Origin: Anaerorhabdus furcosa | GTDB lineage: Bacteria > Bacillota_I > Bacilli_A > Erysipelotrichales > Erysipelotrichaceae | DNA length: 64,000 nt | Assembly: GCF_900167375.1 (NCBI RefSeq) | Contig: NZ_FUWY01000001.1 | Location: 434,001-498,000, forward strand | Reading direction: 5' to 3' | Shown here: positions 1 through 64,000 of the stretch, in pieces | How the letters are laid out: each line of letters begins with the position of its first letter | How positions within the stretch are numbered: position 1 is the first letter of the stretch | Notes under the pieces: model-generated | Seen by the model: only the letters and a program-made list of their open reading frames with translations | Database searches by the model: none | What the model was told of the DNA's origin: nothing | Translations under genes and position numbers: made by a program

Positions 1-1068
1 TAAATAATAGCTAATTGCATCATTATTATCTGGCATATTAGCACCTTCAGCTACAGCAATACAACCGTTTGAAACAATTGCTTTTGCACGTTTTAAATCA
101 ATTTCATTTTGTGTAGCACATGGAAGAACAATCTCTGCTTTTAATTTTGCATCATAAACTGAACCTTCAAAGTATTGTCCATGTTTTGCCATCTTAGGAT
201 AATCTTTTAATGATCCTCTTAATTCTTCTTTAATCTTCTTAATAACTTTTAAATCAATTTTTTCATCAACAATGTAGCCATGCGAATCACTCATTGCAAT
301 GACTTGAATACCATGTTGCATTGCTTTTTCTGCTGCGTAAATCGCAACATTACCACTACCCGATACGATTGCTTTGCAACCAATTGGATCAATGTTATTT
401 TCCTTCAACATTTCTAGTAAAAAATATACTAATCCATACCCTGTAGCTTCTTTGCGTGCAAGAGATCCACCATAGCCTAATCCTTTACCCGTTAGTACAC
501 CTCTTTCACTTTTTCCACGAATACGACGATATTGTCCATACATGTAGCCGATTTCTCTACCACCAACACCCATATCACCTGCAGGTACATCCACATCTGG
601 TCCAATATGACGATAAAGTTCAGTCATAAAACTTTGACAAAATCTCATGATTTCTGCATCACTTTTTCCTTTAGGATTAAAGTCACTTCCTCCTTTACCA
701 CCACCAATTGGTAATGTAGTAAGAGAGTTTTTGAATACTTGTTCAAATCCTAAGAATTTTAGTACTGATAAATTAACTGTTGGGTGAAATCTTAATCCAC
801 CTTTATAAGGACCTAAAGCACTGTTATATTGTACTCTGTAGCCACGATTCACATGGGTATTTCCTTTATCATCCATCCAAGATACTTTGAATTGAATAAT
901 TCTTTCTGGTTCTACTAAACGTTCAAGTACAGCCATTTTTTCATATTCAGGATGTTTCTTAAAAATGACTTCTGTAGAATGCAATACTTCTTCAAGTGCT
1001 TGAATAAACTCTGGTTGATTTGCATCCTTTGTTTTCATCTCTTCTAATACGCGATCAATATATTTCAT
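1..1068 (-). CDS. gdhA: Glutamate dehydrogenase, 5' part (C-terminus beyond the left edge)
   Basis: Cytosolic enzyme that interconverts 2-oxoglutarate plus ammonium and glutamate using NAD(P)H. 356 N-terminal residues are visible; hexameric bacterial GDHs are usually near 445 aa, so roughly 90 residues are off the window. Visible blocks in order are the substrate/catalytic-lysine region (PIGGGKGGSDFNPKG), DVPAGDMGVGGREIGYM, the nucleotide-binding turn SGSGNVA, and EGANMP at the edge. The ATG (1066-1068) follows GGAGG at 7 nt. Its own promoter lies directly upstream, so it appears monocistronic at its 5' end. NADP preference is assumed from the family. Confidence 0.95.
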   Translation of the reverse strand, partial: MKYIDRVLEEMKTKDANQPEFIQALEEVLHSTEVIFKKHPEYEKMAVLERLVEPERIIQFKVSWMDDKGNTHVNRGYRVQYNSALGPYKGGLRFHPTVNLSVLKFLGFEQVFKNSLTTLPIGGGKGGSDFNPKGKSDAEIMRFCQSFMTELYRHIGPDVDVPAGDMGVGGREIGYMYGQYRRIRGKSERGVLTGKGLGYGGSLARKEATGYGLVYFLLEMLKENNIDPIGCKAIVSGSGNVAIYAAEKAMQHGIQVIAMSDSHGYIVDEKIDLKVIKKIKEELRGSLKDYPKMAKHGQYFEGSVYDAKLKAEIVLPCATQNEIDLKRAKAIVSNGCIAVAEGANMPDNNDAISYYL

Positions 1069-1093
1069 ACTGTGTCCTCCAACCTATGTTCTT

Positions 1094-1122
1094 ATTTTAG
1101 ACTTATGTTTTTCAGTTGACAA
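1094..1122 (-). promoter_or_regulatory. Promoter of gdhA
   Basis: On the minus strand, -35 TTGTCA (1117-1122), a 17-nt spacer and -10 TAAAAT (1094-1099) lie about 25 nt upstream of the gdhA start. This is a pattern match only. Confidence 0.6.
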
Positions 1123-1134
1123 GATTTTTCATCT

Positions 1135-2307
1135 CTAGTTTAGTAATTTATTTGCGCTCTTTTCAATCAGTATCGCACCAAGTGGTGCACTTACAAGAAT
1201 TGCCACAACTGCACCTGTTAATATGATATCACCACTTGCCAATCCCATCGCAAGTGGTAATCCTCCGATAGCAGCTTGCACTGTTGCTTTTGGAATATAG
1301 GCAATTGCACAAAATATTTTTTCTTTACTATTTAATTCGGTCTTAATTAAACTTACAAAAACACCGACTGATCTAACCACTAAGCACAATAGAATAACGA
1401 TGACTAAACTTATTCCACCCTTAAATGCAAGGCTAAGATTAACACTTGCTCCCACAAGCACAAATAAAAATATTTCTCCTGCTACCCATAGCTTATTGTA
1501 TTTACTTGATAAACGATTTGCGAGGGTTGGATAAAAAATATTCATTGATATCGCCATGGTCATCACACAAATTAAACTTGAGAAAGGAATGATTGTGTTT
1601 ATATTCTTCTCAAATCCAACAAACATAAAAGAGAAAGAAAGAATGAGAATCATCTTCACAGAGTCTCTCATATGAAATTTTTTAAAATAAATCTGCAATA
1701 CATATCCCCATGATAGTCCTACTAAAATACCTAGGATTATTGATACTGGGACTTGCAACACACTTGTAAAGTTAACGACACCTGATAATAGAAAAGTTGA
1801 TACTACTGTAAACAAAGAAATGACTACCACATCATCAAATGATGCCCCTGTTAAAATAAGTTGAGGAATCTTTTTATCTTCACCTTTTCCACTTTGAATT
1901 AGTTTAATCATGCTTGGTACAATAACAGCTGGTGAAACTGCTGCCAATACACACCCAAGTAACATTGCCTCTAGCGTGGTTAGTGGTAAAAAGATTGGCG
2001 CTATGATTGTACACGCAGTAATTTCAAATAATGCAGGAACAAAACTCATAAATACTGCCGGTCTTCCTATCTTCTTGAAATCATCTAATTTTAGTGTTAA
2101 ACCTGCTCTAGTCAAAATAATAATTAGAGCAATTTGTCTAATTTCACTCGAAATATCCATGAGTTTATTATCCAATAAATGAAGACCACTGTTCCCTAAG
2201 ATAATACCTGCTAGAATCATTCCAATTAATCCTGGTAGTTTTAACTTATTAAAGATACCAGCACATAATAAACCTACAATACATATCAAACCAATACTTA
2301 CCAACAT
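1135..2307 (-). CDS. Cation:proton antiporter (CPA superfamily) under fluoride riboswitch
   Basis: A 390-aa integral membrane protein with about 11-12 hydrophobic segments and no cytoplasmic TrkA/RCK tail. It resembles the Na+/H+ exchanger domain family: PGLIGMILAGIILGNSG near the N-terminus, then LTRAGLTLKLDDF, and AVSPAVIVPSMIKL in the transport core. A TTG 15 nt further upstream is in frame, but the ATG at 2305-2307 is preferred because GGAGG lies 8 nt before it. The gene sits alone behind a fluoride aptamer and intrinsic terminator, which suggests a role in fluoride tolerance, either by direct F- export or by ion and pH balance. The transported ion cannot be read from sequence. Confidence 0.88.
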   Translation of the reverse strand: MLVSIGLICIVGLLCAGIFNKLKLPGLIGMILAGIILGNSGLHLLDNKLMDISSEIRQIALIIILTRAGLTLKLDDFKKIGRPAVFMSFVPALFEITACTIIAPIFLPLTTLEAMLLGCVLAAVSPAVIVPSMIKLIQSGKGEDKKIPQLILTGASFDDVVVISLFTVVSTFLLSGVVNFTSVLQVPVSIILGILVGLSWGYVLQIYFKKFHMRDSVKMILILSFSFMFVGFEKNINTIIPFSSLICVMTMAISMNIFYPTLANRLSSKYNKLWVAGEIFLFVLVGASVNLSLAFKGGISLVIVILLCLVVRSVGVFVSLIKTELNSKEKIFCAIAYIPKATVQAAIGGLPLAMGLASGDIILTGAVVAILVSAPLGAILIEKSANKLLN

Positions 2308-2320
2308 AGTTCTATCCTCC

Positions 2321-2370
2321 AAAATAAAAGCCGATGATCCAAGTTCAAAAAAGAACTAGACGTCATCAGC
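2321..2370 (-). terminator. Fluoride-riboswitch expression-platform terminator
   Basis: In the minus-strand transcript GCUGAUGA (2363-2370) pairs with UCAUCGGC (2330-2337), enclosing an AGUUC/GAACU inner stem and followed by a U-rich run just before the Shine-Dalgarno. Its 5' arm is also the 3' half of the fluoride aptamer, so the two folds exclude each other. Ligand binding should therefore switch the antiporter gene on. Confidence 0.85.
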
Positions 2371-2418
2371 TTCATAAGCGGTTTTGCATTACGCATGGGA
2401 GATCATCATTCCCATTCA
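2352..2418 (-). ncRNA. Fluoride riboswitch aptamer (crcB motif)
   Basis: Read on the minus strand, the leader starts with a GGGA...UCCC hairpin whose loop contains GAUG, followed by AAACCGCUUAUGAAGC and GCUGAUGACGUCUAGU. These are the conserved crcB blocks (AACCGC, GCUGAUGRC, CURC-like end). Loop GAUG can pair with CGUC to make the pseudoknot. The motif lies between a good promoter and a terminator in front of the antiporter gene. Identification is by eye from the known consensus. Confidence 0.86.
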
Positions 2419-2419
2419 T

Positions 2420-2447
2420 ATTTTATCATATACAATCTGTTTTACAA
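2420..2447 (-). promoter_or_regulatory. Promoter of the fluoride riboswitch-antiporter unit
   Basis: -35 TTGTAA (2442-2447), a 16-nt spacer and -10 TAAAAT (2420-2425) would start transcription immediately before the aptamer. Confidence 0.55.
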
Positions 2448-2532
2448 TATTTTTTAGCTGACAAAGGATGTCATGTTCATTTTGTTAGAGTATAGGTACA
2501 GAAAGTATCTGTTAGAAAAAGAGGAACTTAAG

Positions 2533-2787
2533 ATGGAGTATATTTGTCAATGTTGTGCAATGCCAATGCAAGAAGGAAGTGATTTGTTTAGTACAAATGC
2601 TGATGGATCAATTAACAAAGATTATTGTAAATATTGTTATGAAAATGGAAAATTTACTTGTGATTGTTCAATGCAAGATATGATTGATTTCTGTGTACCT
2701 ATGATGGTAAAAGAGGGAATGGATGAAGCTGAATCAAGAGAATACATGAATGAAACATTACCTACATTAAAACGTTGGGCAAAATAA
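2533..2787 (+). CDS. Small zinc-ribbon protein (putative zinc ribbon family)
   Basis: An 84-aa cytosolic protein with a cysteine-rich N-terminal half: YICQCCAMPM, then YCKYCYENGKFTCDCSM, followed by a helical tail ending ETLPTLKRWAK. This is the layout of the short 'putative zinc ribbon' proteins common in Firmicutes; the function is not known. An upstream in-frame ATG (2473) has no good ribosome site, whereas the ATG at 2533 follows GAGGAA at about 7 nt and starts right at the conserved domain. It is followed by its own terminator. Confidence 0.8.
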   Translation: MEYICQCCAMPMQEGSDLFSTNADGSINKDYCKYCYENGKFTCDCSMQDMIDFCVPMMVKEGMDEAESREYMNETLPTLKRWAK

Positions 2788-2790
2788 TAG

Positions 2791-2827
2791 AAAGGACAGA
2801 CCTCATGGTGAGTGCTGTCCTTTTTTA
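2791..2827 (+). terminator. Terminator after the zinc-ribbon gene
   Basis: AAAGGACAG (2791-2799) pairs with CTGTCC plus T residues (2815-2821), and a run of T follows. Confidence 0.85.
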
Positions 2828-2932
2828 TAATCATTGATTAGCCTTCCACTTTTTTAAATGATATATTTCTTTTAATCAACATCATTATAGAATAACTGCA
2901 TAGACAACATATAATTTCAAAAGAACTACAAC

Positions 2933-2961
2933 AAAAAAACAGACCACATAAAGTGATCTGC
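2933..2961 (-). terminator. Terminator of the rplJ-rpoC operon
   Basis: Minus-strand hairpin CAGATCAC (2953-2960) with GTGGTCTG (2940-2947) followed by seven U residues, 6 nt past the rpoC stop codon. Confidence 0.88.
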
Positions 2962-2967
2962 ATTTTC

Positions 2968-5900
2968 TTATTCTTCAGTTGTTTCTTCTGCGATATCTTC
3001 TACTTCGATTAATTCTTCATCCTCAACTTCAACATCTTCTTGAACAGAAGTTACTTCTTTTGGAAGTGCATCTTCTTCATCCATTTCAGCGTTCGCAAGT
3101 TCACGTTCTAGACGCAATTCTTCAGCTCTTTCTTTGATACGAGTTGTACTTTCTCTTTCAAAGTCAGATCCTGTTCCAGCTGGAATTAGTTTACCAATGA
3201 TAACATTTTCTTTTAATCCATGTAGTCCATCAATCTTACCTTTAATTGCTGCTTCTGTAAGAACCTTTGTAGTTTCTTGGAAGGATGCAGCTGATAAGAA
3301 TGAGTCAGTTTCAACTGATGCTTTAGAGATACCAAGTAGAGTAGGTCCAAACTTAGCTGGGCGTTTTCCACTTAATAATACTCCTGTATTGATATCAGTA
3401 ATACGTTGAGTACTTAATGTTTGACCAGTTGTTAATCCAGTATCTCCACCATCGATGATGATAACTTTCTTTAACATTTGGCGAATCATAACTTCAATGT
3501 GCTTATCTGAAATATCGATACCTTGAGAAGCATAAACTTTCTTAACTTCTTTTAAGATATATTTTTGAACTTCTTGTACACCTGCAACTTCAAGTAATTC
3601 TTTTGGATTTACTTGTCCTTCAGTTAGTTTATCTCCAGCTTTAACTTGAGTACCAACTTTCATCCATGAACGGATGTTTTGAGTCAAGTCACATTTGTGT
3701 TCAATACTTTCTTTTTCATTTGTAACAATAATATGAGTTCCTGTTCCACCTTCAAGTTCTGCGATTTCTGTGATTTCTCCATCAATCTTAGCAAGAACTG
3801 CAACGTGTTTTGGACAACGTGCTTCAAATAGTTCTTCAACACGTGGTAACCCTTGAGTGATATCCCCATCATTACCTGATGCAACCCCTCCAGTATGGAA
3901 AGTACGCATTGTTAATTGGGTACCTGGTTCCCCGATAGATTGAGCAGCCATAATACCAATAGCTTCTCCATTTTCTACAAGTTTACCAGTAGCCATATTA
4001 CGGCCATAACACTTACGACAAACACCTGTTGTACTTAAACATGTGAATGTATTACGGATATATGCTCTTTCAACACCAGCATCTACTACTTTTTGTGCTA
4101 ATGCTTCATCAATGAATTGTTCAGCTTCAACAATTACTTCCTTTGTCTTAGGATCAACTATTTCATCTTTTGCATAACGTCCAACTAAACGATCATATAA
4201 TCCTTCAATCACTGAATTATTCTTACGATCGACAATTGTTTCTACTAAATATCCTCTATCTGTTCCACAATCTTCTTCATTAACGATTACATCTTGTGCA
4301 ACGTCAACTAGACGACGAGTTAAGTATCCAGATTCTGCAGTCTTAAGCGCTGTATCTGTTAATCCTTTACGCACCCCATGGGTAGAAATAAAGAATTCTG
4401 ATACATTTAATCCTTCACGGAAACAAGAATAGATAGGAACCTCAATAATTGATGGTTGATATTCTTTCTTAGATTTTGATTGTGTAGGACGAGCCATTAA
4501 TCCACGCATACCTGCTAGCTGAGTAAAGTGAGACGCATTACCACGGGCACCTGATACAGCCATCATGTTGATTGGATTCATACGAGGAAGACTTTCCATA
4601 ACTTTACGTCCGATTTCACTCTTGATATCATCCCAAAGTTTAGAGAAGTGTCTTTCCCATTCTGCTGGAGTTAAACGTCCACGTTTTAATAATGCTTGTA
4701 AAACTGCTGATTGACGTTTACCTTCTTCAACGAATTTTTGTTTATCTGGTGCAACGTTAATATCTGCAAGAGATACCGTCATACCTGCAACAGTAGAATA
4801 TTTAAATCCCATGTCCTTAATCTTATCTAGAATATCACTTGAACCTTCTGTACGATAACGATTGAACACTTCTGCGATTACATTACTTAAGTCTTTTTTC
4901 TTAAATTCTGGACTTAATGCTCTTGCCTTAATTTCTTCTTTAATGTTAGATCCCATTGGTAAGAAATCAGAATCAGGAGTTGCTTGTAATGTAGCCTTTG
5001 TTACTTTATTTACATAAGGGAAATCACTTGGGAAAATATCATTGAAGATAATTTTACCAACGGTTGTCACTAAATAAGATTTCTTTTGCTCTTCAGTAAA
5101 ACAATCTCTATCTAATGCTTTCCCTGGAATTGCGATACGAGTATGTAAGTGAACCACTTTATTATCATATGCCATTAATACTTCATTAATATCTTTAAAT
5201 ACGTGACCTTCATTGTCCCCAAATCTTCTCCAAATTTGAGCCGTTTCACCATCACCTAATGCTTCAATTAAATCAGCTTTAGCGTAGAATTCTTCAGAAG
5301 TTTCTTCCATATTCAAATAGAAGTTACCCAGCACCATATCTTGAGATGGTGTAACGATTGGTTTACCATCTTTTGGACCTAGGATGTTGTTTGAACCTAA
5401 CATCAAGATTTCTGCTTCAGCACGAGCTTCTTCACTTAATGGTAAATGGACAGCCATTTGGTCACCATCGAAGTCAGCGTTAAACGCTGTACAAACTAGA
5501 GGGTGAAGACGAATTGCACGTCCTTCTACTAACTTAGGCATAAACGCTTGAATACCTAAACGGTGAAGAGTCGGTGCACGGTTAAGGAATACTGGGTGAT
5601 TTGTAATTACTTCTTCCACAACATCCCATGCACGTGCATCTTGACGATCAATTAATTTCTCTGCAGTCTTACGAGTTCCTGCGATTCCTTGATTAACAAT
5701 TTCGTTGATAACGAATGGTTTAAACAATTGAATTGCCATTTCACGTGGAATACCACATTGATACATTTTTAAATCTGGTCCTACTGCGATAACTGAACGT
5801 CCAGAATAGTCAACACGTTTACCTAATAAGTTTTGACGGAAACGTCCTTGTTTACCCTTCAAACTATGAGATAGAGACTTTAATGCACGTCCTCCAGCTC

Positions 5901-6822
5901 CAGTGATTGGTTTACTACGACGACCATTATCAATTAGGGCATCAACTGCTTCTTGTAACATACGTTTTTCGTTTTGTACGATAATCGCTGGTGTACCAAG
6001 TTCTAATAGTTTCTTTAAACGGTTATTACGAGTAATAACACGACGATATAAATCATTTAAATCTGATGTTGCGAAACGTCCACCATCAAGTTGTAACATT
6101 GGACGTAAATCTGGTGGAATTACCGGTAATATAGAAAGTATCATCCACTCAGGTTGATTATCAGAATGTAAGAATGCATTAATTGTTTCTAAACGTTTGA
6201 TTAGTTTCTTACGTTTATCCCCAGTAGCACCCTCAAGTTCTGCAATTACTATTTTATGTTCAGCATCAAGATTAACTTGTTCAAGTAATGTTTGAATTGC
6301 TTCAGCACCTGTTTGAGCTTTAAATGATCCAGGACCATATACTGCAGTGCTTTCACGATATTCACGTTCTGAAATAACTTGTTTGTAATCAAGTTTTGTA
6401 TCACCTGGATCAGTTACTACCCAAGATACGAAATATACTACTTCTTCTAATTGTTTTGGTGTGATATTTAAAAGTAAGCTCATACGTGAAGGAATTCCAC
6501 GTAGATACCAAATATGTGCAACTGGAGCCGCTAATTGAATGTGACCCATTCTTTCACGACGCACAGAAGCTTTTGTAATTTCTACGCCACAACGGTCGCA
6601 GACAACACCTTTATATCTTACTTTTTTGTATTTACCACAATAACATTCCCAGTCCTTAGAAGGTCCAAAAATCTTTTCGCAAAATAAGCCATCACGTTCT
6701 GGTTTTTGAGAACGATAGTTAATTGTCTCTGGTTTTTTAACTTCTCCATAAGACCATTCTAAGATTCTCTCAGGTGATGCCAATCCAACTTGAATAGCTG
6801 AAAATTTGTTTATTCCTGTCAT
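2968..6822 (-). CDS. rpoC: DNA-directed RNA polymerase subunit beta'
   Basis: A 1284-aa core RNA polymerase subunit, somewhat longer than Bacillus beta' (about 1200 aa). The N-terminal zinc site is C60, C62, C75, C78 (CYCGKY...CDRCG). The catalytic Mg-binding motif NADFDGDQ lies near residue 447. A second zinc site is formed by CGTDRG and [11 protein letters not shown] near residues 850-930. The last 60 residues are a very acidic tail rich in Glu and Asp. The ATG follows GGAGG and is 13 nt downstream of the rpoB stop. A terminator follows. Confidence 0.98.
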
Positions 6823-6835
6823 TTTCGCACCCTCC

Positions 6836-9800
6836 TTAATCCATGTCGTCCATGTCGAATCCTACTTCTGCAGCTTCAGGGATTTCATCTTCAGTTTGAA
6901 TAGTCAATCCTTCTGTATCAGTTACAATATTTTCAAATCCAACGACTTCATTGATTTCTTCTTGTTCCACTTTTTTCATGTCAACTTCTTTACCATCTTC
7001 GTCTAACATCTTCACGTCAATCGCAAGAGCTTGGAACTCATGTTTTAATACTCTAAATGATTCAGGCATTCCAGGTTCTGGAACTTCTTTACCATTAATA
7101 ATTGCTTCATATGTTTTTGTACGACCATTAATATCATCTGATTTAACAGTTAAGATTTCTTGAAGTGTATGTGCAGCACCATAAGCTTCTAATGCCCAAA
7201 CTTCCATTTCTCCAAATCTTTGTCCACCGTTTTGTGCTTTACCACCTAAAGGTTGTTGAGTAACTAAACTATATGGACCCGTAGCACGAGCATGTAACTT
7301 ATCATCTACCATGTGTGCAAGTTTAATCATGTACATTACACCAACTGAGATACGTTCATCATAAGATTCACCTGTTCTTCCATCGTATAGAACTTGTTTA
7401 CCATCTGGTGTACATTCAGCTTCTTCCATGATTGATTTTAATTCATCATTGCTGATTCCATCAAATACTGGTGTTGCGAATTTAACACCTAATTTCTTAG
7501 CTGCAAATCCTAAGTGAATTTCAAGTACTTGCCCAATATTCATACGTGAAGGAACTCCGAATGGGTTCAACATAATATCAACAGGAGTACCATCTGCCAT
7601 ATATGGCATATCTTCTTGAGGAAGAATTTTTGAGATTACCCCTTTGTTACCATGACGTCCAGCCATCTTATCTCCTTCAGAGATCTTACGTTTTTGAACG
7701 ATATATACTTTTACTACTTCATTTACTCCTGGAGGTAGTTCATGTCCTTCACTACGTTTGAATACACGTACTGAATGTACAATACCTGCACCACCATGAG
7801 GTACTTTTAATGAGTTATCACGAACTTCACGAGATTTTTCTCCAAAGATCGCTAATAATAATTTTTCTTCTGGTGAAACTTCACTTTGCCCTTTAGGTGT
7901 AACTTTACCTACAAGGATATCGCCTTCTTTAACTTCCGCACCAATCATTACAATTCCGCGTTCATTTAAGTGACGACAAGCATTCTCAGACACGTTTGGA
8001 ATATCACGAGTGATTTCTTCAGGTCCAAGTTTTGTTTCACGACATTCAATGTCATATTCTTCAATATGGATTGATGTATACACATCATCTTTAACCATTC
8101 TTTCAGACATAATGATTGCATCTTCATAGTTATAGCCATGCCATGTCATGAATGCGATTGTAACGTTTTGACCTAATGCTAATTCTCCATCTTGCATCGA
8201 AGGACCATCAGCCAAGATATCACCACGTTCAACTTTTTCACCAGTTCTAACGATTGGTTTTTGATTGATACAAGTACCAGCATTAGAACGACGGAATTTT
8301 TGAAGTTCGTAAACTTTCTCACCATCTTTTTCTTTAACTACTACTTTTTGTGCATCACAATATGTAACTAACCCATCACCAGTGGCAACACAAGCTGAAC
8401 CTGAGTCAGCAGCGATACGGTGTTCAATACCCGTACCAACATATGGTGAATGAGGATTTAATAAAGGTACTGCTTGACGTTGCATGTTTGCACCCATTAG
8501 CGCACGAGAAGCATCATCGTTTTCTAAGAAAGGAATACAAGCTGTAGCAACAGAAACTATTTGTTTTGGTGAAACGTCGGCTAATTCAATATCTTCGATA
8601 TCAACCATTACAGTTTCTCCAGCTTTACGAGCAACGATTTGATCGCCATGTAATGTACCATCAACAACTTCGTTTGCTTGTGCAATGATATAATCATTTT
8701 CTTCATCTGCTGATAAATAGACTACTTCATCTGTAACAATTCCACCTTTTTTAACAATACGATAAGGTGTTTGTATAAATCCGTATTCATTAATACGAGC
8801 ATATGTAGTTAAGTTTGAAATAAGTCCAATGTTTGGTCCTTCTGGTGTTTCAATTGGACAAATACGACCATAGTGAGAGTTATGAACGTCACGCACTTCA
8901 AATCCAGCACGCTCACGAGTTAATCCACCTGGACCTAGAGCCGAAATACGACGTTTGTTTGTAAGTTCAGCAAGAGGATTTTGTTGATCCATGAATTGAG
9001 ACAATTGAGAACTAGAGAAGAACTCTTTAATAGCCGCAGTTAATGGACGAATATTTGTAAGTTGTTTAGGTGTTAATCCAGAAATTTCTGCAATAGACAT
9101 TCTTTCCTTAACAACTCTTTCCATACGAGATAATCCAATACGGAATTGGTTTTGAATTAATTCACCAACTGTACGGATACGACGATTACCTAATTGGTCA
9201 ATATCATCTACTGATCCAATTCCATCAAGCATATTTAATTCATAGCTATAGAAGGCAATCATATCCGCAATTGTAATTGTTTTCTTTTGGTTTAATGGAT
9301 CATTACCAATAACCTTAACTGCAAAATCAGGACTAGTTACATTAGCAACTTGGATTGTTTGTACTGCAGCACCAACTAACCAAGCAGTAATTTCATGTTT
9401 ATCACGAACTAGCGCACTTACAGCTTCACTATTTTCTGTAGTAAGAGGAAGTACATCTTCATCTGCAATATAACGTTCAACCATTAATCCCATATCATCT
9501 TGAACATCTGCATCGTTTTCAGTTAAACGTCCTAATACATAGAAACGTTGTCCATAATTCAATACACTGTTGATGTTATCTTTTGTAAGTTTAACTGGTT
9601 GTGCAATAATTCCAGAATATACAGTAACATCACTAAATTCTTTAGCGATTTCTTTTGCATCTGCTTCAGTTAAAATTGTTCCCTTTTCAAGGTTAACTTT
9701 TTTACCTTCTACATCTGTTGCAAGTACACGTCCAATTAATGAGTTAGTCCAGTTTGATGGTACCAACACTGTATCTGGATGTGAAAATTTATGATTGAAA

Positions 9801-10960
9801 GGCATTGCACTCATATGAATACCTTTTACAATTTCTTCTTTTAATGCATTTCTTTCAAGTTTAGTAATTAATGTTCCCTTTTTATAAAGAACTTTACCTT
9901 CAGCACTTACGATATCTTGTTTTAAGATTGCACCTTCCATACGATCAAGTACGTTTAATTTTTTATTTAATTTATAACGACCTGCTTTGGTTAAATCGTA
10001 ACGACGGTGATCAAAGAACTTCGCGTTCATTAATGTAATAGATCCATCTAAAGTTGGAACTTCATCAGAACGTTGATTTTCATAAATACTAATTAAAGAT
10101 TCATGAGTCGTTTTTACTTTATCTGCTGCAAGAGTATTTTTGATTTCTTCATAGTTACCAAAAATTGAAGTATAAAGTAACATATAAAGATTTAAGAATT
10201 CTCTTGGTTCACCATCAACAACACAATCATCAAAAACTTCAAGCCCAAGTGACTTCAAGAATTTTTTAATCTCAGTTGTATCAAAAGCATCTTCACCGCT
10301 TTGGATATCTAATGATAATCCAATTGCTTTAAATAGGATGGTAGACAGAATTTTACGTTTACGGTCAACTGACATGTTCATAATTCTACCCAACGCAACT
10401 TTCTTGCTATCAGACATAAATTCTAACCATGTACCACGACTTGGTATCAATTCACATTGAAATGTATCGCGACCTGTTTTATCTTCAGAAACGATATCAA
10501 AATATGCTCCTGGAGAACGAACGATTTGTGATACGATAACACGTTCTGCACCATTAATAATGTATGTCCCTGTATCTGTCATTAAAGGGAATTCACCTAA
10601 GAATACTTCTTCATTTTTTGTTAGAACTTCTCCAGTTTCAGGGTCAATCATTTCTAATTCCATTTTCCCCTTTAAAGGAGCTGCGTAATTTGTTTCACGA
10701 TATTTGCATTCACCAATTGTATATTTTGGTTCTCCAAATTCATATCCTGTGAAGCGAAGTTGAATATTTCCTCCATAGTTTGAAATAGGATAAATATCGT
10801 CAAATACTTCCTTTATTCCTTCTCGTTTGAACCATTCAAAAGAAGCTGTTTGAATTTCTACTAAGTCTGGTAGTGCTAACTCTCCACTAACCTTAGAATA
10901 ATCACGACGCTTTGCTTTTTTACCTAGTTCTAAAATACGGTAAGTTTGCTTTTTTTCCAT
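6836..10960 (-). CDS. rpoB: DNA-directed RNA polymerase subunit beta
   Basis: A 1374-aa core subunit; Bacillus beta is about 1190 aa. All hallmark blocks are present, including [33 protein letters not shown]-like [19 protein letters not shown] and [12 protein letters not shown]. Two features stand out. The rifamycin pocket has Asn where most bacteria have His (LTNKRRIS). The region around residues 341-565 is about 125 aa longer than in Bacillus and contains an internal repeat. The ATG at 10958-10960 is chosen because GAAAGG lies 9 nt upstream; an in-frame ATG 9 nt earlier abuts that ribosome site. Confidence 0.98.
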
Positions 10961-11070
10961 GTACGCCATCCTTTCACTTGCTGTTAATAACGTCTAAAAG
11001 GGCGCATTAACCCTATTCTTAATTTAGACTTTTATGCAATTTATTATATTACCAAAGTTTTGTCAATATG

Positions 11071-11667
11071 TCAATCTTTTTTGACCGCTTTGAGAATATA
11101 ATATCCTTTTTCTTTTTCTACAATTTCACAATTCCCAAAGATTTCTTCAATCTTCTTCTTAGCGCTTGGAGCTCCTTGTTGTTTACGAATAACAACCCAC
11201 AAACAACCTTTATCCTCTAGAAATTCTTTTGCTTTTTCAAACATTTCATAGATTACGGTTTTTCCAGCTCTAATTGGCGGATTTGTAACAATACTTGTGA
11301 ATTTGCCTTCCACTGTCTCATAACAGTTGGATACCTTCACTTCAATATCTACTTGGTTCTTTTCTGCATTGAGCATTGCAAGTTCTGTTGCTCGAGGATT
11401 CACATCTACACTAAGTACACTAAGATGATCAAATACCTTTTTACAAACAACCCCTACTACACCATAGCCACATCCAAGATCCAGCATTCTTGTACCAAGA
11501 TTCTCCTTACAAATCGTTTTCAGTAAAACCCAAGTACCAAAGTCCACTTCGGATTTACTGAATACACCATTGTCAGTAATGAAGGTGTAATAAACGCCCA
11601 AAAACCGGAAAGGAATTTCTTTCCGGTTTACTTCTAGATTGCGATTATCAGTAAAGTAATGACTCAT
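11071..11667 (-). CDS. Class I SAM-dependent RNA methyltransferase (RsmC/YbxB-like)
   Basis: A 198-aa methyltransferase of the RsmC/RlmG small-domain type, expected to modify a guanine of rRNA. SAM motif I is MLDLGCGYGVVG and the catalytic motif IV is TNPPIRAGK. It occupies the slot between rplL and rpoB, as ybxB does in Bacillus, and is likely co-transcribed with them. The second of two in-frame ATGs (11665-11667) is preferred because AAAGGA lies 8 nt upstream, while the first (11674-11676) overlaps that site. The exact rRNA target is not established here. Confidence 0.85.
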   Translation of the reverse strand: MSHYFTDNRNLEVNRKEIPFRFLGVYYTFITDNGVFSKSEVDFGTWVLLKTICKENLGTRMLDLGCGYGVVGVVCKKVFDHLSVLSVDVNPRATELAMLNAEKNQVDIEVKVSNCYETVEGKFTSIVTNPPIRAGKTVIYEMFEKAKEFLEDKGCLWVVIRKQQGAPSAKKKIEEIFGNCEIVEKEKGYYILKAVKKD

Positions 11668-11727
11668 AGTTCGCATCCTTTCTATTTGGGCAGTTATTAA
11701 TAACTATTTAAACTTAAAGAATGAGAA

Positions 11728-12096
11728 CTATTTAATTGCTACTGCAGCTCCAGCTTCCATAAGTTTCTTTTTGATTTCTTCAGCTTCATCAGCAGAAATG
11801 TTTTCTTTGATTGCGCTTGGAGCTCCGTCAACTAATTTCTTAGCATCAACAAGGCCTAAACCTGTGATTTCACGAACAACTTTAATAACTCCAACTTTGC
11901 TATCTCCAGCACTTTCCAACATAACTGTTACAGATGTTGGAGCTGCGTCAGCAACTTCAGCAACTGCAGCAACAGCTACAGGAGCAGCAGCAGTAACGCC
12001 GAATTTTTCTTCGATTGCTTTTACTAAATCATTAAGTTCAAGAATTGTAGCTTCTTCTAAGAAAGCTAAGATATCTTCATGTGATAATTTTGCCAT
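11728..12096 (-). CDS. rplL: 50S ribosomal protein L7/L12
   Basis: A 122-aa stalk protein recruiting translation factors to the ribosome. The N-terminal dimerisation helix is followed by an Ala/Val-rich hinge (residues about 34-50) and the C-terminal domain with [13 protein letters not shown]. It lies 23 nt after rplJ in the usual order and is preceded by GGAGG. Confidence 0.98.
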
Positions 12097-12119
12097 TTTA
12101 ATTTCCTCCTATATGGTAA

Positions 12120-12734
12120 TTATTCTGCAGCTGCTTCAGGAGCAGCTTCTTCTGCAACTGGTGTTTCAGTTGCTTCAACAGCAGGAGCGCTAACTTCTAC
12201 TGCTTCTTCTTTTACAGCTTCAATAACTGGAGCTGCACCACCGTTTTCTTCTTTTGCATCTGCAACCGCTTTAACAACGCAAGCAAATGAACGAACAGGT
12301 GATTGTAAGCATCCTAGTAACATAGAAAGCATTCCTTCTCTGTTAGGTAGGCTTGATAATTCTTTAATTGTGTTCACGTCTACTACTTTACCTTCAACGA
12401 TTCCACTCTTAAGAACTAATGCTTCATGTTTTTTAGCAAATTTTGCTAAAATACGGCTTGGCGCAACTGCATCATCACTGAACGCGATGGCATTTGGCCC
12501 AGTTAAGTATTGTCCTAAATCATTGAACCCTGCAGCTTCCGCAGCACGAGCAGACATTGTGTTTTTGTAAATTTTGAATTCTACATTCTCTTTACGTAAT
12601 TCACGTCTTAGTTCAGTGACCTCAGCAACGCTTAACCCACGATACTCAACTACAACTGAAGAAGCAGATTTTGTAAACTTGTCTTGAATTTCAGCTACAA
12701 CTGCTTGCTTAGCATCTAATACCGTTTGTCTCAT
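12120..12734 (-). CDS. rplJ: 50S ribosomal protein L10
   Basis: A 204-aa stalk base protein that binds 23S rRNA and L7/L12, and autoregulates through its mRNA leader. The core matches the family (VVEYRGLSVAEVTELRREL, LTGPNAIAFS). The last 40 residues are an Ala/Glu/Val-rich extension absent from the roughly 166-aa Bacillus protein. The ATG at 12732-12734 follows AGAGGTG. The longer in-frame reading upstream runs into the leader terminator and is not credible. Confidence 0.96.
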   Translation of the reverse strand: MRQTVLDAKQAVVAEIQDKFTKSASSVVVEYRGLSVAEVTELRRELRKENVEFKIYKNTMSARAAEAAGFNDLGQYLTGPNAIAFSDDAVAPSRILAKFAKKHEALVLKSGIVEGKVVDVNTIKELSSLPNREGMLSMLLGCLQSPVRSFACVVKAVADAKEENGGAAPVIEAVKEEAVEVSAPAVEATETPVAEEAAPEAAAE

Positions 12735-12778
12735 TGCGACACCTCTTTCTATCAACGTTTCAATATACGCATAACATA

Positions 12779-12812
12779 AATTAAAACCCACGCGTAAAGA
12801 CAGCATGGGTTT
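12779..12812 (-). terminator. Attenuator terminator of the L10 leader
   Basis: Minus-strand AAACCCATGC pairs with GCGTGGGTTTT, followed by a U-rich run, 45 nt before the rplJ start. The 5' side contains GCTGTCT (12798-12804 complement), which can instead pair with AGACAGC at the start of the leader (12871-12877 complement). This offers an antiterminator alternative. Confidence 0.75.
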
Positions 12813-12885
12813 GAAAGTTCATATTAATAGAATTTTCTACCTCGGCAACCTGATTAAGCACTAGGCCGTTGCTGTCTATGGTATA
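12779..12885 (-). ncRNA. Ribosomal protein L10 leader
   Basis: The transcript between the promoter and rplJ carries GUGCUUAAUCA ... GUUGCCGAGGU, the conserved L10-binding kink region of Firmicute rplJ leaders, followed by the attenuator. L10 (with L12) binding should favour termination when the proteins are in excess. Confidence 0.82.
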
Positions 12886-12899
12886 TTGATAACGTTGTT

Positions 12900-12928
12900 A
12901 TTATATAGTATAGCAGTCTCTTAGTCAA
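12900..12928 (-). promoter_or_regulatory. Promoter of the rplJ-rplL-rpoBC operon
   Basis: -35 TTGACT (12923-12928), a spacer of exactly 17 nt and a consensus -10 TATAAT (12900-12905) lie just upstream of the L10 leader. Confidence 0.82.
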
Positions 12929-12942
12929 CTATAATTTCATTC

Positions 12943-13527
12943 TTACTTTACAGTAAATCGATAGAATTTTTCATTAATTAATATGTCTACGTTGTTTTCA
13001 TCAACAAATTGATATGAATAGCCTGTACCAAAATTAGATTGATCATCTTCAGTTGGTATCATCGAAGGCTTAACCTCTGTTCTAATTTCGCCATCCATTA
13101 CCCCACAACGTGACATGATATCGCTTAGTTTGTTGGTATCATAATAAATCTTCCCTTTAATCATCACCATGGGAGCTAAATCTATTTCAGTAGTATCAAC
13201 CAATAAAATAGCATATGGATGTTGTATTAGCATAGGGTAGCTTTCCAACACTGTTCCATCATAATATACTTTTACTTGTTGATTCACATCAAAGTCATTC
13301 ATACTATCTTTTAACTCTGTATCCAAAGAAACTGAGTACAAGGTGTTCATCTCATTCTCATAAGTCATCACAAGAATCGCTCCATCACTCACTTCCATGA
13401 CTGTACCCGTAATATTAGGTTTGTCTTTCAAATCATTCATTGTCATGGGACGATTTAAGTACATAACAACTACTACCCCCACCAACAAAACCAAGACTAC
13501 ACTTATGATTAACCACTTCTTTTTCAT
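12943..13527 (-). CDS. Membrane-anchored extracytoplasmic protein, unknown function
   Basis: A 194-aa protein with a positively charged start and one hydrophobic segment (about residues 5-24: WLIISVVLVLLVGVVVVMYL), so probably an N-terminally anchored outer-face protein. The remainder is beta-rich without cysteines in a lipobox. It contains an OB-like stretch (NITGTVMEVSDGAILVMTYE, then VNQQVKVYYDG). I do not recognise the family. The ATG at 13525-13527 follows GAGGTG; an in-frame GTG at 13536 would sit on the ribosome site. It is divergent from the PepSY lipoprotein genes at 13637 and 14087. Confidence 0.7.
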   Translation of the reverse strand: MKKKWLIISVVLVLLVGVVVVMYLNRPMTMNDLKDKPNITGTVMEVSDGAILVMTYENEMNTLYSVSLDTELKDSMNDFDVNQQVKVYYDGTVLESYPMLIQHPYAILLVDTTEIDLAPMVMIKGKIYYDTNKLSDIMSRCGVMDGEIRTEVKPSMIPTEDDQSNFGTGYSYQFVDENNVDILINEKFYRFTVK

Positions 13528-13636
13528 GAAAATCACCTCTTTTTCATTTTAGCATGAACTTTTTACTTTTAATCACATTTCTTGAGTATACAACTTATCT
13601 CTATTAAAATATAAGCATAACGAAAGAGGTGTTTTT

Positions 13637-13987
13637 ATGATTAAAAAACTCTTTCTGTTCCCAGTTATACTCCTATTAGCTTCATGTTCAATTGCTTCAT
13701 TAGAAGAAAATCAGGCATCAGGTGGTATTGATTCAGTAACATCATCCACCAAATCTTCAAGAACCGCTATACAAGAAGAATACAACTATAATGTTGAATT
13801 AACGAGCGAAGAAGCAATTCAAAAAGTCCAGGGTACAGATCCAAACGCTATTGTAACATCAATTAATATCGACGAAGATAATGGCTACATCATTTATGAC
13901 CTAGACATTATTTCAAATAATTCTGCTTATGATGTCAAATTAGACGCAAATACAGGGGAAATTGTGGAATGGAAAATAAGTAACTGA
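13637..13987 (+). CDS. PepSY-domain lipoprotein
   Basis: A 116-aa secreted lipoprotein with signal FLFPVILLLASC and lipobox LASC (Cys about residue 17). A Ser/Thr-rich linker precedes a single PepSY-like domain (ELTSEEAIQKVQG ... DANTGEIVEWKIS). PepSY domains are often inhibitory or chaperone-like modules of exported proteins; no enzyme is implied. The next gene encodes a second, similar lipoprotein, so the pair probably arose by duplication. A short hairpin (13988-14012) ends this unit. Confidence 0.8.
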   Translation: MIKKLFLFPVILLLASCSIASLEENQASGGIDSVTSSTKSSRTAIQEEYNYNVELTSEEAIQKVQGTDPNAIVTSINIDEDNGYIIYDLDIISNNSAYDVKLDANTGEIVEWKISN

Positions 13988-14014
13988 TAAAGGTAGAAGC
14001 GTCTACCTTTTCTC
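13988..14014 (+). terminator. Terminator after the first PepSY lipoprotein
   Basis: AAAGGTAGA-AGCG-TCTACCTTTT hairpin with a T-rich tail directly after the stop codon. Confidence 0.75.
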
Positions 14015-14086
14015 TTTGTAAAGTGTACATTCCTTGTAACACAATCTTCATCAACCTATAATTTAATTAGGAAGGCGGTGACATAA

Positions 14087-14449
14087 ATGAAGAAGATTCT
14101 ACTCATTTTATCATCAGTATTATTAGCAGGTTGTATGCAAAGTACACCCGCACCTACCCCAACCGCAAGTGCAACAAGCGCACCTACTGCAACACCAAAA
14201 GTGGACGCAACTACAAGTCCAACTTATACAACAGAAGACAAAAAGTTCGGTGATGTTGAATTAGGTGTTGATGATGCTAAGAAAATCGTGATGGATAAAG
14301 AGCCAAACGCAAGCATTACGAAGATTGAACTTGATGATGACCATGGTCGTATGGTTTATGATATTGATGCTACACTTGAAAAACGTGAATATGATATAAA
14401 AATAGACGCAAATACAGGCGAAATTATCAAATGGCATTACGATGATTAA
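14087..14449 (+). CDS. PepSY-domain lipoprotein (paralogue)
   Basis: A 120-aa lipoprotein with signal peptide and lipobox LLAGC (Cys at residue 16), a low-complexity Pro/Thr/Ala/Ser linker (residues 19-47), then a PepSY-like domain with VDDAKKIVMDKEP and DANTGEIIKWHYD. The domain shares its ending with the lipoprotein just upstream. The start is preceded by AAGGCGGTGAC. Its partner or substrate is unknown; expected location is the outer face of the membrane. Confidence 0.82.
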   Translation: MKKILLILSSVLLAGCMQSTPAPTPTASATSAPTATPKVDATTSPTYTTEDKKFGDVELGVDDAKKIVMDKEPNASITKIELDDDHGRMVYDIDATLEKREYDIKIDANTGEIIKWHYDD

Positions 14450-14452
14450 CTA

Positions 14453-14497
14453 AGAAAAAATGTGCATAAAACTCAGTTTTAGATGTACATTTTTTGT
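14453..14497 (+). terminator. Terminator after the second PepSY lipoprotein
   Basis: An A-rich arm plus ATGTGCAT pairs with ATGTACAT followed by a run of T, 4-5 nt past the stop codon. Confidence 0.75.
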
Positions 14498-14747
14498 TTG
14501 AACAGGATTTTTCGCTTTATTAAAAATCGATTGCATAATTAATAGAGTTGGTTGAGAACTCCTTTGTTAGTGTAAAGAAAAGTGATATAATTTAGTTATA
14601 CATAGAAGCAAAATTTATCCTAATCTAGAATCTATCACAGTCTAAACATTCACGGAAGGAAATTCCTAACGACTATACTCAACCATTTTTATGTTGAATT
14701 TTAACAAGTTCATACCCATATTAACTAAATAATAGAGGAGAGCTAAT
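14498..14747 (+). other. Intergenic leader region, no gene seen
   Basis: A possible promoter (TTGTTA, 16 nt, TATAAT ending near 14591) would give a 5' leader of about 150 nt in front of the gene at 14748. The leader has a short GGAA/TTCC hairpin. I find no coding sequence or recognised RNA motif. Confidence 0.4.
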
Positions 14748-15089
14748 ATGAAGTTTAAATATTTAATCAAGATTCTTACATTCAATAATGTTCAACTTAA
14801 CAATTTTGAAAGAAGCCTTAGCTCATTTGATGATAAAAATAAAGTTAAAAAGCTTAGATTTATTCTAAAAATTCACTATCCCGTTATTTTGGCCATAATC
14901 ATTAGTAGTTACGCTTTACAAATCATATTACTAAATAATGGCATCTTGTCTTTCAATAATCTATTTTTGGAGTTTATAGTTATCGTTATTAGTATCTTGC
15001 TGATTTATCTATTAATTTTATCATTATTGATAAATCAAGATATTATTGATGTTATTGATAAATATGAAGAATTTTATGAATACCTCTAA
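14748..15089 (+). CDS. Small membrane protein with two predicted TM helices, unknown
   Basis: A 113-aa protein. A basic N-terminal 40 residues precede two hydrophobic segments (about 45-68, VILAIIISSYALQIILL, and 72-100, FLEFIVIVISILLIYLLILS), with an acidic C-terminus. No family is recognised. The start is supported by GAGGAGAGC upstream, and a terminator follows at 15125-15161, so it is a single-gene unit. Codon use is very AT-rich. Confidence 0.65.
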   Translation: MKFKYLIKILTFNNVQLNNFERSLSSFDDKNKVKKLRFILKIHYPVILAIIISSYALQIILLNNGILSFNNLFLEFIVIVISILLIYLLILSLLINQDIIDVIDKYEEFYEYL

Positions 15090-15124
15090 TTTGCTCAAAG
15101 CACTTTAAATTTTATAAGGTAAAA

Positions 15125-15162
15125 GAAAAAAGCTAGACCTATTTTGGTTTAGCTTTTTATTG
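15125..15162 (+). terminator. Terminator after the gene at 14748
   Basis: AAAAAGCTAGACC ... GGTTTAGCTTTTT hairpin with T tract. Confidence 0.8.
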
Positions 15163-15256
15163 CGAACAGCAACTAAATTACTTATCATAATAATCGCTTG
15201 AGTTCATTTTAATTTTCTTAAAATGATAGATAGTATTCAAGATACAAGTAATTATT

Positions 15257-15979
15257 TTATTGTAAGTATGTAATTTTTTCTAAGAATTCTTTTGCACGAT
15301 CAGTTTTAGGATTTTCAAAGAATGTAGTTGGGCTACTTTCCTCTACAATTTTACCTTCTTCCAAAAATAAAATTCTTGATGAAAGTTTCTTAGCAAAACC
15401 CATTTCATGAGTAACAACAATCATACTCATTCCTTGCTCCGCTAAATCTTGCATAACTTTTAATACTTCACAAACCATTTCAGGATCTAGTGCTGATGTC
15501 GGTTCATCAAACAACATGAATTCTGGATTCATCGCAAGTGACCTCGCAATCGCAACACGTTGTTTTTGCCCTCCTGACAATTGATTTGGATACGCTTGAA
15601 TCTTATCCTCTAAACCCACTTTTATAAGTAAATCTTTCGCCAATACCTCGGCATCTGCTTTACTCATTTTCAATACCTCAATTGGTGATAAAGTTAAGTT
15701 CTCAAGAACTGTAAGATGTGGGAATAAATTAAAATGTTGAAATACAAATCCCATTTTATTTTGTTGTTTTATATTCTTTTTATCAAACTTTTCTCCATCA
15801 ATATAGATTTCACCTTGTTCCACCTCTTCAAGACCTTTAATTGCACGAAGTAATGTACTTTTACCACTACCACTTGGACCAATAAGGCAAACAATTTCAC
15901 CTTTTTTAATCTCAACGGATACATCATCCAAAGCTTTAACTTTCCCAAAGGTTTTTACCAAATTAGTTGCTTTAATCAT
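15257..15979 (-). CDS. Amino-acid ABC importer, ATP-binding protein (probable arginine system)
   Basis: A 240-aa cytosolic ATPase of the polar amino-acid (GlnQ/ArtP) family. Walker A is GPSGSGKST, signature LSGGQKQR, Walker B MLFDEP, and the switch His is in VVTHEMGF. It overlaps the permease gene by 8 nt and is the third gene of a binding protein-permease-ATPase operon. The operon is preceded by a T-box with a CGA (Arg) specifier, which is the main reason for proposing arginine as the substrate. Confidence 0.93.
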
Positions 15980-16649
15980 TTGCTGCCAACCTCTTTTCTA
16001 ATTTATTCGCAAAGAATGATACAACACTTGTCATAATAAGGTAGATGATTGAAGCCGCTACTAGAAACACAACATAATTATAATAACGTGCACCTAGAAT
16101 TTGAGCTCCTTGTAATAGCTCTACCGCACCAATACAAGAGATTAAACATGAGTCTTTAATCAACATAATAAATTCTGAAACAAGTGGTGGTAATACATTT
16201 TTAAACGCTTGTGGAAGGATTATCTTTCGCATGGTCAAACCATAAGGTAATCCCAATGTTTGACACGCTTCCCATTGCCCTTTATCAATAGATTGTATTC
16301 CTCCACGAATAAGTTCTGTTACGTAAGCTCCACTATTAATACTAATTGCGATAATCCCGATTACATATGGATTTACCCGGATAAAACTTCCAGTAACCAT
16401 TTTGTAAATCAAAGGAAATCCCAAATATAAGAATAAGATTTGAAGAAGCATCGGTGTTCCACGAATGAAATCAACATAGATTTTCGCAATCCATTGAAGT
16501 AACTTACTCTTTGATATTTTCATTGCAGCACCAATTACACCAAGTATCGTACCAAATGTAAATGTACATATTGCGATAAACAAGGACATCATGGCACCAT
16601 TCAACAAGTAAGTTAGATTCTCTACAGTTAGCATGTCACTTAAAGTCAT
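15972..16649 (-). CDS. Amino-acid ABC importer, permease (probable arginine system)
   Basis: A 225-aa inner-membrane permease of the HisMQ family with about five TM segments. The EAA loop is present ([22 protein letters not shown]). It begins 1 nt after the binding-protein stop codon and overlaps the ATPase gene, so translation is probably coupled. Only one permease gene is present, consistent with a homodimer. Confidence 0.93.
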
Positions 16650-16650
16650 T

Positions 16651-17460
16651 TTAATCTAATTCCCACTTTGTTAATAATTCTTTGTATGCATTTGTTTGTT
16701 TAACTTCTTCAATTACACTGTTGATTTTATCCATTAAAGCTGTGTTCCCTGTTTTTGCGATAATGTAAGTATCATCATCTTGAATTGGTTCTTCTAACAT
16801 AACAAATCCAGCATTTTTCACAAAGTTTTCTGCAACCGGTTTATCAATAATCACCGCATCATAAGCATTGTTTTTTAATGATTCCATCATGATATTTACA
16901 TTGTTGATACTATTTACTTCTGCATTTTCAACATTTTTAGCCGCAACTTCTCCTGTTGAACCTAGTTGAGCTGCAAGTACTTTCCCTTTTAAATCATCAA
17001 GTGTTTTGATATCGCTATCTGGATTAACTACGACAACAGCTGCACTTTCAGTATATGGTGTAGAGAATAATACATCACGATCTTTGTCATATGTAAATCC
17101 TGATACCCCTAAATCAACTTGTTCCATTTGGATTGCAGAGATGATTGTAGAAAAATCCATTTGTACCCACTCAATCTTATAATCTGATCCATCTTCGTTA
17201 ATATATTGAAGCAATAAGTTCATGAAATCAATATCGAATCCTACCATTTGATTTGATGTATCTAACGCCTCATATGGTGGATAATCTGGTGATACGCCGA
17301 TTGAGATAATACCATCCTGTACTAGTGTATCACTCCAAGCAGCAGTTTCTGTTTCAGCAGGTGTTTCAGTCGGTGTTGTCGTTGGTGTTGTTTGTGCCGG
17401 TTTACTTGCACATCCAGCTAGAACTAGCATTGCTAGTAACATAAGTCCTAATTTTTTCAT
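16651..17460 (-). CDS. Amino-acid ABC importer, substrate-binding lipoprotein (probable arginine system)
   Basis: A 269-aa surface lipoprotein with signal LGLMLLAMLVLAGC (Cys at residue 16), a Thr/Pro linker, and a family 3 periplasmic-binding-protein fold (ISIGVSPDYPPYEALD, MVGFDIDFMNLL, DLKGKVLAAQLGSTGE). The ATG at 17458-17460 follows GAGG at about 9 nt and begins the signal peptide; an upstream in-frame start adds a charged segment that would spoil it. It is the first gene downstream of the Arg-type T-box. Confidence 0.93.
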   Translation of the reverse strand: MKKLGLMLLAMLVLAGCASKPAQTTPTTTPTETPAETETAAWSDTLVQDGIISIGVSPDYPPYEALDTSNQMVGFDIDFMNLLLQYINEDGSDYKIEWVQMDFSTIISAIQMEQVDLGVSGFTYDKDRDVLFSTPYTESAAVVVVNPDSDIKTLDDLKGKVLAAQLGSTGEVAAKNVENAEVNSINNVNIMMESLKNNAYDAVIIDKPVAENFVKNAGFVMLEEPIQDDDTYIIAKTGNTALMDKINSVIEEVKQTNAYKELLTKWELD

Positions 17461-17577
17461 TTTCTTTCTCCTCATTTTCTTTGTTATTTTAAATTTATTT
17501 TGTAGGTAAGCCACATCGTCGTCGCTTTACCCACCCCATCATTTTCTTATCCATTTCCTTTTCCCCATTGCTTAATC

Positions 17578-17612
17578 AATAAAAAACGCCTCTATTATTT
17601 CTAATAGAGACG
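17578..17612 (-). terminator. T-box terminator (Arg leader)
   Basis: An 11-bp minus-strand stem CGTCTCTATTA / TAATAGAGGCG with GAAA loop followed by six U residues. The alternative antiterminator contains the T-box motif just upstream in the transcript. Confidence 0.9.
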
Positions 17613-17815
17613 AAAAATTCCGCGGTACCACTCTGCTTATTTAGTTTCACTTAAAAACTAAATCACTTTCCTTTAATGCAGGCTCACATCCATCTTACTA
17701 ACATACGATGAATCTCAAAAGCTCGTTTCGTCTACCTTCCTCATTCCCTCTTTCACCTATCCAGGGCTCTCTAATAAAGTTTCCAGTAAAGTACTACTCT
17801 TTCTCTTCGATGTGT
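17578..17815 (-). ncRNA. T-box leader with Arg (CGA) specifier
   Basis: The minus-strand leader has a Stem I with GAAGAGAAAGAGUAGUA, the AGAGAGCC element and a GGUGAAAG apical loop. The antiterminator T-box UGGUACCGCGG lies at about 17620-17630. Aligning the specifier loop with that of the well-known glyQS T-box places CGA at 17723-17725 in the codon position (ACGAAA-CGA-GCUUUUGAG), so uncharged tRNA-Arg is the expected ligand. The transcript leads into the ABC importer starting at 17460. Confidence 0.87.
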
Positions 17816-17818
17816 TTA

Positions 17819-17847
17819 AGTTTACCTACATTTAATTCGAATGTCAA
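17819..17847 (-). promoter_or_regulatory. Promoter of the Arg T-box/ABC operon
   Basis: -35 TTGACA (17842-17847), a 17-nt spacer and -10 TAAACT (17819-17824). Confidence 0.7.
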
Positions 17848-17855
17848 TACTAAAA

Positions 17856-17889
17856 TGTAAAATTTTACAAATTAATGTAAAGATTTACA
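17856..17889. promoter_or_regulatory. Tandem inverted repeats TGTAAA-N2-TTTACA upstream of the T-box promoter
   Basis: Two 14-bp inverted repeats, TGTAAAATTTTACA (17856-17869) and TGTAAAGATTTACA (17876-17889), lie 20 bp apart centre to centre, starting 9 bp upstream of the -35 box. They look like a two-site operator for a dimeric regulator on one face of the helix. The 14-bp span is shorter than a GlnR/TnrA site and the sequence does not match the ARG box; the cognate protein is unknown. Confidence 0.55.
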
Positions 17890-17902
17890 TTCACATCACT
17901 TC

Positions 17903-20575
17903 CTATTGTACTTCTTTTCTCTTTGCTACAATTCGATAAATAAGTTTAATAATTTCCGAAAGAATAACGACAGTAGAACCTATACCAATTAACTTGATCC
18001 ACATTGATAATTCCAATGGAACTGTACTAAAGAAAGCCCCTGCATATTGAATAATCAAGATTTGCAATAAGAATGTACACCCTACTGTAATCAACATAAT
18101 TTTATTCTTAAACAAGTTTTTAAATATACTTCCATCATGTAACTCTCTGCAATTAAACGCATTGAACAATTGGAATAAAACAAACATGGTAAACAATACG
18201 GTTGGCATCTTTTCTTGCGATACATTTAAGAAATTAAACACATATTGACTTAAGAACACAATTGACATGTATACCCCAGTTATCACAATTCTTACTAACA
18301 TATTTTTAGAGATAATACTTTCATCTCTTTTTGTTGGCTTACGACTCATTAAGTCTTCGTAGTTTGGCTCCAACCCTAAGGTAAGCGCTGGTGGACCATC
18401 CATGATAATGTTAATCCACAACAGTTCTAGTGCCGTAAATGGAGCTGGAAGACCTAATAAAATCGAAGTAAACACAACGATTACAGAGGCAAGATTCACT
18501 GTTAATTGGAAACTAATAAAACGTTTAAAGTTCTCATAAATATTGCGTCCCCACTCAACCGCTTTTACAATCGTCGCAAAGGAATCATCAAGTAAAACAA
18601 TATCACTTGCTTCTTTAGAAACTTCAGTACCTGATATTCCCATTGCCACGCCCACATCTGCATTCTTTAACGCAGGGGCATCGTTAATTCCATCTCCAGT
18701 AACCGCAACAACATTACCAGACCCTTTTAATAACTTAACAATTCTCATTTTTACCGTTGGTGTACTACGTGCAATAACCGCAATTTGAGGAAGTTTTTCA
18801 AGTAATTCTTCATCACTCATTTCAATCACTTGACTCGCTTCTATCGCAATTGACTCATCATTTAAAATATGCAATTCATTAGCAATCGCTGTCGCTGTTA
18901 CAATGTTATCTCCCGTCAAGATTTTTAAATCAATACCCGCTTTTCGGCATGAGTCGACCGCTTCAAATACTTCTTTTCTTAATGGATCTGCAATCGCCAC
19001 AAAACCATCAAATACCATGTTACTTTCTAATTCTAAATGAGATGCTTCATCTTCGAAATCTCTCATTGATGAAATCGATTTATGAGCAAATGCAATAATA
19101 CGCATGGCTTGCTCTTGTGCTTTTTCAATATATTGCTCAATTTCTTTTTTCTTTATCTCATCTAAACTACACATCTTCATGACACATTCAGGACTACCTT
19201 TAACATAGGTAACGATTTCACCATGAACCTTTGAGATTGTTGTCATATGCTTTAATTCTGAAGAGAATGGAAATGAATGAAGAATTTCATGATCAATTCT
19301 TTCTTCTTTATAATTCATTCCCGATTCTATTCTTTCTTTTGAGTTCTCATAAAATTGAAGTAGTGCACACTCAGTTGGATTTCCAATAAATACTCCGTTT
19401 TCACCAATATCTGCTGTTGTATTCAAACAAACATTGTGTGCAAAGTACTTACTTGTAAGTTCAGTTGGATCTGTATGCCATGCATGATCATAAAATGCAC
19501 GAACTGTCATTTTATTTTCTGTTAATGTCCCTGTTTTATCCGAACAAATTACATTGATACATCCAATGGTTTCAGATGCAATCATCTTCTTCACTAAAGC
19601 ATTTTGTTTAGATAACTTGATAATATTAATTGATAATGATACCGCAACAATTGTAGGCAACCCTTCTGGTACTGCTGCCACAATAAGAACAATACTGGTT
19701 ACAAATGCTTCCATTACTTCTTCAATATTTAACCCACCATGCATCGCAAATGAAACAACTTGCGATATGAATACAATCGAAGCAGCAATCACCCCAAGGA
19801 TTGTAATTGTTTTTCCAAGACGTGCGAGTTTCTCTTGAAGCGGTGTACTAGTTTTTCCCTCTCCTCCAAGTTCACTTGCAATCTTACCAAATTCTGTTTC
19901 ATCACCTACTGCAGTAACAATTAACTTGCAATGTCCACTTGTGATGTAAGTACCACTGTATAACATATTGGCACGATCAGCTAACGGAAGTTTAGGATCA
20001 CTTATTTCAAAATTCGCATCTTTCTTTGCGGGTAAACTTTCACCCGTTAGTGCTGATTCATCAGATGCTAATCCAACACTTTCCAGTAATCTTCCATCCG
20101 CAGGAATCTTATCCCCAGTACTTAGTAATAAGATATCACCTACAACAAGTTCAGCTTGATTCAACAAGACAGTTGAGTTATTACGGATCGCTTTAATTAC
20201 TGTGTTGTCACTAATTCTAGAAAGAGCTTCAAATGCTTTTGCACTCTTACCCTCCATAACAACACTAATGACAACGGACAAGGATATCGCAATAAAAATA
20301 CCTACACACTCAAGAAAATCAGCTTCTCCTCCTGATAAACTTCTGAAAATGTTGACACCAAGTGCAATCAACCCAGCCGCAATCAACATGATGATCATTG
20401 GTTCTGTTGCAGCATCCCATAATCTTTTCCACAACGATTCTGATTTTTGTTTCGTTAAGGTATTTGGACCATGCAATGCTAAACTCTTTTGTACTTGATC
20501 ATCACTTAGACCCTCTGTTGCATTTGAACTTAATTGGTTAATTAAATCAATCTTTGTTTCCATGTAATCTTTCAC
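17903..20575 (-). CDS. P-type cation-transporting ATPase (P2A Ca2+/Mn2+ type), probable Mn2+ exporter
   Basis: An 890-aa membrane pump with the full P-type layout: actuator TGES, PEGLP in TM4 (about residue 300), the phosphorylated Asp in DKTGTLT (D346), KILTGDN, and TGDGINDAPAL, plus a C-terminal cation-ATPase helical block. The family (PMCA/SERCA-like) includes calcium pumps and the manganese exporters of lactococci and streptococci. The yybP-ykoY leader upstream argues for Mn2+. The GTG at 20573-20575 follows GAGG at 8 nt; an ATG (20561-20563) inside the frame and a TTG further up are alternatives. Confidence 0.9.
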   Translation of the reverse strand: MKDYMETKIDLINQLSSNATEGLSDDQVQKSLALHGPNTLTKQKSESLWKRLWDAATEPMIIMLIAAGLIALGVNIFRSLSGGEADFLECVGIFIAISLSVVISVVMEGKSAKAFEALSRISDNTVIKAIRNNSTVLLNQAELVVGDILLLSTGDKIPADGRLLESVGLASDESALTGESLPAKKDANFEISDPKLPLADRANMLYSGTYITSGHCKLIVTAVGDETEFGKIASELGGEGKTSTPLQEKLARLGKTITILGVIAASIVFISQVVSFAMHGGLNIEEVMEAFVTSIVLIVAAVPEGLPTIVAVSLSINIIKLSKQNALVKKMIASETIGCINVICSDKTGTLTENKMTVRAFYDHAWHTDPTELTSKYFAHNVCLNTTADIGENGVFIGNPTECALLQFYENSKERIESGMNYKEERIDHEILHSFPFSSELKHMTTISKVHGEIVTYVKGSPECVMKMCSLDEIKKKEIEQYIEKAQEQAMRIIAFAHKSISSMRDFEDEASHLELESNMVFDGFVAIADPLRKEVFEAVDSCRKAGIDLKILTGDNIVTATAIANELHILNDESIAIEASQVIEMSDEELLEKLPQIAVIARSTPTVKMRIVKLLKGSGNVVAVTGDGINDAPALKNADVGVAMGISGTEVSKEASDIVLLDDSFATIVKAVEWGRNIYENFKRFISFQLTVNLASVIVVFTSILLGLPAPFTALELLWINIIMDGPPALTLGLEPNYEDLMSRKPTKRDESIISKNMLVRIVITGVYMSIVFLSQYVFNFLNVSQEKMPTVLFTMFVLFQLFNAFNCRELHDGSIFKNLFKNKIMLITVGCTFLLQILIIQYAGAFFSTVPLELSMWIKLIGIGSTVVILSEIIKLIYRIVAKRKEVQ

Positions 20576-20604
20576 AAAATTTACCTCATTTCTCAATCAA
20601 CATA

Positions 20605-20663
20605 AAAGACCCACATAGTAGTGAAATACAAAAATATTTGTATTTCACCCTACATGAGTCTCG
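20605..20663 (-). terminator. Terminator of the yybP-ykoY leader
   Basis: A long minus-strand hairpin: GACUCAUGUAG pairs with CUAUGUGGGUC around an inner GTGAAATACAAA/TTTGTATTTCAC stem, followed by UUUU. The outer 5' arm includes the GAGACUC of the aptamer, so Mn2+-bound aptamer and terminator are mutually exclusive. Confidence 0.75.
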
Positions 20664-20750
20664 TTAATTAAGACAAGCCAGACCATTTGGTCAGTTTGTT
20701 GACTTGCCACACTTTATTGCGCAAACTACTCCCCCAGTTGGGTTTATTAA
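20640..20750 (-). ncRNA. yybP-ykoY (manganese) riboswitch
   Basis: The minus-strand leader carries GGGGGAGUAG (conserved GGGGAGUAG loop), paired internal stems GGCAAGUC/GGCUUGUC and CUGACC/GGUCUGG, and ACGAGACUC (conserved CGAGAC loop), the two docking elements of this Mn2+-sensing class. It lies between a promoter and a terminator in front of the P-type ATPase, a known genetic partner of this riboswitch. Confidence 0.82.
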
Positions 20751-20761
20751 GTTGTTTTCAC

Positions 20762-20791
20762 ATGATATCACTTATCACAAAAGTTAGTCAA
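20762..20791 (-). promoter_or_regulatory. Promoter of the manganese riboswitch unit
   Basis: -35 TTGACT (20786-20791), an 18-nt spacer and -10 TATCAT (20762-20767), 12-20 nt upstream of the aptamer. Confidence 0.6.
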
Positions 20792-20793
20792 CA

Positions 20794-20868
20794 CTAACTT
20801 GCTTCGCTTTTAATTCTCTTTGCTTGTTTTCTTAAATGAAGCACGAGCATTTTATTAGTTTTTATCAT
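20794..20868 (-). CDS. Putative 24-residue basic small protein
   Basis: Reads MIKTNKMLVLHLRKQAKRIK then SEAS, with seven Lys/Arg in 24 residues. The ATG (20866-20868) follows GAGGTG at about 6 nt. That ribosome site is the 3' arm of a 14-bp inverted repeat (20877-20909). The stop codon abuts the promoter of the Mn riboswitch. No homologue is recognised; it might be a regulatory peptide or simply an unexpressed frame. The good ribosome site is the only positive evidence. Confidence 0.4.
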   Translation of the reverse strand: MIKTNKMLVLHLRKQAKRIKSEAS

Positions 20869-20871
20869 ATC

Positions 20872-20911
20872 TTCACCTCATACACGACTATAATTCGTGC
20901 ATGAGGTGAAC
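20872..20911. repeat. 14-bp inverted repeat overlapping a possible promoter and ribosome site
   Basis: CACCTCATACACGA and TCGTGCATGAGGTG flank a 7-bp centre containing TATAGT (minus strand). A -35-like TTGAAG lies 18 nt upstream (20911-20916). If that promoter is used, the repeat is a DNA operator over the -10 box. If transcription enters from further upstream, it is an RNA hairpin burying the Shine-Dalgarno of the 24-codon frame. Confidence 0.6.
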
Positions 20912-20923
20912 TTCAAGCAATTA

Positions 20924-20947
20924 AAAAAGCTCTTTCGAGCTCTTTAA
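20924..20947 (-). terminator. Terminator of the lysine-type ABC operon
   Basis: Minus-strand AAAGAGCTC-GAAA-GAGCTTTTTT, 6 nt past the ATPase stop codon. Confidence 0.85.
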
Positions 20948-20952
20948 CTATT

Positions 20953-21684
20953 TTATTTCTTTAAAATACGATTTAAGAATACTTTTGTTCTTTCTTCTTT
21001 TGGATTAGTAAAGATATCTTCTGGTGTACCTTCTTCTGCAATAATACCTTGATCCATGAAAACGACATGATTTGCAACATCTCTTGCAAATTCCATTTCA
21101 TGTGTTACCACAATCATCGTTAACCCTTCACGAGCCAAATCTTTCATTACAGATAAAACCTCACCAACCATTTCAGGATCTAGTGCTGAAGTAGGCTCAT
21201 CAAACAATAGAACCTCAGGATCCATACACAACGCTCTAGCAATCGCTACACGTTGTTTTTGTCCACCTGATAATGTTGTACTAGAAGCATTCGCAAAGCT
21301 TTCCATACCTACTTTACGTAGATAAATCATCGCTTTCTCTTCTGCCTCTTCTTTTGATCTACCCAATACTTTCATTTGAGCAATTGTACAATTCTTCAAA
21401 ACAGTCATGTTATTAAAAAGATTAAACTGTTGGAAAACCATTCCCAAGTGACTACGATATTTATTTACATCTTTTGTATTTAATACATTTTCACCATTTA
21501 CAATAATTTCACCCTCATCAGCTGTTTCAAGCATGTTGATACAACGAAGTAAAGTTGATTTCCCACTACCTGAAGCTCCAATTAAACAAACTACTGTATT
21601 TTTCTCTACGGTGAAATCAATGCCCTTTAATACTTCTAAATTCCCGAAGCTTTTGTGTATATTTTTAATTTCTATTAACGACAT
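20953..21684 (-). CDS. Amino-acid ABC importer, ATP-binding protein (probable lysine system)
   Basis: A 243-aa ATPase with Walker [10 protein letters not shown], signature LSGGQKQR, Walker B VLLFDEP and switch VVTHEMEF. It is a paralogue of the ATPase at 15257. It is the last gene of a binding protein-permease-ATPase operon, following the permease with no gap. The lysine riboswitch at the head of the operon is the basis for proposing lysine. Confidence 0.93.
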
Positions 21685-22455
21685 TTATTTCACCCTCTTT
21701 CCATTACGAGGTAAACTTATACTAGAAGACGTACTATCAGAGTGTGGAAAACTTGTACGAGTATGATTCATCTTTTCTTCAATTAGATGAAGAATAAATG
21801 ATGTGATTGTTGTTAATACCAAATAGATACACGCAATAATGAAGAATGTTTCTGGAAATCTAAATACACTACCCGCTATTTTATTCCCTTGATACATCAA
21901 TTCAGTAATCGCTATAACCGATAAAACCGAACTGTCTTTGATGTTTACAATAAATTCATTCCCAATTGCTGGAAATGCATTTTTAATGGCTTGTGGAATC
22001 ACAACCATCATCATCGTTTGGATATTTGACATACCTAAAGAACGAGCAGCTTCCGTTTGTCCTTTATCAACAGATTGAATACCTGAACGAATAATTTCAG
22101 ACATATACGCACCTGTATTAATTGATATAACAAAGATACCTGCAACAAGTGGTGACCACTTAATTACCTTTAACAATGAATAATAAATAAACACTGCTTG
22201 TACCATCATTGGTGTTCCACGGAATACTTCAATATATACCGTTGAAATAACATCGTAAATCTTTTTTATTGTTTTAACTAAAGCAGAAGAACTTTCATCT
22301 ACTTTGATTGCTTTTAAACCGCCTACAACTAATCCAATTACAAGCCCTATGATTGTACCACTTAGTGCTACCAGTAATGTATTTTGTACACCTAGTAACA
22401 AAGATGGCCAAGAAGATTGAAGTATCTTCCAAACGATTTCAAAACTGAAATCCAT
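21685..22455 (-). CDS. Amino-acid ABC importer, permease (probable lysine system)
   Basis: A 256-aa HisMQ-type permease with about five TM segments and the EAA loop EAARSLGMSNIQTMMMVVIP. The last 25 residues form a Ser-rich, hydrophilic tail (TSFPHSDSTSSSISL) not usual for the family. It starts 2 nt after the binding protein and abuts the ATPase start. Confidence 0.92.
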   Translation of the reverse strand: MDFSFEIVWKILQSSWPSLLLGVQNTLLVALSGTIIGLVIGLVVGGLKAIKVDESSSALVKTIKKIYDVISTVYIEVFRGTPMMVQAVFIYYSLLKVIKWSPLVAGIFVISINTGAYMSEIIRSGIQSVDKGQTEAARSLGMSNIQTMMMVVIPQAIKNAFPAIGNEFIVNIKDSSVLSVIAITELMYQGNKIAGSVFRFPETFFIIACIYLVLTTITSFILHLIEEKMNHTRTSFPHSDSTSSSISLPRNGKRVK

Positions 22456-22457
22456 TA

Positions 22458-23294
22458 TTATTCTGCCGTTGCTGGTTGACGATCTGTAGCAGCTTTCATG
22501 ATCTCAACTCTTTCTTCTTCAGTAATTGAATCTAAGGCAGCTTGGACTTTATTTAGTAATTCTGTATTTCCTTTTTTGATAGCGATCGATACTGTTGTGT
22601 CTGCATCAAATCCCTTACCCTCTTCAAATGTAACTATCTTTAAATCAGGATTAGCTGCAACAACACCTTGTGCAACTGGTAATTCAGCTGTTAGTCCATC
22701 TACTTCACCTTGTTGAAGTGATAATACCATACGAGGGTATGTTGCTTGTGGTGTCATGTGATTAACACCTTCGATTTGATCAATTACATCATCATATAAC
22801 GTATTGATTTGACCCAATACTTTTTTACCTGTGAAATCTTGAATTGAAGTCGCATTCGCTAATTCATCATCTCCACGTACAATCATAACCATTTGTGATT
22901 CATAATATGGCTTTGTGAAATCTATTGCTTCTGCACGTTCAGGAGTTGCTGTCATACCTGCAATAATTGCATCTACTTCATCATTGTTTAATCCCGTAAT
23001 CAAACCTTCCCAAGCAATTGACTTAATTTCTAATTCTTGTCCTAATGAATCTGCAATTTTACGAGCTATCGCAACATCATATCCATCACAATAATCTGTA
23101 GCTGAAATTTGAACTGCAGTATCATTTGCAGTAGTTTGTGTCCAGTTAAATGGTGCATAATTACATTCCATAGCTACTGTAAATTTTTCCTTTGTTCCCT
23201 CTGTTGGTTGCCCTGTAGAATTTGGTGTAGCTGGTGCACTTGAACATCCTACAAGCAATAATCCCGCTGTTAATAACACTAATACTTTTTTCAT
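22458..23294 (-). CDS. Amino-acid ABC importer, substrate-binding lipoprotein (probable lysine system)
   Basis: A 278-aa lipoprotein; signal VLVLLTAGLLLVGC with Cys at residue 16, then a family 3 solute-binding fold (FTVAMECNYAPFNWTQ, YDVAIARKIAD, GMTATPERAEAIDFTKPYY). The ATG follows AGGAGG. It is the first gene after a lysine riboswitch and intrinsic terminator. Cationic amino-acid specificity is inferred from that leader, not from residues. Confidence 0.93.
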   Translation of the reverse strand: MKKVLVLLTAGLLLVGCSSAPATPNSTGQPTEGTKEKFTVAMECNYAPFNWTQTTANDTAVQISATDYCDGYDVAIARKIADSLGQELEIKSIAWEGLITGLNNDEVDAIIAGMTATPERAEAIDFTKPYYESQMVMIVRGDDELANATSIQDFTGKKVLGQINTLYDDVIDQIEGVNHMTPQATYPRMVLSLQQGEVDGLTAELPVAQGVVAANPDLKIVTFEEGKGFDADTTVSIAIKKGNTELLNKVQAALDSITEEERVEIMKAATDRQPATAE

Positions 23295-23316
23295 TTCCTT
23301 TTCCTCCTAAAGTAAA

Positions 23317-23347
23317 CAAAAATCGCATGCTCTATCACATACGATTT
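23317..23347 (-). terminator. Lysine riboswitch terminator
   Basis: Minus-strand stem AAATCGTATG / CATGCGATTT followed by U-rich sequence, about 30 nt before the binding-protein start. Confidence 0.85.
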
Positions 23348-23364
23348 ACTTTAAAAGGTAAATT

Positions 23365-23527
23365 GTGTAATAGCGCCCTTCGATTGAAGGAGTGTTATCA
23401 GTCTTCCCAATAACCCCATAGTATTTTCTTGCCAGAAAACCTATTCGGCGATGATTACCTTTCACTAGATTCTTTGTCTGCCGACTCCTCTAGTTACTCA
23501 TTTGCATCGCTACCTCTATACGTTTTG
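23365..23527 (-). ncRNA. Lysine riboswitch (L box)
   Basis: The minus-strand leader shows AUAGAGGUAGCGAUGC, then GAGGAGUCGGCAGA, GUGAAAGGUAAUCAUCGCCGAA, a UUUUCUGGCAAGAAAA hairpin, and a closing GGGCGCUAUU. The AGAGGUGCGA-like start, CGCCGAA and CUGGC are the conserved L-box signatures. Lysine binding should favour the downstream terminator and switch off the importer. Confidence 0.9.
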
Positions 23528-23537
23528 TTGTGTCTTT

Positions 23538-23565
23538 ATAATACAACATATTTCTTGTTTGTCAA
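23538..23565 (-). promoter_or_regulatory. Promoter of the lysine riboswitch operon
   Basis: -35 TTGACA (23560-23565), a 16-nt spacer and -10 TATTAT (23538-23543). Confidence 0.75.
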
Positions 23566-23611
23566 ATTTTTTAATTTAAACTTTCGGACTCCTTTATCCA
23601 CCTATCAATAA

Positions 23612-24148
23612 TTAATCTCCTATTATCTCAAAATATTTATACAATGCTAACGCTGTTTCACCGTCATGAAAACCATTGTTTCTCAACTTTTCTTTGACTT
23701 TGCTTCGCTCTTCAAAATAAGCATTAATTAATTCTTCCTTTTGGACCTTGAGTTCTCCTTCACAAAATTGCGCATAAACAACCACGACCCTTTGCGTTGT
23801 AAGTCCATTACAGGGATAGAATTCAGTGATTATCTTTTCGTTTTTTATTTTTATTCCAGTTTCTTCAAAGACTTCTCTTCGTGCTGCATCCAGAATATCT
23901 TCACCTTCTTCAACACCACCACAAATTAACTCTGTAGAAAACTTATCCACAACAAAGCGATAATTTTCAGTCAATAGAATAGAATCACCCTTTTCAACAA
24001 TCACGACAACAGAAATACCTTTAAACTCCACAACGTTGTAATCTTCGATATGATGCCCATAATAATCTAAATCCACTAAATTTAATTTGATAAAATTACT
24101 TTCATATATTGTTTTTGTTCCATGTATCTTCACATACTTATTATCCAT
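23612..24148 (-). CDS. NUDIX hydrolase (ADP-ribose pyrophosphatase-like)
   Basis: A 178-aa cytosolic pyrophosphohydrolase. The Nudix box is GGVEEGEDILDAARREVFEE followed by TGI, complete with the catalytic Glu residues. The upstream beta-rich domain and following EFYPCNGLTTQ segment resemble ADP-ribose pyrophosphatases. It lies 29 nt downstream of the TcyP-type transporter gene and is likely co-transcribed. The ATG at 24146-24148 is favoured by spacing from AGGTAG; a GTG 6 nt upstream is possible. The precise substrate is unknown. Confidence 0.85.
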   Translation of the reverse strand: MDNKYVKIHGTKTIYESNFIKLNLVDLDYYGHHIEDYNVVEFKGISVVVIVEKGDSILLTENYRFVVDKFSTELICGGVEEGEDILDAARREVFEETGIKIKNEKIITEFYPCNGLTTQRVVVVYAQFCEGELKVQKEELINAYFEERSKVKEKLRNNGFHDGETALALYKYFEIIGD

Positions 24149-24177
24149 AGACACTACCTACCTAGATAAATTATAGC

Positions 24178-25512
24178 CTATTCTTCTTTGTTTTTTTCTA
24201 ATTTATTAACAATAACTCCTGTTACAAGTGTTCCATTAACATTTAACATCGTTCTTCCCATATCTAAAATTGGGTCAATAGCCAAAATAACACCTAGGAG
24301 TGGATAGTATTCCACAAGTCCCATACCTGTTAATACAATTGCAACTGACATTGTAGCAGCACCCGGTATTCCTGCAATTCCAAATGATCCAAGCACAACC
24401 ACAAAGACTAACATAATGTAGAAAGAGATATCCATTGGAATTTGAAGCATTGTTGCAAGAGCAATAACTACTAGAGTTGGATAAATTCCAGCACAACCAT
24501 TCATCCCCATATTCGCACCAAAGCTACCTACAATATCAGCTATTCCTGAAGGAATGTGTAACTTTGTCGTCATTGCATCAATGGTTACCGGAAGTGTCCC
24601 TAAACTTGATCTTGATGTAAATGCTAAGAGAAGCGGTTTCTTTACTGCCTTTAAATATTCCCCCACAGGTTGCTTAAATAGTTTCACTAGAATCAGGTGA
24701 ATAATAAACATAACTAAGATTGCTGCATATAAAACAATTACAAAATTAATTGCTCCTAATATTGTTGAATTACCTTGCGTAATGACTACATTTGCTAAAA
24801 GCGGAATAATTGCATAAGGCATTAAATCCATAATAAATACCGCAAGTCTTCTAACCAATTGATAACTAGCTTCTACAAGTTTAATCAACGGTTGAACTTC
24901 ATCTTTTGTTTCCAATGCTTTCAATGATATTCCTAGAAGAAACGCCAGAACAATTACTGCTAAGATATTCCCTTTTGCAAAAATATCAACTGCATTGTTT
25001 GGTACCATACCACGTAATGTAGCAACAAATGTACTTACTTCTCGGATTGTACTTTGTGTATCACCTGCTGTTGTTAAACTTTGAGTAAGTGGTAGTAATC
25101 CCGATAACACAATCCCCACCAATGAAGCAATTACCGTTGTTGTCGCCAAAACCACAACAGTTCGAATCGCTAGTTTTTTAAAGTTTTGTTTGGTTGTGAT
25201 GATGACGCGAATCATTGAGATGAACACTAGCGGTATTGCTACCATCTTCAACAAATCCATGAATCCATATCCCACTAAACCATACCAACTTGATACCTCT
25301 GTTTTTATAGTTGGAAATTCATTGGCAAGCCAATTGCCAACCAACCCTAAAATTACTCCAATCAACATAGCTAAAACTAGAATCTTCGTATAGTTGTACT
25401 CCAACTTATCTAGTTTTCGAATTAGTACAACTGCAATAACAAAGAAAAGTATAAAAAATACAGTTGTCCAATTACTTATTTGTAAATACCCATTTAAAAA
25501 TGTCTCTAACAT
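24178..25512 (-). CDS. tcyP: L-cystine:H+/Na+ symporter (TcyP family)
   Basis: A 444-aa dicarboxylate/amino acid:cation symporter-fold membrane protein. It carries the blocks characteristic of the cystine TcyP branch: AFTSRSSLGTLPVTI, GANMGMNGCAGIYPTLV, GIPGAATM and LDMGRTMLNVNG, very like Bacillus TcyP. The ATG follows GGAGG at 7 nt. Its 5' leader encodes a cysteine-codon-rich peptide followed by a terminator, which independently points to sulfur amino acid transport. A NUDIX hydrolase gene follows in the same direction. Confidence 0.88.
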   Translation of the reverse strand: MLETFLNGYLQISNWTTVFFILFFVIAVVLIRKLDKLEYNYTKILVLAMLIGVILGLVGNWLANEFPTIKTEVSSWYGLVGYGFMDLLKMVAIPLVFISMIRVIITTKQNFKKLAIRTVVVLATTTVIASLVGIVLSGLLPLTQSLTTAGDTQSTIREVSTFVATLRGMVPNNAVDIFAKGNILAVIVLAFLLGISLKALETKDEVQPLIKLVEASYQLVRRLAVFIMDLMPYAIIPLLANVVITQGNSTILGAINFVIVLYAAILVMFIIHLILVKLFKQPVGEYLKAVKKPLLLAFTSRSSLGTLPVTIDAMTTKLHIPSGIADIVGSFGANMGMNGCAGIYPTLVVIALATMLQIPMDISFYIMLVFVVVLGSFGIAGIPGAATMSVAIVLTGMGLVEYYPLLGVILAIDPILDMGRTMLNVNGTLVTGVIVNKLEKNKEE

Positions 25513-25527
25513 AATTTATCCTCCAAA

Positions 25528-25563
25528 TTAAAAAGTGCCCTTGCATTTATTCCGCAAGAGCAC
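25528..25563 (-). terminator. Attenuator terminator in the tcyP leader
   Basis: Minus-strand GUGCUCUUGC (25554-25563) pairs perfectly or G-U with GCAAGGGCAC (25535-25544), followed by five U residues, and ends 16 nt before the tcyP start. The 5' arm can alternatively pair with ACAAGAG upstream (25602-25608). Confidence 0.88.
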
Positions 25564-25608
25564 CCACTATTTTATGTATTAATAAAAACAGTACGAAAAT
25601 ACTCTTGT

Positions 25609-25665
25609 CTATATTCTATAACAAGAGCAACAGCAACTAACTTGTACAAAGTGTTGTTTTCTCAT
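25609..25665 (-). CDS. Cysteine-rich leader peptide of tcyP
   Basis: An 18-residue peptide, MRKQHFVQVSCCCSCYRI, with four Cys in five consecutive codons near its end. The ATG at 25663-25665 has AGGAG at 8 nt; an in-frame ATG 6 nt upstream sits on the ribosome site. The start lies about 20 nt after a strong promoter, and the stop immediately precedes segment 2 of the attenuator. Codon placement, not peptide function, is probably what matters. Confidence 0.75.
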   Translation of the reverse strand: MRKQHFVQVSCCCSCYRI

Positions 25666-25689
25666 ACTCATTTCTCCTAATATAGTCAA

Positions 25690-25718
25690 AGTATAAAACC
25701 TCAACATTGAACTGTCAA
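25690..25718 (-). promoter_or_regulatory. Promoter of the leader peptide-tcyP unit
   Basis: -35 TTGACA (25713-25718), a 17-nt spacer and -10 TATACT (25690-25695), giving a very short untranslated stretch before the leader peptide. Confidence 0.8.
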
Positions 25719-25758
25719 AACATATGCACTTGAGTATAATAAGTATAGGAGGATATTT

Positions 25759-26061
25759 ATGATTAAACATTTAGTATTATGGAAACTTTCAGAAACTTAT
25801 TCAATAGAAGAAAAAGAAGAAGTCAAACAAAATGCAAAGAAAAATTTAGAACAATTAATTGATAAGATACCAAATATTTCTAAACTCGAATTAATTATCA
25901 ATCCCTTAGATTCTTCTAATGTTGATCTTTGTTTGGATAGCGAGTTTGAAACCATCGAACAATTAAACACTTACGCAAATCATCCACTACACAAAGAAGT
26001 AGCTAGCACTTACATTACTCCCTTTGTTGAAACTCGAACATGCATTGACTACAAAAAATAG
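25759..26061 (+). CDS. Dabb-type (stress-responsive alpha/beta barrel) protein
   Basis: A 100-aa protein with the Dabb fold pattern: MIKHLVLWKLSE at the start (conserved His and the KL strand), a central helix, then DLCLDSEFETIEQLNTYANHPLHKEV, where the HPxH segment is typical. Such proteins are small dimeric barrels of mostly unknown role; some are hydroxylating or stress proteins. It has an AGGAGG ribosome site and a shared terminator at its end. Confidence 0.8.
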   Translation: MIKHLVLWKLSETYSIEEKEEVKQNAKKNLEQLIDKIPNISKLELIINPLDSSNVDLCLDSEFETIEQLNTYANHPLHKEVASTYITPFVETRTCIDYKK

Positions 26062-26086
26062 ACCCTAGGGTCTATTTTATTGATTC
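26057..26086. terminator. Bidirectional terminator between the Dabb and LacI-family genes
   Basis: AAAATAGACCC/GGGTCTATTTT is a near-perfect palindrome with A/T runs on both sides. The LacI gene stop codon lies inside it. Confidence 0.75.
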
Positions 26087-27070
26087 ACAGAAATTTGTTT
26101 TGCATTTTAAGATTTGATTTGGTGCTTCTTCATTGATACCCTCGATTCGATCTATCAAGATTCGTGCAGCAGTTTTACCCTCATCATAGGCAGGTTGTAC
26201 GATAGTTGAAATAGTAGGATAAGAAAATTCTGTCCATTCCAAATTATCAAAACCCATAAGACCAAGTTTATCTGGCATTAAGTCACGATAATCTTTGATT
26301 GCTACAAATACCTTTGGAAGTACCCAACAATTTGGCACAAAAATACATGTCTTTTTATCAGTAAGACTGTTATGTACAAACGATTTAATTTCATCACTTG
26401 TTGTATCTGAATTGACTATCATTGTTTTCACTTGATGATTCTTTATCTTTAACGCATCTTCATAACCACGTGCTCTTTCCATTCTAGTTGTCAAAACTGA
26501 TGGATCTGCAGTAATCATAATAAAATTTTCATATCCTTTTTGAATAATGGATTCAGTTGCTTCTAAAACAGCTTCATAATTATTTGTCTTAACCCATAAT
26601 CCTTTCGAATTTCTAGATTGCGAATCAATATAAACAATTGGTTTATTACGATTCAATAACTCTTTTTCAACTAATTCAAATTGAATTGTGGGTTGTACTA
26701 TAAATCCATCCACACCCATAGCCATCATTCTTTCAATGTATTTTCTTTCCATTTGAAAATCATAATTACTATTACCAATAATCAATTGGTAATTTTTTTC
26801 TTTTGCTACATTATCAATACCTTTAACAATTTGATTGGCGAAAGAGTTTGTAATATCACCTATGATAACACCAATTAATTGAATACTTTTGGCATTCAAT
26901 GAACGAGCAATAACATTCGGTTCATAATTTGTTTTCTCAATAACTTCACGAATTCTTTCTTGCGTACTTAAAGACATCTTTTCTGTTTTCCCATTTAAGT
27001 AGAATGAAACTGTTGTTTTTGATGTTCCTGATAATTTAGCGATATCTTTAATTGTTAACTTATCACTCAT
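26072..27070 (-). CDS. LacI-family transcriptional regulator (glycosaminoglycan/KDG locus; RegR/KdgR-like)
   Basis: A 332-aa repressor. The N-terminal HTH and hinge (LTIKDIAKLSGTSKTTVSFY, then NVIARSLN) precede a periplasmic-binding-like effector domain (IQLIGVIIGDITNSFANQI, IGLMGFDNLEW-type segment near residue 245). It is the only regulator in the glycosaminoglycan cluster. Two identical-type palindromes in the 32.37-32.55 kb divergent promoter region are its likely targets. The effector is probably KDG or a disaccharide intermediate, by analogy to streptococcal RegR and Bacillus KdgR. Confidence 0.85.
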   Translation of the reverse strand: MSDKLTIKDIAKLSGTSKTTVSFYLNGKTEKMSLSTQERIREVIEKTNYEPNVIARSLNAKSIQLIGVIIGDITNSFANQIVKGIDNVAKEKNYQLIIGNSNYDFQMERKYIERMMAMGVDGFIVQPTIQFELVEKELLNRNKPIVYIDSQSRNSKGLWVKTNNYEAVLEATESIIQKGYENFIMITADPSVLTTRMERARGYEDALKIKNHQVKTMIVNSDTTSDEIKSFVHNSLTDKKTCIFVPNCWVLPKVFVAIKDYRDLMPDKLGLMGFDNLEWTEFSYPTISTIVQPAYDEGKTAARILIDRIEGINEEAPNQILKCKTNFCESIK

Positions 27071-27127
27071 TCATATATCCCTTTCCCTTGTACTCTTTTG
27101 ATACTATGTAGTATACCATATATTTTA

Positions 27128-29022
27128 CTAATATTTTAATACATGCGGTCGATTGATTCCATCTTTAATTTCAATTACTAAACTCTTTGCATGAAAGCTA
27201 CAATCTTCATAACTGAATATTTTCGATCCCTTAAATACTTCTTGATGAAAGATAATCACAACATAACTTTCTTTTTCATTAACTATGAATTTCTTTGCAT
27301 AGAAAAGCGAGGAATCAGTACAAAGATTATCTCCTTGCTTTATTTCGACATCTTCCATCTTAATTCCATTTTCCATAAACTCTGTAATAGATAAAAGATA
27401 ATTCGTAAATTGATGCTTTACTTCTACAACTTTTTGTTTAGACATCTCATTATAACGTAACGAACATTCATCTTCTTTGATTATATAGTTTCCATCAACT
27501 TCCATTTTCAAGTATTTATCTCCTGATTTAAGTAATAAATTTTCATTCACTTGTACTTCAGGATCAAAATGATAATAAGCTTTTGCTTGATGATTTCCAC
27601 TATAGAAAATTTCATCTGCAAAAACCCATATATTCTGTCGATAACAATCAATTTTCTAAAAATGCTTGATCCCTCAGATAAAACTGTAACACCTGATTCA
27701 TAAGTGTGAAACTTATCAACATGTCGATAATATGTTTTTGTGGGTCTACAAAACGCTTTATTGCTCCAACTACCATTTGCTATTGAATGTGGTTTTTCAT
27801 CAATCACTAATACATTATGCGAATTCATCGATTTAAGTCGTATGCGATCCTGACTATCTTCCCTATAAGTATATCTCCCATTATCAATTAAAAACGGTAT
27901 TCCTTCCATAGAGAAGGAAACATGTAAATTATCACAATGTCCATGTCCACTTCCTAATGAACCATTTAAAAACATAGTACTGGAAGCATCTTTTGAATTA
28001 GAACTCTTCGTTACAAATATTCCAGAATCAACCCCATCAAAATTTAACGGTAACTCTTCATTTATATCTAGCTGATTATATCGTCTTACCAAAGCCTCAC
28101 CTAAATCAAAAATCGTTTCAGCTTCAACCCTCCATTTATTTTTCTTCCAACGGTTCGTATTTAGAATGCTACACGCTTTTATAAAAATATCATGAGTTGT
28201 TACTCTATCACTATCACCAAAAGTTTCAATGTATCCCTGAGGCAAGGTTAATCCATACAATACATCCGTCATCTCGTACGCTATTTTAATATAAATTTCA
28301 TCAATCTCAATCAGATTCTTTTTATTCATTTGAATCATTCTTAACAACGTATTTAATACTTCCACATGATACATTGTTGATTGTTCCCAATGCATGCCAT
28401 CTGGGTAGATTTGAATTTCAATTTGTTTCCTTGCTTCTTCTTTTGCCCATAAATAAATTTTATTTATTTTATAATTGAGATCAATCTGAGGAATGATATA
28501 AAGTAGAGTCAATAATTGAATACTCCCCCAATTACTTAATCGATATTTCGTAATATAATTTTCTCTTAAATACTTTATTTGAAGAAATATACTTGAAATA
28601 ATTTTATTTTTTTCATTCATTGACAAGAGTTTATTTTCTTCTAAAAATTGAGTGATTGTTACAAATAGTTCAATTCTAATACCTGTATCTAACGTACGTG
28701 TTGATAAAGTATATTCTATCGTTGGATGTGCATCAACCCATTGGATTATTAACTCTTTTGCTTTATCCAAGTATTCTTTTTTATCAGTTATTAAATATGC
28801 TATTGCCAAATCTTTTAGGAAACTAAAACGATTGAGCATAAACACCCATTCTTCATCTTCATTGTATACTTGATTCCAATTAATACTTTTCGGTAACTGA
28901 TATTTTTTTATACATCGTTCCATATCCCATGTCTTATCAAATGAAAACTGGTGATAAATTATCTCATTTGCATAGTTTACGATTTTATTATTCTCTTCTT
29001 CGTTTTGTAAATATTTTTTCAT
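27128..29022 (-). pseudogene. Heparinase II/III-family polysaccharide lyase, frameshifted
   Basis: Two reading frames together encode a roughly 630-aa heparinase II/III-like protein. Frame one (27547-29022) contains the alpha-helical toroid domain (EEWVFMLNRFSFLKDLA, YRLSNWGSIQLL, WEQSTMYHVEVL) and the start of the beta-sandwich (GSGHGHCDNLHVSF, DNGRYTYRED). Frame two (27128 to about 27630) continues the sandwich after a -1 shift between 27626 and 27641: IDR changes to a good family continuation IWVFADEIFYSGNHQAKAYY only in the other frame. One missing A in an AGAA(A)T run would explain it. It may be a real inactivation or a sequence error. Confidence 0.8.
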
Positions 29023-29082
29023 ACGTATACTACACCTTCCTTTTATTGAAAAGAAATCTACACTGAGTAGATTTCTTAACGT

Positions 29083-29901
29083 TTATGATAATATTCCTAA
29101 ACCGTAACCCGCTATACCAATGATAACAGTAAGAATAACTAACTTATAAGTTGTCCATCCTTTTTTCTTGATTAAATAATAAACGATTAATGTATATAAC
29201 ATAGGAAGTAGACTTGGAGCTATTTTATCTAACATCCCTTGTATTGTTACAATCGATTGATTCACATCAGCATTCAATTCTCCTGCTGCAAATGAGATTG
29301 GAACATTTATTTTTACAAATGTTGCTGCAAGTCCAGCGATAACCGTTACACCAATTGTGTTTGCGATTTTTGAAATTGTACTCATTTGTTTGCTCAATTT
29401 ATCCACAACACTAACACCTAATTTATAGCCATATAAACCAGTCGTTAATTTGATTGTTGTTAAGATAAAATTCATTGCCACTATAAATAGAATTGGCCCT
29501 GCAATTAATCCCTCTGCAGCTAATGATGCAGCAATCGTTGAGAATAAAGGTGCCAAACAGAATTGTGATAATGAATCTCCAATCCCTGCTAGAGGTCCCA
29601 TTAATGCCATTTTAATTCCACGTGATTCTTCTTCACTTAACCCACTATCCAACATAACCAAATGCAAGCTAGTAATAAAAGGTAAGAAATGAGGATTTGT
29701 GTTGTAGAAATCACAACTATCTACCATGGTTTGTTTTAATTTTTCTGGATTATCTGCGTAAATCTTTTTAATTGCAGGATAAATAATATTTGCATATCCT
29801 GTCCCCTGATAGTTACTATAGTTAAATCCATTTTGCAGGAAGAAAGCGCGAAGTGAAGTAATAATATAATCTTTTTTAGTTAGTCTATTAGATCCAGTCA
29901 T
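29083..29901 (-). CDS. PTS system, mannose-family IID component
   Basis: A 272-aa membrane subunit of a mannose/fructose/sorbose-class phosphotransferase transporter. The N-terminus LTKKDYIITSLRAFFLQNGF and GPLAGIGDSLSQFCLAPL are diagnostic of IID. It overlaps the IIC gene by 14 nt. In streptococci the equivalent genes import unsaturated glycosaminoglycan disaccharides; the flanking GH88 and lyase genes support the same role here. Confidence 0.93.
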   Translation of the reverse strand: MTGSNRLTKKDYIITSLRAFFLQNGFNYSNYQGTGYANIIYPAIKKIYADNPEKLKQTMVDSCDFYNTNPHFLPFITSLHLVMLDSGLSEEESRGIKMALMGPLAGIGDSLSQFCLAPLFSTIAASLAAEGLIAGPILFIVAMNFILTTIKLTTGLYGYKLGVSVVDKLSKQMSTISKIANTIGVTVIAGLAATFVKINVPISFAAGELNADVNQSIVTIQGMLDKIAPSLLPMLYTLIVYYLIKKKGWTTYKLVILTVIIGIAGYGLGILS

Positions 29902-30667
29902 CTTGTTTTCCTCCTTCAGCCACTACTTCTACAACTTTTGGTTCTCTATAGTAATCTATTAAAGCAAAGATTGTACCTACTATTGCTATACCTATTACTG
30001 GTAGTTTTAAATATGAAGCACATACATATCCCAACAACACAAATGGTACAAGTTCTTTTTTACCCATAACTGATAAGATCATTGCGAAACCAATTGCTGG
30101 CAACATCTTACCCGCTACAGTTAATCCATTAAGTAAAAGAGGTGGAATATAATCAACTAATTTAATAATTGTATCCATTGATATCGCTCCTCCAAAACCT
30201 AGTGCAAATCCAATTACTGCAAACAATACAATCGTTGTATTCGCTGAAACCTTGAATTTCTTAAAATTCCCTGCAAGAATTGCTTTTTTAGCACTTTCTG
30301 GTGTGCCAGCACATGCTGTGTAAGCAAATGTTTGTGCAAATTGTATAGCTACCGCAATCGGTGTTGATAATGCCAATGCTGCTTCTGGCGTAATGTTGCC
30401 TTTGCTTGTTATAGCCATTAATGTTCCAAAGATTCCAGGACCAATAGGATTGGGTGGAACTGTTCCCCCAGCACCAACTCCAAACCCCATATAAGCAAGT
30501 TCTGCTAATGCCCCCATAGCAAGTGCCGTTGGCATATCATTAAGAATTAACCCAACTCCAAATGATAAGATGATACAACGATTTGTATAAATTCCTAACA
30601 ACATTCCCGAGAAACAGAACGCCGTCCACAGTCCAATTAGAACTGCTTGTACAATTGTAATTTCCAT
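29888..30667 (-). CDS. PTS system, mannose-family IIC component
   Basis: A 259-aa membrane channel subunit with about six TM segments: ALAMGALAELAYMGFGVGAGG, then PNPIGPGIFGTLMAITSKG are the IIC signature stretches. It lies 12 nt after the IIB gene and overlaps IID. No dedicated IIA gene is present in the cluster. Confidence 0.93.
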   Translation of the reverse strand: MEITIVQAVLIGLWTAFCFSGMLLGIYTNRCIILSFGVGLILNDMPTALAMGALAELAYMGFGVGAGGTVPPNPIGPGIFGTLMAITSKGNITPEAALALSTPIAVAIQFAQTFAYTACAGTPESAKKAILAGNFKKFKVSANTTIVLFAVIGFALGFGGAISMDTIIKLVDYIPPLLLNGLTVAGKMLPAIGFAMILSVMGKKELVPFVLLGYVCASYLKLPVIGIAIVGTIFALIDYYREPKVVEVVAEGGKQDDWI

Positions 30668-30679
30668 ATACTTTTTCTC

Positions 30680-31168
30680 CTATATATATTTTGTGATATC
30701 AACTTCTGCACTACTGTTTCCTTCATTTGGCACTGTTTTTGTATCAAACGTTACCTTGTGTTCAACTAAAGTACGAAGTATCTGTTTGTCTGCTTCTGAC
30801 AAGAAAATTGAGCGTGTTACTTTTTCTTTGCCCTCAGCATTATGAATATTTCCAATATTGATGTGAGTTATTGGAACTCCCCCCTCTACAAGTTTCTTTG
30901 CATCTTCTAAATTCTTAATGATTAAGAATATTGTTTGCTGTGAACTTGCATTGTGAATAACATCGATAACTTTTTGGATTGGAAAGAATCTAACTGCAAC
31001 TGAAGTAGGAACAACAGTTTTCATTAGTGTTTGTTCTACAGGTGATTCCGCAACGTTATCATTAGCAACGATAACAGTATTACACCCTAAAACTTTTATC
31101 CAAATTTGTCCTTGACCGTGAATTAAACGCTCGTCAATTCTAGTCATGATAATATTTGGTGTGCTCAT
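30680..31168 (-). CDS. PTS system, mannose-family IIB component
   Basis: A 162-aa cytosolic phosphocarrier with the phosphorylated His in TRIDERLIHGQGQIWI (His17). It receives phosphate from a IIA domain and passes it to the incoming sugar. It is 15 nt downstream of the GH88 hydrolase gene, in the order GH88-IIB-IIC-IID-lyase. Confidence 0.94.
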   Translation of the reverse strand: MSTPNIIMTRIDERLIHGQGQIWIKVLGCNTVIVANDNVAESPVEQTLMKTVVPTSVAVRFFPIQKVIDVIHNASSQQTIFLIIKNLEDAKKLVEGGVPITHINIGNIHNAEGKEKVTRSIFLSEADKQILRTLVEHKVTFDTKTVPNEGNSSAEVDITKYI

Positions 31169-31183
31169 ATATTGTCTCCTTTT

Positions 31184-32365
31184 CTACCAATATGGATTCC
31201 ACTTTTTTGCTTGACGAACTAACGCCTCAAAATAGAAGTAATCACCCCATGTATTTCCTTCATCCACGCCTTTACCACTGTGCCAAGAATAGACTCCATG
31301 GAATAAAACGGGATCTCCTGCTTCATGCATTTTGCTAGTGTAGTTATGAATCAATGAACGTAAGATATTATGAGTTGCTCCCATATAAATCTTTGAATTA
31401 TCATCACTTAGATATTTACTCATTTCATCCATTCCACAACATGCAATTGCCGCTGCACTTGAATCTCTTGATTGTTTTGCTTCATTAAGGAAAATCAAAT
31501 CCCAGTAGCAAACATTATCATCTGGTAAACGATTCAAGAAATAGTTTGTCATTCCCTCATAAAGACCAAAGATTGATTTTTCATGTGTATATTTATAATT
31601 TAATGCTAATCCATAAACACCCCACGCTTGTCCTCTTGCCCAAGAAGAATCATCACTATATCCTTGGCGTGTTGCACCTCTTAGTGGTTCTCCTGTTTCG
31701 TGGTTCATATAGAAAGTATGGAATGCACTTGCATCATCTCTAATTACATATTTGATGCTGGTTTCAAAGTGTTTACGTGCAATTTCTTCATATTTCTTAT
31801 CTCCTGTTACCTCTGTTGCCCAATACAACAATGGAATATTTAACAAACAGTCAATGATAAAACGATAATGATCCGGATTATTAAATTCTCCCCACGCTTG
31901 GATGAATTCTCCTTTATCTTGGTAACGCTCAATAAGTTTGTCCGCAGCCATAATTGCTGTTTCTTTCGCAATTTCACTACCTGTTAACTTATAAGCTGCC
32001 ACACATGTAGGCGTGTATAAAAATCCCAAATCATGATGATCCACCTCAATACGATTTTCAATACGATGTTTAAATGTAAGAATGTTTGCTTCAGCAGCAG
32101 TTCTATATTTTTCATCACCAGTTACTTCGTAAGCTAACCATAGCATTCCTGTCCAAAATCCATCTGTCCACTCAATACAATCAATTACTGGATATTTCAG
32201 TCCTTTTGTAGCTGGTGCCGGAAATTTATCCTTTAAATACTCCATATTTAAATCGATTTGTTTCAACACTTCTTGGATTGCTTGGTTTAATTCTTCTTTT
32301 GAAAGTGGCATGGTTTCTAAAAACTCTTGTTTCTTACTGATTTCTTCAATAGCAATTGTTCTCAT
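31184..32365 (-). CDS. ugl: GH88 unsaturated glucuronyl hydrolase
   Basis: A 393-aa cytosolic enzyme that hydrates and cleaves the delta-4,5-unsaturated uronic acid from lyase-derived glycosaminoglycan disaccharides. Family marks include WTDGFWTGMLWLAYEVT, VDHHDLGFLYTP with a catalytic Asp, RFIIDCLLNIPLLYWA, and ARGQAWGVYGLALNY. No signal peptide, fitting a PTS-imported phosphorylated substrate. It heads the leftward operon; the ATG follows AGGTG at 8 nt. Product flows to the KDG-type pathway encoded divergently. Confidence 0.92.
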   Translation of the reverse strand: MRTIAIEEISKKQEFLETMPLSKEELNQAIQEVLKQIDLNMEYLKDKFPAPATKGLKYPVIDCIEWTDGFWTGMLWLAYEVTGDEKYRTAAEANILTFKHRIENRIEVDHHDLGFLYTPTCVAAYKLTGSEIAKETAIMAADKLIERYQDKGEFIQAWGEFNNPDHYRFIIDCLLNIPLLYWATEVTGDKKYEEIARKHFETSIKYVIRDDASAFHTFYMNHETGEPLRGATRQGYSDDSSWARGQAWGVYGLALNYKYTHEKSIFGLYEGMTNYFLNRLPDDNVCYWDLIFLNEAKQSRDSSAAAIACCGMDEMSKYLSDDNSKIYMGATHNILRSLIHNYTSKMHEAGDPVLFHGVYSWHSGKGVDEGNTWGDYFYFEALVRQAKKWNPYW

Positions 32366-32384
32366 TCTCTTTTCACCTTTCTAT

Positions 32385-32396
32385 TAAACTAGTTTA
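32385..32396. promoter_or_regulatory. Operator palindrome (left) for the LacI-type regulator
   Basis: TAAACTAGTTTA is a perfect 12-bp palindrome about 12 nt downstream of the -10 box of the leftward promoter. Placement just past the start site suits repression by road-block. Confidence 0.7.
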
Positions 32397-32408
32397 CTTC
32401 GCAATGTC

Positions 32409-32438
32409 ATTATATATTTATAATTTATAACTTGTCAA
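32409..32438 (-). promoter_or_regulatory. Promoter of the ugl-PTS-lyase operon
   Basis: -35 TTGACA (32433-32438), an 18-nt spacer and -10 TATAAT (32409-32414). Confidence 0.75.
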
Positions 32439-32491
32439 ATACTTTTTATAAAAACCTTTTAAATGCTCGTTTATTGGGATTTTTTAATAAC

Positions 32492-32520
32492 TTGACTTTA
32501 TTTAGAAATACGACTATTAT
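32492..32520 (+). promoter_or_regulatory. Promoter of the kdgA-kdgK operon
   Basis: -35 TTGACT (32492-32497), a 17-nt spacer and -10 TATTAT (32515-32520). Confidence 0.75.
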
Positions 32521-32529
32521 AGTATCGTA

Positions 32530-32541
32530 TAAACCAGTTTA
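32530..32541. promoter_or_regulatory. Operator near-palindrome (right) for the LacI-type regulator
   Basis: TAAACCAGTTTA, differing from the left site at one centre base, begins 9 nt after the -10 box of the rightward promoter. A further GGTTTAC half-site follows at about 32546. Confidence 0.7.
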
Positions 32542-32581
32542 CTATGGTTTACTAGGATTATTTATAGAAAGGTCGTAATTT

Positions 32582-33559
32582 ATGCATCCAATATTACAAG
32601 AATTATCAAACATCGGTATTATACCCGTCATTAGAATCGATAACCCTAGCGACACACTACCTATGATTAATGCTTTAAATAAAGGTGGAATCAATTGTGC
32701 TGAAATCACATTTAGAAGTGAGCACGCAAAACAAGCTATTTCAGATATCTCGAAAACTTATCCTGAAATCCTTGTGGGTGCAGGTACAGTCTTAACCATC
32801 CAACAAGCGCAAGAAGCAATTGAAGCTGGTGCAAAGTTCATTATTTCTCCAGGTCTCAATGAAGAAGTAGTGAAATGGTGCATTGATCATGATGTATTAA
32901 TTATCCCTGGTATCTCAACTGCATCAGAAATCGAAAAAGCCATGACTCTTGGTTTAGACACAGTAAAATTTTTTCCTGCCGAAAGCAGCGGTGGTGCTAA
33001 ACGCATTAAAGACTTAAGCGCACCTTATACAAAAATGCATTTTATCCCGACTGGTGGAATTAACCAAAACAATATGCATGATTATTTATCACTTCCATGT
33101 GTCGACGCTATCGGCGGATCATTTATGTTACCACAAGAATTAATTGATAGTAAAAATTGGGATGGTATTGAAGCAAAAGCAAAAGAAGCCATCACTAGCT
33201 TATTAAATTACCGCTTAATTCACATCGGAATTAACACCAATTCAAAAGATGATGCCTCTAAATATGCCACACTTCTATCCACATGCTTCGGCTTTAAATT
33301 ATATGAAAAACCAAAAAGTACTTTTGCTGGAGAAGGATTTGAATTATTAAATGCACCTGGTCCAGGGGATCATGGTCATATTGCAATTTATACTCCCTAT
33401 CCAGAACGTGCTATTTATCAATTAGCTAAATTAGGAATCAACGTATTAGAAGATACAATTACAAGAAATAAAAAAACAAGCAAAATCAATTTTGCTTATC
33501 TTGATTTAGACATCGCAGGATTTAAGTTTCACTTAATCAATCCCGATGTAAAGATGTAG
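32582..33559 (+). CDS. kdgA: 2-keto-3-deoxy-6-phosphogluconate aldolase fused to a VOC domain
   Basis: A 325-aa protein. Residues 1-209 are a KDPG/KHG aldolase: E41 in CAEITFRSEHA, GAGTVLT, ISPGLNEEVV, and Schiff-base K129 in TVKFFPAESSGGAK. It splits KDPG into pyruvate and glyceraldehyde 3-phosphate. Residues 211-325 are an extra glyoxalase/VOC-like module (LIHIGINTNSKDDASKYATL, FELLNAPGPGDHGHIAIY, FKFHLINPD); the usual aldolase is about 210 aa. The first gene of the rightward operon, with an AAAGG site. The VOC part may bind a sugar acid or metal; its role is unknown. Confidence 0.9.
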   Translation: MHPILQELSNIGIIPVIRIDNPSDTLPMINALNKGGINCAEITFRSEHAKQAISDISKTYPEILVGAGTVLTIQQAQEAIEAGAKFIISPGLNEEVVKWCIDHDVLIIPGISTASEIEKAMTLGLDTVKFFPAESSGGAKRIKDLSAPYTKMHFIPTGGINQNNMHDYLSLPCVDAIGGSFMLPQELIDSKNWDGIEAKAKEAITSLLNYRLIHIGINTNSKDDASKYATLLSTCFGFKLYEKPKSTFAGEGFELLNAPGPGDHGHIAIYTPYPERAIYQLAKLGINVLEDTITRNKKTSKINFAYLDLDIAGFKFHLINPDVKM

Positions 33560-33569
33560 GAGGTACAAT

Positions 33570-34589
33570 ATGAAAATCATAACCATGGGAGAAATCATGT
33601 TGAGATTATCAACCCCGGGAAATAGTAGAATCACACAAAGTAATGAGTTTGATGTGGTGTATGGAGGAGGAGAAGCAAATGTCGCAGTATCGTTAGCGAA
33701 CTATGGACATGATGCTTACTTCGTAACCAAACTACCACAACACGAAGTAGGACAAGCAGCAGTGAATGCACTAAGACAAGTTGGAGTACATACTGACTAC
33801 ATTACAAGAGGTGGGGAACGTGTTGGAATCTACTTCTTAGAAACAGGCGCAAGTATGCGAGCTAGTAAAGTTATCTATGACCGTTCCCACTCTGCCATAG
33901 CAGAAGCTAGTGAAGATGACTTTGACTTTGATGCCATCATGAAAGATGCAGACTGGTTCCACTGGTCAGGAATAACACCAGCGATTAGTGACACAGCAGC
34001 AAAACTTGTAGAGAAGGCATGTATTGCAGCTAAGAAGAACAATGTCACAGTTTCAGTTGATTTAAACTTCAGAAAGAAATTATGGAGTAAAGAGAAAGCA
34101 CAATCTATTATGAAACCCTTAATGGCGTATGTGGATGTTTGTATAGGGAATGAGGAAGATGCAGAGTTATGCTTAGGATTTAAACCTACAGCAAATGTAG
34201 AAAAAGGAGAAACAGGAGCAGAAGGATATTATGAAATCTTCAAAGAGATGAAAGAAACCTTCAACTTCAAGATTGTAACCTCAACACTAAGAGAAAGTTA
34301 TAGTGCAAACCACAATGGATGGAAAGCATTACTGTATGATGGAGAAAAGTTCTACCAATCAAAGAGATATGATATCGAACCCATCATCGATCGAGTAGGT
34401 GGAGGAGATAGTTTCTCTGGAGGAATGATTCATGGATTACTGACAAAGGAAAGTAAGCAAGAAGCGTTGGAGTTTGCGGTAGCAGCCTCAGCATTGAAGC
34501 ATACGATTCCTGGGGATTTCAATTTAGTGAGTGAAGCTGAGGTTGAAGCCTTATGTCAAGGTGATACAACAGGTAGAGTACAAAGATAG
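33570..34589 (+). CDS. kdgK: 2-keto-3-deoxygluconate kinase (PfkB family)
   Basis: A 339-aa sugar kinase phosphorylating KDG to KDPG, the aldolase substrate. The N-terminal MKIITMGEIMLRLSTPG and YGGGEANVAVSLANYG match KDG kinases. The ATP/catalytic motif is VGGGDSFSGGMIHGLL. It lies 10 nt after kdgA. Glycine codons are mostly GGA, in contrast to the more mixed use in neighbouring genes, a slight hint of separate acquisition. Confidence 0.92.
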   Translation: MKIITMGEIMLRLSTPGNSRITQSNEFDVVYGGGEANVAVSLANYGHDAYFVTKLPQHEVGQAAVNALRQVGVHTDYITRGGERVGIYFLETGASMRASKVIYDRSHSAIAEASEDDFDFDAIMKDADWFHWSGITPAISDTAAKLVEKACIAAKKNNVTVSVDLNFRKKLWSKEKAQSIMKPLMAYVDVCIGNEEDAELCLGFKPTANVEKGETGAEGYYEIFKEMKETFNFKIVTSTLRESYSANHNGWKALLYDGEKFYQSKRYDIEPIIDRVGGGDSFSGGMIHGLLTKESKQEALEFAVAASALKHTIPGDFNLVSEAEVEALCQGDTTGRVQR

Positions 34590-34599
34590 GAGAAAATAT

Positions 34600-35409
34600 A
34601 TGACACAATTTAATATGAATGCCTTCTCACTTGAAGGTAAAGTAGCACTCGTAACAGGAGGATCTTATGGTATTGGATTCTCACTTGCTTCAGGTTTTGC
34701 AAAAGCAGGAGCACAAATCGTATTCAATGATATCAATCAAGATTTAGTTAACAAAGGAATAGAAGCATATAAAGAAGCAGGTATTACTGCCCATGGTTAT
34801 GTATGTGACGTAACAAATGAAACACAAGTACAAGAAATGATTCAAAAAATCGAAAAAGAAGTAGGAGTTGTTGATATCTTAGTAAATAATGCAGGTATTA
34901 TCAAACGTGTCCCTATGCACGAAATGAGTGCTGATGATTTTAGAAAAGTCATTGATGTAGATCTTAACGCACCATTCATTATGGCGAAAGCATGTATTCC
35001 ATCAATGATTAAAAAAGGACATGGAAAGATTATTAACATTTGTTCAATGATGTCAGAACTTGGAAGAGAAACAGTGAGTGCCTATGCAGCAGCAAAAGGC
35101 GGCTTAAAAATGCTTACAAAAAATATCGCAGCTGAATATGGCGAAAACAATATTCAATGCAATGGAATTGGACCTGGATACATCGAAACAGTTCAAACTG
35201 CACCACTTCGTGAAAAACAAGCTGATGGAAGTCGTCATCCATTTGATCAATTTATTATTTCAAGAACACCTGCAGCTCGTTGGGGGATTGCTGAAGATCT
35301 AATGGGTCCTGCAGTATTCTTAGCAAGTGATGCAAGTAACTTTGTTAATGGGCATATCTTATATGTTGACGGTGGTATCTTAGCTTATATTGGTAAACAA
35401 CCAAACTAA
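34600..35409 (+). CDS. SDR-family oxidoreductase (gluconate 5-dehydrogenase / 5-keto-D-gluconate reductase-like)
   Basis: A 269-aa short-chain dehydrogenase with the TGGSYGIGFSLA cofactor-binding motif, NNAGI, and the catalytic Ser-Tyr-Lys (CSMMSELGRETVSAYAAAKGG). In glycosaminoglycan loci the equivalent enzyme (gno/KduD-like) interconverts keto-deoxy uronate intermediates. The ATG at 34600 follows AGGAG at 8 nt; a longer in-frame reading overlaps kdgK and is rejected. Confidence 0.9.
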   Translation: MTQFNMNAFSLEGKVALVTGGSYGIGFSLASGFAKAGAQIVFNDINQDLVNKGIEAYKEAGITAHGYVCDVTNETQVQEMIQKIEKEVGVVDILVNNAGIIKRVPMHEMSADDFRKVIDVDLNAPFIMAKACIPSMIKKGHGKIINICSMMSELGRETVSAYAAAKGGLKMLTKNIAAEYGENNIQCNGIGPGYIETVQTAPLREKQADGSRHPFDQFIISRTPAARWGIAEDLMGPAVFLASDASNFVNGHILYVDGGILAYIGKQPN

Positions 35410-35426
35410 AAGGGAGAAAATAGAAA

Positions 35427-36065
35427 ATGAAAATCGCACTAATTAATGAGAATTCTCAAGCAGCAAAAAACAGTATTGTTTACAATGAATTAAACGCAGT
35501 TGCATCAAAACTAAATTATACAGTTCATAACTATGGTATGTACTCTGCAGAAGATACACACCAACTAACTTATGTTAAAAACGGATTACTTGCAGCTATC
35601 TTACTTAACGCAAAGGCAGTTGATTTTGTTGTAACAGGTTGTGGAACTGGGCAAGGCGCAATGCTTGCATGTAACTCATTCCCTAATGTATTATGCGGTC
35701 ATATTGTTGATTCTTTGGATGCTTATCTATTTGGACAAGTAAACGATGGCAATTGTATCGCTATGCCTTTTGCTCAAGGATTTGGATGGGGTGGTGAATT
35801 AAACCTTCGTTATACTTTTGAAAAATTATTCTCTGAACCTTTTGGTGGAGGTTATCCAAAAGAACGCGTTATCCCTGAACAAGCAAATAAAAAAATCCTA
35901 GATCAAGTAAAGTTAGTAACACACCAACCTATGATTAAGATTTTAAAAGAAATGGATCAACAATTCTTAAAAGATACAATTGATTACCCAGAATTCAAAG
36001 ATCTATTTTTCAACAATTGCCAAGATGAAGAAATTGCAACTTACTTAAAAGAAGTTTTAAAATAA
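35427..36065 (+). CDS. RpiB/LacA/LacB-family sugar-phosphate isomerase (KduI-replacing type)
   Basis: A 212-aa isomerase with the RpiB active-site segment FVVTGCGTGQGAMLACNSFP and LCGHIVDSLDAYL. In streptococcal hyaluronan loci an RpiB-like protein next to the SDR converts the unsaturated uronate-derived 5-keto-4-deoxyuronate, replacing KduI; the same job is inferred here. It is the last gene of the kdgA operon. Confidence 0.85.
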   Translation: MKIALINENSQAAKNSIVYNELNAVASKLNYTVHNYGMYSAEDTHQLTYVKNGLLAAILLNAKAVDFVVTGCGTGQGAMLACNSFPNVLCGHIVDSLDAYLFGQVNDGNCIAMPFAQGFGWGGELNLRYTFEKLFSEPFGGGYPKERVIPEQANKKILDQVKLVTHQPMIKILKEMDQQFLKDTIDYPEFKDLFFNNCQDEEIATYLKEVLK

Positions 36066-36081
36066 GATATCCCCTTTCCAA

Positions 36082-36123
36082 CTAAAAGGATTAAGTACAA
36101 ACTCTGTACTTAACCCTTTTTAT
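36082..36123. terminator. Terminator between the kdgA operon and the beta-galactosidase gene
   Basis: AAAAGGATTAAGTACA ... TGTACTTAACCCTTTTT hairpin with runs of A and T on both sides, usable by the converging transcripts. Confidence 0.82.
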
Positions 36124-39100
36124 TTTGGACTGATAAGGAATTTTATTTTAATTGTTTTCCCTTGTTTAATCTTATATTGTTCAAGTGGTTCTGCACCCCA
36201 ACTGCCATTTCCCAGTCCTCGTTGCATGACATCCAAATGCATTGTTGTTTTTTCTTTTCCTTCTAGTTCATAATAATGCTTCACATTTGAAATATCTTGA
36301 TCTGAGTAAGGCAAGATATTTACACCAAATTCTTGATTTGATGCAAACCTTAATTTCGAATTATCACTACTCACTTCAATCCATCGAATATCTGTTTTAT
36401 TTCCACTATCTTGTGGTGTTAAGTATGTATCATTAAACCATTCATCTACATTACCTGTATAAATACCAATAAAAGAAGCTGAATTACGATCCACATAATT
36501 TTCAAATGGACCTCTACCATATAGTGTATACTGAGTCATTCCATTGGACAAATCTAGTACCAAGCCAACTCTCGCGATTTCTCCAACAGATTTGACTGTT
36601 GGAATCTTTATGGATGGTTCTATTAACACTTCACCCTCCCCATTCACTGTATAGATAGTCTTTAGAGAAGTATTTGTGGATTCTATTATTCCCTCACTAA
36701 TAACGACAACATATTTATCTTCTACACTAAAACTGATTTTATTTGGAACATAAGTTGTATCTGCATTTTTAACTTCCTCACTAAATTCAATATCATTCGA
36801 TACAGGTGAGCGATAAAAACTTACTCGAGGACCATTAGAAAATAATTCTTCACCGTTTATGGAATAGCTTGAAATAATGCCCTTAGATTTATTAAATATA
36901 ATTTCAAACTGTTCTCCATGAATCACGATTTCTTTATCATCTTCATTTGCTTTAACCATTTTACTTTCAACAAAATTGATCGTAGGTTTGTACTCTTGAA
37001 GAATAAACTGTTCCTTGGAATTTACATCACCTTTTTTACCACCGTATTCATTGGCCCACTTTTGATCATAGCGATAAGTTACAAACACATTAAGCAATAC
37101 TTCACCTGTGTAACTACTTAAATCTGGCAACATCAATTTAATAACTCTTGTTACTAACGGTTTTAAATCTGTTTCTTCATTTGATAGTTTCTTATTATAA
37201 ATACTTTTACCATCATGTAACAATTCAACTGTCACATCAAACTCATTTAAATTTGTATCAACGCATTCACTTTCAATCGATAATAAATTATTCTTATAAC
37301 TCATTTGAAAATCTTGTTGAACTTTTTTAACCTCTTCAATTTCTGCTTGTGGTACTCGGTTTGCACTGATTAAACCATTACCACAGAAATCACCATCATG
37401 TAAAAGTGTTCCCCAATCACTTCCATTACCATAGAACGCAATTCCATTTTCATCTGTTGTATAAATTGATTGATCAATGAAATCCCAAATAAATCCTCCT
37501 TGGATATTTTCGTATTGACGATAACTATCATAGTATTCTTCAAAGTTACCCAAAGCATTGCCCATACCATGACCATATTCTGATTGGAAGAATGCATTCT
37601 TTTCTTTTTTGCCATACTCATTAATTTGATCAAGTGTCCAATATTGACTGCTCACCACATCAACCATTGATTCTTCTCTTGTCTTACCTATACGATTATC
37701 TCTTTCATAGACACGCAAACGACTTGGATCTCTATTTAATACCCACATTGTTGTCACATAGAACGGATAATTTTCATCCATTGGATATTCTTTGTAAGTC
37801 GCTTCATTGCCAAGTGACCAAAATAAAATACTCGCATGATTTTTATCACGTTCTACCATATTCATTGTTCGATCTAAAATAAGTGGCGTATAGATTGGGT
37901 TATTTCCTGGGACACCTAATTCTTTTTCACCAATATGCGTTTCGATATTTGCTTCATCTACTACATATATACCTAACTCATCTGCTATATCATATGTTAT
38001 TTCTTGATTTGGATAATGTGCAGTTCTAAATGAATTTATATTATATGATTTCATTATTTCTAAATCTTGAATTATTTCATCTTTTGTTAGCACTCTACCA
38101 TTCATCAAACTTGTTTCATGGCGATTAACACCCTTCAACATTATCGGTTTTCCATTTAGTACAATTTGAGATTTCCCATTTATTTCTTTCACTTCAACTT
38201 CTCTTATACCAATTCGACTACAAACCGTTTCAACTGGATTTCCTTCTTCATCAATTAGTTGTATAACCAATCGATATAAATTAGGTTTCTCGCTGCTCCA
38301 TAGTTTGGGTTGTTTAAGTTGTATTCCCTCGTTTATATTTATTCCCTCATCCTTAATACTCTTATAGGATTGAAGCGTTTCTATTTCTTGTATTACCGGT
38401 TTATCTAAAACAGATTTGTTTTCTGTTTGATCATAAATATCAATTAGTAAAGAGTAATTACTTTTGGAATCAGAAGTTAAATTTCTAATTGATGCATCAA
38501 CATTAATAAAAGCTTCTGTATAATCATCATTTAGTTTTGTCGTCACAAAGTAATCTCTTATTTCTATATCATCTTTAGAATAAAGAAGAACATCTCTAAA
38601 AATACCACTAAGACGAATAAAATCTTGATTCTCAAAATAACTACCCGTTGACCAACGATACACTTCTACTGCTAGCGTATTCTTTCCTTCTTTAAGATAT
38701 GGAGTAATATTAAAATCTGCTGTTGTATAACTATCTTCACTATAGCCAACTCGTTGCCCATTTACATAAACATAGAACGCCGATTCTATACCTTTAAAAC
38801 TTAAGAATACATTTCTGCCTTTAAGTGATTCATCCAATTCAAATTCACGTTTATAATGCCCTACGCTATTTACAGCTGTGGGTGCAAGAGGTACACCTTG
38901 AAATCCATATTGAATTACTTCAAAGTTTAGCCAAGGATAAATTTGATTAATGTAAATTGGATTCTCATATTTAAATGTTCCATCCTCATTACGAATCGTT
39001 TGAATATTTGATGGAACTACAATGGGTTCAAAGAGTGTGTCATCCCAATCTTCCCAATACGTAAACGCATCAAATCCCGCTATATTTTTTAATCGATCAC

Positions 39101-39431
39101 TTGGTTTTGATGCATAATAAAATCCCCATGTGCCGTTAAGCGATTGAACATAGGGTGATGAAAACATATCAAATTGATCCAAACTACTTTTCTCAATTTC
39201 TAGAGCTTCTTCAATAGAAGAGTAAGGCGTAAAACTCGCATGTGCTAATTCACGGTTAATTTCAAATATTTCATAGTTGTCATACCACTCTTCACTTACG
39301 AAGGATGCGTCTGGTTCAAGTGGCACTATACTTGGTCTTGGTGTTCCACTAGGCTCAACAAACTGTGATGGTGCTTTCGAACATCCACTTAAAATTATTA
39401 GAATACCTAAGCACAATATAATTTTACGCAT
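36120..39431 (-). CDS. Beta-galactosidase (GH2), surface lipoprotein
   Basis: An 1103-aa GH2 glycosidase of LacZ length, unusually with a lipoprotein signal (IILCLGILIILSGC, Cys at residue 16) and a Pro/Ser linker. The sugar-binding, immunoglobulin-like and TIM-barrel regions follow in order: VNRHETSLMNGR, acid/base Glu543 in WSLGNEA, nucleophile Glu618 in FQSEYGHGMGN, and GGFIWDFIDQSI, then the C-terminal beta-sandwich with YGRGPFENYVDR. It should act on the outside of the cell, perhaps trimming host glycans; lactose is not implied. Single gene, convergent with the kdgA operon. Confidence 0.9.
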   Translation of the reverse strand: MRKIILCLGILIILSGCSKAPSQFVEPSGTPRPSIVPLEPDASFVSEEWYDNYEIFEINRELAHASFTPYSSIEEALEIEKSSLDQFDMFSSPYVQSLNGTWGFYYASKPSDRLKNIAGFDAFTYWEDWDDTLFEPIVVPSNIQTIRNEDGTFKYENPIYINQIYPWLNFEVIQYGFQGVPLAPTAVNSVGHYKREFELDESLKGRNVFLSFKGIESAFYVYVNGQRVGYSEDSYTTADFNITPYLKEGKNTLAVEVYRWSTGSYFENQDFIRLSGIFRDVLLYSKDDIEIRDYFVTTKLNDDYTEAFINVDASIRNLTSDSKSNYSLLIDIYDQTENKSVLDKPVIQEIETLQSYKSIKDEGININEGIQLKQPKLWSSEKPNLYRLVIQLIDEEGNPVETVCSRIGIREVEVKEINGKSQIVLNGKPIMLKGVNRHETSLMNGRVLTKDEIIQDLEIMKSYNINSFRTAHYPNQEITYDIADELGIYVVDEANIETHIGEKELGVPGNNPIYTPLILDRTMNMVERDKNHASILFWSLGNEATYKEYPMDENYPFYVTTMWVLNRDPSRLRVYERDNRIGKTREESMVDVVSSQYWTLDQINEYGKKEKNAFFQSEYGHGMGNALGNFEEYYDSYRQYENIQGGFIWDFIDQSIYTTDENGIAFYGNGSDWGTLLHDGDFCGNGLISANRVPQAEIEEVKKVQQDFQMSYKNNLLSIESECVDTNLNEFDVTVELLHDGKSIYNKKLSNEETDLKPLVTRVIKLMLPDLSSYTGEVLLNVFVTYRYDQKWANEYGGKKGDVNSKEQFILQEYKPTINFVESKMVKANEDDKEIVIHGEQFEIIFNKSKGIISSYSINGEELFSNGPRVSFYRSPVSNDIEFSEEVKNADTTYVPNKISFSVEDKYVVVISEGIIESTNTSLKTIYTVNGEGEVLIEPSIKIPTVKSVGEIARVGLVLDLSNGMTQYTLYGRGPFENYVDRNSASFIGIYTGNVDEWFNDTYLTPQDSGNKTDIRWIEVSSDNSKLRFASNQEFGVNILPYSDQDISNVKHYYELEGKEKTTMHLDVMQRGLGNGSWGAEPLEQYKIKQGKTIKIKFLISPK

Positions 39432-39441
39432 TCTAATCCCC

Positions 39442-39945
39442 CTATTCTTGAACTAAGACACTTGTAATTTCTCCTACATAAACTCGATGATAATCTTTCT
39501 TTGCATATTCTTTCTTATCTATATCTTTATTTAAAAATTCTTCTTCCTTCAAATCGTGTACGTATAACTTCTTACACACAAACACTAATTTAGCTTCATT
39601 TATTACTGGTGTGTTATCCACAACACTAGATGTCATTTCACATTGGGCTAGTTTATCGAAATCTCTTCCAGATTTTGAACCTAAATAACTTAATTCCTTG
39701 CGATATTTCTCATCGAAGAATGCAAGAGAAAATGTATCTTCATCATTAATAAATGGATAGGTATAACGTTGAGGCCTTACATAAACCGTGATCACATTCT
39801 TGTTCCACAAATGACCCATTTGTAGCCAACTCACTGTCATGCCATTTGCTTTTTCTCCAGTCTGAACTGTAAGAATTCCCCAATCTTTTGATATAAGTTC
39901 GAATACATTGTTACTAAGTTCTGATATGTTGATTTGTTTTAGCAT
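39442..39945 (-). CDS. Flavin reductase-like FMN-binding protein
   Basis: A 167-aa protein of the flavin reductase-like split-barrel family (WGILTVQTGEKANGMTVSW, VYVRPQRYTYPFI, DTFSLAFF, GSKSGRDFDKL). Members bind FMN and reduce free flavin or act as small oxidoreductases. The gene overlaps the upstream membrane-protein gene by 7 nt and ends 10 nt before the beta-galactosidase start, so it may be co-transcribed with both. Confidence 0.85.
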   Translation of the reverse strand: MLKQINISELSNNVFELISKDWGILTVQTGEKANGMTVSWLQMGHLWNKNVITVYVRPQRYTYPFINDEDTFSLAFFDEKYRKELSYLGSKSGRDFDKLAQCEMTSSVVDNTPVINEAKLVFVCKKLYVHDLKEEEFLNKDIDKKEYAKKDYHRVYVGEITSVLVQE

Positions 39946-40958
39946 GTTTTTTCTCCTTCTTTATTTTTTCTTGATCTTTTTATCATTGTATTGATTTTTT
40001 GCTGTAATTCTGTTTGAGATAATTTTGATTCAATCGCTTCAATGAAAATAACAAAACCCTTTTCCTTATCAATCTCTAAAACTTCCTTTGGAATTTGTAA
40101 TCTATTTTTTGAATAATAAGTTAAAGCATTCCTTAATTCAAAAACAAAGTAATATCGATTTGCACTATCCTTTTTTATTATTCCTGCATTGATAATATCA
40201 ATCCACTCTATCTCATTTAGAAACGCATGATTGGACTTCATTCCCTCTTCATCAAACTGAATCATATAGTGATGATAGATTAGATAATATACACCTAATA
40301 AAGAGATAACTGTGATAATACATGAGATTCCAAACAACCCAATATTGACTGTCGTGATTTCTATAACGCTTAGAATGAACGCAATAATTATTGTAGCAGC
40401 AATCATTAATTCATATTTCTTTTTTACGATAATATTTAATTTAACTTTGATTGAATTACTAAATTCATCATCAGTCTCATTTTTACTTAATAATATTTTC
40501 GATAAAAGTTCTGTCATCAACTTTTTAAGTTCACTTGATGCATTATCTAACTTTGTATATTCTTTGAGTAAAGTATCTATATTTTCAAAGTAATTTATCT
40601 TCAGTCTTGCTTCTGCTTCCCTTTGAATTAAGATACCTTTACGTAATTCATTTAAGCTGTATTTCATTTTATTATCTAGTAATTTTATGTTGAATAGAAT
40701 ATTTTCTTTACTAGTTTCACTTTTTAATTCCTTTAACAAATTATTCATCTTTTTCTTCGTATAATATTTCATTCCCTCTAAAATTCCACACACCGTAAAA
40801 TAAGTAGCAAATAACGGAAGGATAACTACTATGAAATTCAATACCGGATTATCTTTTGCCCTAATATCAACTAGTGAAATAATACAAATCCACACATAAA
40901 ATACAATCAAACTCAAAGCAATTATCGAAATAAATCTAGTTAGCTTTTTATAGTCCAT
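39939..40958 (-). CDS. Membrane protein with four TM helices, unknown (YcxB-like C-terminal region)
   Basis: A 339-aa protein. Two TM helices lie near residues 9-30 and 40-62, a long helical cytosolic stretch follows (about 70-175, coiled-coil-like, rich in Lys/Glu/Leu), then two TM helices (182-203, 206-226) and a C-terminal domain. That domain (FDEEGMKSNHAFLNEIEWIDI, YYFVFELRNALTYYSKNRLQ) resembles the YcxB-like domain of membrane-associated proteins. No obvious Shine-Dalgarno precedes the ATG. Function unknown. Confidence 0.65.
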   Translation of the reverse strand: MDYKKLTRFISIIALSLIVFYVWICIISLVDIRAKDNPVLNFIVVILPLFATYFTVCGILEGMKYYTKKKMNNLLKELKSETSKENILFNIKLLDNKMKYSLNELRKGILIQREAEARLKINYFENIDTLLKEYTKLDNASSELKKLMTELLSKILLSKNETDDEFSNSIKVKLNIIVKKKYELMIAATIIIAFILSVIEITTVNIGLFGISCIITVISLLGVYYLIYHHYMIQFDEEGMKSNHAFLNEIEWIDIINAGIIKKDSANRYYFVFELRNALTYYSKNRLQIPKEVLEIDKEKGFVIFIEAIESKLSQTELQQKINTMIKRSRKNKEGEKTC

Positions 40959-41205
40959 TAATTTTGGTTTAATATCCTTGTAAAAAATGACATTATATCT
41001 TTCCTTTCTACTTATTGAAACGATAGAGAACTGCGATTCTAATATTTAATTTTTTATTATTCTTTATCGCCCTTCATTTTCTCTTTAATTATATCAAGAT
41101 ATTCAACTTATTTTAAAGTTTATCTTTCTTATTTATAGTTTCTATTGAAAAATTAATACAATTATTAAGGAATGATTTGAAATTTAAACCAATCTAACTT
41201 GAACG
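40959..41205. other. Intergenic, AT-rich, no gene seen
   Basis: About 250 bp of A/T-rich sequence upstream of the membrane-protein gene at 40958. I see no convincing promoter, RNA motif or reading frame. Confidence 0.4.
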
Positions 41206-41246
41206 CAATAAAAAGATCGACTTTAAACTACAAGTAAGTCGATCAA
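41206..41246 (-). terminator. Terminator of the permease operon
   Basis: Minus-strand GATCGACTT ... AAGTCGATC followed by U5, just past the permease stop codon. Confidence 0.85.
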
Positions 41247-41259
41247 TTTTTTAAATCTC

Positions 41260-42444
41260 TTATAACATTTTAACTAAGACTCCTGCAACAATACAGCTAA
41301 CAAGAGTTACCGCTACAACACTACCAATAATCATTTTTGGAAGCATCTGTTCAGTTAAGTATGTTTTTTCTTCTTCTGTTTTTGCTACAACATCTACTGC
41401 TTCATTGGTTAAGTTGTAATTATATGGAAATCCCAAGAAACAGTTTAAACCGATTGCTGATGCCATCCATGTTGAATAGCCAAACTTCTTTCCAACTGGA
41501 ATCGAGAACAATAGAATACCCACAGTTGCAATTATGAGTAAGCCAAATACAACGATAACCATTTGTCCTATTGATGCTGGTGTTGTATCTGCAAATCCTG
41601 ACATGAAACTTGCAAATAACGCTAAATTCAATATACCTGCTGAATCAGATTTATTCATTGGATTTGGTGGAATCAATCCAAATTGACTTGCAGCTACACC
41701 AACAATAATCATAACAATACTACGATCAATGGCACCATTAAGAAGTTTAAAGATTATTAAACCTAAACAACCCAATACACCCATTACTGTCAAATAATAA
41801 GTAGGTGTACAAATTTTAGTTGGTACATACTCATAAATTTTCTTCTTACTTGTCGCTTGTTCTCCTTCACTCTTAGTGCTTGATTCTTTAATTAAATTTG
41901 GATTGTTTCTAATTTCTTCTACTAATCGTTCACCCTCTTTTCTCAAAAAGAAAGCTGTAACTGGAAATCCTACAAATCCTTGCATAATGAAGATTACAAA
42001 CGCTACTACTCCCAATGCACTTTTTCCAATCGCTATTGCACCTTCATTCATAATCATCGCTGCCATACCTCCACCCGTCAATGGAGCTGCAGCAATAATT
42101 GCCATATCTTTACCAAAGATTACTGTACCAATTGTTAACACAAGTGCTAGAATCCCTACAATCGCACAAAGAGTTGTTACAACTACACGCCAATCCTTTA
42201 TTAATGATTTTACATTAAACATTGATCCTACATGAATTAGTATAAATATTTTACAAATTTCTGCTACAACACTTAATCCTGATATCGTTAATATATCTTT
42301 AGGCAAGAATGTCCAATATCCAAAGAGAAATAAAGTTGCAACAATGAACATTTGTGGTAATTTACCACCCGTTTTTGAAGATATGATTTCTCCAACTAAC
42401 ATAATAATAGCGATAACTGCAAACCCAGTACTAATATCCCACAT
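41260..42444 (-). CDS. Predicted transporter (10-11 TM), partner of the M20 amidohydrolase
   Basis: A 394-aa, very hydrophobic protein with repeated halves: MLVGEIISSKTGGKLPQMF near the start, APLTGGGMAAMIMNEGA, GFVGFPVTAFFL, and in the second half IGLNCFLGFPYNYNLTNEA. The internal symmetry and the 'FVGFP / FLGFPYN' pair suggest an inverted-repeat secondary transporter, but I cannot name the family with certainty. It is 3 nt downstream of the M20 gene and thus translationally linked; it probably imports the M20 substrate. Confidence 0.72.
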   Translation of the reverse strand: MWDISTGFAVIAIIMLVGEIISSKTGGKLPQMFIVATLFLFGYWTFLPKDILTISGLSVVAEICKIFILIHVGSMFNVKSLIKDWRVVVTTLCAIVGILALVLTIGTVIFGKDMAIIAAAPLTGGGMAAMIMNEGAIAIGKSALGVVAFVIFIMQGFVGFPVTAFFLRKEGERLVEEIRNNPNLIKESSTKSEGEQATSKKKIYEYVPTKICTPTYYLTVMGVLGCLGLIIFKLLNGAIDRSIVMIIVGVAASQFGLIPPNPMNKSDSAGILNLALFASFMSGFADTTPASIGQMVIVVFGLLIIATVGILLFSIPVGKKFGYSTWMASAIGLNCFLGFPYNYNLTNEAVDVVAKTEEEKTYLTEQMLPKMIIGSVVAVTLVSCIVAGVLVKML

Positions 42445-42447
42445 ATC

Positions 42448-43650
42448 TTAATCCTCCTTATCCTTCTTTGCAAAGCTAACTGCATATCCAACTGTTGCTT
42501 TTACACCTAACATTAATACATTTTCATCAACATCAAAGAACTCACTATGATGTTCTGCTCCCGTACCTTCTTCCTCATTTTTAATTCCTAAAAACGCAAA
42601 AATTGATGGATATCTATGTGTGTATGCGGAGAACGATTCGGATGCATACCACTTATCGCATGATGCGATTTTTTCTTCTCCTATATATTCAATTAATTCT
42701 TTTTTCGCAAACTCGCTACATTCTTTATCTGTAATTACCGGTACTCCAATAACTTTTGTTTTTTCATCAAATTCTACAAAGCAATCATACATGGCAGCTG
42801 TATGCTCACTAACACTTTTAAATAAGTCGACTGCTTTTCTACCTTCTTCTACATTAAAGAATCTAAATGTCCCTGCTATTGTAGCTTCGTCACTAAAGAC
42901 ATTGGGTGTACCTCCACCATTTAAAGTGGTAATACCACAAGTCACTGTTTCATTTGCATCAATTTTGTTAACAAGAACTCCTCCTAAATTAACTAAAATA
43001 TTCGCTGCAGCAAATACTGGATTGTTTGATAAGTCTGGTCTAGAACCATGTCCACCCTTACCAATTACTTTCACCATTGTTCCAGCAACTCCAGCCATTC
43101 TTGGTCCTTCATCAACACAAATTTTCCCTGATTCTAATTTGTTGTAAACATGAATTGCCCATACAGTATCCACACGTTTTCCTTCTAAGTAATCAAGGAT
43201 AGATGTTACTCCCTTTTTTCTTCCCAATTCTTCACCTTGTTCAAAACAAAAATAATACGTTCCAACAAGTTCTTCTTTTATTTCATTTAACACTTTCATT
43301 GATGCAAGTAACATTGCAGCATGAGCATCATGCCCACATGCATGACTTGCATTCTTATTCTTTGAAACACATGTTCTTTCTCTTTTTAAATTATAGGAAT
43401 TTTCTGTTACTGGTAACCCATCAATGTCTGCACGTAGTGCTATTACCTTTCCTGGTTTCCCTGTTTCTAACCTCGCGACAACCGTGAACTCTTCTATGAT
43501 TTCATAGTTAAATCCAATGTTTTTAATTTCTTCAATTATATAAGCAAATGTATTTTTTTCTTCGTCACTTGGTTCAGCTAAACAATGTAGTTCTCTTCTT
43601 GTTTTTATTACATAATCCTCAACACTTTGGAAAGCTTTTTCAAATTTCAT
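42448..43650 (-). CDS. M20-family metallo-amidohydrolase
   Basis: A 400-aa enzyme of the IAA-amino acid hydrolase/N-acyl amino acid deacylase branch. Metal ligands are in HACGHDAH (residues 103-110), FEQGEE (Glu139-140) and the C-terminal GTGAEHHSEFF; a dimerisation domain with GGHGSRPDLSNNPVFAAANI lies between. The expected reaction is removal of an N-acyl group or peptide bond from a small amino acid derivative in the cytosol. It overlaps the C-S lyase-like gene by 4 nt. Confidence 0.9.
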   Translation of the reverse strand: MKFEKAFQSVEDYVIKTRRELHCLAEPSDEEKNTFAYIIEEIKNIGFNYEIIEEFTVVARLETGKPGKVIALRADIDGLPVTENSYNLKRERTCVSKNKNASHACGHDAHAAMLLASMKVLNEIKEELVGTYYFCFEQGEELGRKKGVTSILDYLEGKRVDTVWAIHVYNKLESGKICVDEGPRMAGVAGTMVKVIGKGGHGSRPDLSNNPVFAAANILVNLGGVLVNKIDANETVTCGITTLNGGGTPNVFSDEATIAGTFRFFNVEEGRKAVDLFKSVSEHTAAMYDCFVEFDEKTKVIGVPVITDKECSEFAKKELIEYIGEEKIASCDKWYASESFSAYTHRYPSIFAFLGIKNEEEGTGAEHHSEFFDVDENVLMLGVKATVGYAVSFAKKDKED

Positions 43651-44849
43651 ACACCACTTCTTTCCTTTCTATGTCTTTGGGCCCATTTCAATAATCGATT
43701 TAATCCTTCTAATAAAATATCAGTTGGACACGCAATATTTATTCTTTCAAATCCTTCCGCAGCTTCACCAAAAATATATCCCTCATCAAAGAATAATTCA
43801 CATTCTTGAATCATTTCTTTTTCGAGTTGTTCTTTACTTAAACCGAACGAACGTAGATCTAACCATTGTAAATACGTTCCCTCCAATGGGTATACTTTTA
43901 TTTCAGGTATATATTTTTTACAGAATTCTTCTACTATGTTTCTATTTTCATCAATTTTTAAAATTAACTCATCTAGCCACTTATCACAATGTGTATAGGC
44001 AAGTTCACATGCTTTATAACCCAATGTTCCACAACTCATAAACGCAACTTCCAACATCACTTGTTTCATCTTATTTCTAAGATTTTCATTCTTAATAATA
44101 AGATTACTTGTTTGCATACCTGCAAGATTAAATGTTTTCGATGGAGCAGTGCAAACAATACAACGATTTTCAATCTCTTCTGATATCGTAGCCAATACGG
44201 TATGTTTATAACCTGGCATGATCAAATCAAAGTGAATTTCATCTGATATGATTAGAACATCATGTTTTAAACAAATATCTACTAATCGAATCAATTCTTC
44301 TTTTTTCCATACTCGTCCCACTGGATTATGAGGAGAGCAAAATAATAAAATTTTATTCTTTGGATTACTCGCCTTAATTTCTAGATCATCAAAATCTATT
44401 TCATATTTTTCGCCGTTATTAATTAATGGGTTTTCAACAATTACTCTGTGATTCATTTCTACACAGGAGAAAAATGGATAATAAACTGGAGACATGATAA
44501 TTACTCCATCTCCTGGTTCAGTAAAACCTCTTATTGCATGAGCTAAAGCAGGCACTACACCAGGGGCTGGAACAATCCATTCTTTATTTATTGACCAATC
44601 ATGCTGACGTTTCATAAAATTTACAACTGCATCTAAATACTCATTTGTTGGACTTGTATAGCCCAAGATTGTTTCATCTAAATAAGTTTTTAATCCCTCC
44701 ATGATTTCAGGAGCATTCTTAAATTCCATATCTGCAACTGAAAATGGCACAACATTTTCCGAAACATCTGGTTTTTTATCAATCATACCTAACCATTTAG
44801 AAGAACCCAGTTTTTTCCTATTGATCAAAGATTCAAAATCATAATTCAT
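43647..44849 (-). CDS. PatB/MalY-type PLP-dependent enzyme (putative C-S lyase)
   Basis: A 400-aa fold-type I PLP enzyme. SPHNPVGRVWKKEE, ISDEIHFDL (PLP-pyridine Asp203) and the Schiff-base Lys238 in SKTFNLAGMQ are the family marks. MalY/PatB proteins are usually cystathionine beta-lyase or cysteine-S-conjugate beta-lyase and rarely true aminotransferases. It is the first gene of the operon with an M20 deacylase and a transporter, which suggests deacylation followed by cleavage of an S-substituted cysteine. Confidence 0.88.
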   Translation of the reverse strand: MNYDFESLINRKKLGSSKWLGMIDKKPDVSENVVPFSVADMEFKNAPEIMEGLKTYLDETILGYTSPTNEYLDAVVNFMKRQHDWSINKEWIVPAPGVVPALAHAIRGFTEPGDGVIIMSPVYYPFFSCVEMNHRVIVENPLINNGEKYEIDFDDLEIKASNPKNKILLFCSPHNPVGRVWKKEELIRLVDICLKHDVLIISDEIHFDLIMPGYKHTVLATISEEIENRCIVCTAPSKTFNLAGMQTSNLIIKNENLRNKMKQVMLEVAFMSCGTLGYKACELAYTHCDKWLDELILKIDENRNIVEEFCKKYIPEIKVYPLEGTYLQWLDLRSFGLSKEQLEKEMIQECELFFDEGYIFGEAAEGFERINIACPTDILLEGLNRLLKWAQRHRKERSGV

Positions 44850-45103
44850 ATTTTTCTACCTTATTCTATTTTCATAGTTTCCCTTTCCACTAAATAGTTA
44901 AAAAAGCTAGAAACAGTTCAAACAAAGCATAATTAAAAGAATGTTTTAGTGAGAACATTTTTTAATTAATAAATTGTAAGTTATAATTTGTGGAAATTTC
45001 CTTAACTGATTTTCTTTCGCTTTTTTAAATCTATTTCATATTTTTATTATAGTGATAATTTTTTATCACGTCAATAATTATTTATCATTTGTTGATTTCA
45101 ACA
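44850..45103. other. Intergenic upstream of the C-S lyase operon
   Basis: About 250 bp of A/T-rich sequence. It should contain the operon promoter and possible regulator sites, but no element is clear enough to mark. Confidence 0.35.
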
Positions 45104-45137
45104 TAAAAAAAACTTAACCGACTGAATCAGTTAAGCA
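45104..45137 (-). terminator. Terminator of the YheO-like regulator gene
   Basis: Minus-strand CTTAACTGA-TTC-AGTCGGTTAAG followed by U8; the arm covers the stop codon. Confidence 0.85.
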
Positions 45138-45793
45138 TCTTGTGTTTTCTTTAGATATCGATAGATACTCGCTTCTGAAGAGTGAAGTTGAACTGCTGCT
45201 TCACTTACCGCACCCTTTAATAAGAACACGCCTTGTTTTTTCAACTCTTCAATCAGTATCATTTTTTCATTAAAACTAAGTCTTGCAAGTGGTAAATTCT
45301 TTTCTTCTACAATTGGCGCAATAATATTGTGAATAACAGTTGATATTTCTTCTGTAAAGTATTCAACTGAACTTTCTTCAACATAACTAGTTTTATCATC
45401 CACTAGATTAAATAGTTCTTTTAACTCTTCATTAATCTTATTTATGCTTTTATTAATATGATCCAAGTTAAAATTGATACACAATAATCCAATAAGTTCC
45501 TCTTTCTCATTCTTGATAAAGAAGGTTGAACTGCGCAAAACCTTATTTCCAGATAAACCTTTATAGTTAACTTCATAATCAGATTCTTCATATTTTTTCT
45601 CATTTATAAATTTCAAAGCTAATTCACTCAATGGGGCCTTCAACGTTCTTTTTGAGATATCTCCATTTTCAATATGAACTAACTTTAATTCTTCATTCTT
45701 TATTTCATGGATAGCTATTTCATAATCTTCTCCCAAACATGCTGCAAGGAATTTTGCTATTTTCTTATACTGTTCAATCAAAATTTCATTCAT
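45131..45793 (-). CDS. YheO/DauR-like transcriptional regulator
   Basis: A 220-aa protein with an N-terminal YheO-type PAS-like domain (residues about 1-120, containing LGEDYEIAIHE and FFIKNEKEELIGLLCINF) and a C-terminal helix-turn-helix (EKMILIEELKKQGVFLLKGA, then VSEAAVQLHSSEASIYRYL). Relatives include regulators of D-arginine use and sulfur or amino-acid genes. It lies upstream of, and in the same direction as, the C-S lyase/M20/permease operon, separated by a terminator, so it is the likely regulator of that operon. Confidence 0.83.
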   Translation of the reverse strand: MNEILIEQYKKIAKFLAACLGEDYEIAIHEIKNEELKLVHIENGDISKRTLKAPLSELALKFINEKKYEESDYEVNYKGLSGNKVLRSSTFFIKNEKEELIGLLCINFNLDHINKSINKINEELKELFNLVDDKTSYVEESSVEYFTEEISTVIHNIIAPIVEEKNLPLARLSFNEKMILIEELKKQGVFLLKGAVSEAAVQLHSSEASIYRYLKKTQDA

Positions 45794-45831
45794 ATCTTAT
45801 CCATCCTCTTCTAATAAAATTATATCATAAT

Positions 45832-46263
45832 TTATTTGTTGTTATTGTAGGTTATTGTTATATGTCCAATTCCAAAAATTATTCCCATTAGAACTAATAA
45901 ATATCGTTGAGTGAAGACACCACTTATAACGAAAATAAGTGTTGGTATAATCGCTAGAAGTATTGCTCTTGGTAGTGTTTCCTTGCGAAAGAAGAATATC
46001 CAAATTAAACAATAAAATATCGCAAGTATACTTATTACTACGATATACATGGTATTCCCATTCTCAAATAAATAACCATAACTTAAGATAGGTAGATTAA
46101 TAATCATTAAAAACATAGAACCGTAGCGCCCTATTTGTTCAATTGCTTCCATCAATTTATTTTGATATTTACTCTCTACACTTTTATTTTTAAATCCATA
46201 TACAATATTAGGAATCATAATTATGATTATCATTATCAATCCAAACACATTCAACCATTCCAT
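45832..46263 (-). CDS. Small membrane protein with four TM helices, unknown
   Basis: A 143-aa hydrophobic protein with four predicted TM segments (about 5-23, 47-67, 73-92, 99-135) and a short basic loop (FKNKSVESKYQNKLMEA). No catalytic motif or family is recognised. It is followed within 40 nt by the YheO-like regulator, so co-transcription is possible. Confidence 0.6.
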   Translation of the reverse strand: MEWLNVFGLIMIIIIMIPNIVYGFKNKSVESKYQNKLMEAIEQIGRYGSMFLMIINLPILSYGYLFENGNTMYIVVISILAIFYCLIWIFFFRKETLPRAILLAIIPTLIFVISGVFTQRYLLVLMGIIFGIGHITITYNNNK

Positions 46264-46390
46264 AAATTACCTCATGAATAAATCTTTATTCTATTGATAA
46301 CTACACCCACTACTACACCTAAGTATTTCCAATTATTAATTTTCTAAATTTTTTGTAATGTTATTATATCATTATTTTCATCGATTATTT

Positions 46391-46424
46391 CGAAAAAAAA
46401 GAATGTCTTTCGACATTCTCTTTG
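46391..46424 (-). terminator. Terminator of rplK-rplA
   Basis: Minus-strand AGAATGTC-GAAA-GACATTCT followed by U8, close to the rplA stop codon. Confidence 0.9.
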
Positions 46425-46426
46425 AA

Positions 46427-47104
46427 CTATTCTACTGTAACTCTAATTCCAGGACCCATTGTTGTAGCTAATGTTACAGATGTCATATAGATACCTTTAA
46501 CAGCAGCAGGTCTAGCTTTTGCGATTACATCGTATAGAGCTTTGAAGTTTTCAGCAAGTTGTTCAGCAGTAAATGATACTTTACCGATCGCAACATTGAT
46601 GTTACCTTCTTTATCAACACGGTATTCAATTTTACCTTTTTTGATTTCATTAACAGCTTTTGTTACATCCATAGTAACTGTTCCTGTCTTAGGGTTTGGC
46701 ATTAATCCTTTAGGTCCCAATACTTTACCTAATTTACCAAGCTCACCCATCATATCTGGAGTAGCTACGATAATATCGAATTCAAACCAACCTTTTTTAA
46801 TTTCTTCAAGAATTTCTTTTCCACCAACAAAATCTGCGCCAGCATCTTTAGCTTCTTGTTCTTTAGCACCTTGAGTAACAACTAAAACCTTTTGAGTTTT
46901 ACCTGTTCCGTTTGGAAGCACGATAGCTCCACGGATTTGTTGATCAGCGTGACGAGGATCAACGTTTAAATTAAAGCAAGCTTCTACAGATGAATCAAAT
47001 TTTGTAGTACTTGTTTTCTTTGCAAGTTCTACAGCTTCTGTATAGCTATAAGTTTTGCTGCTATCAATTAATTTTGCAGCTTCTAAATATTTCTTACCAG
47101 CCAT
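46427..47104 (-). CDS. rplA: 50S ribosomal protein L1
   Basis: A 225-aa protein of the L1 stalk; it binds 23S rRNA and usually represses its own mRNA. Recognised by [43 protein letters not shown] and the final [10 protein letters not shown]. The ATG at 47102-47104 has GGAGG at 8 nt; that ribosome site lies in the end of rplK. Confidence 0.98.
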
Positions 47105-47107
47105 CAA

Positions 47108-47530
47108 TTAGTCCTCCATGCCTTCTACAACAATTCCCATATTACGTGCAGTACCTGCAATAATACGCATTGCTGATTCAACATCATTAGCATTTAAATC
47201 TGGCATTTTGTATTCAGCGATTTCTCTACATTGTTCCAATGTGATTTTCCCTGCTTTAACTGCCTTAGGGCTTCCTGATGCTTTTGCAACTTTTGCTGCT
47301 TTCTTTAATAATGCTGCAGCAGGTGTTGTTTTTAATACGAAGTCGAATGACTTGTCTTCATACGCAGTAATGATTACTGGTACGATGTCTCCTCCACGTT
47401 CCTTAGTAGCATCGTTAAATGCTGTACAGAATTGTGGCATGTTGATACCAGCTGAAGCTAATGCTGGTCCTGGTTTTGCTCCGCCAGCTGGAAATTGTAG
47501 CTTGCAGACTTTTGCAACTTTTTTACTCAC
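47108..47530 (-). CDS. rplK: 50S ribosomal protein L11
   Basis: A 140-aa protein of the GTPase-associated centre. The conserved [20 protein letters not shown] and [20 protein letters not shown] are present, with [12 protein letters not shown] in between. Start AGGAGG-supported. The first gene of rplK-rplA; unlike in Bacillus, this pair is not directly after nusG but separated from it by msrAB, with its own promoter. Confidence 0.98.
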
Positions 47531-47623
47531 TTGACATACCTCCTATAATTTGTTGTCAGTGCAGTGGTATAGTGGACTAGTTGCAGTCCTCCCACGCAAA
47601 GAATGCACATGTGTGCATTAAAT

Positions 47624-47652
47624 ATAATATCTCAAATAACCCTTCGAGTCAA
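47624..47652 (-). promoter_or_regulatory. Promoter of rplK-rplA
   Basis: -35 TTGACT (47647-47652), a 17-nt spacer and -10 TATTAT (47624-47629). The leader of roughly 85 nt begins with a hairpin-forming AATGCACA/TGTGCATT repeat. Confidence 0.78.
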
Positions 47653-47664
47653 TCTTAAAAGTAA

Positions 47665-47695
47665 AAATACCCTTTAAAATAAAGGATATTTACTC
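47665..47695 (-). terminator. Terminator of msrAB
   Basis: Minus-strand AAATATCCTTTA / TAAAGGGTATTT hairpin followed by U5, overlapping the stop region. Confidence 0.78.
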
Positions 47696-48778
47696 AAATA
47701 GACTTAATAAGTCACCATAACCCTCTTTTTCCATCTCATCTTTTGGAATAAACTTCAAAGAAGATCCATTAATACAATATCGAATTCCATTTGGAGAAGT
47801 TGAGTCACCTTCGAATTTATGCCCTAAATGAGAATTCCCCACACGACTGACAACTTCTGTTCGAACCATTCCCAATGAACTATCTTTCTTCTCAACAACT
47901 GTACTTTCATCAATTGTTTTGGTAAAAGCTGGCCATCCACATCCACTGTCATATTTGTCTCTAGAAGAAAATAAAGGTTCTCCAGTAACAATATCTACAT
48001 AAATACCATCATCAAATAACTCATCATATTCATGAGAAAATGGTTTTTCAGTTGCGGCTTTTTGTGTTACTTGATATTCCATTGGAGATAGATTTTTACT
48101 TATTTCATCTGCCGCTGGCTTTGTATACTCTGCCGGATCAATCATCATTTTCTTTACTTTATCAAATTTTGCTTGTGGAATATGGCAATATCCTTGTGGA
48201 TTCTTATCCAAATAATCTTGATGATATTCTTCAGCTTCATAGAAACTCTCTAAAGGTTTTACTTCTACCATGAAATTTGCTACTCTTGATTTCTCATTTT
48301 CTACTACTTCTTTTACAATATTCATACTGTTTTCATCAGCGTAATAAACACCTGTTTGATATTGAGTTCCAATATCATTTCCTTGACGATTTTCAATCGT
48401 TGGATCAATCACTGAGAAATAGGCATATAATATTTTTTCTAAACTTACAACATTTGGATCATATTCAACTCTTACTGTTTCTCTAAAGCCGGTATTTCCA
48501 TTTGAAACTTGTTGATAAGTTGGATTTACACCTTTTCCATTTGCATAACCTGATATACCTGAAATTACTCCCGGAATACTTTGAACTAATTTTTCAATAC
48601 CCCAAAAACAACCTCCAGCTAAATAAATAATCTCTGTTCCTTCTTTTTTCTCATAACTTGCATCTTTTCCTATCATACTAATATCATAAACCTCTCTTTC
48701 ATTACTTTCTTGACTCGTTGTACATGAACTTAACATAAATGATGCAACAACAATTAAAGCTAGTATTATTTTTTTCAT
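47690..48778 (-). CDS. msrAB: Peptide methionine sulfoxide reductase MsrA-MsrB fusion, lipoprotein
   Basis: A 362-aa protein repairing both epimers of methionine sulfoxide. The lipoprotein signal is IILALIVVASFMLSSC (Cys at residue 19), placing it outside the cell. MsrA domain: catalytic GGCFWGIEKLVQ and GYANG. MsrB domain: SGCGWPAFTK and RYCINGSSLKF with the catalytic Cys; the CxxC zinc ligands of many MsrBs are missing. The ATG at 48776-48778 with AGGTG is chosen since it begins the signal peptide. Likely protects surface proteins from oxidants. Confidence 0.92.
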   Translation of the reverse strand: MKKIILALIVVASFMLSSCTTSQESNEREVYDISMIGKDASYEKKEGTEIIYLAGGCFWGIEKLVQSIPGVISGISGYANGKGVNPTYQQVSNGNTGFRETVRVEYDPNVVSLEKILYAYFSVIDPTIENRQGNDIGTQYQTGVYYADENSMNIVKEVVENEKSRVANFMVEVKPLESFYEAEEYHQDYLDKNPQGYCHIPQAKFDKVKKMMIDPAEYTKPAADEISKNLSPMEYQVTQKAATEKPFSHEYDELFDDGIYVDIVTGEPLFSSRDKYDSGCGWPAFTKTIDESTVVEKKDSSLGMVRTEVVSRVGNSHLGHKFEGDSTSPNGIRYCINGSSLKFIPKDEMEKEGYGDLLSLFE

Positions 48779-48837
48779 TTCTTCACCTGCTTTAAGTAAA
48801 CACTTATTGAATGATGTTTGCAATTCAAATGCCCATA

Positions 48838-48867
48838 ATAAAAACAGGATTTTACTCCTGTTTATTA
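48838..48867 (-). terminator. Terminator of rpmG-secE-nusG
   Basis: Minus-strand AAACAGGAGTAAAATCCTGTTTTTA hairpin right after the nusG stop codon. Confidence 0.85.
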
Positions 48868-49437
48868 ATAATCAGCTTTTACTAAATCAGTGTAAGCAAT
48901 ATCAGTTGGTGTTTCACGCCCGAATAATATTGTAAGCACAGATGCAACTCTGTCTTTATCATTCATTGCATTCACTTTACCTTCCATTCCTGAGAATGGT
49001 CCAGATAAAATCTTAACTGTATCACCAACCTTGAAATTAACATTAACTACACTATCGCCAATACCAATTCTTCTTAAGATTGATTCAATTTCATCTGGTG
49101 ATACTGGGAATGGTTTTGCTCCTCCTCCAGATGAACCAATAAATCCTGTAACTCCTGGTGTATTACGAACAACATACCAAGCATCATCAGTCATAATCAT
49201 TTCAACGAATAAATACCCAGGAAATAGATTTCTCATCTTTTCCACTTCTTTACCGTTCTTATATTCTATTTCACTTTCCTCAACCACAAGAATTCTAAAC
49301 AAATAATCTGAAATTCCCATTGATTCAACACGACGTTCAAGATTTTCTTTTACTCTATTCTCATGTCCTGCATATGTATTGACTACATACCAGTTCTTTT
49401 CAACACCATCTATACTATTTTTTTCTACATCAGTCAT
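48865..49437 (-). CDS. nusG: Transcription termination/antitermination factor NusG
   Basis: A 190-aa RNA polymerase-associated factor. The NGN domain begins NWYVVNTYAGHENRVKENLE and includes FPGYLFVEM and VRNTPGVTGFIG; the KOW domain has FKVGDTVKILSGPFSGMEG. The ATG at 49435-49437 has AGGTG at 6 nt and starts 1 nt upstream of the secE stop's end; a GTG 9 nt earlier is also in frame but overlaps that site. Confidence 0.97.
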   Translation of the reverse strand: MTDVEKNSIDGVEKNWYVVNTYAGHENRVKENLERRVESMGISDYLFRILVVEESEIEYKNGKEVEKMRNLFPGYLFVEMIMTDDAWYVVRNTPGVTGFIGSSGGGAKPFPVSPDEIESILRRIGIGDSVVNVNFKVGDTVKILSGPFSGMEGKVNAMNDKDRVASVLTILFGRETPTDIAYTDLVKADY

Positions 49438-49438
49438 A

Positions 49439-49624
49439 TTATGCACCTATTCCAATCAATTTTAAGAAGAATGTAATTAGAAATTCACATCCTACAAAGA
49501 ACGCTCCAAAGAATACAATAAAAATCAAAACTTCTGCAGTACTTGACATTAAGTCTTTTGTCTTTGGCCAACGTACACGTTTTGCCTCTTTTGATATTCC
49601 ACTAAAACTAAACCATTTCAACAT
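49439..49624 (-). CDS. secE: Preprotein translocase subunit SecE
   Basis: A 61-aa single-TM subunit of the Sec translocon: the amphipathic KEAKRVRWPKTKDLMSST stretch precedes one TM helix (VLIFIVFFGAFFVGCEFLI). It sits between rpmG and nusG as in other Firmicutes. The ribosome site AGGAGG overlaps the rpmG stop codon. Confidence 0.96.
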   Translation of the reverse strand: MLKWFSFSGISKEAKRVRWPKTKDLMSSTAEVLIFIVFFGAFFVGCEFLITFFLKLIGIGA

Positions 49625-49636
49625 TGTGATGTCCTC

Positions 49637-49792
49637 CTACTTTGTTTCTTTATGGAGGGTATGTTCTCCACATTTCTTGCAAAACTTCTTTAATTCAAGT
49701 CGTTCATTTGAACTTTTTTTATTACGATGAGTTGTATAGTTACGAGACAAACACACCGTACAAGTTAGAATTACTTTATCTTCTTTTGCCAC
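49637..49792 (-). CDS. rpmG: 50S ribosomal protein L33
   Basis: A 51-aa zinc-ribbon ribosomal protein with start GTG (49790-49792). Reads [20 protein letters not shown] and [18 protein letters not shown], with both CxxC pairs present, so it is the zinc-binding (C+) form. AAAGGAG lies 11 nt upstream. The stop codon overlaps the secE ribosome site. Confidence 0.95.
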
Positions 49793-49828
49793 GATTAAAA
49801 CAACTCCTTTCAGTTTCTACGCTTATTA

Positions 49829-49857
49829 ACTCTACCATAAAGAAATTCCCCAGTCAA
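49829..49857 (-). promoter_or_regulatory. Promoter of rpmG-secE-nusG
   Basis: -35 TTGACT (49852-49857), a 17-nt spacer and -10 TAGAGT (49829-49834). Confidence 0.65.
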
Positions 49858-49914
49858 TAAAGTCATTCTTCTTGACCATGCAAACTTGTATTGAAATGAA
49901 AAGTAAAAGTCGAA

Positions 49915-50109
49915 TCATGGATTTGAAAGGGTTAGTATGAACTTATACAGTAAAACAATCTTATCCACCACTAGTTCAAGTTTCCATTTGTACACTACTC
50001 CGCTTCCTTCATCCCTACCCTCACCGTTAATGATTTGTCGTCCCCTCACTTCGCAGTTATTATTTTCAGTTGAACTTTCATTAATTAGATAGTCACTATG
50101 CTCTGTATA
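49915..50109 (-). other. Unassigned open stretch with unusual base composition (possible gene remnant)
   Basis: A 64-codon open frame without a start codon between TAG (50110-50112) and TGA (49915-49917). It reads NNNCEVRGRQIINGEGRDEG and SGVVYKWKLELVVDKIVLLY. The coding strand is distinctly G/purine-rich (GTGAGGGGACGAC, GGTGAGGGTAGGG) compared with the AT-rich surroundings. It resembles the 3' end of a foreign gene or a structured RNA. I recognise no family. Confidence 0.35.
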
Positions 50110-50111
50110 CT

Positions 50112-50150
50112 AGAAAAGATGACTCTTGTTAAATACAAAAATCATCTTCT
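50112..50150 (-). terminator. Terminator after the secreted-protein pair
   Basis: Minus-strand AGAAGATGA ... TCATCTTTTCT hairpin, about 90 nt past the stop of the lipoprotein gene at 50239. Confidence 0.55.
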
Positions 50151-50238
50151 ATGCTCAATCCCGTTTTCATACTATTGAATAGTATAGAACTAATTGAATT
50201 ACTATTGCTTAAATAATTCATCTTGTAACTAACAAGAG

Positions 50239-50907
50239 TTAAGGTAACATTGTCAAAGTCACACTATATATTAATTGATTATTAGCTAGAGCTATATTCA
50301 TATCAATTTCATTTGTATCAATGATTATGTTCTTGTCTTCTACTTTCATATTTTCATATTTCACTAAATTCTTTAAAATTACTTCGAAAGTAGATAATAG
50401 TTCTTCCTCGGTTCCTTCTGCTGTAATTTCAATATAAACTTTGTGTGTCATACTTTCACTTAACGAATAACTAAATTTAACATCAGTTTTTAATTTGTTG
50501 ATTTCATTTAAAATTGTTTCTTTCTCAGGGAAATCAGGAATTATTGCTTCTATTTTATTTATACTCATTTCTTGATTACATGAAATTGAATTTCCATTAT
50601 CATAGACAATATTTTGACAAGTAGAAGATTCTCCTAGATTAGCCAATAAACCCTTATCTTTATCCGAAACAGATAACTTATTCATGTCATTTTCATGACT
50701 ATCATATTCATATGTATATTGATTTGAAACTAGATTTTCTTGAATTAATCCTCTTATATCTTTATTGTCATTAAGCAATTCAGAATAACGAACTATCAAT
50801 TCATGATTATCATATTTACTAAAATCAACTTTCTTATCTTCTTTCGCACAACCTACTAGCAAAACAGAGAGTAAGGCAAAGCAAATTATCTTATTAGTAA
50901 GTTTCAT
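50239..50907 (-). CDS. Secreted lipoprotein, unknown function
   Basis: A 222-aa lipoprotein; signal MKLTNKIICFALLSVLLVGC with lipobox LVGC, then a charged region. Cys pairs (TCQNIVYDNGNSISC) might form a disulfide, followed by an alternating alpha/beta C-terminal half (VKFSYSLSESMTHKVYIEIT). No family recognised. The start overlaps the preceding gene by 14 nt, so the two are co-expressed. Expected on the outer membrane face. Confidence 0.65.
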   Translation of the reverse strand: MKLTNKIICFALLSVLLVGCAKEDKKVDFSKYDNHELIVRYSELLNDNKDIRGLIQENLVSNQYTYEYDSHENDMNKLSVSDKDKGLLANLGESSTCQNIVYDNGNSISCNQEMSINKIEAIIPDFPEKETILNEINKLKTDVKFSYSLSESMTHKVYIEITAEGTEEELLSTFEVILKNLVKYENMKVEDKNIIIDTNEIDMNIALANNQLIYSVTLTMLP

Positions 50908-51232
50908 ATGTAAATGTATAACGATATCTTGTAATACCATATTCTCTATCTGAGCGAGTAGAGATATCGTTTCCTTTATGTCCAAATTGATTAAATCCAT
51001 TCCAGTAGGTAATCTTCTTATATGTACAATTTTCAAATCGCTCAAAACCACCATTGTAGTAAATTCCATCACAAGCTTGTTCTACGTCAGTAGTATAAAT
51101 TCGTGGTTCAATTTCTATTTTTTCATCTATAATTGAGTCTTTTTCACTTTTTTGAGTTTCCGCTAAAGTGTTGATGGACATAGTAGCAAAAAAACATAGA
51201 GTTGCGCACAACATTATTTTAATTTTTTTCAT
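50894..51232 (-). CDS. Small secreted protein, unknown function
   Basis: A 112-aa exported protein: signal peptide MKKIKIMLCATLCFFATMSI followed by NTLA (likely cleavage before ETQ), then an acidic linker and a Tyr/Asn/Gly-rich domain (YYNGGFERFENCTYKK, GFNQFGHKGNDISTR, YRYTFTYETY) with two Cys. It resembles a small secreted bacteriocin- or adhesin-like domain but matches nothing I know. The ATG at 51230-51232 has GGAG at 9 nt; an in-frame ATG 6 nt upstream is possible. First of a two-gene unit. Confidence 0.6.
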   Translation of the reverse strand: MKKIKIMLCATLCFFATMSINTLAETQKSEKDSIIDEKIEIEPRIYTTDVEQACDGIYYNGGFERFENCTYKKITYWNGFNQFGHKGNDISTRSDREYGITRYRYTFTYETY

Positions 51233-51836
51233 AATCATCTTCTCCTCTTTTCATTTTATTTTTTTACTATTCAATTTTTGAATCTCCATTCTTGTATCTG
51301 CTGATTTTTATCTTTTTTGTTAATTCCAGTTTAACATATACTTTAAAGTAATTATGTTCGAGAAAAAATAAATAAAGCGCGGTTAAAGTACCTATTTAAA
51401 AAATATTCTCTAACGTTTCTAATTAAAAATATCAAATTCTATCGATAAAGAGGGCATCATCAATTGCCCTTTCAGCGAACATAGCGAATATCATGGTTTT
51501 GGAATTCAAGCATTACACTAAACTTCCTAATCTTTCATTTGCAGTCACTCCTTGCTACGATATTAATGAGAAGTGGTAATCTACAGATCACGAGAAGAAG
51601 AGTATGTAATTTGTACTTTGAATATTTTAAATCATATGAGTCATTCCCATCTTTTCAAGCACAAATAAATAGAACTCAGAGCTTTGACACTTATCATTGA
51701 TTGTATCAATTTGAATAAATATCATTAGATAGCAATCAAGATTACTCCTACTCATTTTGAGGGAGTTTTGTTATGAACTCTGTTTTACACTTATTCTTGT
51801 TTTGCATTTTTTGAATACTACTCGATCTATTTACAA
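51233..51836. other. Intergenic region without a convincing gene
   Basis: About 600 bp. It contains a GAGGGCA/TGCCCT hairpin (51450-51473) and a plus-strand terminator-like hairpin ACTCC-CTCA/TGAG-GGAGT with a T-run (51745-51778). A 42-codon minus-strand frame (51627-51755) has no ribosome site. A 13-codon plus-strand frame after GGGAG starts at 51774. It could be the eroded remains of an older locus. Confidence 0.4.
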
Positions 51837-51944
51837 CTATTCTTTTTCGAGTTGACACCGTCCAAATTTAGACATTGTTCCATTTCCAATAATCGTCATG
51901 AACATCGATGCAGTTTTAAGGAAATTAAGAATTTTACTACTCAT
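51837..51944 (-). CDS. Putative 35-residue peptide (pheromone or bacteriocin precursor?)
   Basis: A small gene with a very strong ribosome site (AAGGGGGG at 6 nt) and a promoter 30 nt upstream of the start. The peptide begins MSSKILNFLKTASMFMTIIG, an amphipathic/hydrophobic segment, continues NGTMSKFGRCQ and ends with an acidic LEKE. The layout (basic amphipathic N-terminus, Gly/Cys-containing core, charged tail) recalls secreted peptide precursors such as AgrD, but the tail after Cys is too short for a canonical AgrD. No processing enzyme gene is adjacent. Confidence 0.62.
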   Translation of the reverse strand: MSSKILNFLKTASMFMTIIGNGTMSKFGRCQLEKE

Positions 51945-51973
51945 AGTTTTCCCCCCTTCTATTCTTTGTTTTT

Positions 51974-52003
51974 ATCATATAAAACCAAATGCTAATTTAT
52001 CAA
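51974..52003 (-). promoter_or_regulatory. Promoter of the 35-residue peptide gene
   Basis: -35 TTGATA (51998-52003), an 18-nt spacer and -10 TATGAT (51974-51979). Confidence 0.65.
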
Positions 52004-52010
52004 TAGATTT

Positions 52011-52042
52011 GGTTCGAATAGGCAGATTTTTGGTTTGAATAG
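52011..52042 (-). promoter_or_regulatory. Direct repeats with 21-bp spacing upstream of the peptide promoter
   Basis: On the minus strand CTATTCAAACCAAA (from 52042) and CTATTCGAACCAAA (from 52021) are the same sequence with one change, spaced exactly 21 bp, and the second ends a few nt before the -35 box. Two helical turns between repeats is the geometry of LytTR-type (AgrA/ComE) response-regulator sites. The repeat sequence itself is not a known consensus. Confidence 0.6.
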
Positions 52043-52373
52043 ATAAATTAGTTATCTGACAAGACAAAATACTTACCTTAAACAATTCAAGTGTATACTC
52101 TTTTGATTAATATATATCATTGCTCTTTAAGATTAACAATACATTTGGGCTAACTTGCATTATTATGGGCTAAATAACATTTATTTTAAATTAATCATAT
52201 ATTTTACAAACCGTTTATTCACGTTTTAATAATTAATGTTAGATGGTGTTTCCAATAATTATGTATAAGCGATTAATAGAAATCAATTGTAACTAGTTTC
52301 AAATAAAATGATTATGTATAGGTTTTATAGATACTCCATGATTAATTGTTATACCACACAAAAATAACCACAA
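52043..52373. other. Intergenic, AT-rich, no gene seen
   Basis: About 330 bp with no reading frame of note. Plus-strand TTGGGCTAAC (52146) and ATGGGCTAAA (52166) form a short direct repeat 20 bp apart. Confidence 0.35.
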
Positions 52374-52420
52374 AATTAAAAGGAGTAATCTCTGTTCAAT
52401 ACAGAAATCAATCCTTACTA
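52374..52420 (-). terminator. Probable terminator of the cysS-mrnC-rlmB-sigH operon
   Basis: Minus-strand AAGGA ... TCTGT/ACAGA ... TCCTT hairpin followed by TTAATTTT, about 95 nt past the sigma-factor gene. Confidence 0.55.
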
Positions 52421-52512
52421 ATTGCTTAATCAAGCTTATTTTCTTTTTATCTAAATAACCAGACTCATTCTATAGTCACTTTTTATTTATCACCCTTCTT
52501 AAAGGATATCGT

Positions 52513-53133
52513 TTATTGAATATTCAAATATACTTTCTTTTTTATTAATTTCTTAATCTTTTGAACTCGATTATCATAGTTTTTAACACTCTTCCCTATT
52601 ATCTGGGAAGCTTCTGCATAGGTGTAATCCAATAAATATAAGTCTAAAACACGTTTGTCCGCATCATTTAAACTTTGAATCGTCTCTTGAACTCTAAGCG
52701 ATGCCTCTTTGTAATCCAAACAATAATTTGGACTGCGCCAATCTTCTAAAGCCTTGCCCTTGTATCGAAAAACATTGTCATCTTCAGTAGGAAAAACATC
52801 AAGCGATATTGAATAAAGATTAATTTGATTACTCTCCCTCAAATGATGTCGAAGCAGTGTCTTTACTCGTCTTAGGGCGCATTGGTAAAAGAAAGTTCCA
52901 AATTTACATTCTTTTTGATCTCGATAACAATGTATTGCATCCGTAATTGCTAGTAGTGCCTCTAACACAAAATCATCTTTAAACATTTCTAAAACTTTGT
53001 ATCCATTCAAACTCTCTTTTACTATTTTTCTAGAATAGGGAGTATACTTTCTGACAAGTGTCCTCAATGCCCACTCATCATTTTGTAGACAATAATACAA
53101 TAACTCAAAATCATTTGGATAAAACAACCACAT
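52513..53133 (-). CDS. Sigma-70-family RNA polymerase sigma factor (SigH-like)
   Basis: A 206-aa sigma factor. Region 2 is about residues 10-85 (LYYCLQNDEWALRTLVRKY, FVLEALLAITDAIHCYRDQK) and region 4 about 140-200, with a helix-turn-helix (YTYAEASQIIGKSVKNYDNR). It sits directly after rlmB, the slot of sigH in Bacillus, which controls competence or sporulation onset; which regulon it serves here is unknown. The ATG at 53131-53133 has GGAG at 7 nt; an ATG 6 nt earlier overlaps the site. Confidence 0.85.
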   Translation of the reverse strand: MWLFYPNDFELLYYCLQNDEWALRTLVRKYTPYSRKIVKESLNGYKVLEMFKDDFVLEALLAITDAIHCYRDQKECKFGTFFYQCALRRVKTLLRHHLRESNQINLYSISLDVFPTEDDNVFRYKGKALEDWRSPNYCLDYKEASLRVQETIQSLNDADKRVLDLYLLDYTYAEASQIIGKSVKNYDNRVQKIKKLIKKKVYLNIQ

Positions 53134-53145
53134 ATTCATTCTCCT

Positions 53146-53865
53146 CTACAAAGGGAAACGTTTGTTATATACCTCATACATTAAAATTCCACACGCTACT
53201 GATGCATTAAGTGAAGATATTTTACCAACCATTGGCAATTTAACTAAAAAATCACATTCCTCTTTCACTAGACGAGAAATTCCTTTTCCTTCATTTCCTA
53301 TTACTAAAACAATTGGCGTATCATATTTAGGTTGACGATAATCTTGTGCATTTTTCATATCAGTCCCTACAACCCAATACCCTTTTTCCTTTAACTGTTT
53401 TAGAGTCTGTGTTAAATTAACCACTTCAGCTACTGGAACCGTTTCAATGGCTCCTACTGAAACTTTCGCAACAGTGGATGTTAAACCCACAGCATTGTTC
53501 TTTTTGATGATGACACCATCAACACCGACTGCATCTGCTGTTCTTAAAATAGCTCCTAAATTATGTGGATCTTCTAACTCATCCAACAATACCAAAAATC
53601 CTAATTTCTCTTCAGGAATATCGCTTAATATTTTATCGATTGTGACCGTTTTATATTCTTCAATTTTAGCAACCAATCCTTGATGATTACCATTTTTTGA
53701 TAATTTATCAAGATACTTGCGGTCCACTTTTTCAATACGTATTCCTTTTTTTCTTGCGTTTTGTTCAATATCTTTTTGATTATCCATTAGATATAAAACA
53801 TCAATTTTTTTATTATCTTGGAGTAATTGTTGAATAACATTTTTCCCATACACGTATTGTGCCAT
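53146..53865 (-). CDS. rlmB: 23S rRNA (guanosine-2'-O-)-methyltransferase RlmB (SpoU family)
   Basis: A 239-aa knotted SPOUT methyltransferase that methylates the 2'-OH of a 23S rRNA guanosine. YGKNVIQQLLQ starts the N-terminal substrate domain. SPOUT motifs are DPHNLGAILRTADAVG, LVIGNEGKGISRLV and KISSLNASVACGILMYE. The ATG at 53863-53865 has GGAGG at 6 nt; longer in-frame readings overlap mrnC. It begins 1 nt after the mrnC stop region. Confidence 0.95.
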   Translation of the reverse strand: MAQYVYGKNVIQQLLQDNKKIDVLYLMDNQKDIEQNARKKGIRIEKVDRKYLDKLSKNGNHQGLVAKIEEYKTVTIDKILSDIPEEKLGFLVLLDELEDPHNLGAILRTADAVGVDGVIIKKNNAVGLTSTVAKVSVGAIETVPVAEVVNLTQTLKQLKEKGYWVVGTDMKNAQDYRQPKYDTPIVLVIGNEGKGISRLVKEECDFLVKLPMVGKISSLNASVACGILMYEVYNKRFPL

Positions 53866-53866
53866 A

Positions 53867-54250
53867 CTATACCTCCACAAAAGTCTTGACTTTTTCCCAG
53901 CATTCATCAAGTCTATTACACATCTTCTCAACATACCAGTAACCAAGTACAGCTTCAAATCCTGTTGATGTTCTATAAGTTGTTACATCTGTATTCTTCG
54001 GTACGCTATCACTTTTAAAATTTCTTCCACGCTTAAAAATATCCAACTCAGTTTCACTAAAGAATTCTTCTTCTACGAGTTTATGATAGAAACTCGCTTG
54101 TGCTTTTGCACTAACGAAGCGAACACTTTTAGTTTGTAAATCATTGGCACGATTGTATCCTTTTTCTACAAGATATTCTCTTACATAAAGTGACCAAACT
54201 GCATCTCCTAAATACGCTAAAGTACTTCCAGAGATTTCATTTGTCTTCAT
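53867..54250 (-). CDS. mrnC: Mini-ribonuclease III
   Basis: A 127-aa RNase III-like domain without a dsRNA-binding domain, which matures 23S rRNA in Firmicutes. Catalytic segment TLAYLGDAVWSLYVREYL, then GRNFKSDSVPKNTDVTTYR and GFEAVLGYWY. Its start codon overlaps the cysS stop (TAATG), and it precedes rlmB. Confidence 0.95.
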   Translation of the reverse strand: MKTNEISGSTLAYLGDAVWSLYVREYLVEKGYNRANDLQTKSVRFVSAKAQASFYHKLVEEEFFSETELDIFKRGRNFKSDSVPKNTDVTTYRTSTGFEAVLGYWYVEKMCNRLDECWEKVKTFVEV

Positions 54251-55584
54251 TACAATAATCCTCTTTCAATTAATTGATTTCTCACTTTGTCAGCTTCATC
54301 AAAATTCTTTTCTTGTTTTGCGCTATTCCACATTGCAAATAAATTTTTATCTTCTTCAGTTAAACTAATGCGATGATATTCTATCCCTAAAACATCTAAC
54401 ATTTTTTCAACTGTATTAATATATTTACTTACTTCATAAGCATCAATGTCTTTAACACGTAATACTTGGTTTAGTTTTTTTACTGTTTCAAAAATAACTG
54501 CATAAGCATTTGGTGTATTCAAATCATCATCCATTGCATCTAAGAATTGTTGAACTAATTCTTTATCCAATCCTTCTTTTATTGTTTCGTTTGCTAATGC
54601 TAATTTTACTGTAGCTTGTTTTAGTGGAGTTAAAACTTTATCCAATTCTTTTTGTGCAGTTTCAAATACTTCATCACTAAAATTTAGTTCCATACGATAA
54701 TGTACAGACAACATCAACCAACGTACTAGTTGTGGGCTAAATTGCTTTAGTACATCTTTTGCAAGTGTAAAGTTTCCTAATGATTTACTCATTTTTACAC
54801 CATCGATATTTATCATCCCATTGTGTAACCAAAAATTTGCGAGTGTTGTGTTGTGTAAAGCACGGCATTGCGCAACTTCATTTTCGTGATGAGGGAAACG
54901 TAAATCCATACCACCACCATGAATATCAATTAAATCTTTACCAAATTCTTTATTGATCATGACAACGCATTCCGTATGCCATCCTGGTCTTCCATCTCCC
55001 CATTTTGTATTCCACTTAATACCCATATCTGTTTTCTTCCACAGAGCGAAATCCAAAGGGGATTCTTTTTTATCATTTTCTTCTATTCTTGCACCGACTT
55101 GTAAATCATCAATGTTTTGATGTGATATTTCTCCATAAGATTCAACACTGTTAACTCTAAAGAAAACATCACCGTCAACTTCATACGCATGACCTGTTTC
55201 AATTAATTCATCAATAAATTTAATGATTTCATCCATCGTTTCTGTTACGCGAGGTGTCTTGTACAAATCGTGTGCATTTAATTTATGTCTTACTTCGTTA
55301 TAAGCTTGAATGTATTCTTCCGTTATTTCTGCTTCATGTTTGTGCTCTTCTATCGCTTTGTTGATAATCTTATCATCGACATCTGTATAGTTCGAAACAT
55401 ACTTCACCTTATAGCCTTCTGCTTCAAATACTCGGCGTAGTGTATCAAATACTATGATGGGTCTGGCATTTCCAATATGGATGTGGTTGTAGACAGTAGG
55501 TCCACATACATACATACTCACTTCACCTTCTACTAAAGGCTTAAATTCTTCAATCTTTAATGTTCTAGTATTATATAATCGCAT
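54250..55584 (-). CDS. cysS: Cysteinyl-tRNA synthetase
   Basis: A 444-aa class I synthetase charging tRNA-Cys. The HIGH-type motif is HIHIGNARP, KMSKS is VKMSKSLGNF, and the zinc ligands include the Cys of YVCGPTVY and HTECVVMINKEF, with HHENEVAQ. The ATG follows AGGAGG. It heads a cysS-mrnC-rlmB-sigH operon. A T-box with a Cys specifier lies 660 nt upstream on the same strand, beyond an oppositely oriented gene. Confidence 0.97.
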   Translation of the reverse strand: MRLYNTRTLKIEEFKPLVEGEVSMYVCGPTVYNHIHIGNARPIIVFDTLRRVFEAEGYKVKYVSNYTDVDDKIINKAIEEHKHEAEITEEYIQAYNEVRHKLNAHDLYKTPRVTETMDEIIKFIDELIETGHAYEVDGDVFFRVNSVESYGEISHQNIDDLQVGARIEENDKKESPLDFALWKKTDMGIKWNTKWGDGRPGWHTECVVMINKEFGKDLIDIHGGGMDLRFPHHENEVAQCRALHNTTLANFWLHNGMINIDGVKMSKSLGNFTLAKDVLKQFSPQLVRWLMLSVHYRMELNFSDEVFETAQKELDKVLTPLKQATVKLALANETIKEGLDKELVQQFLDAMDDDLNTPNAYAVIFETVKKLNQVLRVKDIDAYEVSKYINTVEKMLDVLGIEYHRISLTEEDKNLFAMWNSAKQEKNFDEADKVRNQLIERGLL

Positions 55585-55801
55585 AGCTTATCCTCCTCAA
55601 AATATACTTTGCTTAAAATCTAATTTTACTAACAATCCATTCTTTTGGTTTACTCTTCTTGGTTATAACTACTCACTTCATACCTCATTGTATCAAATTA
55701 AGCCAACAAACTCAAAAATCAAAATCGTTATAAATGCTCAAAAAAACAACGAGTGCTATACTGAAATTAGATGAAGTGGAAAACTTCTCAAGGAGACCTA
55801 T

Positions 55802-56158
55802 ATGATTAACAAAACAAGAATTATGCTTTACGGAAACGACATTGACAAATTAAGTGAATTTTGGAAGTTTGCATTCAATGCTGAAATTATTGAAACAAAC
55901 GAGCTTCCTGATGGATTCACAAACAAAGTGCTTTCTTTATCCCCAACAATTGAAATATCTTTGTTTAATAAGGAATTCATTAAAAAATATTCGCCTGAAG
56001 TTATCGATGCAGTCCCATCATTAATGCTTTATACAAACGAGTTTGATGAATTGCACCAACGAATCAAAACAGCAAGTATGACGATGGAAATTGATGGACA
56101 TCCATCTTTTAACTTCTCTGATCCAGAAGGCAATTACTTTGTTGTAGTAAAAGAATAA
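55802..56158 (+). CDS. VOC-family (glyoxalase/PhnB-like) protein
   Basis: A 118-aa single VOC module, NKTRIMLYGNDIDKLSEFWK with the family's N-terminal beta-strand and FYxFAFNAE-type turn, ending FNFSDPEGNYFVVV. Such proteins are metal-dependent lyases, isomerases or resistance proteins, or have no known role; substrate not assignable. It is transcribed opposite to cysS and lies between cysS and its T-box, possibly inserted there. It has its own terminator (56166-56195). Confidence 0.82.
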   Translation: MINKTRIMLYGNDIDKLSEFWKFAFNAEIIETNELPDGFTNKVLSLSPTIEISLFNKEFIKKYSPEVIDAVPSLMLYTNEFDELHQRIKTASMTMEIDGHPSFNFSDPEGNYFVVVKE

Positions 56159-56165
56159 ATAACAA

Positions 56166-56196
56166 GCACACCCTGTTTTGAAACAGGGTTTTTATT
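56166..56196 (+). terminator. Terminator of the VOC gene
   Basis: ACCCTGTTTTGAAACAGGGTTTTTA hairpin immediately after the stop codon. Confidence 0.85.
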
Positions 56197-56245
56197 TGAA
56201 ATCATTTAGTCGTTCTTTAAAACAATACAGTTTCCTTGTTTTGAT

Positions 56246-56282
56246 AAAATAAAAATGGCATCCTATAAAAAGACGCCATTGC
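56246..56282 (-). terminator. Terminator of the Cys T-box
   Basis: Minus-strand AATGGCGTC / GGATGCCATT hairpin followed by UUUUUAUUUU, just after the T-box element. Confidence 0.85.
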
Positions 56283-56450
56283 GTGGTTCCACTTTTCTTA
56301 CTTCTTGAACTCTTAACGCGAGAAACGTTTCATCCTACTTATCGGACAAACCCTCCTAGATGCATTTCAAACTAAATCGCACTAACTGTTTCACCAACCC
56401 AGTTATCTCTACCGATTGCTTTAGTTCTACTCTTCTATTCATCAGTTTAT
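56246..56450 (-). ncRNA. T-box leader with Cys (UGC) specifier
   Basis: The minus-strand transcript carries the AGAGA element, a GGUUGGUGAAAC apical loop, the T-box GUGGAACCACG (about 56281-56292), and a terminator. Aligned with the glyQS specifier loop, UGC (56362-56364) occupies the codon position (GAAA-UGC-AUCUAGGAG), so the ligand should be uncharged tRNA-Cys. The first gene downstream in this orientation is cysS, after 660 nt that contain the antisense VOC gene. Confidence 0.83.
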
Positions 56451-56453
56451 ATT

Positions 56454-56482
56454 AGTATAGCTTACTTTATTTTTTGATACAA
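56454..56482 (-). promoter_or_regulatory. Promoter of the Cys T-box
   Basis: -35 TTGTAT (56477-56482), a 17-nt spacer and -10 TATACT (56454-56459), placed right after the preceding gene. Confidence 0.7.
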
Positions 56483-56484
56483 GG

Positions 56485-57204
56485 CTATTTTAGATGAGCA
56501 CGTTTAAATTGTACTTTTTGTAACCAATCTTTTTGTGTTTTCATCGAAACATAGCCAATGACAGAAACAACTAATGCTCCTGCGGCATCAACAATTAAAT
56601 CCTTCATGGTATCCATTAGTGCAGCTCTACCTATTAATTGTGTACCATCTTCTAACATGAATTTTTGCATATTCAATCCAAGGACACCATCAAATGTAAA
56701 TTCATAAATTTCCCAAATAACACCCAATGTAATCGCAAAACAGAACGCAAAGATTGCGACAAACAATGGCGATAAATTCATTGGTACTTTTTCACTTTGA
56801 TTTAATAAAGAAACAAAAGAGAAGCCAAGTGCTCCCAACATACCCCCACTAAATGTATGTAAGATTGTATCCCAATGATTCACTGTATAATAATAACTTC
56901 TTACTTCACCCAAGAAAATTGCGCAATATAAGAAAATAACATACAAAATTAACATATAACTTGGAATAATAACTTTGAATCTTTTTTCAAAGATACTTGG
57001 TAAAACCATTGCTACTATACCCAATAAACATTGGAAGAACATGAGTGTATAATCTGATTTAACACGTGCGTACTCCATACCAGCTTCAATTGTAGCTGGT
57101 GCCACAATCATTTTATACCCTATAAATACAGTCGATATAATCAAACTCGCCATTACAAAGATAAAGATAAACTTTTCCCAATTCAACTCTTTTAATTTTT
57201 TCAT
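56485..57204 (-). CDS. YjdF/DUF2238-like integral membrane protein
   Basis: A 239-aa protein with about six TM helices. The HWDTILHTFSGGMLGALGFS block and VIWEIYEFTFD, then DTMKDLIVDAAGALVVSV, match the YjdF/DUF2238 family of bacterial membrane proteins of unknown function. The conserved Asp/His/Glu residues sit at the membrane interface and could bind a cation. Monocistronic, AT-rich upstream. Confidence 0.78.
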   Translation of the reverse strand: MKKLKELNWEKFIFIFVMASLIISTVFIGYKMIVAPATIEAGMEYARVKSDYTLMFFQCLLGIVAMVLPSIFEKRFKVIIPSYMLILYVIFLYCAIFLGEVRSYYYTVNHWDTILHTFSGGMLGALGFSFVSLLNQSEKVPMNLSPLFVAIFAFCFAITLGVIWEIYEFTFDGVLGLNMQKFMLEDGTQLIGRAALMDTMKDLIVDAAGALVVSVIGYVSMKTQKDWLQKVQFKRAHLK

Positions 57205-57262
57205 TTTATCACCTGAAATTATTTTACATTTCTTCTTTTATTAACACAAGTAATTTAATACA

Positions 57263-57292
57263 TAAGAAAAGGAGTGATATCACTCCTCATTT
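57263..57292 (-). terminator. Terminator of the sensor-like gene / GYF-domain unit
   Basis: AGGAGTGATATCACTCCT, a perfect palindrome, followed on the minus strand by UUUUCUUAU. Confidence 0.8.
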
Positions 57293-57474
57293 TCCTTTTC
57301 TGGGATATAGAAACTATATACACTATCTACTAGTTTCATCCAACCCTTCATTTCTGGATTCCATATTTCATATTCTTCATCAATAATTTCTTGACGAATA
57401 AGTCGTATTAATTCCTCTTCAGTGAAAGGACCACCTTTTCGTTTTGAACTACGTACATACCATATTTTATCCAT
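57280..57474 (-). CDS. Small GYF_2-domain protein
   Basis: A 64-aa protein consisting of one GYF-like domain (IWYVRSSKRKGGPFTEEELI, then YEIWNPEMKGWMKL). GYF_2 domains bind proline-rich peptides. It overlaps the 3' end of the preceding gene by 8 nt, and that gene's product has a long Pro/Thr tail, so the two products might interact if the domain were on the same side of the membrane; this protein has no export signal. ATG at 57472-57474 after GGAGG. Confidence 0.75.
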   Translation of the reverse strand: MDKIWYVRSSKRKGGPFTEEELIRLIRQEIIDEEYEIWNPEMKGWMKLVDSVYSFYIPEKENEE

Positions 57475-59428
57475 TGTTGTCCCCTCCTGTTCCACCAGTT
57501 CCAGGATCAGTTGGTGGTGGCACTGGTGTCACTTCCGGCGTTGGTGTTGGTGGCGTTGGTGTTGGTGCTGGTTTCGCTTTATAACGAACGGTAATTTCTT
57601 CGTTTTTAGATCCCATAGTTCCTTCTACCACTGTCCTTAATGCTTCATATCCATCTATTTTTGGACTTTCAACACGGTAAGTATCCCCCACATTATAAGT
57701 CATCACATAATCTTGATATATATTCGCATTTACATTGTCATCATAAACATATTTTATTGTAAGTGTAAACGCTGGTGTAGCTGTTGGTTCAGCTGTTGGT
57801 GCTGTGTAAGAGAAATCCACTGAATATACTTCTGAATTTAATTCTTTATCTGTATTAGAAGCTGCAATGATTGTAATCACGTACTTTTGACCATCAACTA
57901 ATTTTGATTGATCAATCGTTAATGTGTTATCTACTGCTTTTGCAGTATAAACTGGACTCGTATCAATTGAAACTTCATAATAATCTGCACCTTCAACTTT
58001 ATCCCAAGTTAATTTTACTTTGGATTTATCATAAGATACTTGAAGATTTTTAACTTTTTCTAATTTTTCTTTTGTTGTTGATTCTGCTTCATTGGTATAT
58101 TGGTTGTATTGGTTATCACCTGCACCGACCATTTTACCAGTTGTTGTAAAGCCTACAAGTGTATTGTTGTAAGCTGAGATGACTCCAATTCCAGTCCAAG
58201 CTTCTACTGATTTTTTCAAATCTTCATTAGTCGTAACAATTTGAACTTTACCATCACTTCCAAGTCCTGCAACAAAGCCATTTCCTACTGCAACTTGAGT
58301 AATATTCTTTAATGTTGATACATTGGTTGCTGTTGCACCTGTATAAGAAACTGTAGTTACAGTTTGAGAAGTATTTAGAAATGCGACTTCATTTGTTCCA
58401 ATTGAAACACTTTTTACACTTTTAATTGATTCCATTGAACTTGAGTTTGTTACACTACCTGCAACTTTTACATTACCTGTAGAATCAATACCAATCGTAA
58501 ACCCATTTCCTGCTTCAACATCAACAATATTTTCCCATGCATCAACATTACATGCACCTTGTGAATTATCACCAACACAAGTTACCTTACCATCTTCTAA
58601 TGCAACGGCTGTATGTTTAGCACCTAGGGATACATCCACAGCTTTTTCTATTTTCTTAATATCTAATTGTCCATTTGTATTTGAACCAGCAGCAACAAGA
58701 GTGCCATCTGATTTTAAACCTACAACTGAATCTTTATATGCAGATATTTTTACAAGATCTGTAAAGTCTGTCATTGTGATTCCTTGTCCATAAATCGCAA
58801 CTTTTTGATCATCACGAATATAAACTGTGAATTTTTCTGTTGTACTTAAACGGTTAGCTTGAGATAGTTTTAAACTCAATCCTCCATTACCCTTATTCAT
58901 ATTTAATAACCAGAAAATACCCGCAACAAGGACAATAGCACCAATTACTCCACCAATAATCGCAAATAACTTCTTGTTGCTTTTGCTTTTTTTAGTTGGT
59001 TTTTGATTAATATCAACGCGATGAATTGTATTTTGTGGTTTTGGTTGTTCTTGTGGTTTCTTTTCCACTTCACTAACACGTTTAATTTGAGCTGTTGCTT
59101 CCATGTTTACTTTTGGTTTTTGTGGATTAACCATGCTTGGAATTTCGATATCTTTTGCTTCACTATCTTTCATAAATGGAATTTGTATACTATCCTCTAA
59201 TGATAAATTTGGCAAAGGAATATCTGCTGAGTTTTTCAACATATCATCCAACGAGATTTGGAAGATGCTTGATAAACGCTTAAATTGAGCTAAGTTACAG
59301 ATACTACGTCCGTTTTCCCAACCCATATATTCAACAACATTAACACCCATTTTATCCGCAATTTCTTGTTGCGAAAAACCAAAGTGTTTTCTTAATAATA
59401 ATAGCTTCTCTGGTAGTTTATTTACCAT
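57467..59428 (-). CDS. Single-pass membrane protein: XRE HTH, RCC1-like repeats, FN3-like, MucBP-like domains
   Basis: A 653-aa protein. Residues 1-65 are an XRE-type HTH (FGFSQQEIADKMGVNVVEYM), 70-150 a basic linker, and 153-175 one TM helix. Residues 195-445 carry RCC1-like repeats with recurring 'V..G......G......' units, 460-543 resemble fibronectin III (LTWDKVEGADYYEVSI), 554-617 a MucBP-type strand set (KYVYDDNVNANIYQDY), and 618-653 a Pro/Thr then Gly/Asp tail. The orientation should be HTH inside, the rest outside, like RodZ in layout only. The ATG at 59426-59428 has AAGGAG at 8 nt. Confidence 0.8.
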   Translation of the reverse strand: MVNKLPEKLLLLRKHFGFSQQEIADKMGVNVVEYMGWENGRSICNLAQFKRLSSIFQISLDDMLKNSADIPLPNLSLEDSIQIPFMKDSEAKDIEIPSMVNPQKPKVNMEATAQIKRVSEVEKKPQEQPKPQNTIHRVDINQKPTKKSKSNKKLFAIIGGVIGAIVLVAGIFWLLNMNKGNGGLSLKLSQANRLSTTEKFTVYIRDDQKVAIYGQGITMTDFTDLVKISAYKDSVVGLKSDGTLVAAGSNTNGQLDIKKIEKAVDVSLGAKHTAVALEDGKVTCVGDNSQGACNVDAWENIVDVEAGNGFTIGIDSTGNVKVAGSVTNSSSMESIKSVKSVSIGTNEVAFLNTSQTVTTVSYTGATATNVSTLKNITQVAVGNGFVAGLGSDGKVQIVTTNEDLKKSVEAWTGIGVISAYNNTLVGFTTTGKMVGAGDNQYNQYTNEAESTTKEKLEKVKNLQVSYDKSKVKLTWDKVEGADYYEVSIDTSPVYTAKAVDNTLTIDQSKLVDGQKYVITIIAASNTDKELNSEVYSVDFSYTAPTAEPTATPAFTLTIKYVYDDNVNANIYQDYVMTYNVGDTYRVESPKIDGYEALRTVVEGTMGSKNEEITVRYKAKPAPTPTPPTPTPEVTPVPPPTDPGTGGTGGDNNG

Positions 59429-59561
59429 GCTTGTCACTCCTTAAATTTCATTCGTCCTAAGACCACTTTTATTTTACTTTCTTTTTACTCTTTTAGCAAA
59501 TCTTTAGTTCAAAACTGCCGATATGATAAGCTTTTTTGTCATTTTACAACCTTTATACAAA

Positions 59562-59595
59562 TTAAAAAAACCGATAGATTTTTCTACCGGTTTAA
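59562..59595 (-). terminator. Terminator of gap
   Basis: Minus-strand ACCGGTAGA-AAAA-TCTATCGGT followed by U6. Confidence 0.9.
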
Positions 59596-59613
59596 ATACT
59601 AAACATTGTTTAA

Positions 59614-60630
59614 TTATTTAATGTTTGAGAAGTATTTGATTGTTCTAACCATTTGGCTAGTGTAGCTGTTTTCATTATCATACCAAGAAACTACTTGTAC
59701 TTGGAATGTATTGTCATCAACTTTAGTTACCATTGTTTGTGTAGCATCGAATAATGAACCATGAGATTCCCCAATGATATCACTTGATACTAATTCTTCT
59801 TCAGTGTAACCAAATGAATCATTTGCAGCAGCTTTCATTGCAGCGTTGATTCCTTCTTTAGTAACGTCTGTTCCTTTAACTACAGCTACTAAAATTGTAG
59901 ATGAACCTGTAGGAACTGGTACACGTTGTGCAGAACCGATAAGTTTACCGTTTAATTCAGGGATAACTAGACCGATAGCTTTAGCTGCTCCTGTTGAGTT
60001 AGGAACGATATTGCAAGCTGCAGCACGAGCACGACGTAAGTCACCTTTACGGTGAGGTCCGTCAAGAACCATTTGGTCACCAGTGTAAGCATGAACTGTA
60101 GTCATGATACCACTAGCGATTGGAGCATATTTGTTTAATGTGTTAGCCATAGGAGCTAAGCAGTTTGTTGTACAAGATGCAGCTGAGATAATTGTATCTG
60201 CAGCAGTAAGAGTACCTTCGTTAACACCGAATACGATTGTTGGTAAATCGTTTCCAGCAGGAGCTGAAATAACAACTTTCTTAGCACCAGCAGTGATATG
60301 AGCTTCTGCTTTTGCTTTTGTTAAATAGAAACCTGTACATTCAAGAACTACATCAACACCTAAATCTCCCCAAGGAAGTTTAGAAGCGTCTGCTTCTTTG
60401 AAAATTTTGATTTCTTTTCCATCAACTGTAATTGAAGCTTCACCAGCTACAACTGTATGCCCGTCATAACGACCTTGAGCTGAATCATATTTTAATAAGT
60501 GTGCAAGCATTTTTGGATCTGTTAAGTCGTTGATTGCCACAACTTCATATCCTGCTGCCCCAAACATTTGTCTGAACGCTAAACGTCCAATACGACCGAA
60601 ACCATTAATTGCTACTTTAACATCTGCCAT
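59614..60630 (-). CDS. gap: Glyceraldehyde-3-phosphate dehydrogenase (type I)
   Basis: A 338-aa glycolytic enzyme oxidising glyceraldehyde 3-phosphate with NAD+. [14 protein letters not shown] begins the Rossmann fold, the catalytic Cys is in [10 protein letters not shown], and [18 protein letters not shown] closes the C-terminal domain. [19 protein letters not shown] is intact. It is monocistronic with a strong promoter and terminator. Its product links to the pyruvate and GAP produced by the KDPG aldolase in this window. Confidence 0.98.
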
Positions 60631-60660
60631 TTTAATTGACCTCCTCTATGATGCAATAAA

Positions 60661-60690
60661 ATTATAGTCTTTTTAGACCCCAATTGTCAA
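60661..60690 (-). promoter_or_regulatory. Promoter of gap
   Basis: -35 TTGACA (60685-60690), an 18-nt spacer and -10 TATAAT (60661-60666), full consensus hexamers. Confidence 0.85.
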
Positions 60691-60713
60691 TTGTGAAAAA
60701 ACTAATTATTAAC

Positions 60714-60759
60714 CAAAAAAAGCCCTTGCAATCGCTATTTATCGCAATTAAGCGCTTAC
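60714..60759 (-). terminator. Probable terminator of the second PatB-like gene
   Basis: Minus-strand imperfect hairpin AAGCGCTT..TTGC / GCAAGGGCTT followed by seven U residues. The pairing is partly mismatched. Confidence 0.45.
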
Positions 60760-60805
60760 ATAAGTGTGATAAATTATTAAACTTTTTTTAACTCAAATCC
60801 GATTT

Positions 60806-61972
60806 TTATATTTTATCCGCAAAACTAGTCTCAAACCTATTGATTACTTCCAAAATAACACCTGTTGGACAAGCTAAATTGATGCGAATATACCCGACCC
60901 CATTTTGACCAAAAGTAGATCCTCTATCCACAAAAATTTCATTTTTATTAAGTCGTTCTATTATTTCATCTTCACTTAAGCCTAAAGAATTTAAGTCTAA
61001 CCACGCAAGATAAGTACCTTCTAAATCACTTAAAAAACATGTTGGCAGTGATTTTTCACAAAATGTTTTCAACAAATCAAAATTACTTTGAATGACTTGA
61101 TTTAACTCATTCTTCCACTCACTACCTTCTTTACTATAAGCACCCATACATGCATAGTAGCCAAAATATGTTTGGTAATGCACATCATTTTCATCCAAAT
61201 GTTGTTCTAATGCTTGTTTTATTTTTTCATTAGGAATGATGATATTCGCAAGATTTAGTCCTGCAAGATTAAATGTCTTACTCGATGATGTACATAAAAT
61301 TAATTGATCTTGAAGTAATTCTGTAAACACGGTATGTTTACCCTTATGAATGAAATCAAAATGAATTTCATCTGCTACTAAAATTAAATCATATTTCACG
61401 ACAATGTCTTTTATACGTTGTAGCTCTTCTTGACTCCAAACTCTTCCTATTGGATTGTGTGGGCTACATAGAATCAACATCTTTGCCTGTTTTGCTTTTT
61501 CTTCCAAATCATCAAAATCCATCACATAGCGTCCTTCAACTATTTTCAAAGGATTTTCAACGCATGTACGATGTGTATGATCAATGATTTTCTTGAATTG
61601 ATGATACACCGGTGTTTGAATAATGATGCCATCATTTTCTTTAGTAAAGCAATTTACGATATGATGGATCGCTTGAATTACACCATAGGTTTGAAGTATC
61701 CATTCTTCTTTAATCGCTGTATCATGTTCATTTTTAAGCCAATTGATAACTACATCAGTATATCCTTTCGGACAAGATGTATACCCAAATATACCTTGAT
61801 TAGAAATTGCATTTTGTATACTTTCCACAACACTTGGGCACATGATAAATTCCATATCTGCAGTTGATAGTGGTGGTATTGTACAAGGTTTGTTTAAACT
61901 TCTTTCAGCATTTTTCCATTTTAGTGATCCAGTTCCAGAACGATTTACTCGTGTTTCAAAATCATATTTCAT
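60806..61972 (-). CDS. PatB/MalY-type PLP-dependent enzyme (second copy)
   Basis: A 388-aa homologue of the enzyme at 43647, with the same motifs: SPHNPIGRVWSQEE, ADEIHFDF (Asp201) and Schiff-base Lys232 in SKTFNLAGLN. Expected to be a C-S beta-lyase releasing thiol, pyruvate and ammonia from cystathionine or S-substituted cysteine. It is monocistronic here. The second of two adjacent ATGs (61970-61972) has GAGG at 7 nt. Confidence 0.88.
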   Translation of the reverse strand: MKYDFETRVNRSGTGSLKWKNAERSLNKPCTIPPLSTADMEFIMCPSVVESIQNAISNQGIFGYTSCPKGYTDVVINWLKNEHDTAIKEEWILQTYGVIQAIHHIVNCFTKENDGIIIQTPVYHQFKKIIDHTHRTCVENPLKIVEGRYVMDFDDLEEKAKQAKMLILCSPHNPIGRVWSQEELQRIKDIVVKYDLILVADEIHFDFIHKGKHTVFTELLQDQLILCTSSSKTFNLAGLNLANIIIPNEKIKQALEQHLDENDVHYQTYFGYYACMGAYSKEGSEWKNELNQVIQSNFDLLKTFCEKSLPTCFLSDLEGTYLAWLDLNSLGLSEDEIIERLNKNEIFVDRGSTFGQNGVGYIRINLACPTGVILEVINRFETSFADKI

Positions 61973-62009
61973 CATCTTTCCTCACTTCTCTACAATCATT
62001 CTACACAAA

Positions 62010-62038
62010 ACCAAATTAAAACTCCACTTAAGGAGTTC
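62010..62038 (-). terminator. Terminator after the GNAT-type genes
   Basis: Minus-strand AACTCC-TTAAGT-GGAGTT followed by TTAATTT, at the stop codon of the gene starting at 62952. Confidence 0.75.
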
Positions 62039-62952
62039 TAATAAAATTCATTCATAAATAAAGGTTTACCACTTGATGCAAATACTTCCTCAATCGTTGT
62101 TGCATTGATTTGAAATAAGCGATTAAATAAATCATAATCATTAATCTTTGCCATTGTAAATCCATAGTCTTTTACTTCAACTCCTGGATAGATAATTCTT
62201 AAATCTTCTACCTCACTTGTATGCACCTTTACAACAGATCTTATTTGTAATCCCAAATTAATTAACTTTGTCAACGCAAGACTATTCAAGTAAATGCATT
62301 CTTCCATAATCACTTCTTTGTTTGTGAACAAGCAAGTTGCATACGCTTGAAGATGACCTTTTTCATTATAATACGCTAAGATTTTTCCACCTTGACTCGC
62401 ATTTTCTTTTTTCATTTGATTAAAGTTTTCAACATCACGAATGTAGTATCCATTAAATCTTTTCACAAATGTTGCATAAAGTTGTAACATATCTTCACTA
62501 CTTACATTATAGCTACATCCTTCATTACTTAGTTTTTGAACATGGTTTCGTGTAAATGTTGTTTCTTTATGATTGTATATCATTTTGTAACCATAAGGTT
62601 CATACAATGCCGGGTTATATGCTTGGATTAAACTAATTAATTCTTGATGTTCACTTTCATCTAATGCGACTTGCATTAGTTTTTTCATATTTCCTTGTTT
62701 TTGAAATTGTGGTAATGTTGCTACACCAACAATCATCGAAGTGCGAATGACTCGATTATTGAACATCATTTCATGAGGGATTCTTTGAAGGGATGATTGG
62801 ACAATACCGTTTTCCAAAAGAATGATTGTATTCTCAGGTTTATAAATCTCTTCGAAATAGTAATCAATATAACTTTCCTCTTCTTGTGGAAAACATTGAA
62901 GCCACATTTTTTTAATTGTATTTGTTTGTCCTACTTCTACTCTTTTAATCAC
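62038..62952 (-). CDS. GNAT-family N-acetyltransferase (Eis-like)
   Basis: A 304-aa protein with a GNAT domain in the N-terminal part: SMIVGVATLPQFQKQGNMKKL (acetyl-CoA binding strand/helix), then LIQAYNPALYEPYGYKM. The C-terminal half is typical of Eis-like enzymes that acetylate amines of drugs or proteins; no substrate can be assigned. The GTG at 62950-62952 has GAGGG at 8 nt and overlaps the previous gene by 8 nt; longer readings overlap more. Confidence 0.8.
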   Translation of the reverse strand: MIKRVEVGQTNTIKKMWLQCFPQEEESYIDYYFEEIYKPENTIILLENGIVQSSLQRIPHEMMFNNRVIRTSMIVGVATLPQFQKQGNMKKLMQVALDESEHQELISLIQAYNPALYEPYGYKMIYNHKETTFTRNHVQKLSNEGCSYNVSSEDMLQLYATFVKRFNGYYIRDVENFNQMKKENASQGGKILAYYNEKGHLQAYATCLFTNKEVIMEECIYLNSLALTKLINLGLQIRSVVKVHTSEVEDLRIIYPGVEVKDYGFTMAKINDYDLFNRLFQINATTIEEVFASSGKPLFMNEFY

Positions 62953-63868
62953 GATTTTCACCCTCTCTGCATAATCGATATTTCTCAATCATAAATTCTG
63001 GATAATATGCCATCTTTGCTTGTCTTAGGTTATCATACCCCATATCATCTTCTCGATTTACATATTCAAACTCACTAAACTCATGACTCAGAAATTCTTT
63101 AATTAATGCTTGATACAACCCACGAATAGTTGGGTCTGCCTTTTCTATATTTTCTTGACACATTCTTTTTGACAAGATCGATCCAATTGCGAATGCCTTG
63201 ATTTCTCCATCAATGCGTATACAACCACCACGATATTCAATCTCACCAAACAAATCCAATATTCTCATTGTACCTTTTCGATCTGATTGTAGGAATGCAT
63301 CTTCATCTTCTGCTTTCCATTTTTCTAAAAATGCTTTGCATTCAACAACATTTTCCTTGTTCATTGCTTCATATACAAATCGGTTTTCATAATCCTTGTA
63401 GAATGCATTTAAATGATTTCTCTTCTTTTGTAACTTCTTTCCTGAAAAACTCATCAACTTTTCTACTCTATAAACATAGTCATAACTTTCTCTTGCAGGA
63501 CAAGCACAATATTCAGGATAAATCATCAACACTTTATCCATCGCTTCCTTCGTAAAACAACTCAAGACAAATTTCACACCATAATGATCAAAAATCGATT
63601 TTGCCTTAACAATTGCTTCATTAAAGTATTCATCTTTGCAAAGAGGCATATAAAGAAATAATTCACCTTCGTGAATACCTAGCAACAATAGATAATGTTC
63701 ATGTTCAACACAAAATAAGGGATACCACTCCAACCATAAAATCATATTAACTAAATTATGATTGCTCTCCTCGTAATGATTAATACTTAAATATTCTTTG
63801 ATTTTCTCCCACTGCTCTTTTGAGACAGGAAGAAAATCATGATACATTTCTATTTCAATTTCTGTCAT
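62945..63868 (-). CDS. DUF2156-type GNAT-fold protein (MprF C-terminal-like)
   Basis: A 307-aa protein similar to the DUF2156 domain, the aminoacyl-phosphatidylglycerol-type GNAT tandem in MprF: HNLVNMILWLEWYPLF, then KLQKKRNHLNAFYKDY and the closing FEYVNREDDMGYDNLRQAKM block, which is typical. It has no TM domain, so it is the soluble stand-alone form of unknown function. It overlaps genes on both sides (8 nt and 14 nt), so the three are an operon. ATG at 63866-63868 with a weak GAAAG site. Confidence 0.82.
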   Translation of the reverse strand: MTEIEIEMYHDFLPVSKEQWEKIKEYLSINHYEESNHNLVNMILWLEWYPLFCVEHEHYLLLLGIHEGELFLYMPLCKDEYFNEAIVKAKSIFDHYGVKFVLSCFTKEAMDKVLMIYPEYCACPARESYDYVYRVEKLMSFSGKKLQKKRNHLNAFYKDYENRFVYEAMNKENVVECKAFLEKWKAEDEDAFLQSDRKGTMRILDLFGEIEYRGGCIRIDGEIKAFAIGSILSKRMCQENIEKADPTIRGLYQALIKEFLSHEFSEFEYVNREDDMGYDNLRQAKMAYYPEFMIEKYRLCREGENRD

Positions 63869-64000
63869 CGTTCTGACTTCTTTCCGTATATTCTGCATCA
63901 ATAACATTTCCAGTATTCACTGGTTTTTCAATGTTTGAATCATCTTCTTGTTGATATGGGTTTTGGAATGTTGGTTGTTCATTCGATTGTGATTCATAAT
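63855..64000 (-). CDS. C-terminal tail of a gene cut by the right edge
   Basis: A continuous 48-codon frame ending at TGA 63855-63857 and running off the window. The visible tail is Gln/Asn/Asp/Glu-rich (NEQPTFQNPYQQEDD, VIDAEYTERSQNDDRN), i.e. a disordered acidic end. It overlaps the next gene by 14 nt. Identity not determinable. Confidence 0.65.
   Translation of the reverse strand, partial: YESQSNEQPTFQNPYQQEDDSNIEKPVNTGNVIDAEYTERSQNDDRN

Follow-up and report, generated by a model that had tools for sequence, protein, structure and literature searches.

How is the tcyP-like gene of Anaerorhabdus furcosa regulated, and does the RNA ahead of it sense cysteine? A preliminary description had read the region upstream of the gene as an attenuator; coordinates here refer to the window, i.e., the whole 64-kb stretch of DNA that was analysed, and all features of the tcyP locus lie on its minus strand. 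The gene (24178–25512), preceded by the Shine-Dalgarno (SD) sequence GGAGG at 25520–25524, encodes an SDF-family symporter of 444 residues (PF00375, E 1.9e-92). In a tree of 70 proteins, this transporter falls in a branch (support 0.99) with Escherichia coli TcyP, annotated as a cystine/sulfocysteine:cation symporter, and with L-cystine transporters of Cytobacillus and Enterococcus, set apart from GltP and DctA; its closest relatives are 45–48% identical. By this placement the symporter is a member of the TcyP branch, with cystine as its predicted substrate. A NUDIX hydrolase gene (23612–24154) begins 23 nt downstream of tcyP and, judging from the spacing, is probably co-transcribed with it. 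Next to these genes, a lysine riboswitch (23363–23526, minus strand) lies directly upstream of genes for a solute-binding protein (22458–23294) and a permease (21685–22455), an arrangement that suggests a lysine ABC importer.

As expected of a trp/his-type attenuator, a predicted SD-led short ORF is located between the promoter and tcyP. The promoter is of the sigma-70 type, TTGACA-N17-TATACT (25690–25718), with 11 of 12 consensus matches. The leader ORF (25609–25665; MRKQHFVQVSCCCSCYRI) comprises 18 codons from ATG 25665 to the stop codon TAG at 25611–25609, and its SD sequence AGGAG (25674–25678) stands 8 nt before this ATG; a second in-frame ATG at 25671 is too closely spaced from the SD. 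The first bases of the Cys codons are 25635, 25632, 25629, and 25623, corresponding to Cys11, Cys12, Cys13, and Cys15. The strong promoter, the good ribosome site, and the 18-residue frame with Cys at four of five consecutive codons were therefore all found as previously claimed, and so was the stop just before a complementary motif, as ACAAGAG starts right after it, at 25608. Dinucleotide shuffling of the region never yielded an SD-led short ORF with at least four Cys in five codons (0 of 20,000 shuffles), and of the window's 286 SD-led short ORFs, this leader is the only one with even three. The codon cluster thus matches the amino acid predicted for the downstream gene, four Cys in five before a member of the TcyP branch, and the earlier argument that transporter family and codon both point to cysteine is upheld by the tree and the shuffles.

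The third feature of such an attenuator, an intrinsic terminator between the leader ORF and tcyP, is also present, together with two competing helices. Segment 1 (25620–25629) overlaps the Cys13-Ser14-Cys15 codons and, without a ribosome, pairs with segment 2 (25598–25609), which starts at the leader stop and can pair either with segment 1 (through 25609–25600) or with segment 3 (through 25607–25598). Segment 3 (25553–25565) forms either the 3′ arm of the antiterminator (25564–25555) or the 5′ arm of the terminator. In the computed fold, an inner hairpin (25565–25593) stacks within the 2:3 antiterminator and can coexist with 3:4 as well. The terminator 3:4 (25530–25565) has 13 bp, a loop of 7 nt, and a U tract at 25534–25530; it is the sole terminator found in the region, for which shuffles average 0.0. 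The complementary heptamers are CTCTTGT (25627–25621), ACAAGAG (25608–25602), CTCTTGC (25560–25554), and GCAAGGG (25544–25538). Their 3′ ends are those given in the preliminary description (25621, 25602, 25554, and 25538), and the pairings 1:2, 2:3, and 3:4 proposed there can all form. The terminator of that description is likewise real, but the word “perfect” slightly overstates it, since the helix includes G·U pairing. Computed energies are −10.9 kcal/mol for 1:2, −16.2 kcal/mol for 2:3 including the inner hairpin, and −18.8 kcal/mol for 3:4, and the three helices are mutually exclusive. When the spacer was shuffled, helix 2:3 was matched in 18 of 20,000 cases, helix 1:2 in 132, and both together in 3. 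Since helix 1:2 does not include the codons of Cys11 and Cys12, pairing does not account for them.

Antiterminator and terminator rest on RNA pairing alone, a property that would equally suit a hairpin switch run by another agent, such as an aptamer or an RNA-binding protein, to which the leader ORF is incidental. This reading is highly improbable: no Rfam family came near its gathering score at the leader, the SD follows the predicted transcription start by only about 5–10 nt, leaving little space between promoter and ORF to accommodate an aptamer, and Cys codons recur before the genes of relatives in unrelated RNA sequence. A T-box leader (RF00230), which likewise senses the charging of a specific tRNA and controls termination, although by direct tRNA binding and with no leader peptide, is ruled out at tcyP, as 25400–25780 contains no match to the family.

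Whether a ribosome on the leader could operate the switch was addressed by folding calculations in which the ribosome masks the RNA as far as about 12 nt from the A-site codon, counted from its first base. For a transcript that stops just short of segment 4, the mean pair probability of 2:3 was 0.86 with the ribosome at Cys11, Cys12, Cys13, or Cys15, vs. 0.00 with the ribosome at the leader stop codon. The blocked fraction of the terminator 5′ arm fell from 0.94 with the stall to 0.10 at the stop, and when the intervening RNA was shuffled, 1 of 400 sequences showed as large a drop. In these calculations the antiterminator is thus free with a stall at the Cys codons and masked with the ribosome at the stop, and the geometry of the claimed trp/his ribosome-stalling layout works for all four Cys codons but not for the stop codon. 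With segment 4 transcribed, 3:4 is the favoured helix at equilibrium in every ribosome state, even the stalled one; hence, regulation requires kinetic trapping along with transcription–translation coupling. Classical attenuators would share this need for kinetic switching.

Collectively, the leader of tcyP is very probably a transcription attenuator of the trp/his type, ribosome-mediated and specific for cysteine, that controls a cystine importer, as read from its sequence. RNA polymerase would start at about 25683, and a ribosome would load on the leader ORF. With charged tRNA-Cys scarce, the ribosome would stall at one of the four Cys codons, covering segment 1 and not segment 2; segment 2 would then pair with segment 3 before segment 4 exists, the terminator would come too late, and tcyP would be transcribed. 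With cysteine plentiful, a ribosome at the stop codon would cover segment 2, allowing 3:4 to terminate transcription, and with no ribosome, 1:2 plus 3:4 would form, also leading to termination. For this scheme we infer leader translation, ribosome–polymerase coupling, kinetic trapping in 2:3, and the response to cysteine.

Conservation of the Cys codons in relatives had been set beforehand as a test that could refute the attenuator. Upstream regions of SDF genes were taken from the family, order, and class. A first scan accepted SD-led ORFs of 6–45 codons that contained Cys-Cys or three or more Cys; a strict filter additionally demanded that the ORF start with ATG and end 10–130 nt before the gene. 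In the sister clade, which comprises 20 paralogous transporters and is restricted in the sample to the order of A. furcosa (support 1.0), the first scan detected an SD-led Cys-rich uORF before 14, and two more have a single Arg-Cys. Under the strict filter, a Cys-Cys leader remained in 13 of the 20 upstream regions (other residue doublets, at most 3 of 20; shuffled upstream regions, 0.0 for Cys-Cys) and occurred in none of 77 upstream regions of distant SDF genes. This filter also excludes the tcyP leader of A. furcosa itself, for which the scan opens the frame at an earlier TTG, and is therefore conservative. Examples of the leaders are MEILCCCTFSNYNGNTKV and MGIQCCCTFSNDNWNTKV (G263 and G264); others end in ...CCHNRC (G316, G317, and G319), ...RCCCCFFNKE (G128 and G105), or ...RCC (G126), and TcyP orthologues of another family (G134 and G145) have RCC leaders. 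Cys codons thus recur widely among relatives, in many different leaders before the same type of transporter. Across the leaders, they comprise 41 UGU and 11 UGC, and the use of both indicates that the amino acid is kept, and not the RNA sequence alone. No Cys leader was found before the closest TcyP orthologues, those of family f13 (45–48% identical) and of genera g52 and g94, and the four complementary segments of A. furcosa are not common to the sampled relatives, whose nearest TcyP is 45–48% identical.

The same comparison bears on two other readings of the leader. It might be a general translation sensor, in which any slowing of the leader ribosome, by limitation of any amino acid or by antibiotics, leads to read-through and Cys codons are merely slow and rare. 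Cys codons are indeed rare in the 64-kb window (1.2% of residues in long frames), and stalls at other codons near residues 11–16 would have a like effect. Yet Trp, His, and Met, which are also rare, do not cluster in the leaders of the clade, and the gene function fits cysteine, making a general sensor extremely improbable. Alternatively, a Cys-rich nascent peptide might sense metal, redox state, or thiol stress in place of charged tRNA-Cys and itself set stalling or release. Cys clusters can bind metals, and a copper-responsive uORF, which has reportedly been published (PMC9426467), provides a parallel. We consider this quite improbable, because leaders differ freely in how many Cys they contain, how these are spaced, and where they lie, with no peptide motif common to all, because some clusters occupy residues 5–7 (MEILCCC), still deep in the ribosome tunnel, and because the downstream gene is a predicted cystine importer.

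Two further observations concern these relatives. The motif CGATGTT(G), at Arg-Cys codons, is common to leaders of three families (L003, L004, L009, L012, L014, L016, and L108–L110), whose transporters are only about 30% identical. In a search of 26 genomes with the Arg-Cys motif CGATGTTG of these leaders, the inspected matches gave only transporters as regulated genes; the other matches were coding or lacked a plausible uORF and were rejected. In several relatives and in Clostridium bornimense (L006, L100–L102, and L031), tcyP stands right behind a CoA-disulfide-reductase-like gene, a pairing that is, by gene content, a predicted link with thiol metabolism. No Cys uORF heads these operons of relatives, and a Cys-rich frame upstream of the C. 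bornimense tcyP (L031) was dropped because it lies inside the preceding gene.

If the Cys leaders of relatives are regulatory, they would appear to be read out in different ways. In G058 (L015), a uORF extends from −208 to −94 before the gene in a three-segment layout with a long antiterminator inside the leader ORF, and the RNA between the Cys-Cys pair and the leader end pairs with the 5′ arm of the terminator. The blocked terminator arm was computed at 0.96 with the stall at Cys-Cys vs. 0.07 once the ribosome is at the stop (4 of 400 shuffles), which makes this leader, on modelling, a convincing candidate for a second Cys attenuator, of a different design from that of A. furcosa. The stall effect was weaker in G265 (0.74 to 0.25; 20 of 400 shuffles) and weaker still in G082. 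G263, G273, and genus g26 each have a Cys leader and a terminator, and in genus g26 a TGTTGAA:TTCAACA pairing takes in the last Cys codon and the stop codon; folding gave no clear stall-dependent switch in G263 (0.72 to 0.73), G273 (0.58 to 0.57), or genus g26. The leaders of genus g61 (family f2) have no terminator. In G126, TTAACTGTC, immediately 3′ of RCC, pairs with GACAGTTAA at the ribosome-binding site (RBS), and the same helix in G112 reads TAAACTGTC:GACAGTTTA, a compensating change. A stall in G126 raised the computed SD accessibility from 0.51 to 0.86–0.98, and folding showed no clear RBS switch in G112, G134, G145, or G053. The g61 leaders are, in these models, suggestive of RBS sequestration.

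Leader-peptide attenuators are textbook systems in Proteobacteria. The enterobacterial trp and his attenuators resemble the A. furcosa leader in an SD-led leader, clustered cognate codons, the 1:2/2:3/3:4 alternatives, a terminator, and a stop beside segment 2, whereas the A. furcosa leader uses Cys, controls an importer, and belongs to the class Bacilli. His leader attenuators have been reported in Firmicutes, in the Bacillus cereus group, Peptostreptococcaceae, and six his operons of Erysipelotrichales (PMC9413887); they share with A. furcosa three to five cognate codons, a terminator with an antiterminator, and, in the Erysipelotrichales cases, the order, but control a histidine biosynthesis operon instead of cystine uptake. 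Such attenuators also precede hisS paralogues in bacilli (PMC2965389), and the ilv operon of Staphylococcus aureus has a Leu-rich one (PMC5794164), a leader-peptide attenuator likewise in Bacilli, although directed at the biosynthesis of branched-chain amino acids. For cysteine, the uORFC-8-2 motif upstream of cysS in Rhodobacterales, for which Cys-tRNA sensing has been proposed (PMC8632094), is similar in having a uORF with two tandem Cys codons and, beyond it, a terminator; it differs in its host group (Alphaproteobacteria), its gene, and its two stems without a described four-segment alternative. Cys leaders of mycobacteria and other Actinobacteria (PMC1262725; Canestrari 2020, as cited in PMC13236596) have Cys codon runs near the leader stop and attenuate sulfur genes, but are leaderless, precede other genes, and lack intrinsic terminator hairpins (PMC1262725). 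A leaderless Cys uORF of the mycobacterial type is ruled out for A. furcosa by the SD and the 13-bp terminator. The earlier statement that the layout is unusual in Firmicutes must thus be tempered in view of these His, Leu, and Cys examples. A literature search, with subscription papers mostly outside its reach, yielded neither a Cys leader in Firmicutes nor one preceding a cystine transporter. The tcyP leader would extend the known leader-peptide attenuators of Firmicutes to cysteine and to a transporter.

Cysteine-related RNA control in A. furcosa is probably not confined to tcyP. The genome contains 17 T-boxes above threshold, and the one at 56266–56451 of the window (minus strand) aligns UGC (Cys) at the specifier. 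The next minus-strand gene is cysS (54250–55584, identified from its sequence), which starts about 680 nt downstream; a plus-strand ORF of 118 residues (55802–56158) stands between the two. This Cys T-box may have been separated from its target cysS by an insertion, and the cell, on such sequence features, probably reads tRNA-Cys by two RNA mechanisms. Among matches to a three-Cys-codon pattern in the A. furcosa genome, only that of tcyP is a clear leader; a looser two-Cys pattern gave at least 168 matches vs. 72 in the control, and cysK (G000:C4) has no Cys uORF.

It seems slightly better than an even chance that a sensor of tRNA-Cys charging recurs, repeatedly rebuilt, before the cystine importers of this order and of one other family of the class, with differing read-outs (four-segment termination in A. 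furcosa, three-segment termination in G058, and apparent RBS sequestration in g61), and alongside a Cys T-box within one genome. If true, this would imply that transcription and translation are functionally coupled in a lineage related to Bacillus, a genus in which such coupling is considered weak; uncoupled transcription has been reported in B. subtilis. The Cys leaders also suggest a substrate for many SDF transporters that are otherwise annotated as dicarboxylate or glutamate symporters.

Other RNA elements were observed in the window. A T-box at 17603–17816 (minus strand), with an apparent CGA (Arg) specifier, precedes a gene for an amino-acid-type solute-binding protein. A fluoride riboswitch (2350–2422) and a ribosomal protein L10 leader (12772–12899), both on the minus strand, score above their Rfam thresholds.
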